Source: Octadecabacter sp.
Lineage (GTDB): Bacteria; Pseudomonadota; Alphaproteobacteria; Rhodobacterales; Rhodobacteraceae
DNA length: 44,735 nucleotides
Assembly (NCBI GenBank): GCA_028825445.1
Contig: JAPKAD010000017.1
Location: 1-44,735 of the forward strand
Direction: 5' to 3'
A program made the translations under genes and the position numbers. A model generated the notes under the pieces. That model did no database searches. It saw nothing but the letters and a program-made list of their open reading frames with translations, and had not been told where the DNA came from. Of the stretch, positions 1-44,735 are shown piece by piece. How positions within the stretch are numbered: position 1 is the first letter of the stretch; each line of letters opens with the position of its first letter.

Positions 1-684
1 ATCAGCTATACGATCGAGGATGCTGCTGGATTAACCGCAACAGCTGACGTCACAGCAGGAGTTAACTGTTTTGTACAGGGCACGATGATCGCTACTCCAG
101 ATGGACAAACACCCATAGAAGACTTAAAGGTTGGTGACCTTGTCCAAACCCTTGATCGTGGATTACAATCACTACGTTGGATGGGTCGTCGTCATATCGA
201 TGCCAAGGAACTCACCAAAAATAAAAATTTGCGGCCAATCCGTATTCGTACAGATATTATTAACGCGGGAAATGATGTTGGTAGCTTGCTCGTATCACCG
301 CAGCACCGAATTTTAATTGCCTCTAAAGTGGTCGAACGGATGTTTGGCAACAAAGAAGTCTTAGTTGCGGCCAAACAACTTTTGGCGATTGATGGGGTAG
401 ATATTGCTGGTGATCTCGAAGACGTGACTTACTTTCACATCCTCTTTGATCAGCATGAAATTATCTATGCTAATAAGGTTGCTTCCGAGAGCCTTTTCCT
501 TGGCAAGGAAGCACAAAGGAGTCTTAGTGCTGAGGGGCGTAAAGAGATTCACGCCTTGTTTCCAGAGGTGGCTTTACCAACCTTTATGGCCACATCTTGC
601 CGCCCAATCATTCAAGCCAAGCGGGCCAGAAAGCTGGCGCTGCGTCATACGAACAATGATAAGTTTCTTTTGGACGCAAACTGA
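1..684 (+). CDS. Hint-domain (Hedgehog/intein) protein, C-terminal part
   Basis: The frame is open from base 1, so the gene begins before the window; only its last 227 codons are here. Just before the motif the protein reads like the end of an Ig/cadherin-like repeat. It then carries the typical roseobacter Hint block: a catalytic-type Cys in NCFVQGTMIATPDG, then PIEDLKVGDLVQTLDRG, RWMGRR, VSPQHRIL and the late segment HEIIYANKVASESLFLG. Family knowledge: Hint domains self-cleave or splice proteins, and in Rhodobacteraceae they often end large secreted or surface proteins. Inference: this is the autoprocessing end of an exported protein of unknown role. It stops at a TGA and is followed by a decayed IS. 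I am confident of the domain; the function of the whole protein cannot be judged from this fragment. Confidence 0.85.
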   Translation: MSYTIEDAAGLTATADVTAGVNCFVQGTMIATPDGQTPIEDLKVGDLVQTLDRGLQSLRWMGRRHIDAKELTKNKNLRPIRIRTDIINAGNDVGSLLVSPQHRILIASKVVERMFGNKEVLVAAKQLLAIDGVDIAGDLEDVTYFHILFDQHEIIYANKVASESLFLGKEAQRSLSAEGRKEIHALFPEVALPTFMATSCRPIIQAKRARKLALRHTNNDKFLLDAN

Positions 685-784
685 ACGAGGTAATTTTGTT
701 GGTTGGCCTCTACCCGATATCCTCACTATCTTATAACTATTCGGTCTAAGTCCTTAAATTATCAGTTGTAGTACAGACATGGTA

Positions 785-1255
785 TTGCCTTACATGTTGA
801 CACCACCTGACTAAGCGCAAGACACTTAAGCAAAATATAACGGTGGTGGCCAGCATGATGGCGTAGAGGAAGACGGTTGGTCTGCTGTCGTAGCGTGTTG
901 CGTCTCCAGTCTTTAATCCTGCCTATTATGTGCCCGATACGATTACGTCGTTTTTAGCGTCTCTTAAAGTATTTGATGGTTGTCTTGCGTGTTTTTCAAC
1001 TTGAGATAAAGGGGGCGAGTTAAGTTGCCTATGAGGCATTCTTGGAACCCGTCAGCGTCATATCCTCGATTTACTGCTCTCTCAGCGAAACGGAGTTTTG
1101 ATGAGAGAGCAAGCGACTAATCTGCCCCTTGTAGTCTGTTAATCTAAGCAGCTGCGTCAGTATGATCGCTGACTTGACCTGCCGTGATTTCGCAATCGTG
1201 AATAAATAGTCCCACCGTTTTAATGCCAAACATCTGATCCAAACCTTGTCAGATT
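785..1255 (-). mobile_element. Decayed IS5-family transposase remnant
   Basis: No open gene lies here, but the minus strand translates in shifting frames to recognisable IS5-family transposase pieces. In order they are EITAGQVSDHTDA (about 1150-1200), VNRGYDADGFQECL (about 1040-1080), TRKTTIKYF then KRRNRIGHIIGRIKDWRR (about 910-985), and YDSRPTVFLYAIMLATTVI (about 840-900). These match the end of the DDE domain, where family members read RGYDAD, RNRIE.MFGRLKDWRR and ATRYDR. Several frameshifts and stops separate the pieces, so this is a dead copy. I could not find convincing terminal repeats. The rest of 685-1356 shows nothing I recognise. Confidence 0.75.
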
Positions 1256-1356
1256 AATCACATGGATTTAAAAACATAATGATGTCCAAGGGAGGCGCCG
1301 AGCGGAATTAAAATTGTGTGAATATTTATCAGCCTCTTATGGCCACCTATATAAGG

Positions 1357-3867
1357 TCAAGTAGGCAGGTATTGTTTGCTCCAGCTTTCGCTAATTTGCC
1401 CTGATTTTAGCATCATCTCTATAGCGCTCTCAGAATATCCGAGGTCGCGCATTGTAGCTCTGGTTGAAGCTCCAAACTTCTCTGTAGGTGCAAGGGCAAA
1501 AATTTGACTCCGTTCAGTTCTGACGGCAAATGGGTCAAGCTGGATAACCTCATGGCTGCTTGGGTGATCGCGATAGATTGAAAAAGAATAGCTGCCGTTT
1601 TGCGTACCAGCGGTTCCATCAGGTTCGTAGGTATTTTCTGACCGCAAAGCATCTATATTATTGCAGATCGCGCAGGCGATGTCTGCGGCATTCAGTCGGT
1701 CCACCCACTCTGCCGCAGGTTGAGATTGGAACGCGGCTGCTAAAAACGCAGCGCGGTCTTCTTCTGGTACGTTTGGCAAGTCCTCTAGGCCTTCTACTTG
1801 ACGGAACCGAGGTAGATCGGTCTCGTAAGCACTTAGCAGCACGTAGATACCTGATGCAGTGGAGTAAAAACGGCTGAGCGCATCATATCCATTTACTTCT
1901 GGTCCGGATGGCTCATCAAATAACTTACGGCCTCTAAAGTCATAACAAAATGGGATTTGTAGTAACCCACTATTAGCGCTGAGTGAGGTTCGACCCCGCC
2001 CAATGCGACCAAAGCGGTGTTTTTGATACAGCGCAGTTGCCACTGCGAGTGCGCCAGCAAAGCCACACATCACATCGATCGTACCAACGTGGGCATGCTC
2101 CTCAGGGCGGTCCATCGCACCCCCAAACCGCAACATGATCCCTGTCGCTGCCTGCACGAGATCATCATATCCTATATAGTCGGTTCGCGTGCCACGGCGA
2201 ACGCCGCTAAAGCAATCAAGCTTACAAAAAATAGCCTCAGGGTTAAGCTTGCGCAAGCTGTCAGCGTCCAACCCAATACGTTTGATCTGATTGTCCGTAG
2301 CATTCCATAAGATGACGTCGACGGATTTCACCAAATCCTCAAACACTTTTTGCCCATGCTCAGATTTGATGTCTGCCAAGATTGATTTTTTACCGCGTCC
2401 TTGGCTCATACCATACATGACAGTGTTCCAGCTGTCATAAAGAGGCTTTGCAGGGTCTAGCTTGATTACCTCAGCGCCAAACCGTGCCAGATAACTTGCT
2501 GCATGTGGACCTGCGATGACGTTGGAAAGGTCAAGAACACGCACCCCTGACAACCAGCCCCCATTTGGCGCATTTTCATCTGGTTCAGGGATATCAGTAC
2601 GAAGCTTGCGCAGAACTTTTATGGCTTCGTCATACTCAACCCATTTGCGCGGTTGGGGCTGGAGCGCTTCTTCGCCACTTTCCTCCATCCAAACCACAGG
2701 GCCCGGCTGGGTCATATCACCGTATTCAGGATCCAACACATCGATCATTAAGCCCGACATTTCGGCGTATTCGTCGTTGACCCATTCTTGAAGCCACCGC
2801 TGTGGTGCGCCCGGAATACCTGCGCGGCCAAACATGCGTTTCCACTCGTGAGAGGTGCGCGTCATAAACACCTCTTTCATTCGCGCCGCAATTTTGTCAG
2901 CCCAAAATTTGGGCATTGGATAGACGCCTAACGAAGTATCTGTTTCCCACTCAATCTGCGGTTTATAGGTATCAGCTTCTTCTGTGAGACCTTCTGCCAT
3001 CATTTCATCATAAAGACCTAGCACTTCTAGGCAGCGGTGCGCGTGGTGCTTGTGGCTTGGACAAACGACATAAAACATGCGCCCATCTTTGCACATGTAG
3101 CTGCGAAAGAAGGGATCCAGTAGCTCTTGTAGATCTTCGTAGGCCACGTTCATGGGTAGTCCTTCAACGCGGCGCCGTTCTATTTCAGCTTCACGCTGGG
3201 TAAGATAGCGTTCTGGCATGTTAGAGACTTTGATCGAGTTGTAGCACAACCCTTCCATTACGGCGGAAGCCAGCGGGACTTCGATCTGGTCGCCCAAGCC
3301 CGTCAGTTGGCGCGACTGCAGCGCCAAAACGGTGGCCGATGCTGCAATCTGAGAGGCATAGGCAGATGACAAAGGTAGTGGGGAGAAAGAGGGGTTCAAA
3401 CCCATAAGTACGCGGTTCAGCCCCATGTCGGTAAAAACGCCTGAGTTTGCTGCAACAACACTTTCAAACGCGCGTAGTTCACGCCGCTCAGAGTCATTTG
3501 AAGCAAAGCCGGGCAACGATACAGTGATCAACTCGGGCCGATCTTTGCACATTGCGGCGAATTCGATTCCGAGCTTGGCAAGTTTTCCGGGTCGGAAGTT
3601 CTCAATTATGATGTCAGCTTCAGCACAAAGGGCAAGCACCTTTTCTAGCCCTTTTTCAGTTTTGAGATCAAGGTTCACAATCAGCTTGTTGCGCATTAAA
3701 GTGGCATTGGCAGGACTGTCCCACATCGGACCTCCTAGAGGATCGATATGGATTACGGTTGCGCCAAGATCGCCTAACAGCATCGCCACCGCTGGACCCG
3801 CAATGTACTGGCCAAAATCGACTACTTTTACTCCAGTCAGGGGAAGCTTTGAAAACGATGTGCGCAT
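1357..3867 (-). CDS. Fused double family III (CaiB/BaiF) CoA-transferase
   Basis: Two CoA-transferase III domains are fused in one 836-residue protein. The first half opens with VKVVDFGQYIAGPAVAMLLGD and the second (from about residue 440) with VRVLDLSNVIAGPHAA. Family members move CoA between carboxylic acids through an aspartyl intermediate. The second half keeps the expected Asp (Asp598, in GTIDVMCGFAGAL); the aligned site in the first half appears to be Ser (LPLSSAYAS), so that half may be structural. The start at 3867 is chosen over an upstream ATG at 3945 because a GGAG lies 5 bases before it and the longer form would overlap the preceding gene. It lies 37 bases after the GMC oxidoreductase gene, so the two are probably co-transcribed. 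The substrate is unknown. An oxidised product of the GMC enzyme, activated as a CoA ester, is a reasonable guess only. Confidence 0.85.
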   Translation of the reverse strand: MRTSFSKLPLTGVKVVDFGQYIAGPAVAMLLGDLGATVIHIDPLGGPMWDSPANATLMRNKLIVNLDLKTEKGLEKVLALCAEADIIIENFRPGKLAKLGIEFAAMCKDRPELITVSLPGFASNDSERRELRAFESVVAANSGVFTDMGLNRVLMGLNPSFSPLPLSSAYASQIAASATVLALQSRQLTGLGDQIEVPLASAVMEGLCYNSIKVSNMPERYLTQREAEIERRRVEGLPMNVAYEDLQELLDPFFRSYMCKDGRMFYVVCPSHKHHAHRCLEVLGLYDEMMAEGLTEEADTYKPQIEWETDTSLGVYPMPKFWADKIAARMKEVFMTRTSHEWKRMFGRAGIPGAPQRWLQEWVNDEYAEMSGLMIDVLDPEYGDMTQPGPVVWMEESGEEALQPQPRKWVEYDEAIKVLRKLRTDIPEPDENAPNGGWLSGVRVLDLSNVIAGPHAASYLARFGAEVIKLDPAKPLYDSWNTVMYGMSQGRGKKSILADIKSEHGQKVFEDLVKSVDVILWNATDNQIKRIGLDADSLRKLNPEAIFCKLDCFSGVRRGTRTDYIGYDDLVQAATGIMLRFGGAMDRPEEHAHVGTIDVMCGFAGALAVATALYQKHRFGRIGRGRTSLSANSGLLQIPFCYDFRGRKLFDEPSGPEVNGYDALSRFYSTASGIYVLLSAYETDLPRFRQVEGLEDLPNVPEEDRAAFLAAAFQSQPAAEWVDRLNAADIACAICNNIDALRSENTYEPDGTAGTQNGSYSFSIYRDHPSSHEVIQLDPFAVRTERSQIFALAPTEKFGASTRATMRDLGYSESAIEMMLKSGQISESWSKQYLPT

Positions 3868-3904
3868 GTGGTCTCCAGACGTGGAAAGTGGAATTGAAAT
3901 AAGA

Positions 3905-5569
3905 TTATTGGCTGGATAACATCCATCTCGCAGCCTTTTCAGCAATCATGATAGTTGGAGAGTTGGTGTTCCCACTTGTAATTTCCGGCATAATGCTGGC
4001 ATCTACCACGCGTAAACCTGTCACGCCTTTTAGGCGCAGATATGGATCCAGCACGGCAGTTGGGTCATCGACATGGCCCATTTTCACGGTGCCTACAGGG
4101 TGAAAAATCGTGTTGGCAATATCGCCTGCCAGCTTTGCCAGTTCCGCATCTGTTTGGTACTGCAAGCCCGGTTTGAATTCTTCCGGCTGGTAGATTTCCA
4201 TTGCGGGTTGAGCCATAATCTTACGCACTTGTCGCAAGCTATCAGCTGCGACTTTGCGGTCGTCTTCGGTGTCTAGGTAGTTGGGTGAGATTACCGGTGG
4301 ATCGCGGAAATCTGCGGAACGAATACATACACTTCCGCGGCTGGTTGGGTTTAGATTACACACACTTACTGTCATTGCGGGGAAATCGTGTAGGTCCTCG
4401 CCAAACGCTTCAAGGCTAAGAGGTTGCACGTGATACTCAAGATTTGCGTGTGTCCGGCTTGGATCAGACCGCGTAAACGCTCCAAGCTGGCTGGGTGCCA
4501 TGCTCATCGGGCCGGTACGTTTGAACAAATATTCTGCTGCAATTTTTGCTTTGCCAAATAGGCTGTTGACCAGCATGTTCATGGTGCGAGTGCCATTTAC
4601 TTTAAACACTGCGCGGATTTGCAAATGATCTTGCAGATTCTCTCCAACGGGCATGTCTTTTAAAACATTAATACCATGCGATTTTAGCACCGCAGCTGGA
4701 CCAATTCCTGAAAGTTGCAATATTTGTGGCGAGTTGATTGCGCCCGCTGAAAGAACTACTTCGCGCCTGGCTGTAGTTTGGATCGACTTGCCGTCTCGCT
4801 GAACCAGCACACCACTGCACCGAAGTGCACCGTCCGCACCAGTTTCAAAGATCAACTTTTCGGCTTGAGCCTCAGTCCAAATGGTGAGGTTTGGGCGTGA
4901 TTTTATGGGCTTTAGAAATGCTTTTGACGTGTTCCAACGCCAGCCAGAGCGCTGATTTACATCAAAATAACCGACGCCAGCATTATCACCAGCATTAAAA
5001 TCATCAGTCTTCTCAATTCCTGTTTCAACCGCTGCATCTGCAAAGCTGTCCAACACTTCCCAACTCAGGCGCTGCTTTTCGATCCGCCACTCGCCTCCGC
5101 TACCGTGCATGTCTGAAAACCTGCCATTGTTCCCAGTTTCAGAGTCCATTTCGTCATCCAGCTTGTAGTGATCTTCATGCGCTTTAAAGTCGGTGAGAGA
5201 CTTGTCCCACGACCAATCTTCTTCGCCGCTGAGTGCTGCCCAATTATTATAATCTCGAGCCTGGCCGCGCATGTAGATCATGCCGTTGATGGAGGAGCAT
5301 CCTCCTAGTGTTTTTCCGCGTGGGTAGCGTAGGCTGCGCCCGTTTAGTCCTTTGTCCGGCTCTGTATTATACATCCAGTCCGTGCGAGGGTTGCCTATGC
5401 AATATAGGTAGCCGACAGGGATGTGTATCCAGTGATAAGTGTCTGGCTTCCCTGCTTCCAGCAATAAAACTTTGTGCTTGCGATCTGCACTAAGTCTGTT
5501 CGCCATTAAACAACCAGCGGATCCGCCACCAATTACAATGTAGTCAAACTGGTTTGCGGTATCATCCAT
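3905..5569 (-). CDS. GMC-family FAD-dependent alcohol/choline-type dehydrogenase
   Basis: This 554-residue protein is a complete GMC oxidoreductase, a family that oxidises alcohols to aldehydes with FAD. The FAD-binding GGGSAG is at about residues 14-19, GMC signature 1 ([19 protein letters not shown]) at 85-103, and signature 2 ([15 protein letters not shown]) near 280. The active-site region [10 protein letters not shown] has its His at about 490, and GNTNSPT is near 533-539. There is no signal peptide, so it is cytoplasmic or loosely membrane-associated. Similarity is to choline and polyethylene-glycol type dehydrogenases, and the substrate cannot be assigned from sequence. It is followed after 37 bases by the fused CoA-transferase gene, and the LysR gene at 5746 diverges from it across a 176-bp gap, suggesting local control. 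Confidence 0.9.
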
Positions 5570-5745
5570 GCTTTATTGTCTTTCATCAGATTGTGTATTG
5601 AAAAGCGGGCAAGGTGTTTGAAGATCGGAGTGGCAGTGCTGTTGACCTCTTCACTTTTACCAACATAAAAACATAATCAACCATAGGGGTGGGTATTAAA
5701 TTTTTCCAATTACAAATCTTATAAAGCAATATAAAGAATACTTAT

Positions 5746-6651
5746 ATGGAGAGATTTTCAAATATAAACACGATACTCGCCTTCGTGACCGTTGCCCAAG
5801 AAGGTAGTGTGTCACGCGCATCTGGCATTTTAAACCTGACCCAGCCCGCGATTAGCCTTCAAATAAAGCGTCTTAGCCAAGAGACCGGTATTACCCTATT
5901 TCAGCGGACTTCAACAGGTTTGGTGATGACGCAAGATGGAGCTGCAGTTCTGCAGAAGGCAAAAAGTGTGTTACAAGCAATGCGTGAATTTCGCAGTAGT
6001 GTTAGTCAACAAGCAAGTCATGTTGCAGGAATATTAAGAATAGGCACGATCATAGATCCTGAATTTATCCGCCTGGGAAGATTGTTAAGCCAACTTGGAG
6101 CAGACTACCCTAACATTACGACAGAACTGGTTCACGGTGTCAGTGGTGACACGCTAGAGCGGCTAAAGCATGAACAGATCGACGCTGGTTTCCACCTTAA
6201 CGCACCGGGCCAAGTTGTCCGTGCTGGCCCAGATGACCCTATTCACACTGTAGCCCTTGCAGATTTTTCTTATCGGGTTATTGCGCCTGTTGGATGGGAG
6301 AAGCGCGTGGAAAACGCAACTTGGGCCGAACTGGCACTTTTGCCATGGATCGGAACTCCAGACATCTCTGTCCACCATAAATTGCTCTTTGACATTTTTA
6401 CTAAGATTAACGTCCAGCAGAATGTTGTGGCGTTAGTCGATCAAGAAGCGTCCATGCTTGAAATGGTCCGAGCTGGCATTGGTTTGAGCCTGTGTCGTGA
6501 GTCTATTGCGCTTCATCAAAGGCAATCTTTCGGCTTAGTTGTTTCTGATACTTTGTCGGTTCCTGCTTGTCTAAGTATAGCTACACTTGAGAGGCGAAAA
6601 GATAATCCAATTATCTCAGCACTGTTCAACCAATTGCAATCGACATGGTGA
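5746..6651 (+). CDS. LysR-family transcriptional regulator
   Basis: A 301-residue LysR regulator. The N-terminal winged HTH occupies about residues 5-65, with the typical AQEGSVSRASGILNLTQPAISLQIKRL helix region (given here only to place it) and LFQRTSTGLVMTQDG. The remainder is a LysR effector-binding domain of normal length. It diverges from the GMC oxidoreductase/CoA-transferase pair across 176 bp, the classical arrangement for a LysR activator of its neighbour. I looked for a T-N11-A type box in the gap and found no single convincing one. The ligand is unknown. Confidence is high for the family and moderate for the regulatory target. Confidence 0.9.
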   Translation: MERFSNINTILAFVTVAQEGSVSRASGILNLTQPAISLQIKRLSQETGITLFQRTSTGLVMTQDGAAVLQKAKSVLQAMREFRSSVSQQASHVAGILRIGTIIDPEFIRLGRLLSQLGADYPNITTELVHGVSGDTLERLKHEQIDAGFHLNAPGQVVRAGPDDPIHTVALADFSYRVIAPVGWEKRVENATWAELALLPWIGTPDISVHHKLLFDIFTKINVQQNVVALVDQEASMLEMVRAGIGLSLCRESIALHQRQSFGLVVSDTLSVPACLSIATLERRKDNPIISALFNQLQSTW

Positions 6652-7704
6652 ATTATGTTAGGAAAAAATATTAAACTTAAACTGATGATAAAATTAAGCT
6701 CGAATATCAGCCGTCCCTTGCACGGAGTGCGCGTATTATAATTGTAGCCAAATTCTGCTTACTGTCCTTCATGTTGAAAGGTAGCATTTGTTATTTTCAG
6801 CTCATATTGAGCCGCCACTTACTCTCCTAATGTAGCGTACGTACTGTTGCCATTTTTACAGGCCACCTTCGCATTGTCCAACTCCTGTTAAGCTACACCA
6901 GTTCGGACAGTACGGTGCGATATTTCTGTGTTAGATTGAAAGGTATTCTGATAATTTCTGAGGCTGTTGAATTTTAATTTTTTATGAAGTTCGACATGGA
7001 TAATCCAAATCCGACTTTGGCGTAGATCGCAGCGAAGGCCAGTTCAAAGCCAATAGTGTAGTCTTTTTATGGTAAAGTGAATGTCTAATTAGTGTCACAA
7101 TAAAATCGTTCAGCCCGTAATTGAAACCTGATCTTGCCAAGTCTGCTTTGTATTCGGCCGCCGAAACCACCTAAACTAAAATAATCGCTCGGCTGCAGAT
7201 TTCGACTTTGATAGTCGTTAATCAATGCCCATAGTGTCACCACAACTAATATAACAAATATTATTAATAGGTGCATTTTTGCAGACTTAGGCAAGTGCAA
7301 TTTTAGAAACAATTGTTTGGTTCAAAATGTTGAACAACCTATATAGCTGTGGATTGGCGTGCCATTGAGCATCGAAAATCGCGTGGAGCCATCTGGCAAT
7401 AAACTGGCGCCTTGGTTACGCCTAATTGCCTAAAACAGGTTATTTTTGAGTTTAGGCAATAGTCGCATTTACGATACCTGCGCCCTAGTTGATTAATATT
7501 GCAGGGAAAATACCTTGGGTACCTTCGCTTGACTGGGTGGATTCGTAGGTATGACACAGGCATGTCGCCTTAATTTCTGCCAAAACCTTGTCAGCGCGTG
7601 GGCCTTCAAGAGTTACTTTATAGATTCCAATGGTTTTCCAGCGATGACAGCAACAGGAGCTCCTATACTCCAATAATTTGTCTTGCTTTGTTTTCAAAAA
7701 CTCT
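6652..7704. other. About 1 kb without a recognisable gene
   Basis: No supported gene. Minus-strand frames around 7085-7312 give a short peptide with one hydrophobic segment (from MHLLIIFVILVVVTLWAL, ATG near 7276). Frames around 7339-7697 also give short peptides, but none has a clear ribosome site, family match or partner. Base composition is AT-rich and the frames are short, as expected of decayed DNA. A small membrane peptide at 7085-7276 cannot be excluded. Confidence 0.4.
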
Positions 7705-7733
7705 CATATTTTGAGACATAGTCTCAAAATATG
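7705..7733. promoter_or_regulatory. Perfect 29-bp palindrome, probable IclR-family operator
   Basis: CATATTTTGAGAC (7705-7717), a 3-base centre, then its exact complement GTCTCAAAATATG (7721-7733). It ends 16 bases before the ATG of the IclR-type regulator gene. Position and symmetry fit an autoregulatory operator, and a regulator bound here would block its own transcription or initiation. The element is seen directly; its binding partner is inferred. Confidence 0.7.
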
Positions 7734-7749
7734 AAGGAAATCTGTCAGT

Positions 7750-8508
7750 ATGCATCTGGAACGCCTTATTACGGTCCTCGAACTTATCGCTGTCGCAGGA
7801 CGCCCTGTTTCGGCGTCAGAGGTGCAAAAAGCGACTAGGCTACCAAAGCCAACCTGTTATCGATTAATTCAGACGCTCCATGAACAGCACCTTCTTGACC
7901 AACCCTCGGACGATGGGAAATTCGTGATTGGAGAACGCATGATCCGTATCGCTTTGCTTGGTAAATCTGATGTCGATGTGCGCCGATGCGCAGCCCCTCT
8001 TTTGAGAGCTGCAGCAACAACTTTCAACGAGACAGTATTTCTTGCCCGATTTCGTGACAGTAAGGTTGAGATTATCCATGTTGAAACACCTGACGATCCT
8101 GCCCGTGCATTTATACACCCTGGCCTTGGGGTGCGCCCGATGCATGCGTGCTCTTGTTCCAAAGCGATTGCAGCATTTGCAGAACCTGAATTTCAAGATA
8201 CAATTCTGACCCGCAGTTTGAAGCAATACACCGAACACACAAAAATTACTCAGGAGGCGCTGCGCGCAGAGTTTGCGGAAATAGTTCTGCGCGGTTTTGC
8301 AGATTGTGATCAGGAAATTGATATGGGCATCGCAAGCGTCGCGGCTCCCGTATCAATCGGCAACATTGGGGCCACATTTAGTGTGGGTGCTGTGGGGCCT
8401 ATCCGAAGGTTTGGTAAAAAATACCGTGATGAAATTGGTGAAAAACTTACCTATCTTTCAAGTCGAATTAGTGGAGCGATCCAGCTTTGCAATGTTGCGG
8501 AGGTTTAG
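7750..8508 (+). CDS. IclR-family transcriptional regulator
   Basis: A 252-residue IclR regulator. The N-terminal winged HTH covers about residues 1-60 (LITVLELIAVAGRPVSASEV, then LPKPTCYRLIQTL). The C-terminal effector domain follows, with the family-typical late segment EIDMGIASVAAPV. AAGGA at 7734-7738 serves as a ribosome site for the ATG at 7750. A perfect palindrome lies directly upstream. The next gene, 84 bases downstream on the same strand, encodes an SBP56/methanethiol-oxidase-family protein, followed by a membrane protein, so this regulator probably controls that pair. The ligand is unknown; a sulfur compound or its precursor is a guess from context only. Confidence 0.9.
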   Translation: MHLERLITVLELIAVAGRPVSASEVQKATRLPKPTCYRLIQTLHEQHLLDQPSDDGKFVIGERMIRIALLGKSDVDVRRCAAPLLRAAATTFNETVFLARFRDSKVEIIHVETPDDPARAFIHPGLGVRPMHACSCSKAIAAFAEPEFQDTILTRSLKQYTEHTKITQEALRAEFAEIVLRGFADCDQEIDMGIASVAAPVSIGNIGATFSVGAVGPIRRFGKKYRDEIGEKLTYLSSRISGAIQLCNVAEV

Positions 8509-8592
8509 GAGGCACACCGCAATTCTTGGCCGATTTTGGCTAACAATAACAAGACCGCGAAGCGGCGTTAAAGTTACTTATGGAGGACTAAA

Positions 8593-9993
8593 ATGAACTT
8601 AAGACCAGATCCAACGTTCCATGCGTCACCAAAGCTTGCGATGGAAGCGCCTGTAGAAAACTATGCATTTACGGTTATGCTAAGCCCTGACGGCACGCAA
8701 TCTGATGGTATTGCTGTCGTCGACTTAAAGGTGGGCTCTGATACTTATGGTGAAATCGTGCACCAAGTAATCGTGCCTAATAAGGGTGATGAATTCCACC
8801 ACTTTGGCTGGAATGCTTGTTCGTCGTCTTTGTCCCCGCTTAGTGGCCATGCGTTCCTAGAACGCCGTTACCTGATTGTGCCCGGCATTCGATCCTCGCG
8901 CATTTACATCATTGATGTGAAAGAACCTCTTAAAGCGAAAATTCACAAGACAATTGAGCCTGAAGAACTGTTTTCCAAAACAGGATATTCACGCCCTCAT
9001 ACAATTCATTGCGGTCCTGAAGGCATTTATGTGTCTTGTCTTGGGGGCGGCGGAGAGGATGGTACTGAGGGCCCTCCCGGCATCTTCATCATGGATTGCG
9101 AAACCTTCGAGATCATCGGTCGTTACGAGATGGATCGTGGCAAGCAGGACAAGCATTATGATTTTTGGTGGAACCTACCACAAAATTACATGGTGAGCTC
9201 CGAGTGGGGACTGCCGCCACAATTCGAAAATGGCATTGTCCCTGAAGATCTTTTATCCAACAAATACGGCCATTCGATTCATTTTTGGGATCTGCGCGCA
9301 CGTAAGAATATCCAGACAATGGACTTTGGTGAACAGTATCAGATGGCGCTTGAAATTCGTCCGGCACATGATCCAAGCAAATCTTATGGGTTCTGTGGTG
9401 TTGTTGTGGATACTACCAATTTGCAAGGTGCTATATTTACATGGTGGCGTGATGAGGACGGTGTTTGGCAGTCTAAAAAGACAATCACAATTGATCCCGT
9501 TCCTGCGGATCCTGACGATCTGCCAGATCTGCTAAAAGGATTTGGAGCAGTACCACCGTTGGTGACCGATATCGACCTTAGTCTCGATGATAAATACCTT
9601 TACGTTGCCTGCTGGGGGCTTGGTGAAATGCATCAATATGACGTAACTGATCCGATGAACCCCGTCCTCGCAGGTAAGGTTGAACTTGGTGGCATTGTCG
9701 CCAATCACAAGCATCTAAACGGCAAGGATTTTGCCTTTGGTCCGCAGATGGTTGAAATTAGTCGTGATGGAAAACGTGTTTACTGGACAAACTCGTTGTA
9801 TTCAACTTGGGATGACCAGTTCTACCCTGGTGATGAAGGTGGCCAGATGGTTATGGCGAATGTTGCGGAAGATGGCGGGTTCGCTCTCGATAAAGAATTT
9901 TATATCGACTTCCCTAAGGGGCTTCGCGCACATCAGATCCGACTCGAAGGCGGTGACTGTTCTACTGACAGCTTCTGTTATCCGTCCGTCTAG
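8593..9993 (+). CDS. Selenium-binding protein (SBP56) / methanethiol oxidase family
   Basis: A 466-residue protein matching the whole SBP56 beta-propeller family. Landmarks are DEFHHFGWNACSS near residues 60-72, RYLIVPGIRSSRIYIIDV near 93-110, RPHTIHCGPEGIYVS near 137-150, FWWNLPQNYMVSSEWG, and the C-terminal HQIRLEGGDCSTDSFCYP. Bacterial members include the copper-dependent methanethiol oxidase MtoX, which turns methanethiol into formaldehyde, hydrogen sulfide and hydrogen peroxide; the conserved His residues above are candidate metal ligands. No signal peptide is visible, unlike the periplasmic MtoX of Hyphomicrobium, so a cytoplasmic location is likely. A GGAGG lies 7 bases before the ATG. 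It runs directly into a membrane-protein gene and lacks the SCO1/MauG-type neighbours known next to some mtoX genes. The family call is firm; methanethiol as substrate is an inference, helped by the methionine gamma-lyase genes 16 kb away. Confidence 0.85.
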   Translation: MNLRPDPTFHASPKLAMEAPVENYAFTVMLSPDGTQSDGIAVVDLKVGSDTYGEIVHQVIVPNKGDEFHHFGWNACSSSLSPLSGHAFLERRYLIVPGIRSSRIYIIDVKEPLKAKIHKTIEPEELFSKTGYSRPHTIHCGPEGIYVSCLGGGGEDGTEGPPGIFIMDCETFEIIGRYEMDRGKQDKHYDFWWNLPQNYMVSSEWGLPPQFENGIVPEDLLSNKYGHSIHFWDLRARKNIQTMDFGEQYQMALEIRPAHDPSKSYGFCGVVVDTTNLQGAIFTWWRDEDGVWQSKKTITIDPVPADPDDLPDLLKGFGAVPPLVTDIDLSLDDKYLYVACWGLGEMHQYDVTDPMNPVLAGKVELGGIVANHKHLNGKDFAFGPQMVEISRDGKRVYWTNSLYSTWDDQFYPGDEGGQMVMANVAEDGGFALDKEFYIDFPKGLRAHQIRLEGGDCSTDSFCYPSV

Positions 9994-10665
9994 ATGATGA
10001 CTGACATTAACTCTGTGACGGCCCTTTGGTGGGCCGTCATTTTTTCGGGGTTCTACCACGGCATTAATCCAGGCATGGGTTGGCCTTTGGCAGTGTCTGC
10101 TGCCTTAATGGAGCGTAAGCGAGCAGCTATGTCCAAGGCGCTTGCTATGCTCGCTCTGGGGCATTTTTTGGCTATGATTGGCATTTTATTGCCGTTCACG
10201 CTTATGATTATCCTTGTTCAGTGGGAAATTGAGATACGCATTGGTGCAGGGCTTCTTGTGATCGCAATGGGCGTCTATCTGCTAATCAATCGAAAGCACC
10301 CAAGATTTTTGGCGCGTGTACGCCCTTCGCGTCTTGTACTGTGGTCGTTTCTTGCTGCAATGGCCCATGGGGCCGGGCTGATGCTCATCCCTATTTTCTT
10401 TGGCATTTGTTCAGTTGGCGTAGAAGAGTCTGGACACCAAGCGGCGAAAACCTTGATGGGTAGCAACATTCTAACAGCTTTTACTGTTGCAGTTATCCAT
10501 ACATTGTCCATGACCATAGCTGGAGGAACTATTGCGATAATCATCTATTTTTGGCTTGGCCTGAAATTTCTGTCCAGAACCTGGTTCAATCTTGATATGT
10601 TCTGGGCTCTCAGCCTAGTTGTTGTTGGTGCGTTTGGTATTTATGCTGCCTATAGTGGTCATTGA
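9994..10665 (+). CDS. Polytopic membrane protein with HGINPGMGW motif, function unknown
   Basis: A 223-residue protein with about six hydrophobic segments. The first contains FYHGINPGMGWPLAVSA; later ones contain ALGHFLAMIGILLPF, MAHGAGLMLIPIFFGIC and a final helix ending at the C-terminus. The His-rich motifs HG-x3-GMGW, GHFLA and AHGAGLML recur in equivalent positions of the membrane helices. This faintly recalls the HX4D/HG motifs of nickel/cobalt (RcnA/HoxN) and UreH-type permeases, but I cannot assign it to them. Its ATG immediately follows the stop of the SBP56-family gene, so the two are translationally coupled and presumably work together. A role in metal supply or in moving a small sulfur compound is possible but unproven. 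Confidence 0.8.
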   Translation: MMTDINSVTALWWAVIFSGFYHGINPGMGWPLAVSAALMERKRAAMSKALAMLALGHFLAMIGILLPFTLMIILVQWEIEIRIGAGLLVIAMGVYLLINRKHPRFLARVRPSRLVLWSFLAAMAHGAGLMLIPIFFGICSVGVEESGHQAAKTLMGSNILTAFTVAVIHTLSMTIAGGTIAIIIYFWLGLKFLSRTWFNLDMFWALSLVVVGAFGIYAAYSGH

Positions 10666-11250
10666 TCTAAACCTTTGACAAGACCTCAATGCTCATAATG
10701 AGATGGCGACATTGCTGCTGCACTCCTTCCTAGAAGATCATAGTTTTATTTTAACACCGATATTGAGACCGATCATGGAACACAGTTTGGTTTTGCCTTC
10801 AGCAACGAGCAGATGCAGGGCCTCAACGACGCCATGCAAGAGATCAAAATTGAGTGAGAGTGAATTAAGTATTGCAATATATTGCTGGCTGAATGTGGAA
10901 CTTTCAGTACGGGGGGTGGGCATAGGATCGCGCTACGAGAGACGTGGAATTCCAAAGGAAGCTATGCCGGAGCTTTGGGTGTTGTGGAAGCAAGCGATGG
11001 AGGGTGGATCCATGGTCTCCTCCAATTCGATAGGCAAGAAATATACGAACATCGATCATGGCTATGCAGGCAGGATCTATAGCGGCTAGAGCAAGAACTT
11101 GATTCAGGATTTCCTTTTGCATTCTCATACCTAGTGGAAACTGTTGATGGTGGAACATAAGGAAACGGATGGCCATAGAAAATGGAGGGCTACTTCGACA
11201 GGAAATGAACATTCCGCATCATATGACCATACCATTTGCTGAAATTCACA
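10666..11250. other. Gap with no recognisable gene
   Basis: Plus-strand frames around 10703-11089 are open but read like overlapping fragments in changing frames: a stretch ETDHGTQFGFAFSNEQMQ near 10765-10820, and another, GVVEASDGGWIHGLLQFDRQ, near 10980-11040. This is what a decayed gene looks like, but I do not recognise the family. No RNA gene or clear terminator seen. Confidence 0.35.
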
Positions 11251-12183
11251 TCACAGAAACCTCATAGTTTCTTCTAAAACCCTTTCTGCACCACGCGATA
11301 ACTGACGGTCTCGCTGTCTGATAATATAATAAGGTGCTACTCTGATCTGAGTTTTTAAATTAAGAATACGAAGCTGGCCTTGTAGTGCACCACCAGTTAG
11401 CAAGTTTGCAACTTCCTCCACAACAGTTGCGATTGTATGAGATTGTTCGAGTAGACCTAACATAACCAAAAGTGATGAGGTGTTGGTGATATACGCTGGC
11501 ATTGATGTTTTTTCATTAGCAAAAGCGTCTTCAAGAGCAGTGCGAATTGGTGATCCTCGTTCTTGAATTGCCCATTCAAAATCACAAAGATTATTTAGAG
11601 AAAGCCTTTTGCTATCAACGAGGGGGTGGCTTAGATGGACGACAAGCGACACAATTTCAGACCGTGCAGGCAGCATGTGAAATGCACGACTGTCGTAACC
11701 ACTGGGCATACGGGAAATCACGAAGTCAAAATGACCTTGTTCGAGCGCACGCAGCAAAACGCTCGAGGGTGCTACTTCAAGAGTTGGTTCTAATTGGGGC
11801 GATTCCTTTTTAACTTTTAGAATTGCTGGAACCAAGCATCTCACCGCTGGTCCGGTCACCGAACCAATCTTCACTTCACCTGATTGTCCTTTGCCCAAGG
11901 CATCAATGTCCGTGCCCAAATTTTCATATGCTGTCAGAATAGACCTTGCGTGTCGTAGAAATGCATGTCCAATTTGAGTTGGCGCCATTCCTTTTGGCGT
12001 TCGCTCAAACAGCGTAGTTCCGACGCTTGCCTCAACATCTGCCAAAATACGCGAGGCTGCTGGCTGTGAGACATTAAGTGCGTCTGCTGCCAGCTGTAGC
12101 TTTCCGGTGTGAGCAATTCTTTCGATCAACCGCAGATGAAAAGGTTTTAAACGCTGAATAAAATTCATTTTTTTACATACCAT
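11251..12183 (-). CDS. gbpR: GbpR-type LysR regulator of the sugar locus
   Basis: A 310-residue LysR regulator. The HTH (residues about 20-75) includes KLQLAADALNVSQPAASRIL and LFERTPKGMAPTQIG, and the opening FIQRLKPFHLRLIERIA is characteristic of the galactose-binding-protein regulator GbpR. The effector domain follows. It diverges from chvE-gguA-gguB, as gbpR does in Agrobacterium and Azospirillum, where it controls the sugar transporter and oxidative sugar genes in response to sugars. Two starts are possible, 12183 and an in-frame ATG at 12168, which fits the usual family N-terminus better; neither has a clear ribosome site. One arm of an inverted repeat covers the 12183 start. I am confident of the family and context, less so of the start. 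Confidence 0.85.
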   Translation of the reverse strand: MVCKKMNFIQRLKPFHLRLIERIAHTGKLQLAADALNVSQPAASRILADVEASVGTTLFERTPKGMAPTQIGHAFLRHARSILTAYENLGTDIDALGKGQSGEVKIGSVTGPAVRCLVPAILKVKKESPQLEPTLEVAPSSVLLRALEQGHFDFVISRMPSGYDSRAFHMLPARSEIVSLVVHLSHPLVDSKRLSLNNLCDFEWAIQERGSPIRTALEDAFANEKTSMPAYITNTSSLLVMLGLLEQSHTIATVVEEVANLLTGGALQGQLRILNLKTQIRVAPYYIIRQRDRQLSRGAERVLEETMRFL

Positions 12184-12226
12184 TTATATTATGTAAGGGA
12201 ATAGTAAAAGAATTTGAATGGTATGT
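12175..12226. promoter_or_regulatory. Inverted repeat in the gbpR-chvE divergent promoter
   Basis: ACATACCATT (12175-12184) and its exact complement AATGGTATGT (12217-12226) are offset by 42 bp, about four helical turns. They sit between the divergent gbpR and chvE genes, with the left arm overlapping the upstream gbpR start. A paired site of this kind suits a LysR tetramer; the assignment to GbpR is inference from position. Confidence 0.5.
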
Positions 12227-12317
12227 GTGTAGGCTTTAAGTTCCTAATTCGGGTTAGGAGAACCCCGCAATGCAAACAAACGTGTTGGCTTTGGTGCCGC
12301 GCGACTGGGAGGAAAAA

Positions 12318-13370
12318 ATGAAACTTAAATTAACTCTGTTATCAGCAGCGGCCGTACTTGCCTTTGCATCGGTATCTTATGCTGAAGCAACAATAGGCAT
12401 TTCGATGCCTACAAAATCATCTGCGCGTTGGATCGCTGATGGGGATTCAATGGTTCAGCAACTTGAAGCTGCTGGTTTTACCGCTGATCTTCAGTATGCC
12501 GAAGATGATATCCCAAACCAGTTGGCACAGATCGAAAATATGATCACCAAAGGTGTGGACGTTTTAGTTATTGCTGCGATTGATGGCACCACATTGTCAA
12601 ACGCGTTAGAAAATGCGGATGCGGCTGGTATTGATGTGATCGCCTACGACCGCTTGATCCGTGATAGTGCTTTTGTAGATTATTATGCAACTTTCAACAA
12701 TTTTGAGGTTGGTGTTCTTCAGGCATCCAGCCTTGTTGGCGGCCTAAATGATCGTTTCGGCGGAGGCCCATATAATGTTGAGCTGTTTGGCGGATCGCCA
12801 GATGATAACAATGCTTATTTCTTCTACAATGGTGCGATGTCTGTCATCCAGCCGCTGATTGACTCAGGCAATATCAACGTTGTGTCAGGCCAGATGGGCA
12901 TGGAAACGGTTGGTACATTGCGTTGGGATGGTGCAGTTGCCCAGGCGCGCATGGATAACCTATTGTCTGCACACTACACGCAAGAAAGTGTCCATGGAAT
13001 TTTGTCACCATATGATGGCCTTTCTATCGGCATTCTGTCGTCGCTAAAAGGAGTTGGTTACGGATCGGATGATCTGAAAATGCCAATTGTAACAGGCCAA
13101 GACGCAGAAGTTCCGTCCGTGAAATCCATTCTCTTGGGGGAGCAGTATTCGACAGTATTCAAAGACACTCGTGAATTGGCTCGCGTGACTGTCGGAATGG
13201 TTGAAGCGCTGTTGAACGATACCACACCTGAGATTAACGACACTGAAACCTATGACAACGGTGTTTTAATTGTACCTTCCTTCCTCCTTGCGCCGGTTTC
13301 CCTCGACATAAGCAATTGGGAGGAAATCCTAATTGAATCCGGTTACTATAGTATGGACCAAATTCAGTAG
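12318..13370 (+). CDS. chvE: ChvE-type periplasmic sugar-binding protein
   Basis: A 350-residue periplasmic substrate-binding protein of the multiple-monosaccharide ABC importer. The start at 12318 is chosen over an in-frame ATG at 12270 because GGGAGG lies just before it and the product then begins with a normal signal peptide ([22 protein letters not shown], cleavage likely after SYA near residue 22). The mature part reads [20 protein letters not shown], with [15 protein letters not shown] and [19 protein letters not shown] in the order expected of ChvE. ChvE family members bind galactose, arabinose, glucose or xylose. It is the first gene of chvE-gguA-gguB followed by sugar-acid genes, and a hairpin follows it. 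The exact sugar is unknown; L-arabinose, D-galactose or D-fucose fit the downstream enzymes. Confidence 0.93.
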
Positions 13371-13382
13371 TATCTAAACTTT

Positions 13383-13407
13383 CCTGCCCGCGATTGCTGT
13401 GGGCAGG
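13383..13407 (+). other. Intergenic hairpin between chvE and gguA
   Basis: CCTGCCC (13383-13389) pairs perfectly with GGGCAGG (13401-13407) around an 11-base loop. No T run follows, so it is not a classical intrinsic terminator. Hairpins after the binding-protein gene commonly protect the upstream message from 3' decay, so the binding protein is made in excess over the ATPase and permease; that role is inferred here. Confidence 0.6.
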
Positions 13408-13432
13408 CGCTACTCTTGGGAGCTACAACAGT

Positions 13433-14953
13433 ATGTCCACATTGCTGGAAATGAAGGCTATCACTAAAGAATTCCCTGGGGTGAAAGCGCTAAGTGAAGT
13501 GAGTCTTTCAGTCGAACAAGGCGAAATTCATGCCATTTGTGGTGAGAATGGTGCTGGAAAATCGACACTTATGAAGGTTTTATCAGGGGTTTATTCTACC
13601 GGTAGCTATGATGGAAAGATTTACTATGACAGCGAGTTAGCTGACTTTCGAACTATTTTAGATAGTGAAAAAAAAGGCATTATAATTATTCATCAAGAGC
13701 TGGCTCTTGTGCCCCTTTTATCTGTTGCTGAGAATATATTTCTTGGCAACGAGCGGGCCAAAAATGGCGTTATGAATTGGCATGAGACATTTGACCGAAC
13801 AAAGGTGCTTTTAGCGAAAGTTGGACTTCGCGAAAGTCCGTCGACTGTTGTGGATACGCTTGGTGTTGGCAAGCAGCAGTTGGTTGAAATTGCAAAGGCC
13901 TTGTCCAAGGACGTGCGATTATTGATTTTAGACGAACCTACTGCAGCGCTGTCAGAATTCGACAGCGCCACACTTTTAGATTTGATGCTGGAACTGAAAC
14001 ATCAAGGTGTGACGCAGATTATCATCAGCCACAAACTTAACGAGATTAAGCGTATTGCAGACAAGATCACAGTCATTCGCGACGGAACAAGTGTGTCAAC
14101 TTTGGATTTGCACAAACAAAATATTTCTGAAGACGATATCGTTCGCGATATGGTTGGGCGGGAAATGTCACAGCGCTATCCACCGCGCATACCACGCAAG
14201 GGGAGTAAGGTTATGGAGGTCTGCGAGTGGAATGTCTGGCATCCTGAACATAGCAACCGCCAGATTATCCATGATGTGGCATTCACCGTTCATGCGGGCG
14301 AAGTTGTGGGTATTGCAGGTTTGATGGGGGCAGGGCGGACTGAATTAGCGATGAGCATTTTTGGTCGATCTTATGGACAAAAAATCTCTGGATCAATTAA
14401 ACTGCACGGGCAAGAGGCCATAATCAAAGATATACCCAGCGCGATTTCTGCTGGAATGGCCTATGTTACCGAAGATCGGAAGTCATTGGGACTGGTATTA
14501 GACGACACCGTCCAGCGCAATATAACATTAGCTAACCTACCAAGTGTGGCTAAAGCTGGCGTTCTGAACGAAGATGAGGAAGCCAAAGTGGCTGAAGAAT
14601 ATCGGATCTCATTGCAGATCCGGACCCCATCAGTCCAACAGATTGTCGGCAACCTTTCCGGTGGAAATCAACAAAAGATCGTGTTGGCCAAATGGCTTTT
14701 TACCGAGCCAGATGTGCTGATGTTGGACGAGCCGACAAGGGGCATCGACATCGGTGCAAAATATGAAATCTACGGGCTGATCAATGAGCTTTCTGAGCGT
14801 GACAAAGGTGTCGTGATGATTTCGTCTGAACTGCCTGAACTACTGGGCATGTGTGACCGAATATATGTAATGAACGAAGGAAAGATCGTGGGCGAATTAT
14901 CAGCCAAAGATGCAAGCCAAGAGCGTATCATGGCAATGATCGTAACTGGGTGA
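13433..14953 (+). CDS. gguA: Sugar ABC transporter ATP-binding protein, double ABC domain
   Basis: A 506-residue ATPase with two ABC domains in tandem, the normal form for monosaccharide importers of the GguA/MglA/XylG type. The first domain has Walker A GENGAGKST, a degenerate signature LGVGKQQLVEIAKAL and Walker B LLILDEPTAAL. The second lacks a canonical Walker A but has LSGGNQQKIVLAKWL and VLMLDEPTRGID. The start at 13433 (MSTLLEMKAI) is preferred to an in-frame ATG at 13394 because it fits the family N-terminus, avoids the chvE-gguA hairpin and has TGGGAG nearby. It sits between chvE and gguB and powers import of the sugar bound by ChvE. Confidence 0.93.
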   Translation: MSTLLEMKAITKEFPGVKALSEVSLSVEQGEIHAICGENGAGKSTLMKVLSGVYSTGSYDGKIYYDSELADFRTILDSEKKGIIIIHQELALVPLLSVAENIFLGNERAKNGVMNWHETFDRTKVLLAKVGLRESPSTVVDTLGVGKQQLVEIAKALSKDVRLLILDEPTAALSEFDSATLLDLMLELKHQGVTQIIISHKLNEIKRIADKITVIRDGTSVSTLDLHKQNISEDDIVRDMVGREMSQRYPPRIPRKGSKVMEVCEWNVWHPEHSNRQIIHDVAFTVHAGEVVGIAGLMGAGRTELAMSIFGRSYGQKISGSIKLHGQEAIIKDIPSAISAGMAYVTEDRKSLGLVLDDTVQRNITLANLPSVAKAGVLNEDEEAKVAEEYRISLQIRTPSVQQIVGNLSGGNQQKIVLAKWLFTEPDVLMLDEPTRGIDIGAKYEIYGLINELSERDKGVVMISSELPELLGMCDRIYVMNEGKIVGELSAKDASQERIMAMIVTG

Positions 14954-14960
14954 GGATAAC

Positions 14961-16157
14961 ATGACTGATCAAACAGCTTCAAAAGCCGATTCGGATAATG
15001 GCGTTCGGTCATATTTAGCGAAACATCTGCGTGAGTATGGATTACTTTTTGCACTGATTGCTATCATGGCTTTTTTTCAAGTCATGACTGGTGGCGTGAT
15101 GCTGCGGCCGATCAATATCACCAACCTGTTTTTACAAAACAGCTATATCATCATAATGGCGTTGGGCATGCTAATTGTTATTGTTGCAGGCCATATCGAC
15201 CTCTCAGTAGGGTCAGTTATGGGGTTTATTGGTGCACTTGCGGCTGTTCTCATTGTAAATATGAATATGAGTGTTTGGCTGGCCGTTCCGATTTGTCTGT
15301 TTATGGGCGGAGTAATCGGTGCAGCGCAAGGTTATTGGGTGGCCTATTGGAAAATCCCAAGTTTCATAGTGACGCTTGCAGGTATGCTGGTCTTTCGCGG
15401 TCTATCGCTTTGGCTGCTTGAGGGGCAATCTGTTGGACCATTTCCAAAAGAATTTCAGATCATTTCAACCGGCTTTGTCCCTGATATCTTTGGTATAGGA
15501 CGGCCGAATGGAACTGCATTAGCTGCTGGCGCAACTGCCGCAAGTCTGATTTTTTGGCTGGGACTGCGTGGCAGGGCCCGTAACCGTCAGTACGGTGCTG
15601 TGGAAGAGCCGATGGCGTTTTTCATTGTCCGCAATGCCATCGTAATGGGGGCTTTGATGTTTGTTGCCTATAAACTGTCAACATTTCGCGGCCTACCAAA
15701 TGTGTTGATATCAATGACACTCTTAACGGTAGTTTATGCCTTTATTACGGAAAATACAGTAATTGGTCGGCGCATCTATGCACTTGGTGGAAATGAGAAA
15801 GCGGCCAAACTATCGGGAACGCGCACTGAACGCCTGACCTTCCTAGCATTCGTCAATATGGGTATTCTTGCCGCGTTTGCGGGTCTGATTTTTGCCGCAC
15901 GCCTGAATACTGCAACACCGAAATCTGGCTTTGCTGTTGAGCTCGATGTGATTGCTGCTGTGTTTATCGGGGGGGCGTCCATGTCGGGTGGGTCTGGCAA
16001 GATTATTGGAGCGGTAGTCGGTGCATTTATCATGGGCGTCTTGAATAACGGCATGTCGATCATGGGTATCGGTATTGACTATCAACAAATTATTAAAGGT
16101 TTGGTGCTTCTCGCAGCTGTAATCTTTGACGTTTACAATAAACGAAAGCAAAGTTGA
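14961..16157 (+). CDS. gguB: Sugar ABC transporter permease
   Basis: A 398-residue inner-membrane permease with about ten hydrophobic segments. It shows the family motifs GHIDLSVGSVMGFIGALAAV in the N-terminal half, and the C-terminal GGNEKAAKLSGTRTERL and VFIGGASMSGGSGKIIGAVVGAF segments. It partners GguA and ChvE as the channel of the importer. The ATG is 7 bases after the gguA stop with GAGGA before it, so it is clearly in the same operon. Confidence 0.93.
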   Translation: MTDQTASKADSDNGVRSYLAKHLREYGLLFALIAIMAFFQVMTGGVMLRPINITNLFLQNSYIIIMALGMLIVIVAGHIDLSVGSVMGFIGALAAVLIVNMNMSVWLAVPICLFMGGVIGAAQGYWVAYWKIPSFIVTLAGMLVFRGLSLWLLEGQSVGPFPKEFQIISTGFVPDIFGIGRPNGTALAAGATAASLIFWLGLRGRARNRQYGAVEEPMAFFIVRNAIVMGALMFVAYKLSTFRGLPNVLISMTLLTVVYAFITENTVIGRRIYALGGNEKAAKLSGTRTERLTFLAFVNMGILAAFAGLIFAARLNTATPKSGFAVELDVIAAVFIGGASMSGGSGKIIGAVVGAFIMGVLNNGMSIMGIGIDYQQIIKGLVLLAAVIFDVYNKRKQS

Positions 16158-16166
16158 GGTAGGATA

Positions 16167-17909
16167 ATGAGTTTCAAACCCGCCAAATGGCCCCGTAAAC
16201 TGCGCAGTCAGCACTGGTACGGCGGTACCTCAAGGGATGCGATTTATCATCGTGGATGGTTGAAAAACCAAGGTTATCCGAATGATTTGTTTGATGGTCG
16301 TCCCATAATTGGGATTATGAACACTTGGTCAGATTTGACGCCGTGTAATGGACATTTACGTGAGCTTGCTGAGAAGGTCAAAGCAGGTATTTGGGAGGCT
16401 GGTGGCTTTCCTGTTGAAGTGCCGGCGTTCTCTGCATCAGAAAACACGTTTCGCCCCACTGCAATGATGTTTCGCAATCTTGCTGCAATGTCGATTGAGG
16501 AACAGATGAGTGGGCAACCTATTGATGGTGCAGTTCTTTTGGTAGGTTGTGACAAGACCACTCCAAGTCTGCTGATGGCCGCAGCATCTACTGATCTGCC
16601 CTCTATAGTTGTCACCGGTGGCCCAATGCTTAATGGTCAGTTTCGTGGTGAACGGGTAGGATCGGGCACCCATCTGTGGAAATTTTCAGAGGCTGTGAAA
16701 GCTGGCGAGATGACGCAAGAAGAGTTCCTTGAAGCTGAGCAATCCATGAGCAGGTCAACCGGCACCTGCAACACCATGGGCACCGCATCATCAATGGCAT
16801 CCATGGCTGAAGCGCTGGGAATGGCCCTGTCTGGCAATGCGGCAATTCCCGCAGTGGACAGCCGCCGCCGTGTCATGGCCCAGGTGTCTGGCCGCCGAAT
16901 TGTGCAGATGGTAAAGGATGATCTAAAGCCGTCTGATATTTTGACCATGGACGCTTTTGAAAATGCTATTCGCACAAACGCGGCCATTGGTGGATCAACC
17001 AATGCAGTGGTGCATATGTTAGCGATTGCAGGTCGTGTCGGTATCAATCTAACGCTTGATGATTGGGACAGCTGTGGGAGAGATGTAGCCACAATCGTCA
17101 ACCTGATGCCATCCGGTAAATATCTTATGGAAGAGTTTTTTTATGCTGGAGGATTACCAGTTGTCCTGCGCAACTTGGGCGAAGCTGGACAACTTCATAA
17201 AGATGCGCTGACAGTTTCGGGAAAAACTATTTGGGATGAAGTTAAAGTGGTTGAAAACCACAATGATGATGTGATCCTTTCGACAGAAAATGCGCTTACC
17301 CAGCAAGGCGGAATCGTTGTTCTGACTGGTAATTTGGCCCCAAAAGGTGCGGTTTTGAAACCTTCGGCGGCGTCCCCTCATTTATTGCAGCATAGAGGGC
17401 GCGCAGTCGTATTTGAGGATATTGATGATTATAAATCTCGGATCGAAGATGACGAGCTCGACATCGATGAAACTTGCATAATGGTCCTGAAAAACTGTGG
17501 CCCCAAAGGATACCCAGGCATGTCTGAGGTTGGCAACATGGGGCTACCACCAAAGATCCTGAAAAAGGGGATCACAGACATGGTACGTATTTCTGATGCA
17601 CGTATGTCGGGCACAGCTTACGGCACAGTCATCCTGCACACAGCTCCTGAATCGGCGGCCGGTGGGCCCCTGGCTGTTGTCCAAAACGGCGATATGATTG
17701 CAGTAGACGTCAAAGCGCGTAGCCTGCATTTGGATATCAGTGATGAAGAGTTGGCGGTGCGATTAAGCAAATGGATGCCTCCAAAGGATACCGCAAAAAG
17801 TGGTTATGCATGGTTGCATAATGCGCATGTAGAGGGGGCTGACACTGGAGCCGATTTGGGCTTTCTTAAGGGGTGTCGTGGCGCACCAATTCCTAAGGAG
17901 TCTCATTAA
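16167..17909 (+). CDS. araD: IlvD/Edd-family sugar-acid dehydratase, probable L-arabinonate dehydratase
   Basis: A complete 580-residue IlvD/Edd dehydratase. It contains the three Cys sites of the Fe-S cluster seen in this family (TPCNGHLREL, LLVGCDKTTPS and STGTCNTMGTASSMA), and NAAIGGSTNAVVHMLAIAGR and NCGPKGYPGMSEVGNM. The N-terminus LRSQHWYGGTSRDAIYHRGW is that of the sugar-acid branch (arabinonate, xylonate, galactonate or fuconate dehydratases), not of dihydroxy-acid dehydratase. The reaction removes water from the aldonic acid to give a 2-keto-3-deoxy acid. It follows the sugar importer and overlaps the sugar dehydrogenase gene by one base. The exact aldonate cannot be told from sequence. 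Confidence 0.88.
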   Translation: MSFKPAKWPRKLRSQHWYGGTSRDAIYHRGWLKNQGYPNDLFDGRPIIGIMNTWSDLTPCNGHLRELAEKVKAGIWEAGGFPVEVPAFSASENTFRPTAMMFRNLAAMSIEEQMSGQPIDGAVLLVGCDKTTPSLLMAAASTDLPSIVVTGGPMLNGQFRGERVGSGTHLWKFSEAVKAGEMTQEEFLEAEQSMSRSTGTCNTMGTASSMASMAEALGMALSGNAAIPAVDSRRRVMAQVSGRRIVQMVKDDLKPSDILTMDAFENAIRTNAAIGGSTNAVVHMLAIAGRVGINLTLDDWDSCGRDVATIVNLMPSGKYLMEEFFYAGGLPVVLRNLGEAGQLHKDALTVSGKTIWDEVKVVENHNDDVILSTENALTQQGGIVVLTGNLAPKGAVLKPSAASPHLLQHRGRAVVFEDIDDYKSRIEDDELDIDETCIMVLKNCGPKGYPGMSEVGNMGLPPKILKKGITDMVRISDARMSGTAYGTVILHTAPESAAGGPLAVVQNGDMIAVDVKARSLHLDISDEELAVRLSKWMPPKDTAKSGYAWLHNAHVEGADTGADLGFLKGCRGAPIPKESH

Positions 17910-18844
17910 TGGACGTTGCCCTTGTAGGGGTTGGAAAGATTGCCCTGGATCAACATGTTCCAGCGATCATGGCTTCAATGGACTGGAGCTTGTCGGCAAC
18001 TGTTTCGCGGACGGGAAAAGTAAATGGAGTGCGCACCTATCGTGACTTTGCTCAGATGTTAACTGACCGGCCAGACATTCGTGTGGTTTCGTTATGTATG
18101 CCACCTGTTCCGCGCTTTACATATGCGGCAGCTGCATTGGATGCAGGGCGGCACGTGATGTTGGAAAAGCCACCTGGTGCGACTTTGAGCGAATGTCATA
18201 TGCTTGCTGCGATGGCGAAAGAACGAGGCCTTACGCTGTTTGCGACTTGGCATTCCCGCGAAGCTGCGATGGTCCAAGCAGCCAAAACTTGGTTGGCCAG
18301 CCAGACACTTCGTGATTTAGAAGTGGTTTGGAAAGAGGATGTGCGCCGTTGGCACCCTGATCAAGATTGGATCTGGGAACCGGGGGGGATGGGGGTTTTT
18401 GACCCTGGTATTAATGCGCTGTCAATCCTCACAGAAATTTTGCCTGTTACGATACATCTGCGCGCGGCCACTTTAGAGGTCCCCGAAGGGCGGCAGGCCC
18501 CTATAGCTGCTACGCTTGATTTCATACATCCTCAGGGTGCAGACGTGTCTGCAGTCTTTGATTGGCGTCAAGAAGGCACTCAGAATTGGAGCATCGAAGC
18601 CACATCTACTACGGGACGTATGCGCTTGTCGGATGGTGGCGCTAAGTTAGAGATAAATGGCGCTGTCGTGACCTCTAACGACAAGGATTTGAACGGTATT
18701 ATGGGCGAGTATCCTCGCCTCTACCATAAGATGGCTGCTTTAATTGCGGATGGTATTTCTGATGTTGATCTAGCTCCACTCCGTCATGTCGCAGACGCCT
18801 TTATGATGGGCCGGCGAATAATTGTCGCTCCCTTCATTACCTAA
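17909..18844 (+). CDS. Gfo/Idh/MocA-family sugar 1-dehydrogenase (galactose/arabinose type)
   Basis: A 311-residue NAD(P)-dependent oxidoreductase. The Rossmann start MDVALVGVGKIALDQHVPAI and the catalytic-site motif EKPPG (about residue 87) identify Gfo/Idh/MocA. The size and the run from ATWHSREAAMVQAAKTWL to VWKEDVRRWHPDQDWIWEPGGMGVFDPGINAL match the D-galactose/L-arabinose 1-dehydrogenases of the oxidative pathways. It would oxidise the imported aldose to its lactone, the first pathway step, with the upstream dehydratase taking the aldonate further. Its ATG overlaps the stop of the dehydratase gene by one base. No lactonase gene is seen. The following gene is dead, so the products of these steps may no longer have an outlet encoded here. 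Confidence 0.88.
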   Translation: MDVALVGVGKIALDQHVPAIMASMDWSLSATVSRTGKVNGVRTYRDFAQMLTDRPDIRVVSLCMPPVPRFTYAAAALDAGRHVMLEKPPGATLSECHMLAAMAKERGLTLFATWHSREAAMVQAAKTWLASQTLRDLEVVWKEDVRRWHPDQDWIWEPGGMGVFDPGINALSILTEILPVTIHLRAATLEVPEGRQAPIAATLDFIHPQGADVSAVFDWRQEGTQNWSIEATSTTGRMRLSDGGAKLEINGAVVTSNDKDLNGIMGEYPRLYHKMAALIADGISDVDLAPLRHVADAFMMGRRIIVAPFIT

Positions 18845-18877
18845 TGACTTTCGATACTGCACTGAAAAGGATACAAT

Positions 18878-19792
18878 ATGACTGCTACCTACTCGGGTAT
18901 CTAGCCCGTTGCTCCCACGCCGTTTCACACTGATGGCACACTTGACTTGGACGAGATGAAGCGTGTTCTGGATTGCCTCATTGATCAGTGCGCAGAAGAA
19001 ATATGAATCCTAGCAAACTTCTCGGAGTAATTTCTTATTTTGGATTATGAGCGCGAGGTGCTGACGCGCCTTTCGTTGGAGTATGTTGCGGAGCGGATTC
19101 CGGTGATCGTGACAATCAGCCACTATGCAACACAGATCGCAGTTGAACTCGCGCAGTAAGCAAAAGATCTTGGTGCGGACATTGTGATGATGATGGCCTC
19201 TTATCATGGCGCATTGTTGAAAGGGACAGCGCAACAAACATTCGAATACTTTTCGTCTGTTAGTGAGGTTGGTATATCCATAATGGGACAAGATGCGCCA
19301 CTTTCTGGTGTTGGTCTCCCTACATCGCTTTTGGAGCAAATGGCCCGTGAAATTGAGATGGTTAAGTTATTTATGATTGACTGCCCCCGGGCTGCAAACA
19401 AGATCCGAGAACTGATTGCACTGGGTTGTAATTTAATTGAATCGCCGTTTGACGGTGAAGAAGCAATTACGCTGCTGGCTGATCTTGATGCCGGTGCTAT
19501 GGGGACGATGACTTCTGGCATGATCGTTGATCAGATCAAGCCAGCGCTGACTGCGTTCCATGGAGGTCACATAGATAAGGCAACGAAAGCCTATGTTAGG
19601 GTAGCTATGGTATTGAACCATGAAAATCGTCAGTGTGGCAGGCAGTCTTGCAAGGCCGCGATGGTCGCAAGTAATGTCATTAAATCCGATTTTTGACACC
19701 ACCCAATACCCGAATTACACCCAGACATTAAGGCCCGCCTTATTTCACTACTTGAGCCGCTAGACCCATTAGTTTTGCGTTGGGGCCACTAA
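18878..19792 (+). pseudogene. 2-keto-3-deoxy-L-arabonate dehydratase-like (DHDPS family) pseudogene with five in-frame stops
   Basis: A single frame from ATG 18878 (AAAAGG before it) to TAA 19790-19792 gives a full-length, about 304-codon member of the dihydrodipicolinate synthase superfamily of the keto-deoxy-arabonate dehydratase type. Landmarks are PVAPTPFHTDGTLDLDEM, ILANFSE, ISHYATQIAVELA, VMMMASYHGALLKGTAQQTF, DAPLSGVGLP, FDGEEAITLLADLDAGAMG and PELHPDIKARL. Five stops lie inside: TAG 18902, TGA 19004, TAA 19028, TAA 19157 and TGA 19694. There are no frameshifts. Aligned to remembered relatives, the stops replace Tyr/Phe, Cys, Gln, Gln and Cys. A position where relatives have Lys in LFKIE reads Met (LFMID, codon about 19373), possibly the Schiff-base lysine. 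It would have been the third step of the sugar-acid pathway. Confidence 0.85.
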
Positions 19793-19830
19793 CATTTATA
19801 TTCCAGCTGACACTAAAAACATATTTACAC

Positions 19831-20011
19831 CACATGGACCGTGCAGCGTTTTTGAATATCATCGTAAATTAGATTGATGCGTGTGGTGAACAGATTATTG
19901 ACATGGGAACTTGCAAGAATGGATTGCCTGAAGGGGCTTTTCAAGTTGAGTGCAGGCCCAGGATAGGAAAATCGCACTTGTCTGCCAAACACATCCTGTC
20001 TGAAGGCTATC
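19831..20011 (+). pseudogene. Remnant of alpha-ketoglutaric semialdehyde dehydrogenase
   Basis: One frame from 19831 reads HMDRAAFLNIIVN, stop, IDACGEQIIDMGT, then GLPEGAFQVECRPRIGKSHL. This lines up with the N-terminal region of alpha-ketoglutaric semialdehyde dehydrogenases (typically RAAFLEAIADEIDALGD, then TGLPEARLQGERGRTTGQLR). Only about 60 codons survive, with one internal stop; the catalytic Glu and Cys regions are gone. This enzyme is the last step of the same oxidative arabinose/galactarate-type route, so the operon once continued here. Identification is by motif memory and could be tested by alignment. Confidence 0.6.
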
Positions 20012-20045
20012 TTAAAATTTTTTAGATGATGTGGCTTTAATAATT

Positions 20046-20397
20046 TATCTTCTTGGGAGAGGGAAGCTTACGCCATAAGTTCAAATACCTTTTCACCCTT
20101 ACTGATTATAATCTCACCAGTCGCTTCTGTGATCTAGGGGTCACTCATTTTCATACTTAAACTGATACATTTTTTGAATTTCGGCAATCAAATCAAGTTC
20201 TCCTGCGCCACAAGTTGACCACAACACGTCTAAAAACATGTGCAGAAATTTTCATTTGATAGGCCCTATTAATGAGGCAAATTTAATTTTTGTGACAATT
20301 ATGTGTGACATTTAAATGCGTAATATCCTTATAATAGTTAAAGTATTTTTTAGATTAATCAGTAAATAGTTCGTTGGCTGGGGTGGTAGAGTTCCAA
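20046..20397 (-). pseudogene. Decayed copy (A) of an unknown gene, homologous to 44154-44687
   Basis: The minus strand matches the unknown gene at the right end of the window along its length. The start region GCCAACGA-CTATTT is at about 20370-20382. Further on are TGTCACA...TTGTCAC near 20285-20310, CTGCACATGTTTTTAGACG near 20230-20250, GGCGCAGGAGAACTTGATTT near 20195-20214, and the peptide stretch GEIIISKGEKVFELMA then ASLSQED at 20050-20125. The start codon is ACC instead of ATG and the ribosome site is lost; several frameshifts and stops follow. The family is not recognised. It is a dead relative, not an IS I can name. Confidence 0.6.
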
Positions 20398-22060
20398 GCC
20401 AATCTACGTAGCTATTAATAAGCTAGTGGTAAAGTACCATACTAATTTAGCGCACGAGAAATGTGATGTAGTTGTTTTACTCATGGTTGAAGGGCAGGCA
20501 AGATTTTATAGGTGCCTTGCTTTACTACCGTTGCCAAGGGCGGATTGATGAAGTGAGAAGAACGCTGTTTCTCGCGCATGAAGGTTGACAATATAAATTT
20601 TAGTCTGGCTGATCACTCTACTATACAAGGTTATTTTATGACTTGAAATGAGAGTTATTTTGCTAAATCTAAACGTTGGAAGCATTAACCTTATATTTTA
20701 ACTAATTTTTCACGATATGCCCCAGAATTTTCAGATGTTCGTTCGAGCGGTTTATGCGTTTCAATTAAATAGTTCAGCTGCTTTGCGGTCGCAGGTAGGA
20801 TATGATAATGCTTAGTCGGCAAATCTACCAAGCTTATCTTTTGATTGATCGGTCAGATTTTACCTGAGAATATGAGCCAAGAGTATGATGCTTCACCTAG
20901 CCAGTTTTAGTATTTTTTAGGTCTAGATTTTGCAAAAGCTTAATTAATATGGAAGTAGTTTTGATTTTCAAATAGACGTTTCAAGTTACCTTTAGAAATA
21001 GTAAATTATCAACTACTTATGATTGCGTTGCCTGAGGCCGAGCTGTTCAAGCACTGCGATGAGCGATGTGTTATGTATGTGGTAACAATGTTTACTCGCG
21101 AAAGTTTGACGATCATGGCAATTGCGGTGCGGTAATCTTAGTTCCTCGGAGAGCTATTCAAGGGCTTTAATAAGGTGTGGCGGCTCCAGAAGTGACAGTA
21201 GCAAAGTTACAGGTCAGCGGTCAGAGCCAAGGTAATCTTATTTTTTGTATTAAAGTGAGAGTTTAGCAAATTTTACCGGCGTGAGCATTTTAAATGGTGT
21301 GAGAACTTGTTTGATGACTGACAGTCAGTCGCGCCAAAAGTTTTCAAGTTACGTCTCCCCAATTTGGGTTGTTTCCTATCCGTTTGTGAATGGCATTATC
21401 CTGATGAGCAACTTTCCTAAACAACCCATTTATTGTAAAAAATTTAAATACTCAATTTTAATTAACTCTACCCCCCTCGATATTAAGTTTCTGTCGTACA
21501 TAGAAAATGCCCTGCAAGGAGGTTTTTGTAACAAAGGTTGTACTAAAAAGTTCTTGAATACTTACTGATAGTTTTGGTGGCTCCAGTGAGTGAAGTTTGG
21601 CACACAAATAATGTGGTGAATTATTCAGTAAAAAATTATTTGATTAAATGTTAGTATCCTTGGACCCTTGCTCTCTAAGCTTTGCAGTTAAGGGGTCACT
21701 GACTAACATTGAAGTCTAAATAAATCGCTATGCAATGCACGAAATCGCCGTTTTCTTCGTCATGTAACAAGGCCGGCTCTGAGGACAAAGCTCCCGATGG
21801 GCTGTATGTTTTTCACACCCGTATTGCTTATTCTGTTTCCATAAAAAGCAGGATGAGATCTTCAGCTACGGCTGTGTTTTGGTGAAGTTACTTTAAAATA
21901 GGTGACCCCAATTTCCCTCAATCGCAATATTTTAAGCGTAACGGGGAACTCAAGATATTTCGACCATGCCTAAAGACAATTTTGCTTACTTATAAGCAGG
22001 TTTAACCAAATCAAACGCTATTAAAGGTGATGGCTAAACATTCCAAAAAGGACAATAAAA
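20398..22060. other. AT-rich gene desert
   Basis: About 1.6 kb without a supported gene. Frames are short and broken on both strands. The longest, 21281-21568 on the plus strand, has no ribosome site and no family resemblance. A small stem (TTGGCT...AGCCAA) lies at about 20374-20402. I see no tRNA, rRNA, CRISPR or IS signature. The stretch most likely consists of decayed genes too far gone to read. Confidence 0.4.
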
Positions 22061-22432
22061 ATGCTAAAAGAATTTAAAGACTTCATCAATAAGGGCAATG
22101 TCATGGACATGGCTGTTGGTATAATCATTGGCGCAGCGTTCACGGCGATCGTTGGCTCATTGGTTGCTGATTTGATTAACCCAATTATTGGCATTTTCAT
22201 GGGTGGTATCAATTTTGCTGGTCTTTCCACCAAGGTTGGCTCTGCTGAGTTGACATACGGCAATTTTATTATGGCGCTTATCAATTTCTTGATCATCGCT
22301 TTTGTGGTGTTCATGTTGGTTCGTACAGTAAATAAAATGAAGAAAGCTGAAAAGGTAGCGCCAGCACCTGCGCCAGTGGGCCCAACACAAGAAGAGCTGT
22401 TGGCTAAAATTTTGGACGCTTTGAAGAAATAA
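22061..22432 (+). CDS. mscL: Large-conductance mechanosensitive channel
   Basis: A 123-residue MscL, slightly shorter than the 136-residue E. coli protein. The N-terminal amphipathic helix [20 protein letters not shown] leads into TM1 with [20 protein letters not shown] periplasmic loop with NPIIG...GGINFAGL follows, then TM2 ([25 protein letters not shown]) and a C-terminal helix ([16 protein letters not shown]). It forms a homopentameric inner-membrane channel that opens on hypo-osmotic shock. AAGGA lies 8 bases before the ATG. It is a stand-alone gene in otherwise gene-poor DNA. Confidence 0.95.
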
Positions 22433-22907
22433 GCTGAAATGCTAAAGACATAATATCTGGTCACTTGTTTGACCTTTAGTTCGCAGTTTAACGGCTGCGG
22501 CCTTCTTTTTTTCCTGATTGGCAAAGATTATCGTCGGGCCCACCCTCCTAATAATTAAAAGTTAAAAATTAGTGGTATTTTTCTCCGCTACAACTGCGAT
22601 ACGCAGCCGCTTCTTTGACCCATTATTGCTTTGTGTTTTACACGGATAGTTTATGGGTTCTTGGATGAATGGAAGACGAAAGATCTGTAACTTTTGTTTG
22701 GTAATTTTTCTTGTATTTGTTTATCATAACCACCCAAATACTTTTGAGGTTTTGCTTTTATTCGTTTTTAACTGAAAAAATATCGCACTTTTAGAAGCTG
22801 TTGTAACTGGCACCTTCCACGTAAGGTCAGATATTCCGGGTACTATCACTACATAGCGTAGGGCTTATCTGGAATCTTAAATATTTAGCTTCCTTTAAAG
22901 TCTGAGA
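22433..22907. other. Gap after mscL with a weak terminator-like hairpin
   Basis: No gene. A short stem CGCAG...CTGCG near 22480-22500 is followed after a few bases by a run of seven T (about 22506-22513), which may serve as the mscL terminator, though the stem is only 5 bp. The rest is AT-rich and unremarkable. Confidence 0.35.
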
Positions 22908-23417
22908 TTAAGATATGCGAACGCCGGCCGCAGGCCGTGATGCCGCTGCGACCGCGGATTGTGCTTTGCGAATAATATCGCCGACGTGCCAGACATGAGC
23001 GCCAGTAAAATGTAGATGGAATACAAGTGCCGATGTTGCTTCTTTGAGATTGGTGACGCAGGTTTGACGCAAATTTGCTGGTGTCGTTTTCAGGCTGGCA
23101 AGTGCCAGCAAACGGTCGAACGGTGTCTGATAGTGAGCAAGTGCGATATCTGGCTGTCCGATCCGTAACGCGGCTTCTGCCAGATTGTGATAAGAGATCA
23201 CCAAGATCATTGGGGCTTCCGTAGGTCCTGTACCTTGTTCGGCTAGGTCCAGCAAACGTTCCGCTTCTTTCACAGCAGAATTATAAAAATCACACGCTGT
23301 GTGACTGTCGCCACCTTCCCAAGCGCTATTTGCCGCTAGGGTAAGATTTTGCCAGGTTTTGTCAGAGTAGGCATTGGCATCCGGCGTGTGCTGAGATGCT
23401 ATGTTTAAATTTACCAT
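22908..23417 (-). CDS. TPR-like protein of unknown function next to mntR
   Basis: A 169-residue, soluble, mostly helical protein. Residues about 20-60 (LTLAANSAWEGGDSHTACDFYNSAVKEAERLLD) and 70-105 (ILVISYHNLAEAALRIGQPDIALAHY) look like two TPR-type helix pairs. The C-terminal region has FHLHFTGAHVWHVGD, rich in His. GGAAGGA lies before the ATG. It diverges from the MntR/DtxR-type regulator gene across 137 bp holding three operator-like boxes, so it is probably controlled by that regulator and linked to metal homeostasis. A metal-related role for the His cluster is speculation. I do not recognise a named family. Confidence 0.75.
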   Translation of the reverse strand: MVNLNIASQHTPDANAYSDKTWQNLTLAANSAWEGGDSHTACDFYNSAVKEAERLLDLAEQGTGPTEAPMILVISYHNLAEAALRIGQPDIALAHYQTPFDRLLALASLKTTPANLRQTCVTNLKEATSALVFHLHFTGAHVWHVGDIIRKAQSAVAAASRPAAGVRIS

Positions 23418-23470
23418 CTGCTGTCCTTCCGGTGTTTTTGTGCATCATAATCAAGCGCACTGCTAATATA

Positions 23471-23551
23471 TTTAGCCTAAGCTAAAAATTGTCAATCATA
23501 ATTTAGCCCAGACTAATACTTGTAGAGAATTTTATATTAGTCCAGAATTAG
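23471..23551. promoter_or_regulatory. Three repeated operator-like boxes upstream of mntR
   Basis: Three related 16-bp elements lie between the divergent TPR-like gene and mntR: TTTAGCCTAAGCTAAA (23471-23486, near-perfect palindrome), TTTAGCCCAGACTAAT (23502-23517) and ATTAGTCCAGAATTAG (23536-23551). The first two start 31 bp apart, about three helical turns, and the last ends 3 bp before the mntR ATG. The TTAG-N-C-CTAA-like form recalls DtxR-family sites. Assignment to MntR autoregulation and to the TPR-like gene is inference. Confidence 0.65.
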
Positions 23552-23554
23552 AGT

Positions 23555-24004
23555 ATGATAAAATCTCAACCTGAAACACATCCCTTCGGCACTGAAATGC
23601 TCCTGCCAGATGCACAGGCCCGTAATTTTTTGCGCGTGCGAGATGCGCATCGCCGTGAGATTGTCGAGGACTACGTCGAGATGATATCCGAGTTGGGCCG
23701 TACGCAAGGCCATGTTCGAACTGGTCACCTGGCCGAACGTTTCGGTGTTTCCAACGCAACGGTCAGTAATCATGTGCAACGTCTTATTAGTGAGGGTATG
23801 ATACTCGATCAGCCCTACCAGCCCCTGATCTTAACCGAAACGGGTCGAAACCTCGCCAAAAAATCGCGTCGCCGTCACATGCTTGTGCGCGATTTTCTTA
23901 TGGCGATGGGGGTGGATGCAGCCGTTGCCGAAGCAGACGCTGAGGGAATTGAGCATCACGTTAGCGAACAGACCCTAGCCGCTTTTGCCAAATTTATCGA
24001 ATAG
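23555..24004 (+). CDS. mntR: MntR-type (DtxR family) manganese-responsive regulator
   Basis: A 149-residue DtxR-family regulator of the short MntR type. The N-terminal winged HTH (about residues 30-85) contains EDYVEMISELGRTQGHVRTG, HLAERFGVSNATVSNHVQRL and LILTETGRNLAKKSRRRHML. The metal-binding dimerisation domain has AEADAEGIEHHVSEQTLAAF, with the Glu/His ligands expected of MntR. It would repress Mn-uptake genes when manganese is plentiful. No Mn transporter (mntH or sitABCD) is in the window; its only obvious partner is the divergent TPR-like gene. Confidence 0.9.
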   Translation: MIKSQPETHPFGTEMLLPDAQARNFLRVRDAHRREIVEDYVEMISELGRTQGHVRTGHLAERFGVSNATVSNHVQRLISEGMILDQPYQPLILTETGRNLAKKSRRRHMLVRDFLMAMGVDAAVAEADAEGIEHHVSEQTLAAFAKFIE

Positions 24005-25004
24005 GCTAGCATCTCGTCAAGCGCTGCCAAACTGTATCTTAGCCGCAAACACGAGCAAACTGCCGATCATAACCTGAACTATTACACGTGAAGTGGGCGT
24101 TTTCGTGTAGCGGCTTTGAATTATGAAATGGTCCAAATTTTAATGAAAACAACAGAGATGTCGATGGTCGTCGCCAGTGTAAAATGTAAGATTAAATAGG
24201 GTTCTGGACATCTAAAATAACGTGGAACGCCGACTATTAAAAAACTTGCTATGAAGTACTGAACATCACGTTTTTAATTGGCTTTGTTCAGTACAACCGT
24301 CAACTAAGGCTTGTTCCAAAAATGGTCTGGATTATGCTAAATATTCAGATCTTGGCTTCTTGTGGTGCAGCTCGTTTTTATATATTGAACAATATGCTTT
24401 TCTACTGAATGAGAGGCCCATAAGTCAGCAGTTTTTATAATTTTGCGAAACACCAATAATTTTACGATATTATCACCACTTTTTGGCACAGTCTTGTGCT
24501 GCAACCGCTGAAATTTGTACTGTTTGATCACTGTAACCACCGGCCCAAATGAAACGTCGTGTGATTTACTACAATTATATCCAATGACATTCGTCATGGA
24601 GCCATTACTGACGTTGATGTCGCCGGTAAAAACGTTAGTGAAAGCTTCGCTGACTGTGTTGGTTACAACGATACCAATGAGATTAACGAAGGTGCGTGGA
24701 GTAGTAAGCAACACATCTGGCTGGTTTGTATCACTTGACGTGTTGTGGCTCGACAGTGGCACCTTAGGTGTCGAAACTAGGTCTGCTATTAAAAAGCCAA
24801 TAAAAAGTTTTACAAGTTTTCAGCCCTCCTAGGGCTCAGGCTGTGAATCGCTTTTGATAGGTCTCAAGTAAGCCAGTGATCTTGCTATGTGAAGTAATTA
24901 ATGGCCAAGTTTAAATAATGATGTGCACTCTATAGAAAAAAATGAGTTTTAGCCATGGATGCGCGAATAACTGCTTTCAACTTGATATAATTGATCAGTC
25001 ACCA
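24005..25004. other. About 1 kb without a supported gene
   Basis: Open frames exist on both strands (24337-24762 minus, 24515-24832 plus) but they overlap each other, lack ribosome sites and resemble nothing I know. A minus-strand piece ending near 24015 (RVIVQVMIGSLLVFAAKIQFGS) looks like the last helix of a permease and may be a transporter remnant. A 10-bp inverted repeat lies at 24256-24294. Confidence 0.35.
24256..24294. repeat. 10-bp perfect inverted repeat with 19-base loop
   Basis: GTACTGAACA (24256-24265) and its exact complement TGTTCAGTAC (24285-24294). No gene starts close by and no T run follows. It may be a hairpin or a relic of a mobile element; nothing in the sequence decides between these. 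Confidence 0.5.
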
Positions 25005-25463
25005 TCATTCGTTTATTGGAAATACATTAGTTTTTTTAACTATGCCGTAAACAAAGCTGCTGTCTATGGAGGTAATTCCACCAATAGGGTGCAGCTTTTG
25101 ACGCACGAATTTTTCGTAGTCAAACAAGTCTGCCACAACAACTCTTAGGAGGTAATCAGATGCGCCAGTCATCACGAAGCATTCCAGCACTTGATCAACG
25201 CGTGCTATGTCTTGCTCAAATTGTTTCACTGTCGCTTCCGTATGACTGTTTAGGCTGACACGGACAAACACTGTCACTGGTAAACCGTAAGTTTTGGCAT
25301 CGATGTCGGCACAGTAACCTTTGATTACACCACCTTGTTCCAACAATTTGACCCGCCTCAGGCACGGAGAGGGAGATAGATTCACTTCGGCGGCAAGATC
25401 TTGGTTGGTTATTCGGCCGTTACGTTGCAGAGTACGTACGATTTGCTTATCTTTTTTATCCAT
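25005..25463 (-). CDS. mdeR: Lrp/AsnC-family regulator of the methionine gamma-lyase operon
   Basis: A 152-residue Lrp/AsnC regulator. The HTH spans about residues 1-50 (MDKKDKQIVRTLQRNGRITN, NLSPSPCLRRVKLLEQGGVI). A RAM ligand-binding domain follows, with VLECFVMTGASDYLLRVVVADLFDYEKFV. It diverges from the methionine gamma-lyase gene. In Pseudomonas putida an Lrp-type regulator, MdeR, activates mdeA-mdeB in just this arrangement, so I use that name. The effector is probably methionine or a close relative. The gene name rests on context plus family. Confidence 0.85.
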   Translation of the reverse strand: MDKKDKQIVRTLQRNGRITNQDLAAEVNLSPSPCLRRVKLLEQGGVIKGYCADIDAKTYGLPVTVFVRVSLNSHTEATVKQFEQDIARVDQVLECFVMTGASDYLLRVVVADLFDYEKFVRQKLHPIGGITSIDSSFVYGIVKKTNVFPINE

Positions 25464-25482
25464 AAATTACCCTTTATTGGCA

Positions 25483-25519
25483 TATTGTGCTAAAATTATT
25501 ATAATATTTGGCACTAATA
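25483..25519. promoter_or_regulatory. Imperfect palindrome in the mdeR-mdeA divergent promoter
   Basis: TTGTGCTAAA (25485-25494) and TTTGGCACTA (25507-25516) form an imperfect inverted repeat around an AT-only centre. It lies between mdeR and mdeA, about 60 bases before the mdeA start. AT-rich, weakly symmetric sites of this length are typical of Lrp-family proteins; the assignment to MdeR is inference. Confidence 0.45.
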
Positions 25520-25577
25520 GCAATAAATAAAATGTGATATCAACCTATCCTACCTCCATAAGTATTGGAGTTTTTAA

Positions 25578-26783
25578 ATGCGCAATCGTCCTGACAGTTT
25601 TGCCACCCTTGCCATTCACCATGGTTATGATCCGATGGAGAATGAAGGTGCGCTGACCCCCCCGTTGCATCTGACATCAACATTCGCATTCGAGACGGCA
25701 GAGGCTGGCGGGGAGATGTTCGCAGGTGAGCGCACGGGACATATTTATTCACGCATCTCAAATCCCACCTGCGATCTGCTAGAAAAGCGCATCGCGGTGC
25801 TTGAGGGTGCAGAGGCAGGACTGGCGCTGGCGTCAGGAATGGGGGCGATCTCGGCCACGATGTGGACACTCCTTGCGCCAGGGGATGAGATTATCCTTGA
25901 TAAAACCTTATATGGCTGCACGTTTTCTTTCATGCAGCACGGGTTGGCCAAGTTTGGTGTAATAGTAACCCATATTGATTTAACAACACCTAAAAACCTG
26001 ACTGAAGTCATCAGTGATAAGACCAAGGTTGTGTATTTTGAAACACCTGCCAATCCCAACATGCGCCTTGTCGATATTGAAGCCGTTTCAGCCATTGCTC
26101 ATGCAAATAACGCATATGTCGTGGTAGATAACACTTACGCGACGCCCTATCTTACGCAGCCGATCAGTCATGGAGCAGATATCGTTGTGCATTCTGCTAC
26201 CAAATACCTAGGCGGACATGGTGACGTTGTTGCGGGACTTTTGGTTGGCTCTGCTGAATTAGTTTCTGAAATTCGTCTGTCTGGCTTGAAGGATATGACT
26301 GGTGCGGTAATGGCGCCGTTCAACGCAATGCTGATCCTGCGGGGGCTCAAGACCTTGGAACTCCGTATGGATCGACATTGTGCCAGCGCAGGTACAATCG
26401 CCACTCTGCTTGAGCATTCATATGGCGTGCAAAAGGTCTGGTACCCGGGGCTTGATAGTTTTGAGCAACGTGATGTAGCTCAACGTCAGATGGCGCAATT
26501 TGGCGGAATGATTGCTTTTGAGCTTGAAGGTGGCATCGACGCAGGTCGTTCCATGATGAACAAGTTACAATTGATCACGCGTGCTGTGTCGCTTGGGGAC
26601 GCTGAAACTCTGATTCAGCATCCTGCCAGCATGACTCATTCCACTTACTCTCCTGAAGAACGCTCGTTGCACGGCATCAGCGAGGGGTTGGTGCGTTTGT
26701 CAATCGGTTTGGAAGGCATAGGTGACGTGATATTTGATTTAGAACAAGCATTGCCAAAACGCCCCGTCTACAGCGCAGCATAG
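25578..26783 (+). CDS. mdeA: L-methionine gamma-lyase
   Basis: A 401-residue PLP enzyme of the Cys/Met metabolism family. Reaction: L-methionine to methanethiol, 2-oxobutyrate and ammonia. LYGCTFSF at 111-118 supplies the PLP-contacting Tyr112 and Cys114; the Cys at this place (Cys116 in P. putida) is the mark of methionine gamma-lyases as against cystathionine enzymes. SATKYLGGHGD holds the PLP Lys209, and YSRISNPT lies near 57-64. It is soluble and normally a homotetramer. It is 11 bases from the 2-oxoacid dehydrogenase E1 gene, matching mdeA-mdeB of Pseudomonas. Likely activated by the divergent Lrp-type gene. Confidence 0.93.
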   Translation: MRNRPDSFATLAIHHGYDPMENEGALTPPLHLTSTFAFETAEAGGEMFAGERTGHIYSRISNPTCDLLEKRIAVLEGAEAGLALASGMGAISATMWTLLAPGDEIILDKTLYGCTFSFMQHGLAKFGVIVTHIDLTTPKNLTEVISDKTKVVYFETPANPNMRLVDIEAVSAIAHANNAYVVVDNTYATPYLTQPISHGADIVVHSATKYLGGHGDVVAGLLVGSAELVSEIRLSGLKDMTGAVMAPFNAMLILRGLKTLELRMDRHCASAGTIATLLEHSYGVQKVWYPGLDSFEQRDVAQRQMAQFGGMIAFELEGGIDAGRSMMNKLQLITRAVSLGDAETLIQHPASMTHSTYSPEERSLHGISEGLVRLSIGLEGIGDVIFDLEQALPKRPVYSAA

Positions 26784-26794
26784 GAAAGCCAAAA

Positions 26795-29173
26795 ATGTCT
26801 AACGACCTGAAGACCATCGAGCAACGCTTGTTGTGGCTGTCCCATTGGATGATACACAATGCAAATCACATTCGCCCAAAGGCTGATGGGATCAAGGTCG
26901 GCGGACATCAGGCGTCATCGGCGTCAATCGTGTCGATCATGACTGCGCTTTATTTTCAGATATTGCGCCCTGAAGATCGTGTGGCAGTCAAACCCCATGC
27001 GTCGCCAGTCTTTCATGCGATCCAGTATTTGATGGATAATCAAACCCGTGAAAAAATGGAAAACTTCCGTGGTTTTGGTGGCGTTCAGAGCTATCCATCG
27101 CGGACCAAAGACATTGACGATGTTGATTTCTCGACTGGATCAGTAGGGCTAGGCGTTGCAATCACGTCCTTTGCATCCATTGTCCAGGATTACATCCAAG
27201 CCAAATCTTGGGGCAAAGATCAACAACTTGGACGAATGATTGCATTGGTTGGCGATGCGGAATTGGATGAGGGTAATATCTACGAAGCCTTGCAGGAAGG
27301 CTGGAAGAACGACCTACGCAATTGTTGGTGGATAATTGATTATAACCGGCAGTCCCTTGATGGCGTGGTGCGCGAAGGATTGTTTAAGCGGGTAGAACAG
27401 ATTTTCGATGCCTTTGGTTGGGATGTTGTCCGAGTCAAATATGGCGTTCTTCAGCGCGCAGCATTTGATGAACGTGGCGGCGATAAGCTGCGCAAATGGA
27501 TCGATGACTGTCCAAACCAGCTCTACTCTGCACTAACCTTTATGGGTGGTGCGGTCTGGCGGCAGCGATTGATGGATGCTCTCGGTGATCAAGGGGACGT
27601 GACGGTGCTAATTGAAAAGCGCAGCGATGAAGAAATTGCAGCATTGATGGAAAACCTTGGTGGCAATTGCGTGACCACGATGGCCGACACATTTGCCGCT
27701 ATTAACCATGATCGTCCAGTTTGTTTCCTCGCCTATACAATCAAAGGTTGGGGGACGCCGATTGCAGGCCATAAGGATAATCATGGCGGATTGATGAACA
27801 AAACGCAGATGGCTGCATGGCAGACGCATATGGGTGTTGCCGAGGGTGAGGAATGGGACAAGTTTGCCACCATTTCTGATCCAGATACATTTGAACATCA
27901 GCTCAGTCAGACTCCTTTCTTTGCCAAAGGCGCGCGCCGGCACAGAGACGATATCATCGATGTTCCGGCAATTAACCTGTCGTCTGACCGTGAAATTTCA
28001 ACCCAGATGGCGTTTGGTAGAATCCTTGATGATCTGTCCAAAGGTGAAAGCTTGTTGGCTCAGCGTATTGTGACAACATCCCCAGATGTGACCGGCACAA
28101 CCAATCTTGGGCAATGGGTTAATCGTCGCAAGCTGTTTGCGCGTGAACATCAGGCCGACACGTTTAAGGCCGAAAACATACCATCGACTGCAAAGTGGGA
28201 ATTTACTCCGGACGGACAGCACATTGAATTAGGCATCGCTGAGATGAACTTGTTCTTACTGCTCGCCGCTGCAGGGCTATCGCATTCAGTCTTTGGCAAG
28301 CGGCTGATCCCGATCGGTACAGTCTACGATCCGTTTGTGTCTCGTGGCCTCGATGCATTGAATTACGCCTGCTATCAGGATGCGCGATTTATGATTGTTG
28401 GCACGCCGTCTGGTGTTACATTAGCCCCCGAAGGAGGCGCGCATCAATCCATTAGCTCGCCGCTTATTGGCATTTCACAGGATGGGCTGGCCGCGTTTGA
28501 ACCGGCATTTGCGGATGAGTTGTCTGTCATCATGGAGTGGGCCTTTGGCTACATGCAAAAAGACGGTGAGGGAGATCCCAATGAGCGTACATGGCTGCGC
28601 GATGAAACGGGAGGGTCGGTTTATTTGCGATTAACCACAAACCCGATTGAACAGCCGGGCAAGCGTGTGGATGAAGATTTTCGCCAAGGCGCAATTGACG
28701 GAGCCTATTGGCTTCGCAAGCCGGGACCAAACTGTGAAATTGTGATCGCTTACCAAGGTGCGGTCGCCCAAGAGGCTATTAAAGCGGCTGGCGCCATTGC
28801 GCAGTGGCGTCGGGATGTTGGCGTTCTGGCAGTAACATCTGCGGACAGGCTGAACGCCGGCTGGACTGCGGCGCAACGGGCGCGATCTAATGGTGTCCGA
28901 GGCGCACAGTCGCATATCGAAAGGCTACTAAGTAGTTTGCCGCGCAACTGCATTCTCATAACGGTTATAGATGGTCATCCTGCAACTCTATCATGGTTGG
29001 GGTCAGTTCATGGGCATCAGACAGTCCCACACGGCGTAGAGCATTTTGGGCAAACTGGAACGATAGCTAATCTTTACCGTCATTTTCGCATTGACGCAGA
29101 CGCACTGATACAATCAGCAAGCAAGCTATCCAATGGCCGAGACATCTCGCACGTCGTAATTGAAGAATCGTAG
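26795..29173 (+). CDS. mdeB: Homodimeric-type 2-oxoacid dehydrogenase E1, probable 2-oxobutyrate dehydrogenase
   Basis: A 792-residue thiamine-diphosphate enzyme of the AceE (homodimeric pyruvate dehydrogenase E1) type, somewhat shorter than the 887-residue E. coli AceE. The TPP/Mg site is visible as GDAELDEGNIYEALQEG with WWIIDYNRQSLDG near residues 150-190. The E1 start GGHQASSASIVSIMTALYFQ and the later HIELGIAEMNLFLLLAAAGL are family landmarks. As in the P. putida mde operon it follows methionine gamma-lyase directly, so it probably decarboxylates the 2-oxobutyrate made there, feeding propionyl-CoA formation with E2 and E3 subunits encoded elsewhere. Pyruvate as substrate cannot be excluded from sequence. 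A decayed IS begins 40 bases after its stop. Confidence 0.85.
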   Translation: MSNDLKTIEQRLLWLSHWMIHNANHIRPKADGIKVGGHQASSASIVSIMTALYFQILRPEDRVAVKPHASPVFHAIQYLMDNQTREKMENFRGFGGVQSYPSRTKDIDDVDFSTGSVGLGVAITSFASIVQDYIQAKSWGKDQQLGRMIALVGDAELDEGNIYEALQEGWKNDLRNCWWIIDYNRQSLDGVVREGLFKRVEQIFDAFGWDVVRVKYGVLQRAAFDERGGDKLRKWIDDCPNQLYSALTFMGGAVWRQRLMDALGDQGDVTVLIEKRSDEEIAALMENLGGNCVTTMADTFAAINHDRPVCFLAYTIKGWGTPIAGHKDNHGGLMNKTQMAAWQTHMGVAEGEEWDKFATISDPDTFEHQLSQTPFFAKGARRHRDDIIDVPAINLSSDREISTQMAFGRILDDLSKGESLLAQRIVTTSPDVTGTTNLGQWVNRRKLFAREHQADTFKAENIPSTAKWEFTPDGQHIELGIAEMNLFLLLAAAGLSHSVFGKRLIPIGTVYDPFVSRGLDALNYACYQDARFMIVGTPSGVTLAPEGGAHQSISSPLIGISQDGLAAFEPAFADELSVIMEWAFGYMQKDGEGDPNERTWLRDETGGSVYLRLTTNPIEQPGKRVDEDFRQGAIDGAYWLRKPGPNCEIVIAYQGAVAQEAIKAAGAIAQWRRDVGVLAVTSADRLNAGWTAAQRARSNGVRGAQSHIERLLSSLPRNCILITVIDGHPATLSWLGSVHGHQTVPHGVEHFGQTGTIANLYRHFRIDADALIQSASKLSNGRDISHVVIEES

Positions 29174-29212
29174 GAGCAGACGATAGCCGCCCCGCAGAAT
29201 TTTAACATTTTT

Positions 29213-30338
29213 GGCTTGTTGCAGATCTTTGCTGCGCGGTGCACCAAGGTCAGGTTTGGGCCCCAAGGGCGTTGTTGCATGGATGCGGCCAGTTCTTTTA
29301 GGAATCCCATCTCCTGATCGATTGGACGCTGCATAAGCTCAAAGCCTCAGTGTGTCATAAATTCGAGAATAAGCGATATCGTATTGCAAACTGGTCACCC
29401 TACAATGAAAGCCCGCGTCAGCGTGGCAATGTGACGGCTGATTAGGCCCTGAGGTTGAGGCCGAATGGCGTTCGGAACGGCGCAAGACGCGAGGCGGCCA
29501 GCTAGTGTATTCTGACCTAGCGATCACGGTGTGTCTAATGCTTGGCATGGTTTATAAGAAACCTCTGCGCCAAACTGAAGGGTTTGAACGGGGCTTTGTA
29601 AGGCTAATGAGGCTGGATGTTTTTGTGCCTGAATTCTCTACATTTTCACGTCGTTGCGCACAGCTGATCCTGCTGATGAAATCGCGGGATGAGAAGGATG
29701 GCCCAATACACCTTTTAGTGGACAGCACCGGCCTGAAGATCTTTGGCGAAGGAGAGTGGTTGCAGAACAAGCATAAAACAAAAAGCCAAGCGTAAGTCTT
29801 AGCACAAGCTGAACTTGGGGTTTGAGCTTTCGACTGGCGATAACGTTTGTTCTGATCTTACCTAGGAGGACGTGAGTGATACAACTACCTTGCCTGATCT
29901 TCTCGAACAGATTGATGAATATGGTGCTTATGATGGTGACCCCATTAACACCCTACTCGAGTGGTACTTTGGTTTCTGTGTCAAGATCATCATCCCGCCT
30001 CCAAATAACGCTGTTCTAGGCCCGACCGCGGACCATGATCCACCCCTGCAGGACCAGCATATTGCCGCAATACGCACCGGAGGTCAGATGGCCTGGAATA
30101 TAAGTAGCAGATACAATCTGCGCTGTCGCGGCGAGACCCAAATGGGCCGTTGGAAGATGGTCAAAGGCCCCAAGTTGAAAGTATGGAGCTTTCTTACCCA
30201 CAAGACAAATGCAAGGATCGGTGCCCCCATTCTCAACAAAATGACCGAACTCTGACGCTCCGTGTTCTAGCCAGTCGCTTATCTTGAATCATTGGTAAGG
30301 GCGCGCTCAACCCAACGGATGATCTGTGCAACAAAGCC
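29213..30338 (+). mobile_element. Decayed IS5-family insertion sequence with both ends
   Basis: The element is bounded by GGCTTGTTGCAGATC (29213-29227) and, inverted, GATCTGTGCAACAAAGCC (30321-30338), imperfect terminal repeats. Between them the plus strand encodes a broken IS5-family transposase. An N-terminal piece (about 29357-29446: RIANWSPYNESPRQRGN, then a stop) is followed by 29505-29795 (YSDLAITVCLMLGM, KPLRQTEGFERGFVRLMRLDV, LLVDSTGLKIFGEGEWLQNK). After a frame change, 29872-30255 reads DTTTLPDLLEQIDEYGAYDGD, IIPPPNNAV, MAWNISSRYNLRCRGETQMGRWK and ILNKMTEL. At least two frame changes or stops and a shortened centre make it inactive. It lies between mdeB and a DUF1295-like gene. Confidence 0.85.
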
Positions 30339-30353
30339 CAGCTTACGGATGCC

Positions 30354-31031
30354 TTAGTAGATAAATGGAAGAAGCTTAGCAGTCTTGGCGGCATATTCAT
30401 CAAATTCTACACCATATCGCTTCGACAGGTATGCATCCAAGGCTGGCACGTGAAAGAACAAGAAGCCCGCTGTCACAAAGATCGGGATGCCCCAAGCGAA
30501 CATGGATGCCGCCAACATTGCCCAACCGGCAAATAAAACGCTGTCACCAGAATAATTGATATGCGTGGCATATCCAAACAAACCTTCGTTGAAGCAGTGC
30601 CCTTTTGACGAGAGTTTCTTTTTCCATTGCCAGCGTTGGAGCTCGGATCCCGTGTTCAGATATGACCCCAGTAAAACAAACGCGAAGGCGATCCCATCCA
30701 AACTGCCAAGCTGCGTCGGGGCATTCGCAAGGATACCCCCACCCAACAACACAAAGCCAATTTCGAAAACGGCTATAAAAACTGAAAGGCCGAACACTTC
30801 AGAATATGCGACGTGCCGTTTGAGCAGGACAAACAACGTCACGCAGTGTCGCGCCCAATACAGGATTGCACAAAATGCGAGAAGGCGGGCGCGCATCGGA
30901 TTAGGCCAATCAATCGATCCAAAAGCCAGCCAAATGCAGGTTGCAACAATGCAGGCATGAATCAAAGCGAAGGTTAGTTTCTGCGAAAAGGATCTATTAT
31001 GATCGCGGTTGACACCACCGGAATCGGCCAT
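30354..31031 (-). CDS. DUF1295/isoprenylcysteine-methyltransferase-like membrane protein
   Basis: A 225-residue membrane protein with five to six hydrophobic segments. The C-terminal part (LNTGSELQRWQWKK, GLFGYATHINYSGDSVLFAGW, then RYGVEFDEYAAKTAKLLPFIY) has the layout of the DUF1295/ICMT-like family, integral membrane enzymes related to steroid 5-alpha reductases and isoprenylcysteine carboxyl methyltransferases. The expected S-adenosylmethionine or NADPH use and the substrate are not known here. AAGGAG lies before its ATG, 10 bases after the DUF2269-like gene, so the two form a small operon opposite a TetR regulator. The stop is 16 bases from the decayed IS, but the protein looks complete. 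Confidence 0.75.
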   Translation of the reverse strand: MADSGGVNRDHNRSFSQKLTFALIHACIVATCIWLAFGSIDWPNPMRARLLAFCAILYWARHCVTLFVLLKRHVAYSEVFGLSVFIAVFEIGFVLLGGGILANAPTQLGSLDGIAFAFVLLGSYLNTGSELQRWQWKKKLSSKGHCFNEGLFGYATHINYSGDSVLFAGWAMLAASMFAWGIPIFVTAGFLFFHVPALDAYLSKRYGVEFDEYAAKTAKLLPFIY

Positions 31032-31041
31032 CGGGCACTCC

Positions 31042-31512
31042 TTAAAACGGTTTGAATATCATGAGGGAAAAAGCTGCTAATGACACTAATAATGCGCCAA
31101 AGCCGATAGGCGCTGCTTTCAAGAATGTTCGGTTATATTCAATGGGCAGAATGCTGTCCTGAAAGGTCGCTGATCGATTTGCAATGCTGTGTAATCGGCG
31201 CTCCAATCGCAGTCCAAGCAGGTATGTGGCAATCAACAAAGTGCTCAAAGCAACCGATATGAAGAGCCAGCTTTCTGTCAGTTCGTAGCCGGTTAAGGTC
31301 ATCAACCAATAGCCGGACAGAGGTATGATCAGCAGTGATGGACCCATTATCAACCGGTTGGTCAATAGCACCGCGTTCAACAAAGTGGATGCTTCTAGAG
31401 GCGTTGAGACCTTTGCCTGACCATGGATTAAACCATTGATAATGTTTGCATTAACCATCAAGATCACAGCGAAAAAGTGCAGGAAATTTGCAGCTAAGTA
31501 TGGATCAGGCAT
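31042..31512 (-). CDS. Small four-helix membrane protein, DUF2269-like
   Basis: A 156-residue protein with four hydrophobic segments (FLHFFAVILMVNANIINGL, LIMGPSLLIIPLSGYWLM, LFISVALSTLLIATYLLGL, and APIGFGALLVSLAAFSLMIF). Size and pattern resemble the DUF2269 integral membrane family; no catalytic motif is visible. It heads a two-gene minus-strand unit with the DUF1295-like gene and diverges from the TetR gene at 31601, which suggests TetR control. Function unknown. Confidence 0.7.
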   Translation of the reverse strand: MPDPYLAANFLHFFAVILMVNANIINGLIHGQAKVSTPLEASTLLNAVLLTNRLIMGPSLLIIPLSGYWLMTLTGYELTESWLFISVALSTLLIATYLLGLRLERRLHSIANRSATFQDSILPIEYNRTFLKAAPIGFGALLVSLAAFSLMIFKPF

Positions 31513-31547
31513 TTTTATCGACCTTTTGGACTATTTAATAATGACTA

Positions 31548-31559
31548 GACGATACCGTC
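31548..31559. promoter_or_regulatory. Possible TetR operator
   Basis: GACG-ATAC-CGTC is a short palindrome in the 88-bp gap between the divergent DUF2269-like and TetR genes. Location fits a TetR site, but the arms are only 4 bp, so this is a weak call. Confidence 0.3.
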
Positions 31560-31600
31560 ACAGTCTGTCAATTGTTTTCGACCGATTGGACGAGGACCCA

Positions 31601-32092
31601 ATGCCAAAGATTATTGATCGAGACAAATATAAGAAGGATCTAGCTGAACGTGCGGCAGGATTTTTTTCGAAACACGGTTACGCAGGAGTTGGCATGCGCG
31701 GCATTGCCGAACACCTCGGCGTGTCAAAGAGTGCTTTGTATCACTACTTTCCAACCAAAGAGTCGCTGTTCTTGGCGTCTACTGAATCCATCATGAGTCG
31801 CGTTGGGGAGGCCCCTTTAGATGTTGCAACGACGGAGTCGGCGCAGTTGCTGGCCTTAGTGGATTCTATGCGAGGTGATTTTGGGCCAGAGATGGCTTTA
31901 GTGTTTGACTACCTCCGAGGCAAAAGCCCTACTGAAATTGCAGCCGATGAGACGATGCAAATGTCACGTTCTACGTATTTGAAAGCTGTCGAACGTATTG
32001 TTGGCCCAGAACGTGCGGTTGAAACACTGTCAGTTGTTATAGGCAGGCTTATGCTGGACTACTTGTCTGGTGGGGAGTTGGGCCGTCTTTAG
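31601..32092 (+). CDS. TetR/AcrR-family transcriptional regulator
   Basis: A 163-residue regulator with an N-terminal TetR HTH (about residues 10-55: AERAAGFFSKHGYAGVGMRG, AEHLGVSKSALYHYFPTKESLF) and a shorter than usual C-terminal ligand domain. The start at 31601 (MPKIIDRDKYKKDL) is chosen because the longer open frame from 31436 would run back across the divergent gene. It probably represses the two membrane-protein genes on the other strand. The short C-terminus (family usually 190-220 residues) and the IS6 remnant starting 10 bases after the stop suggest that the end may have been altered by the insertion. Confidence 0.8.
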   Translation: MPKIIDRDKYKKDLAERAAGFFSKHGYAGVGMRGIAEHLGVSKSALYHYFPTKESLFLASTESIMSRVGEAPLDVATTESAQLLALVDSMRGDFGPEMALVFDYLRGKSPTEIAADETMQMSRSTYLKAVERIVGPERAVETLSVVIGRLMLDYLSGGELGRL

Positions 32093-32102
32093 GAACTGGT
32101 GG

Positions 32103-32880
32103 GGTGTTGTCAAACTAATGTAAGTTCGTCTCAGTTGGCCGCCAAACGTCGAAATCTATGCTGAACAAAGCTGGCGCCGCTTGGAAAGAGCGGCGTCACG
32201 GTTGAGCTTGAAGTTGTCATGTGAATAAAGGTGACGCTCCTGATTAAAATGGCTGTGAACCGAGGCGTGGACGCAGATAAAACTCTGCAGGCTTTGAATG
32301 CGTTTAAAGCGCAACATGGCCCGTTCCCACCTTTTAAATGGCTGATGTGAATTCTCAGCGCGGTTGTTGAGCCAGCGGCCAGTTTCCTGCCGATCGGCGG
32401 TGCCAGTGACCTTCATCGCAGCGCCTTGGGAAAGCAGCTTGTCGGTGACAAGCACCTCAGCTTTGCCGTGGCGTTTCATAGGTCTTCTGAGTAACTTAAA
32501 CGCTGCTTTACCGTTAAGGCGCATCGTCACCTAGCTTTCGAGCACCTCGCACTCATGATCCACAGCCCGCCAAAGATAGTGCGTCTCACAGTTAATCTTT
32601 ACGAAAACCTCATTGAGATGCCACAGCCAGTTTGAGTAGGCGTGCATTTGTTTAACGCGCGTCTGGCGTATCTCAGCCGCAAACAGCAAGCCAAATCTAT
32701 TCCACCAGAAACGGACTGTTTCGTGGCTTATGTCAGTACCGCACTCATGCAGTAGGTCCTCCACATGTCGAAGTGAAAGTGGAAAACGGACATACATCAT
32801 CATGGTCAAGCGGATAATTACGAGAGACCTCTTAAAATAGTACAAAGAGCTGCGTCTGATAACCCGTCTATGCCAAGTCG
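32103..32880 (-). mobile_element. Decayed IS6-family insertion sequence (copy 1)
   Basis: The minus strand from about 32880 to 32156 encodes a nearly full IS6-family transposase: VRFPLSLRHVEDLLHECGTD, ISHETVRFWWNRFGLLFAAEI, NEVFVKINCETHYLWRAVDHE, RWLNNRAENSHQPFKRWERA and HASVHSHFNQERHLYSHDNF. A TAG at 32531-32533 breaks the frame where relatives read LESYVT, and the first catalytic Asp (usual WHLDEVF) is Asn (WHLNEVF), so it is dead. The end GGTGTTGTCAAAC begins at 32103; I could not find the other terminal repeat near 32880. A truncated relative in the same orientation lies at 43988-44150, on the far side of the phn operon. The stretch 32881-33226 holds no gene I can support. Confidence 0.85.
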
Positions 32881-33226
32881 TGGCTCTGCCAGCCTCAAGT
32901 CAGTTTCTTCTGACAGTGCCCTCGCGCTGCTTCATCGCTCAGTTATAATTCGACCAGTTCCTGGTCTTGTATACGGTAGTTATACAGCTGCTCATTATCC
33001 AAACTTATCACTCTGGATTTACAGCATAAATTCCTCCTTCCTATTTGTGCATTAAAGCCGTCTGTGGCCGTACCACAAATTAAGAATTCTCAACTTGGTT
33101 GAGTCAGCCTATCTCAAGTTATTGGGGTATGTCCGATCCAGTTCAGGCTGTTGGAACTGATGTGAAAATACTTAACTTATAAAGTCTTATTTGAAATGCT
33201 ATTTTTAGGCGTAGGTTCTTCTCACA

Positions 33227-33243
33227 TGTCATAAATCTTTGAT
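33227..33243 (+). promoter_or_regulatory. Possible Pho box upstream of the phn operon
   Basis: TGTCATAAATCTTTGAT resembles the PhoB consensus of alphaproteobacteria (two TGTCAT-like 7-mers spaced 11 bp apart). The first half (TGTCAT, 33227-33232) is exact; the second (TTTGAT) is weaker. It lies about 50 bases before phnF, and phosphate-starvation control of phn operons is well known. Moderate confidence. Confidence 0.45.
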
Positions 33244-33261
33244 CTTTTTATTCTAAGTGTG

Positions 33262-33277
33262 ATTCATCCGAATGAAT
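33262..33277. promoter_or_regulatory. Palindromic PhnF operator candidate, site 1
   Basis: ATTCATCCGAATGAAT has 6-bp arms around CCGA, 11 bases before the chosen phnF start. Its reverse complement recurs with 15 of 16 matches at 39663-39678, just before phnC. Two copies, each abutting the first gene of a phn transcription unit, point to autoregulation by the GntR-type repressor PhnF (inference). Confidence 0.65.
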
Positions 33278-33288
33278 TAAGAAGACAG

Positions 33289-34008
33289 ATGAAAAATACT
33301 AGTTGGAAATTGATCCGTGACGCCATCGAAAAAGATATTTCGGAAGGGCAGTTGCTTCCAGGGGAGAAAGTCCCGACTGAACCAGAGCTTGTTGAGCGCT
33401 ACGGGGCAGGTCGCCACTCAGTTCGTCGCGCAATCTCCGATCTGGCCAAGCAGGGCATGCTAAGCGTGGAGCAGGGGCGTGGTACATTTGTGGGTGAGCA
33501 ACTTTTACTGCAATATAGTTTAGGAAGGCGCACGCGACTGCGCAGAAATCTTGGTGATCAAGTATTCGATATTTCAGGATATTTGTTGGCTGTGGATATC
33601 ATTGAAGCGCCTGAAAGGGTTCGAAAAGCTTTAAACTTGGCTGCTGGCGCAGCAGTAAGTTCTGGTAAGCGGATAACATATGCAGATCAAATTCCAATCG
33701 CTTTTGGGTCGGCCTTCCATGACGTCAATCGCTTTCCCTGTTTCGCAGATCGTCGAGCTGTTTTCGGTTCTGTGACTGAAACCTACAAATCTTACGGGAT
33801 TGAGGATTACTTACGTTCAGAAACAACTCTCCATTCTCGGCAAGCGAAAAAAGCTGAGGCCAAAACTCTGCGCCAACACCCAGATTTGCCTGTAACTATC
33901 ATCAGTGCGGTTGATGTCTTGCCTGATGGGACACCAATTTCTTTTTCTGAGGTAATTTGGTCGGCTGCCAGAGTTAAATTCACGATTTCTGGAAATGACA
34001 ATGAATAG
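33289..34008 (+). CDS. phnF: GntR-family (HutC subfamily) repressor of phosphonate metabolism
   Basis: A 239-residue GntR regulator. The winged HTH is at about residues 5-70 (EKDISEGQLLPGEKVPTEPE, ERYGAGRHSVRRAISDLAKQ, VEQGRGTF). A UTRA effector domain follows, from about residue 85, with DVLPDGTPISFSEVIWSAAR at the end. The ATG at 33289 is preferred to a GTG at 33259 because the protein then starts in the family-typical place and a 16-bp palindrome is left free upstream. It is first in the phn operon and its 3' end overlaps phnG. Likely represses phn genes in the absence of a phosphonate or phosphate-ester signal. Confidence 0.88.
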   Translation: MKNTSWKLIRDAIEKDISEGQLLPGEKVPTEPELVERYGAGRHSVRRAISDLAKQGMLSVEQGRGTFVGEQLLLQYSLGRRTRLRRNLGDQVFDISGYLLAVDIIEAPERVRKALNLAAGAAVSSGKRITYADQIPIAFGSAFHDVNRFPCFADRRAVFGSVTETYKSYGIEDYLRSETTLHSRQAKKAEAKTLRQHPDLPVTIISAVDVLPDGTPISFSEVIWSAARVKFTISGNDNE

Positions 34009-34417
34009 TCATGGCCAACTTCTGACTGTATTGTCACGTTCCGATCCTGATAGGATCAAAGCGTTTGCGGTGTTTTTAATCGAGCAGATTGGCGAAATTA
34101 AAGTGATCGAAAGTCGTACTGGTTTAGTTATGTTACCTATGCTGGACACAGCTGGTGGCACCGCGTTTCATCTTGGCGAAGTCTTAATGAGCGAAGCGCA
34201 CATTCGGAACGGTGAACTGGAGGGATATGGGTTGCGTTGCGGACGCGATTTGGAAGCATCAATGGCGATGGCTCTGGTTGATTTAGCAATCAGGCGTGAC
34301 ATCGAAAAACCTGCATGCATAGCGTTCTGCGCCAAGGAGGCGACAGCGCAAGCATCAGAAGATGACAGCACTTTGCGTCAAATAGAAGCCACCCGCATTA
34401 ATATGGAGACCTTCTGA
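33995..34417 (+). CDS. phnG: C-P lyase core complex subunit PhnG
   Basis: A 140-residue PhnG, of the usual size. Family features are DPDRIKAFAVFLIEQIGEIK, RTGLVML, GGTAFHLGEVLMSEAHIR and GLRCGRDLEASMAMALVDLA. PhnG joins PhnH, PhnI and PhnJ in the core complex; with PhnH, PhnI and PhnL it helps attach the phosphonate to ATP in place of adenine. The sequence departs from the common form GLVMVRGRAGGTGAPFNLGE at several places. The start overlaps the end of phnF by 14 bases (an ATG at 34001 is also possible) and its stop overlaps the phnH start. Confidence 0.88.
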   Translation: MTMNSHGQLLTVLSRSDPDRIKAFAVFLIEQIGEIKVIESRTGLVMLPMLDTAGGTAFHLGEVLMSEAHIRNGELEGYGLRCGRDLEASMAMALVDLAIRRDIEKPACIAFCAKEATAQASEDDSTLRQIEATRINMETF

Positions 34418-34953
34418 TGCTGAATACACCTGTCCAAGGTGTTGATGAGGCCGCAGCAAACAAAACGTTTGAGGCTTTGCTATGGGCGCTGAGTCGTCCG
34501 GGCTTGGCAAGTAATCTGTCTGCAGCAAGTGACGAAGCGATTATTGACGCCTTGATCGATCGCGAGTGTCGAGTTTACTCCGCTGACCCACAGCTAATGT
34601 CTAATATTTTATGCAGTGGGGCAACTGTGTCTGAAGTTAAGGATGCTGACCATGTCTTTCTAGGGGCTTTGAGAGACCTTGCATCTCTTGATGACATTTC
34701 CAAAGGGTCTGCACTTTATCCCAATGAAGGGGCTACGGTGGTCCTGCGGGTCGCACTAAATAAGGGACGTAAAATCCGGCTCAGTGGCCCTGGTGTAAAA
34801 ACAGTCTTAGATATTCAGATTGCTGGTCTACCAGATGGTTTTTGGCAAAACCGTGCAGAAATGTTCTGCTATCCTGCTGGATTTGATTTGTTCCTGCGCG
34901 ACGGTCGTCAGGTCATTGGAATTCCACGTTCAACCATAGTCGAGGTGCTCTGA
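34417..34953 (+). CDS. phnH: C-P lyase core complex subunit PhnH
   Basis: A 178-residue PhnH. Typical landmarks are FEALLWALSRPG near the N-terminus, SALYPNEGATVVLRV, IRLSGPGVKT, GLPDGFWQNRAEMFCYPAGF and DLFLRDGRQVIGIPRSTIVE. PhnH is a structural core-complex subunit related to PLP-fold proteins but without the cofactor. It overlaps phnG and phnI by one base each, indicating translational coupling through the operon. Confidence 0.9.
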   Translation: MLNTPVQGVDEAAANKTFEALLWALSRPGLASNLSAASDEAIIDALIDRECRVYSADPQLMSNILCSGATVSEVKDADHVFLGALRDLASLDDISKGSALYPNEGATVVLRVALNKGRKIRLSGPGVKTVLDIQIAGLPDGFWQNRAEMFCYPAGFDLFLRDGRQVIGIPRSTIVEVL

Positions 34954-36011
34954 TGGCTTATGTCGCGACACGTGGAGGGGAACGGGCTATCAAACAATCT
35001 GAACGATTGTTCCGCGCTGCTATGGGAAAAATTGACGCTGCACGTGTCACGGAAGTAAAGCAGGCCTTACCCTATCTGGTTGACCGAGTGATGGGCGAAG
35101 CCTCTCTTTATGACTTAGATCTTGCCGCTTTAGCGCTGGCTCAGACGGGGGGTGAGCTTTACGAAGCGGTTCTGTTGTTGCGCGCATGGCGCACGACACA
35201 GCCGCGTTTGTGTGTGGCAGAGCCTGTTCAGCAGCAGGACTTGTTCACCCATCGCCGGATTTCTGCAGCATTCAAAGATATACCGGGGGGGCAAGTTTTG
35301 GGGCCAACACCCGATTATGCACACCGTATTTTGGCGACAGACGTCTTGGAAGGCACTCCCTTTGTACCTGAACCGGTTGAACCAGGTGCAAAGCCATCAC
35401 CCGCTTACCAGCCGTCAGTTAGTGCATGGCAGGCCAAAAACGATCTTGTTGATCTACCCAAGCCTGAATCATTGCATGGTAATGACATCCCTGACTTAAC
35501 GCGAGAGCCATTATTATTTCCTTCAAAACGCGCTCATACCCTGCAAAGCCTTGCGCGTGCTGAAACAGGTGGAGTGTTGGCTTTGGGTTATGCGGCGATG
35601 CGTGGTTACGGCCAGGCACACCCCACTGTGAATGAACTACGATTGGCTGAGGCCGAGGTTGTGGTTAAACATCCCAATGGCACAGCTTTTTCGGCGGGTC
35701 GTGTGAAAATTTCACAGGCTGAAGTTGTCTCAAAGCAAGGTGAAAAGCTGGGGCTTGGGTTTGCTGCAACGATGGGCTGGAATGAGGTCAAGTGCATCTC
35801 AGCAGCAACACTTGATCTGAATTCTAAGGGTGCGCCAAAGGGTACGCCCACCGAAGAAGAGTTCTTCCTCTATCACACTGAAGGGGTCGAAAGTTCGGGC
35901 TTCTGCATCCACTTTAAACTGCCTCATTATGTGACGTTCCAGTCATCGCTGGACGCGATGCGCGACGCCAAAGCCAAGAGTGTTGATGTCGCAAAGGAAC
36001 CAGTAAAATGA
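34953..36011 (+). CDS. phnI: C-P lyase core complex subunit PhnI (nucleosidase)
   Basis: A 352-residue PhnI, the normal length. It opens with MAYVATRGGERAIKQSERLF as in most PhnI proteins and contains ALALAQTGGELYEAVLLLRAWR, RISAAFKDIPGGQVLGPTPD, LARAETGGVLALGYAAMRGY and THTTHPTVNELR-like AHPTVNELRLAE. PhnI displaces the purine base from ATP or GTP and so starts the attachment of the phosphonate to ribose. It overlaps phnJ by four bases (ATGA). No missing motif noticed. Confidence 0.92.
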   Translation: MAYVATRGGERAIKQSERLFRAAMGKIDAARVTEVKQALPYLVDRVMGEASLYDLDLAALALAQTGGELYEAVLLLRAWRTTQPRLCVAEPVQQQDLFTHRRISAAFKDIPGGQVLGPTPDYAHRILATDVLEGTPFVPEPVEPGAKPSPAYQPSVSAWQAKNDLVDLPKPESLHGNDIPDLTREPLLFPSKRAHTLQSLARAETGGVLALGYAAMRGYGQAHPTVNELRLAEAEVVVKHPNGTAFSAGRVKISQAEVVSKQGEKLGLGFAATMGWNEVKCISAATLDLNSKGAPKGTPTEEEFFLYHTEGVESSGFCIHFKLPHYVTFQSSLDAMRDAKAKSVDVAKEPVK

Positions 36012-36922
36012 GCCTAAAGTCTTTAACCAAGCCATGGCAATCAATGAGCTATGGCTTTCTTGATCCTTCCGCTAAGCGTGAGTTGCGTCGCAAGATGCTG
36101 AAATCAGTCGCAGTGCCGGGGTGCCAGATGCCATATGCCAGCCGGGAAGTGCCGATGGCGCGGGGTTGGGGAACGGGCGCATTACAAGTGTCACTGACGC
36201 TTCTGAATCCGCAGATGTGCGTAAAAGTCATCGACCAAGGAGCTGATGACAGTGTTAACGCAGCCTCGATCCGGCGGTTTCTTGCGCGGGTGTCGGGTGC
36301 TCCAACAACACTGGATACGTTAGAGGCGCATCTGATCCAGTCCCGCCACCGCATTCCTGAGGAGTTTTTGCGCGAAGATCAGATACTAGTGCTCCAAGTG
36401 CCTAATCCTGAACCTTTGCGCTCGGTACAGCCTAATATGTCCATTGCTAGGCAGATGCATGCGGATGCGGATTATGGACGGATGTGGTTACAGCTCTACG
36501 AACAGATCGTGCGATCAGGCCGGATCATGCAAGGAGCAAGCTACCCTTCCATGGTAAATGGACGCCATGTAATGACACCCTCGCCGATCCCGCGCTGGGA
36601 CGTCCCCAAGCTTAACATGTCAAAACACCTTACAATTCTTTCAGCGGGCCGCGAAAAACGCATTTTTGCCGTACCACCCTACACCCGCGTAGAACCGCTG
36701 GTTTTTGACGATGTGCCCTATCAGGTTGAAGATCATGGAGCGCTGACCTGTAAGCGCTCGGGAGCAAAAGGCTTCTTTATGAATGAAATACCGCAAGATG
36801 ACGGTACCTCCGCTTTTGAGGTGTCTGATAGCGAGTATGGCGTCAAGTCGATCCGCCAGCGTGATGGAGAGGCAGTGAACTTGGGTGGCACCTGGTACAA
36901 ACATGGGGAGATGCCCAAATGA
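36008..36922 (+). CDS. phnJ: PhnJ, C-P lyase catalytic subunit, lacking three of four expected cysteines
   Basis: A 304-residue PhnJ, the radical enzyme that splits the C-P bond of ribose-methylphosphonate 5-phosphate. The family frame is clear: VAVPGCQMPYASREVPM with the catalytic-type Gly38 (Gly32 in E. coli), RGWGTGALQV, VIDQGADDSVNAASIRRF, RHRIPEEFL, SAGREKRIFAVPPYT and FDDVPYQVE. E. coli has Cys241 and Cys244 (PCAICG) and Cys266 (VCSD), which bind the 4Fe-4S cluster, and the thiyl Cys272 (TDYC). Here the aligned places are Cys248 (LTCKRSG), Ser251, Val272 (EVSD) and Gly278 (SEYG). Only three cysteines exist in the whole protein (39, 71, 248). The frame is intact around the site, so this is not a frameshift. 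It overlaps phnI and phnK by four bases each. Whether it is active is an open question. Confidence 0.9.
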   Translation: MSLKSLTKPWQSMSYGFLDPSAKRELRRKMLKSVAVPGCQMPYASREVPMARGWGTGALQVSLTLLNPQMCVKVIDQGADDSVNAASIRRFLARVSGAPTTLDTLEAHLIQSRHRIPEEFLREDQILVLQVPNPEPLRSVQPNMSIARQMHADADYGRMWLQLYEQIVRSGRIMQGASYPSMVNGRHVMTPSPIPRWDVPKLNMSKHLTILSAGREKRIFAVPPYTRVEPLVFDDVPYQVEDHGALTCKRSGAKGFFMNEIPQDDGTSAFEVSDSEYGVKSIRQRDGEAVNLGGTWYKHGEMPK

Positions 36923-37716
36923 GCATGGTGATAGATGCCCCACGGATTGTGACCACCAAACCACTGTTGGTCGTGCGGGGCGTATCAAAAACTTACGGCA
37001 AAGTAGTAGCGCTGCATGATGTTGCAGTCACCGCATATCCAGGTGAAGTGCTTGGGATCGTCGGCGAAAGTGGCTCAGGTAAGTCTACGCTATTGCGGAT
37101 GATGAACCTTGAGGAAACTCCAGAATTTGGCAGCTACACGCTTGATCTGCCGGATTTAAGGGGTAATCTTTTTAATCTCGATCGGTTCGCTCGACGCATG
37201 CTGTGTGCAACTCGGATCGGGATAGTCTATCAGAACCCACATCTGGGATTATTGATGACACATTCCAGCTCTGGCAACGTGGCGGAGCGTCTACTGATTG
37301 CAGGAGAGCGCAGTTTTGCGACCTTGCGCGCCAAGGCTACAGATGCACTGGATGCTTCAGAATTTCCATTAGACAGGCTTGATGCGCCGCCCATAGAGTT
37401 ATCGGGAGGTATGCAGCAGCGTGTACAATTAGCCAAGGCCATCGCGTTGGAACCAGCCCTGCTGTTGTTAGATGAGCCGACGACGGGCCTTGATGTTTCG
37501 GTGCAGGCGCTTGTGCTCGATACGTTAAAGCGGCTGCAACAAGGCCGTCAAATTACGATGGTCGTTGTCAGCCATGATCTGGGTGTGATCCGCACGCTTG
37601 CGGATCGTGTTATGGTTATGCGGAGTGGCCGGGTGGTGGAAGAAGGGTTGGTCGACCAGATCTTCCAAGATCCGCAACACGCTTACACACAACAATTGGT
37701 ACATGCAAAATTATGA
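36919..37716 (+). CDS. phnK: C-P lyase system ABC-type ATPase PhnK
   Basis: A 265-residue ABC ATPase of the PhnK type. Walker A is GESGSGKST (about residues 51-59), signature LSGGMQQRVQLAKAIAL, Walker B LLLLDEPTTGLD, and the H-loop is SHDLGV. PhnK docks on the PhnGHIJ core and is needed in vivo for phosphonate use. The C-terminal QDPQHAYTQQLV is typical of the family. It overlaps phnJ and phnL by four bases each. Confidence 0.92.
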   Translation: MSMVIDAPRIVTTKPLLVVRGVSKTYGKVVALHDVAVTAYPGEVLGIVGESGSGKSTLLRMMNLEETPEFGSYTLDLPDLRGNLFNLDRFARRMLCATRIGIVYQNPHLGLLMTHSSSGNVAERLLIAGERSFATLRAKATDALDASEFPLDRLDAPPIELSGGMQQRVQLAKAIALEPALLLLDEPTTGLDVSVQALVLDTLKRLQQGRQITMVVVSHDLGVIRTLADRVMVMRSGRVVEEGLVDQIFQDPQHAYTQQLVHAKL

Positions 37717-38432
37717 CCTGTGTTCTTGAAATAAGTGGCCTTACCAAAGGCTTTATGATGCATCATCTTGGGAGCTTTTTACAGGCTTTTGAAGATATAT
37801 CCTTTAGCGTTGAGGCCGGTGAGTTTTTGTTGCTGAAGGGTGCGAATGGGGCAGGAAAATCCACCCTTCTACGCGCTCTTTACCGCAGCTATCTGGTGCA
37901 AAGTGGTAAGATCAGATTTCACTCAGAGCATGGTGTGATTGATCTAGCGGTTGCTGCTGACGTGGATATTGCACATCTACGCCGGACCGAGATCGGCTTT
38001 GTTACTCAGTTCCTTGTGGCACGCCCACGAGTGAGTGCCGAGGCCGTGGTTGCAGAACCCCTACGCCTCAGCGGCGTTGAAGGAGTAGCGGCCCTAAAAC
38101 AGGCCCGCTACTGGCTGGAAGCTTTCGGCGTGAAGCCTGAGCTTTGGAAGGCATATCCTACTACATTTTCGGGTGGGGAACAGCAAAAGGTTAATTTAGC
38201 TCGCGCATTGATACGTCCACAAAAACTGTTGTTGTTGGATGAGCCAACAGCCTCGCTGGATGCCAATGCGCGTGCTGCACTTTTGTCACGCCTGGCAGAT
38301 CTGAAATCTGGTGGAACGGCGATGATCGGGGTGTTTCATCATCCTGGTGATGTTGAAAAACTTATAGACCGCGTGATTAACCTTACGCCAAGTGTGACAA
38401 CAGCAGAGGAACGTGAAGATGTGGCTGTCTAA
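37713..38432 (+). CDS. phnL: C-P lyase system ABC-type ATPase PhnL
   Basis: A 239-residue ABC ATPase of the PhnL type. Walker A is GANGAGKST, and the stretch LRRTEIGFVTQFLVARPRVS is diagnostic for PhnL. The signature is FSGGEQQKVNLARALI, Walker B LLLLDEPTASLD, with FHHPGDVEKLIDRV near the end. PhnL stacks on PhnK in the C-P lyase complex and takes part in making the ribose-phosphonate triphosphate. It overlaps the phnM gene by 14 bases. Confidence 0.92.
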   Translation: MTCVLEISGLTKGFMMHHLGSFLQAFEDISFSVEAGEFLLLKGANGAGKSTLLRALYRSYLVQSGKIRFHSEHGVIDLAVAADVDIAHLRRTEIGFVTQFLVARPRVSAEAVVAEPLRLSGVEGVAALKQARYWLEAFGVKPELWKAYPTTFSGGEQQKVNLARALIRPQKLLLLDEPTASLDANARAALLSRLADLKSGGTAMIGVFHHPGDVEKLIDRVINLTPSVTTAEEREDVAV

Positions 38433-39594
38433 TTTCAAACTGGTACTTGCGGACAGAATTGTTCCCAATGGCTCTGTGCGCGTTGAAAACAGCCTGATTG
38501 CCGAGATTGCCGAAACTGAAGTTGAGGGTGGCGTAAATGGGGCTGGATTGGAACTCTTTCCCGGCTTAATCGATATGCATGGTGACATGATTGAGGTTGA
38601 GTTAGAACCGCGTCCTCGAGTCGATTTCCCAATTGAGATTGCTTTGAACCATCTTGATGCGCGGCTGGCCGCTGCTGGCGTCACAACTGCATATGCAGCC
38701 GTCTCTTTTTCGCGAGATGCTGCTGAGGGCCAGCGCAGGTCTTTTGACCATACAAGCAGAGTGATTCAAGGATTTTATGATTTTAAATCCACCTGCAAGG
38801 TTGATCATAAAATTCATGCTCGTTTTGACATAACTTACGAGAATGCTGTGCCGGTGCTGGAGGCATTGCTATCGAAGGGCCTCGTTGATCTGGTTTCTTT
38901 GATGGATCACACGCCTGGACAAGGTCAGCATAGCAATATTGAGAAGCATATAAAAGTTAAGGCGACTCAATTGGGTGTATCGGAACCTGAGGCCCGCCAA
39001 ATTGTATTAACTAAAATCGCCAAGGATTCTCGGCCGACCGAGGTCATTTTGCAAAATATGATTGCGGTTTCTGAATTATGTAAACACTACAGTGTGGCAT
39101 TGGCAAGCCATGATGATGATACCGAAGATAAAGCAAAACTGATGTCTAAAATTGGTGCGGTTATCTCAGAATTTCCTGTAACATTGCAAGCTGCCCGCGC
39201 TGGAGTTTCAAAAGGCATGATGGTCGCAATGGGCGCGCCAAATGCGATGCGGGGTCAGAGTTATTCGGGCAATTTATCTGCGCGAGACGCACACGCACAA
39301 GGACTACTTCATATCCTTGCTGCGGATTATCACCCAGCTGCAATTTTGCCTGCAATTCGCATATTGGGACAAACTGATCCAGATGGTCTTGTTGGAGCGA
39401 CGCGCCTTGCTACATTGAACCCGGCTAGCGCTTTGGGACTGAAGGATCGAGGTGAGATCGCCGTCGGAAAGCGTGCTGATCTTATAGCGGTCGCAGAAGG
39501 TACGCGAGTGGTCTGCAGCTATATTGCGGGCCAAATGGTCTATTCTGATGGTTCTTTATCGGAGGCCCCCCAGCAGCAAAAGGCAATTGCCTAG
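38419..39594 (+). CDS. phnM: Alpha-D-ribose 1-methylphosphonate 5-triphosphate diphosphatase
   Basis: A 391-residue amidohydrolase-fold PhnM, which removes pyrophosphate from ribose-phosphonate 5-triphosphate to make the PhnJ substrate. The metal-site motif is GLIDMHGDMIEVELEPRPRV; the run AAAGVTTAYAAVSFSRDA, then HARFDITYENA, SLMDHTPGQGQ, ALASHDDDTEDK and AMGAPNAMRGQSYSGNLSAR are family landmarks. ATG 38419 is preferred to a GTG at 38413 because GAGGA then sits 9 bases upstream. It is the last gene of the first phn unit, with 88 bases before phnC. Confidence 0.9.
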   Translation: MWLSNFKLVLADRIVPNGSVRVENSLIAEIAETEVEGGVNGAGLELFPGLIDMHGDMIEVELEPRPRVDFPIEIALNHLDARLAAAGVTTAYAAVSFSRDAAEGQRRSFDHTSRVIQGFYDFKSTCKVDHKIHARFDITYENAVPVLEALLSKGLVDLVSLMDHTPGQGQHSNIEKHIKVKATQLGVSEPEARQIVLTKIAKDSRPTEVILQNMIAVSELCKHYSVALASHDDDTEDKAKLMSKIGAVISEFPVTLQAARAGVSKGMMVAMGAPNAMRGQSYSGNLSARDAHAQGLLHILAADYHPAAILPAIRILGQTDPDGLVGATRLATLNPASALGLKDRGEIAVGKRADLIAVAEGTRVVCSYIAGQMVYSDGSLSEAPQQQKAIA

Positions 39595-39662
39595 AATTAT
39601 TCAAGGAAGTGTTACAAAAGTGTAAAACCAATGTCACAGGCGCTTGCTAAAGATTTATCAGA

Positions 39663-39678
39663 AATCATTCGGATGAAT
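39663..39678. promoter_or_regulatory. Palindromic PhnF operator candidate, site 2
   Basis: AATCATTCGGATGAAT matches the reverse complement of the site before phnF (33262-33277) at 15 of 16 positions. It ends four bases before the phnC start and overlaps the likely ribosome site. It marks a second PhnF-controlled unit, phnC-D-E-E (inference). Confidence 0.65.
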
Positions 39679-39682
39679 CGTT

Positions 39683-40483
39683 ATGTCAAAAAACTTAGTT
39701 CTGTCTTGTGTAACCCGCAACTTTGGGCAGACACTTGCGGTTGATAATGTATCGCTTGAAATTTCGCCGGGACAATTTGTTGGTGTTATTGGACGATCCG
39801 GTGCAGGCAAATCGACTATGTTGCGCTTGATAAACCGTCTTACAGATCCCAGCGCAGGGGCTATTACGTTTGAAGGGTGCGATATTACAAAGCTCAAAGG
39901 CAAGGAACTGCGTGAATGGCGTCGTGATTGCGCAATGATCTTTCAGCAGTTTAATCTTGTTGAGCGATTGGACGTCCTAACCAATGTTTTAATTGGCAGG
40001 ATCGCAGATCATAGTTTTTTAACGTCTATGGCGATGCGGTTTACAGATTCTGAGCGAGCGATGGCCATTCAGGCGCTGGATCGGTTTGGATTAGTCCCTC
40101 AAGCACTACAGCGTGCAGGCACGCTTTCTGGCGGCCAGCAGCAGCGGGTGGCGATAGCTAAGGCTTTGGTGCAAAACCCAAAAATTATGCTGGCGGATGA
40201 ACCAATAGCCTCTTTAGATCCCATGAATGCTACCTTGGTTATGGATGGTTTAAAATCAATCAATATGGACGATGGAATTACGATTCTTGTGAACCTCCAC
40301 ACCCTCGACACCGCGCGCGCCTATTGTGACCGTATCATCGCTATGCGCGAAGGCCGCATCTACTTTGATGGGTCAGCAGCCCAGCTGACTGATGATGTGG
40401 TGCGCGATATATACGGCACCCAAGGACTAACAAACTTTAATGAAGCTGTCACATCCACCCAAAAGTTTGCTGTGACAGCTTAA
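39683..40483 (+). CDS. phnC: Phosphonate ABC importer ATPase PhnC
   Basis: A 266-residue ABC ATPase. Walker A is GRSGAGKST (about residues 38-46); the next segment [24 protein letters not shown] is characteristic of Phn[42 protein letters not shown] and [18 protein letters not shown] complete the fold. It energises phosphonate uptake with PhnD and the two PhnE permeases. It begins a second phn unit with its own operator-like palindrome. Confidence 0.95.
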
Positions 40484-40510
40484 CCCCAAACACAAACAGG
40501 GATATTTTCA

Positions 40511-41410
40511 ATGCGTATGTTAATGACCACGGCTTTAGTGGCTCTTATTTCAGGACCATCATTGGCCGAAAACTGGAGAGACGACTATCAAGTTGTCAAG
40601 TTTGGCATCCTGTCAGGCGAAAACGAGAGAGATCGGATTGCACGCTACACGCCGTTTGAACAATATCTAGAACAAGAACTGGGTGTTGAAGTCGAAATTT
40701 TTACTGCTGGCAATTACGACGGTGTTATTCAGGCGTTGGCCGCTGATCAAATCGAATTCGCGTTTATGGGCTCCTCCGCTTACGCTGCGGCATATACAGC
40801 AACTGATGGTGGTGTAATGCCGTTGGTATCGCGCGTGCAAAATGATGGCTCTACGGGTTACTTTTCTATTCTGGTTACGCGCTGTGACAGTGATCTTACC
40901 GATCTGGCATCACTTGAGGGAAAGATATTGGCTTTTGCTGACCCTGATTCAACGTCGGGTTACGCCGTACCCTTCTATAACCTGTCACAAGAGATCACCC
41001 CTGACCTGTACTTTTCCGCAACCCCATTTTCTGGTTCGCACGAATCTGGTGTGCAGGGTGTAGCCAACGGAACGTTTGACGCTGCTGCAACGTATCAGAC
41101 GAATGAAACTAGTGGCATTGTGCAGCGGATGGTCGAAAAGGGCATGGTTGATGAGAATACAATTTGTCCGATCTGGCAGTCGCCAGAGATTACGTCAGGT
41201 CCTTTGACCGCACGCTCCAACCTGCCGTCAGGTTTGATTGCGGCCATGACTACCGCAGTCATGGAAATCCCCGTAAAGGATCCTTTCGCGTTCAAGGAAA
41301 TGTCGGGTGGTGACGAGTCAACCCAACGGAGTTGGATTGAGGTCGATCATGAGCGTTATCAATGGATATTGGACATGCGCGATTGGTTGAAGAAACAACG
41401 TCGTTCATAA
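40511..41410 (+). CDS. phnD: Periplasmic phosphonate-binding protein PhnD
   Basis: A 299-residue binding protein. The signal peptide MRMLMTTALVALISGPSLA is probably cleaved after SLA (about residue 19). The mature protein has FGILSGENERDRIARYTPFE, VEIFTAGNYDGVIQALAADQ, FAFMGSSAYAAAY and FADPDSTSGYAVPFYNL, all typical of PhnD; the last motif forms part of the phosphonate pocket. It delivers phosphonates to the PhnE permeases. An AGGGA precedes the start, and a strong intrinsic terminator follows the stop. Confidence 0.95.
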   Translation: MRMLMTTALVALISGPSLAENWRDDYQVVKFGILSGENERDRIARYTPFEQYLEQELGVEVEIFTAGNYDGVIQALAADQIEFAFMGSSAYAAAYTATDGGVMPLVSRVQNDGSTGYFSILVTRCDSDLTDLASLEGKILAFADPDSTSGYAVPFYNLSQEITPDLYFSATPFSGSHESGVQGVANGTFDAAATYQTNETSGIVQRMVEKGMVDENTICPIWQSPEITSGPLTARSNLPSGLIAAMTTAVMEIPVKDPFAFKEMSGGDESTQRSWIEVDHERYQWILDMRDWLKKQRRS

Positions 41411-41424
41411 AAAATACGATGAAA

Positions 41425-41452
41425 GGATGGGCAATCAAGCCCATCCTTTTTT
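41425..41452 (+). terminator. Intrinsic terminator between phnD and phnE
   Basis: GGATGGGC (41425-41432) pairs perfectly with GCCCATCC (41439-41446) around AATCAA, and six T follow at 41447-41452; flanking AAA/TTT can extend the stem to 11 bp. It sits 14 bases after the phnD stop and before phnE. It should end most transcripts after phnD, leaving partial read-through into the permeases, so that binding protein exceeds permease (inference). Confidence 0.88.
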
Positions 41453-41468
41453 GCTTTCAGGACAGACA

Positions 41469-42398
41469 ATGACAGCAACAGCTAATTTACCCGCAAGTTC
41501 AAAAGTTATTAATGATTTCGAAATGACTTTTTCCGCTGAACGGACCCGAGCTCGGAGAACGTGGTTGGCCGTTAGTACTGTATTCTTGTTGCTTTTTTTA
41601 TTCAGCGCTTGGTTGGGAGATTTCTTTAAAACTACGCAAGTTTCTTTGCCTGATGGGTCACGCGAATGGCGTTGGATTATCTCGGCAGGCATTCCACGTC
41701 TTGGTGAGTACATTTCAAAGACAATTCCAGTGTTGCATTGGGATAGCTTTGGCGCAGATTTCGCCGAATGGTTCTGGAGATGGAAGACATGGATGTGGCT
41801 CTTGCTTGAAACGGTTCTTATCGCTTTTATGGCGACAGTTTTAGGTGTGATAGGTGGCTTTTTGTTATCTTTCCCAGCCTCACGCAATCTTGCGCCAAAC
41901 CAAGCTGTGCTTTGGGTGACGCGCCGCTACCTTGAAATCGCGCGTACTGTGCCAGAACTGGTCTGGGCGTTAATTTTTGTATTTTGCTTTTCAGTTGGAC
42001 CATTGGCTGGCGTTATTGCAATTGGTCTGCACTCTGTGGGGTCACTGGGCAAACTTTATTCGGAAGTGAATGAAAATATCGATATGCGCCCGCTCGATGG
42101 TGTTACAGCAGCAGGTGGAACATGGTTTGACCGCATCCGTTATGGTGTTGTGCCGCAAGTGCTACCAAATATTATCAGCTATACCTTACTTAGGTTTGAG
42201 ATCAACGTTCGCGCTTCATCTATCATCGGATACGTGGGTGCGGGAGGTTTGGGCCAAGAGTTCCGTATTGCGTTGAGCTTTCAGGAATACACCGATCTCT
42301 CTGCTTTATTCGTAATCATATTTATTACAGTGATCATTATCGACTATGGATCTGAAAAACTGCGGCACCATATTATTGGATTTGAGGAACAGACATGA
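41469..42398 (+). CDS. phnE: Phosphonate ABC importer permease PhnE (first)
   Basis: A 309-residue inner-membrane permease with about six hydrophobic segments. The binding-protein-dependent transport motif is present as DGVTAAGGTWFDRIRYGVVPQVLPNI, and SSIIGYVGAGGLGQEFR near the end is typical of PhnE. The start at 41469 (MTATANLPASS) is chosen because the longer frame from 41427 would translate the terminator hairpin. Its stop overlaps the start of the second permease gene (ATGA). Two different PhnE subunits are common in alphaproteobacteria. Confidence 0.93.
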   Translation: MTATANLPASSKVINDFEMTFSAERTRARRTWLAVSTVFLLLFLFSAWLGDFFKTTQVSLPDGSREWRWIISAGIPRLGEYISKTIPVLHWDSFGADFAEWFWRWKTWMWLLLETVLIAFMATVLGVIGGFLLSFPASRNLAPNQAVLWVTRRYLEIARTVPELVWALIFVFCFSVGPLAGVIAIGLHSVGSLGKLYSEVNENIDMRPLDGVTAAGGTWFDRIRYGVVPQVLPNIISYTLLRFEINVRASSIIGYVGAGGLGQEFRIALSFQEYTDLSALFVIIFITVIIIDYGSEKLRHHIIGFEEQT

Positions 42399-43252
42399 GC
42401 GTTACTGTGGCTGATATTCGCGCCGCCAAAGACCGCGTACCCTTGGCATTTCGAGATCCACCCAAAGTCTTTTGGCGCAAACGAATTCTTTGGGCGCTTT
42501 TCGTCTGTTTGTTTGCTTGGTCGCTGTATGATTTCAACATTACTCCTGAACGAATTTGGACTGGGCTGGGTCGTTTAGGTCGGGTGCTGTCATTCATGTT
42601 CCCACCTTATATCTGGAAGACATGGGTAGAATTTTCTGAAATTTTGAACGGCTTGGGGGAGACCCTTGCCATAGCCTTTCTAGGTACTGTTCTGGGAGCT
42701 ATTGTAGCTTACCCTTTGTCGCTCCTTGGTGCAAAAAATATCAACCGGATCACATTCCTGCGTCATGGTGTACGTCGTGGCTTTGACTTAATTCGCGCGT
42801 TTGAGACTTTGATACTAGCGCTTATTTTCATCCGTGCGTTTGGTTTGGGGCCTTTAGCTGGCGTTCTCGCTATTGCGGTCAGTGAGATTGGGACTTTTGC
42901 AAAACTCTTCTCAGAAGCGCTTGAAAATACGTCTGAGAAACCGATTGATGGTGTGCGAGCATCAGGTGGCTCGAGAATGCAGCAGATCCGTTTTGCAATC
43001 TCACCACAGGTCAACCCGGTCATCCTTTCGATCCTTTTGTATAACTTTGAATCTAATGTCCGATCAGGAACCATTCTTGGGATTGTGGGTGCTGGTGGTA
43101 TTGGCTTTCTGCTGTCAGACAGGATAGCAGCGTACCGATGGGACGAGGCATGGTCGATCATCTTTCTGATCATCGCTTTGGTCTATGTAATTGATTGGCT
43201 GAGCAGTCTTATCAGGGCGCGCTTGATCGGCACCTGGAACGGCCCAAAATGA
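42395..43252 (+). CDS. phnE: Phosphonate ABC importer permease PhnE (second)
   Basis: A 285-residue permease homologous to the first PhnE, with about six hydrophobic segments. Motifs are [64 protein letters not shown] and [22 protein letters not shown]. It would pair with the other PhnE to form the channel. It overlaps the preceding and following genes by four bases each. Confidence 0.93.
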
Positions 43253-43893
43253 GTAGTGCAGGTCACAAACTCCGCCTTTCAGAGGCACCTACAGTCCACC
43301 CGGATGCGGACGTAACTGAATGCGAGCTGGGTATGTGGACCGAGGTAGGCAAGGGCACGATGATGAAGGCCTCACAGATGGGGGACTATTCTTACATCAC
43401 TCAGGATTGTCATGTTGTCTGGACCACGATTGGCAAATTTTGCTCTATTGCTAATGCGACACGCATCAACCCGGGTAACCACCCAACATGGCGCGCTGTT
43501 CAGCATCATTCGGTCTACCGCGCTGAGGCTTATGGCTTGGGCTGTGATGATCACGACTTCTTTGAATGGCGAAAGGATCACTGGGTGACCATTGGGCACG
43601 ATGTCTGGATTGGCCATGGGGTGACTATTACAGCAGGGGTCTCAATTGGTACTGGCGCAGTGGTTGGGGCAGGGGCTGTGGTCACACGCGATGTAGAACC
43701 TTACACCGTGATCGGTGGCGTGCCTGCACGGTTCATTAAACGTCGATTCACCAATATCCAAGCCGAGGCGTTGGAGCACATCGCTTGGTGGGACTGGAGT
43801 CGAGACGCATATAAAGCTGCTCTTCCTGATATCCGAGAACTGGTAATTGATGAATTTATTAAAAAGTATTGTGAAACATCAAATCACATCTGA
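43249..43893 (+). CDS. Left-handed beta-helix (hexapeptide) acetyltransferase of the phosphonate cluster
   Basis: A 214-residue hexapeptide-repeat acyltransferase. The beta-helix repeats run from about residue 20 to 165 ([65 protein letters not shown] being the last coils, quoted by position), with the usual [10 protein letters not shown] end. The insert [20 protein letters not shown] is typical of the xenobiotic/chloramphenicol acetyltransferase-like proteins found beside phn genes. It may acetylate aminophosphonates or detoxify a by-product; the substrate is unknown. The start at 43249 overlaps the phnE stop (ATGA), so it is the last gene of the operon. Confidence 0.85.
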
Positions 43894-43987
43894 ATGGATG
43901 ACATCATGGAAGTATTTCTTATTGATGCGTTCCATTAGATATTATCAAGACCTACTTCTTCCACGGGCCTTCGCAAAGAAGTCTTCC

Positions 43988-44150
43988 GATGTTGTCAAAC
44001 CAATTTGAGCTCGTCTCAGTTGGCCGCCAAACGTTGGAACCTATGCTGAACAAAGCTGGCGCCACTCGTAAAGAGCAGCATTACGCTTGAACTTGAAGTT
44101 GTTGCGTGAATAAAAGGTGGCGCTGCTGATTAAATGGTTGTGAAAAGAGG
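43988..44150 (-). mobile_element. Truncated IS6-family fragment (copy 2)
   Basis: This stretch repeats the end of the IS6 element at 32103 with clear similarity over about 160 bp, in the same orientation. Matches start at the terminal GATGTTGTCAAAC (GGTGTTGTCAAAC in copy 1) and continue through GTCTCAGTTGGCCGCCAAACG and ATGCTGAACAAAGCTGGCGCC to the GTGAATAAA region. Only the end of the transposase gene is left. It breaks off at about 44150, next to the stop of the unknown gene on the same strand. 43894-43987 holds no gene. Confidence 0.8.
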
Positions 44151-44153
44151 CTG

Positions 44154-44687
44154 TCACGCCAATCGGCCTTTCAGCAATTTGCGGCCCTCGCGGGATAAGT
44201 GTGTCCAGCGTGAGGGCTCATTCCAGATTCAGACAAAGTTTGCGACAAAACCCTCGAAAGCGTCTGGCTTCCTGTCGTCAAGCTCAACGAGCCGCAGTCT
44301 GTTAATACGTGCCAGCTCTTCACGCACGACTTGCTCTAGCCATGCTCTTGCGTCGCTCTGAGATAAAGAGGCTGATGACATAAGTTCAAATACCCATTCG
44401 CTTTCACTATGCAGAATGCCACTGATTTCGCGGGAATTTACGGGATCATATGTTTTTAGACTAATTTTACCTAGGTGTATTTTTGACAACACCTATAAGA
44501 TTCAGGAATTCTTCTTCGCCAAGTGTATACAGCTCCAGCCGAAAGACATGTGCTGCTAGCTTCATAAGCTTTGGCCCCAACGATGAGGCATACTCTACAC
44601 GAGTGACAGTTCTGTGTGACACTCATGTACACAAACAAGCGATTTCACAAAACCGTATTTATTATCAAATAGATCGTTGGCTGCCAT
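44154..44687 (-). pseudogene. Broken copy (B) of an unknown gene, homologous to 20046-20397
   Basis: On the minus strand a strong ribosome site (TAAGGAG) precedes ATG 44685-44687, and the first codons read MAANDLFDNKYGFVKSLV. The frame then stops near 44595, but coding-like sequence goes on in other frames: RTVTRVEYASSLGPKLMKLA, VFRLELYTLGEEEFLNLI, and from about 44492 SREISGILHSESEWVFELMS, SLSQSDARAWLEQVVREELA and LVELDDRKPDAFEGFVANF. A TGA follows at 44229, then EPSRWTHLSREGRKLLKGR up to a stop at 44154-44156. Two frameshifts and one stop would make this a once roughly 175-residue protein. The family is not recognised. A more decayed relative lies at 20046-20397. Confidence 0.6.
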
Positions 44688-44735
44688 GGTACGCTCCTTA
44701 TATTGATTAGGGCACTCAAATGCCTCTTCGCACTT

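What the first reader, a model, noticed from the sequence alone, without database searches (positions are those of the whole stretch)
36008..36922. PhnJ with three of four key cysteines replaced in an otherwise intact C-P lyase operon
Seen: the PhnJ reading frame is complete, but the places of E. coli Cys244, Cys266 and Cys272 read Ser251, Val272 and Gly278; only Cys248 (Cys241) remains, with a one-residue deletion in between. Flanking motifs (SAGREKRIFAVPPYT, FDDVPYQV, the SD-x-EYG end) align, so this is not a frameshift. Known: those cysteines bind the 4Fe-4S cluster of the radical-SAM reaction and form the thiyl radical; Gly32, here Gly38, is kept. Inference: either the C-P lyase has lost activity while the operon is still maintained, or this is a separate PhnJ lineage with a different way of binding iron-sulfur or of making the radical, or with another reaction on ribose-phosphonates. 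PhnG and PhnM also look divergent, which favours a lineage over recent decay.
Basis: partly seen in the sequence, partly recalled or inferred. Interest (0 to 1): 0.9.

Follow-up and report, generated by a model that had tools for sequence, protein, structure and literature searches.

The report
C-P lyase lineage without iron-sulfur cysteines
Some soil, marine and hot-spring bacteria carry a well-conserved form of the machine that frees phosphorus from phosphonates in which most of the iron-sulfur ligands thought essential for its radical chemistry are gone while the rest of the active site is kept, so it probably works in a different way.

Summary
In detail: the window PhnJ reads Ser251, Val272, Gly278 where E. 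coli has Cys244, Cys266, Cys272; only Cys248 stays. This is not decay. The genome also has a canonical phnJ with all four cysteines. The cysteine-poor PhnJ is a deep lineage under purifying selection in Rhodobacterales and Hyphomicrobiales, found too on two Thermus thermophilus plasmids. Ribose/phosphate-site residues of PhnJ and metal histidines of PhnI are invariant; Arg250, PhnI Cys318 (beside a metal histidine) and, later, PhnJ Cys39 (beside the radical-site glycine) were gained. It mostly coexists with a canonical PhnJ (45 of 48 genomes). In the few genomes where it stands alone, phnN and a DUF1045 gene mostly lie near it, so its product probably still enters the ribosyl-phosphate route to PRPP. 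Best reading: a phosphorus-scavenging complex that ribosylates its substrate but breaks the bond at the PhnI/PhnJ metal site without a SAM radical. Chemistry and substrate are untested. It bears on the unexplained 30 Å gap in C-P lyase and on phnJ as a methane marker.

The parts
33226..33243 (+). Pho-box-like direct repeat ahead of the operon (weak in the window: 11 of 14 positions)
   Evidence: 56 of 79 upstream regions score 11 or more, 41 of them 26-37 nt before the start; 4.2% of shuffles and 4.1% of random pieces reach 11. Consensus recalled, not fetched
33259..34008 (+). phnF regulator (GntR/UTRA), first gene of the operon
   Evidence: TIGR02325 above cut-off
33995..34417 (+). phnG, divergent
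34417..34953 (+). phnH
34953..36011 (+). phnI; metal-site histidines H223, H320, H325 kept; lineage-specific Cys318 (35904-35906) two residues before H320
36008..36922 (+). phnJ lacking three of four Fe-S cysteines: C248 at 36749-36751, S251 at 36758-36760, V272 at 36821-36823, G278 at 36839-36841; G38-C39 at 36119-36124
36919..37716 (+). phnK ATPase, motifs intact
37713..38432 (+). phnL ATPase, motifs intact
38413..39594 (+). phnM, RPnTP diphosphatase
   Evidence: (NF011988 above cut-off)
39683..40483 (+). phnC transporter ATPase
   Evidence: TIGR02315 above cut-off
40511..41410 (+). phnD binding protein
41427..42398 (+). phnE permease 1
42395..43252 (+). phnE permease 2
43249..43893 (+). hexapeptide transferase of phosphonate operons (TIGR03308); start judged by eye within the listed frame 43195-43893

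Best explanation
This is a distinct lineage of the C-P lyase complex without the radical-SAM cluster. PhnCDE imports a phosphorus compound; PhnG-H-I-L couples it to ribose from ATP; PhnM trims the triphosphate (inferred from homology). The bond at phosphorus is then broken in the PhnI/PhnJ pocket that binds ribose, 5'-phosphate and metal, by metal-assisted displacement (attack by the ribose 2'-OH; in Alphaproteobacteria perhaps aided by the thiols PhnI Cys318 and PhnJ Cys39) rather than by a SAM-derived radical. The product is still a ribosyl cyclic phosphate, which a cyclic phosphodiesterase (DUF1045 in Alphaproteobacteria; perhaps the TIGR00282-family enzyme in Thermus) and PhnN turn towards PRPP. 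Substrates would carry a group that can leave without a radical (activated phosphonates or phosphate esters). Shown: anatomy, conservation, selection, distribution, neighbours. Inferred: chemistry, substrate, product, use under phosphate starvation.
For: Fe-S ligands 244, 266 and 272 all absent in the 32 cysteine-poor rows sampled from Alphaproteobacteria and Thermus. R107, H108, Q124, G47-T50 and G32 invariant in 87/87 variants and 69/69 canonical; R107, H108, Q124 and loop 47-50 contact the ligand in the E. coli structure (PMC9947105, passages). PhnI H219, H328, H333 in 85/85. A new fixed motif C-x-R-[ST] (R250 87/87). phnJ dN/dS median 0.17 over 1380 pairs, 0.03-0.08 in the closest. PhnK/PhnL motifs intact. 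All 3 variant-only genomes other than the incomplete G780 have a true PhnN 3-8 kb from the variant phnJ, against 1 of 16 PhnJ-less genomes; DUF1045 lies 3-8 kb away in the same three. GHIJKLM-DUF1045-phnN is one run on a Mesorhizobium plasmid whose PhnJ is cysteine-poor. Pho-box-like repeats.
Against: No biochemical data. Two of the three variant-only genomes, G065 and G742, are both Haematobacter, so independent cases are two: p about 0.02, not 0.004. G780 (79% complete) shows neither a true PhnN nor DUF1045. DUF1045 also occurs in 7 of 16 PhnJ-less genomes, so only its position is informative. Thermus HB8 lacks Cys318 and Cys39, and basal members lack Cys39. Gly32 stays invariant, which a non-radical enzyme need not require. 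Simple esters do not need so costly a route.
Confidence: 0.45

Rival explanations
1. It is still a radical C-P lyase: the cluster or radical is supplied in trans, by the canonical PhnJ of the same cell or by an inter-subunit cluster using C248 and cysteines of other subunits.
For: Gly32 and the whole substrate site are kept. 45 of 48 genomes carry a full-length canonical-scoring PhnJ and 2 more a broken one; in a family sample 21 of 24 (one of them broken) against 179 of 370 (p = 1.2e-4, relatedness not corrected). In 10 of 48 genomes the two phnJ lie within about 22 kb, in one of these the canonical one is broken.
Against: G065, G523 and G742 show no other PhnJ (G065's completeness is not told, two of the three are one genus). 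In PhnJ only C248 is constant over the sampled lineage; other conserved cysteines (PhnI C318 85/85, PhnH C51 75/80, PhnK C96 77/87, PhnM C223 78/80, PhnG C108 52/81) are scattered over subunits, and C318 is absent in Thermus HB8.
Confidence: 0.23
2. Catalytically silent or helper complex: it keeps substrate binding and ribosylation but acts as a sensor, reservoir or feeder that hands ribosyl-phosphonate to the canonical complex.
For: High co-occurrence and frequent neighbourhood; a single phnN over the cut-off is present in G000, G019, G028, G055 and G088, which have both operons.
Against: Stand-alone variants with phnN nearby; ATPase motifs and metal-site residues invariant under purifying selection.
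Confidence: 0.19
3. Metal- and oxygen-dependent C-P cleavage: iron instead of zinc at the PhnI/PhnJ histidine site, with thiols nearby, cleaves phosphonates oxidatively in these aerobes.
For: New thiol beside a metal histidine in all 129 alphaproteobacterial rows counted; histidine site fully conserved.
Against: No change of the metal ligands themselves was seen; Thermus HB8 lacks the thiols; speculative.
Confidence: 0.08
4. Loss of function in a decaying operon, or an assembly artefact.
For: Three ligands gone; broken transposase-like frames upstream in the window (by eye).
Against: Same replacements in 80 of 80 loci kept; dN/dS far below 1; deep tree branch.
Confidence: 0.03

Closest known systems
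E. coli C-P lyase core complex PhnGHIJ with PhnK/PhnL (PDB 4xb6, 7z15-7z19)
   Same: Gene order G-H-I-J-K-L-M, PhnJ fold (best PDB match 7z19_D, E 8e-27, TM about 0.6 with a low-confidence model), ribose, 5'-phosphate and metal-site residues, ATPase motifs
   Different: Lacks C244, C266, C272; P45-Y46 replaced by Ala-Arg; Tyr33 replaced by Cys in most members; PhnI Cys318; 48% identity in PhnJ
Thermus thermophilus pVV8 and pTthSNM1-1b phn clusters
   Same: PhnJ about 60% identical, also C-x-R-T and no other Fe-S cysteine
   Different: Tyr at the Cys39 place, no PhnI Cys318 in HB8; no phnN annotated in the stretches read; a TIGR00282-family metallophosphoesterase gene close by
Haloarchaeal phn operons (Haloarcula, Haloferax, Natribaculum)
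   Same: Share the Ala-Arg loop and fall on the variant side of the midpoint-rooted tree
   Different: Keep all four cysteines
Canonical alphaproteobacterial phn operons of the same genomes (e.g. G000:C57)
   Same: Same core subunits; DUF1045 and PhnN beside it
   Different: All four cysteines; in the fetched examples phnF is mostly divergent from phnG, while in the variant operon it is usually co-directional and first (Mesorhizobium AR07 is an exception)

Membership tests
PhnJ family (PF06007) | Profile match over the whole domain | tested here: met
   385.6 bits, cut-off 25
Radical-SAM C-P lyase PhnJ | Four cysteines C241, C244, C266, C272 | tested here: not met
   only the C241 equivalent kept, 87 of 87 variants
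Radical-SAM C-P lyase PhnJ | Gly32 radical site | tested here: met
   Gly38, 87 of 87; presence of a radical not testable
Radical-SAM C-P lyase PhnJ | SAM-dependent alkane release, Fe-S cluster | not testable with these tools
   needs protein
C-P lyase core complex | PhnGHIJ with PhnK, PhnL, PhnM in one operon | tested here: met
   relatives
C-P lyase core complex | PhnI metal-site histidines H219, H328, H333 and PhnJ R107, H108, Q124 | tested here: met
   85 of 85 and 87 of 87
Complete C-P lyase pathway | PhnN and a cyclic phosphodiesterase downstream | tested here: inconclusive
   Not in the window operon; in this genome they lie beside the canonical operon (C57; DUF1045 there scores 226.5, under its cut-off of 248.95). 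Near the variant operon in G065, G523, G742, G897; not found in G780
PhnP | TIGR03307 above cut-off | tested here: not met
   0 of 15 genomes above cut-off, window's genome included

The most novel reading that the evidence does not exclude
A cluster-free C-P-lyase-type enzyme: the same multi-subunit machine, rebuilt to break a bond at phosphorus at its metal site instead of by a SAM radical, present in bacteria from Thermus to Rhodobacterales and running beside the radical version in the same cell on different substrates.
Probability: 0.38. Interest if true: 0.92.

Novelty: new variant of a known kind. Interest (0 to 1): 0.78.

Why it matters
The putative Fe-S site of C-P lyase lies about 30 Å from Gly32, and Gly32 about 31 Å from the metal ion in the open state; how they connect is unexplained (PMC9947105, passages). 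A natural lineage that keeps the pocket, the metal histidines and Gly32 but drops three Fe-S ligands separates these parts and makes the question testable. It also matters for ecology: phnJ (K06163) is used as a marker for methane from methylphosphonate (PMC8774927, passages), yet 24 of the 203 genomes with a PhnJ match in a 394-genome sample of the window's family carry this form, and records titled Marivita sp. SBSPR1 and SBSPR2, the names used in that paper, carry it too (L055, L019).

Tried and rejected
Frameshift or assembly error: rejected. Recent decay: rejected for the lineage. Another radical-SAM gene in the operon: no such recurrent gene was noticed among the gene clusters; these homemade gene calls also listed antisense frames, only part was annotated, and no radical-SAM profile was searched. 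PhnP as the downstream enzyme: none above cut-off in 15 genomes. Structure model: mean pLDDT 61, so only fold membership was used and no distances were drawn. Substrate from PhnD: the closest solved relatives are PhnD and PtxB-type binding proteins; the alignment keeps an STSG loop, but binding-residue roles are recalled, so no substrate is claimed. Literature: ten searches of open-licence PMC papers, of which only the listed top rows were seen where more matched (20 of 61, 15 of 48, 15 of 22, 12 of 330); none of the titles, abstract starts or passages seen describes this lineage. Subscription papers are not held, so this does not show absence from print. Ohtani et al. 2012 on pVV8 is not held. 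PMC10132767 (abstract and passages) lists Pho-regulated C-P lyase proteins with DUF1045 in Phaeobacter and did not bear on the variant.

Full report
What is there. The window (contig C105 of a 3.2-Mb genome judged 88% complete) ends with an operon phnF-G-H-I-J-K-L-M-C-D-E-E-hexapeptide transferase. The PhnJ frame is complete. Against E. coli PhnJ it has C248 for C241, but S251, V272 and G278 for C244, C266 and C272; Gly38 is Gly32.

A second, ordinary copy. The same genome holds another PhnJ (G000:C57, 49% identical) with all four cysteines, next to phnI, phnK and phnL, with phnN and a DUF1045 gene close by. Of the 18 other genomes held for the genus, 6 have a PhnJ, all 49-50% identical to the query; none has the variant.

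A lineage, not decay. A search of genome contigs with six peptides of the window protein gave 95 relatives, of which the best 80 were kept, at 76-89% identity; their titles name Rhodobacterales and Hyphomicrobiales, apart from some genomes named only to class or phylum. The peptides favour look-alikes. All 80 read C-x-R-[ST] with no cysteine at the other two places. Among 87 distinct variants and 69 canonical sequences (hits under 250 aa dropped) the differences are nearly fixed: C244 to S/T, C272 to G/A, Tyr33 to Cys, Pro45-Tyr46 to Ala-Arg, and an Arg at 250. A tree made without the Fe-S region puts 24 sampled variants on one side of a 100/100 branch against 54 canonical rows; that branch is long (5.1), and one canonical row (L231) is also very long. 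Nei-Gojobori dN/dS: phnJ median 0.17 over 1380 pairs (maximum 0.37), 0.03-0.08 in the ten closest pairs listed; phnI median 0.19, phnK 0.15, phnM 0.29. These pairs share ancestry, and some are the same genome fetched twice.

Wider reach. In a plasmid collection 8 Thermus records and eight alphaproteobacterial records head the list at 59-79% identity. Both Thermus sequences read (HB8 pVV8, SNM1-1) lack the same three cysteines; the three haloarchaeal ones read keep all four but share the Ala-Arg loop. In a tree of 67 rows the 32 cysteine-poor rows (grouped by the lack of C244; none has the other two) fall together, but the node joining Thermus with the Alphaproteobacteria is weak (83/33), so one or two losses are possible, and the program warned of long branches meeting on the haloarchaeal side. 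Five early-branching members (L233, L257, L260, L261, L263) keep Tyr at position 39, so Cys39 came later; the 87 of 87 was counted before these were fetched. In even samples, PF06007 matched 65 of 385 genomes of the class, 2 of them with a variant-scoring copy, and 78 of 378 of the phylum, 5 with one.

What is kept and what is new. PhnJ R107, H108, Q124, G47-T50 and G32 are invariant in both groups; R107, H108, Q124 and the loop contact the bound ribosyl cyclic phosphate in the E. coli structure (PMC9947105, passages). PhnI H219, H316, H328 and H333 are 85 of 85. PhnK and PhnL keep Walker A, signature and Walker B motifs in the window. New: PhnI Cys318, two residues before metal histidine H320, in all 129 alphaproteobacterial rows counted, in 0 of 89 four-cysteine rows, and not in Thermus HB8 (motif-based, overlapping loci counted more than once; the second Thermus locus did not fit the motif).

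Company. Of 48 genomes chosen from those behind the 80 loci, 45 have another full-length PhnJ at canonical scores (467 bits or more), two have a broken one (G030, G048) and one has none (G065). Thirty of these canonical copies were fetched; the rest are judged by score. In a sample of 394 genomes of the family, 24 carry the variant and 203 any PhnJ match, fragments included; 21 of the 24 also have a canonical one (G835's is broken), against 179 of 370 without the variant (p = 1.2e-4; relatedness not corrected). G523, G742 and G780 (79% complete) have the variant alone. In 10 of 48 genomes both lie within about 22 kb; gene order was read for examples chosen for that reason. In G064 and G897 a second canonical-type operon lies near the variant in addition to the main one.

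Downstream steps. A PhnN above its cut-off lies 3-8 kb from the variant phnJ in G065, G523 and G742, and somewhere in 1 of 16 PhnJ-less genomes. G065 and G742 are both Haematobacter (G742's PhnJ is identical to L087's), so these are two independent cases (p about 0.02; 0.004 if counted as three). G780 has neither gene. DUF1045, proposed as the cyclic phosphodiesterase of this pathway (PMC8235418, passages), lies 3-8 kb from the variant phnJ in the same three, but is also found in 7 of 16 PhnJ-less genomes. On a Mesorhizobium plasmid the order is G-H-I-J-K-L-M-DUF1045-phnN. Near the two Thermus operons there is a TIGR00282-family metallophosphoesterase. So the route probably still ends in ribosyl cyclic phosphate and PRPP (inference).

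Regulation. Pho-box-like direct repeats scoring 11 or more of 14 precede phnF in 56 of 79 operons, 41 of them 26-37 nt before the start, against 4.2% of shuffles and 4.1% of random pieces. This fits use under phosphate starvation; the consensus is recalled.

Reading. The parts that bind ATP-derived ribose, phosphate and metal are kept, three radical-cluster ligands are not, and selection is strong. I therefore favour a cluster-free bond-breaking step at the metal site. The substrate is unknown; one with a group able to leave without a radical is the simplest guess. The main rival is a radical supplied in trans; the stand-alone genomes speak against it but do not exclude another activator.

Limits.

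Noticed in passing
L242 + L243 (G048, Marivita sp. SBSPR1 MAG): Its canonical phnJ lacks a middle stretch and runs into phnL-like sequence (by eye), so the only full-length phnJ match there is the cysteine-poor one, although the genome is described as having the full methylphosphonate pathway (PMC8774927, passages)..
   Followed up: partly
L231:8434 (+), Rhizobium sp. CG5: A third, very divergent PhnJ with all four cysteines but Gln for His108 and Val for Thr50: the reverse situation.
   Followed up: no
G064:C103:104022-104974 and 116875-118093: Broken DUF1045 and a partial phnN match next to the variant phnM; 12-13 kb away an intact phnN and another DUF1045 in two pieces.
   Followed up: no
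G457:C6:72084-73276: phnN and DUF1045 side by side in a genome without a PhnJ match.
   Followed up: no
L169:13044-14699, Maritalea: A sulfatase- or phosphonate-monoester-hydrolase-like frame (by eye) directly upstream of the variant operon.
   Followed up: no
L010:15905-16717 and similar; L254, L255, L256: A sugar-phosphate isomerase/epimerase-like gene recurs beside phn operons of both types, in 10 of 30 stretches compared and in haloarchaea and Thermus HB8.
   Followed up: partly
window 32156-32845 and 29505-30255: Broken transposase-like frames upstream of the operon (by eye), fitting horizontal arrival of the operon in this genus.
   Followed up: no
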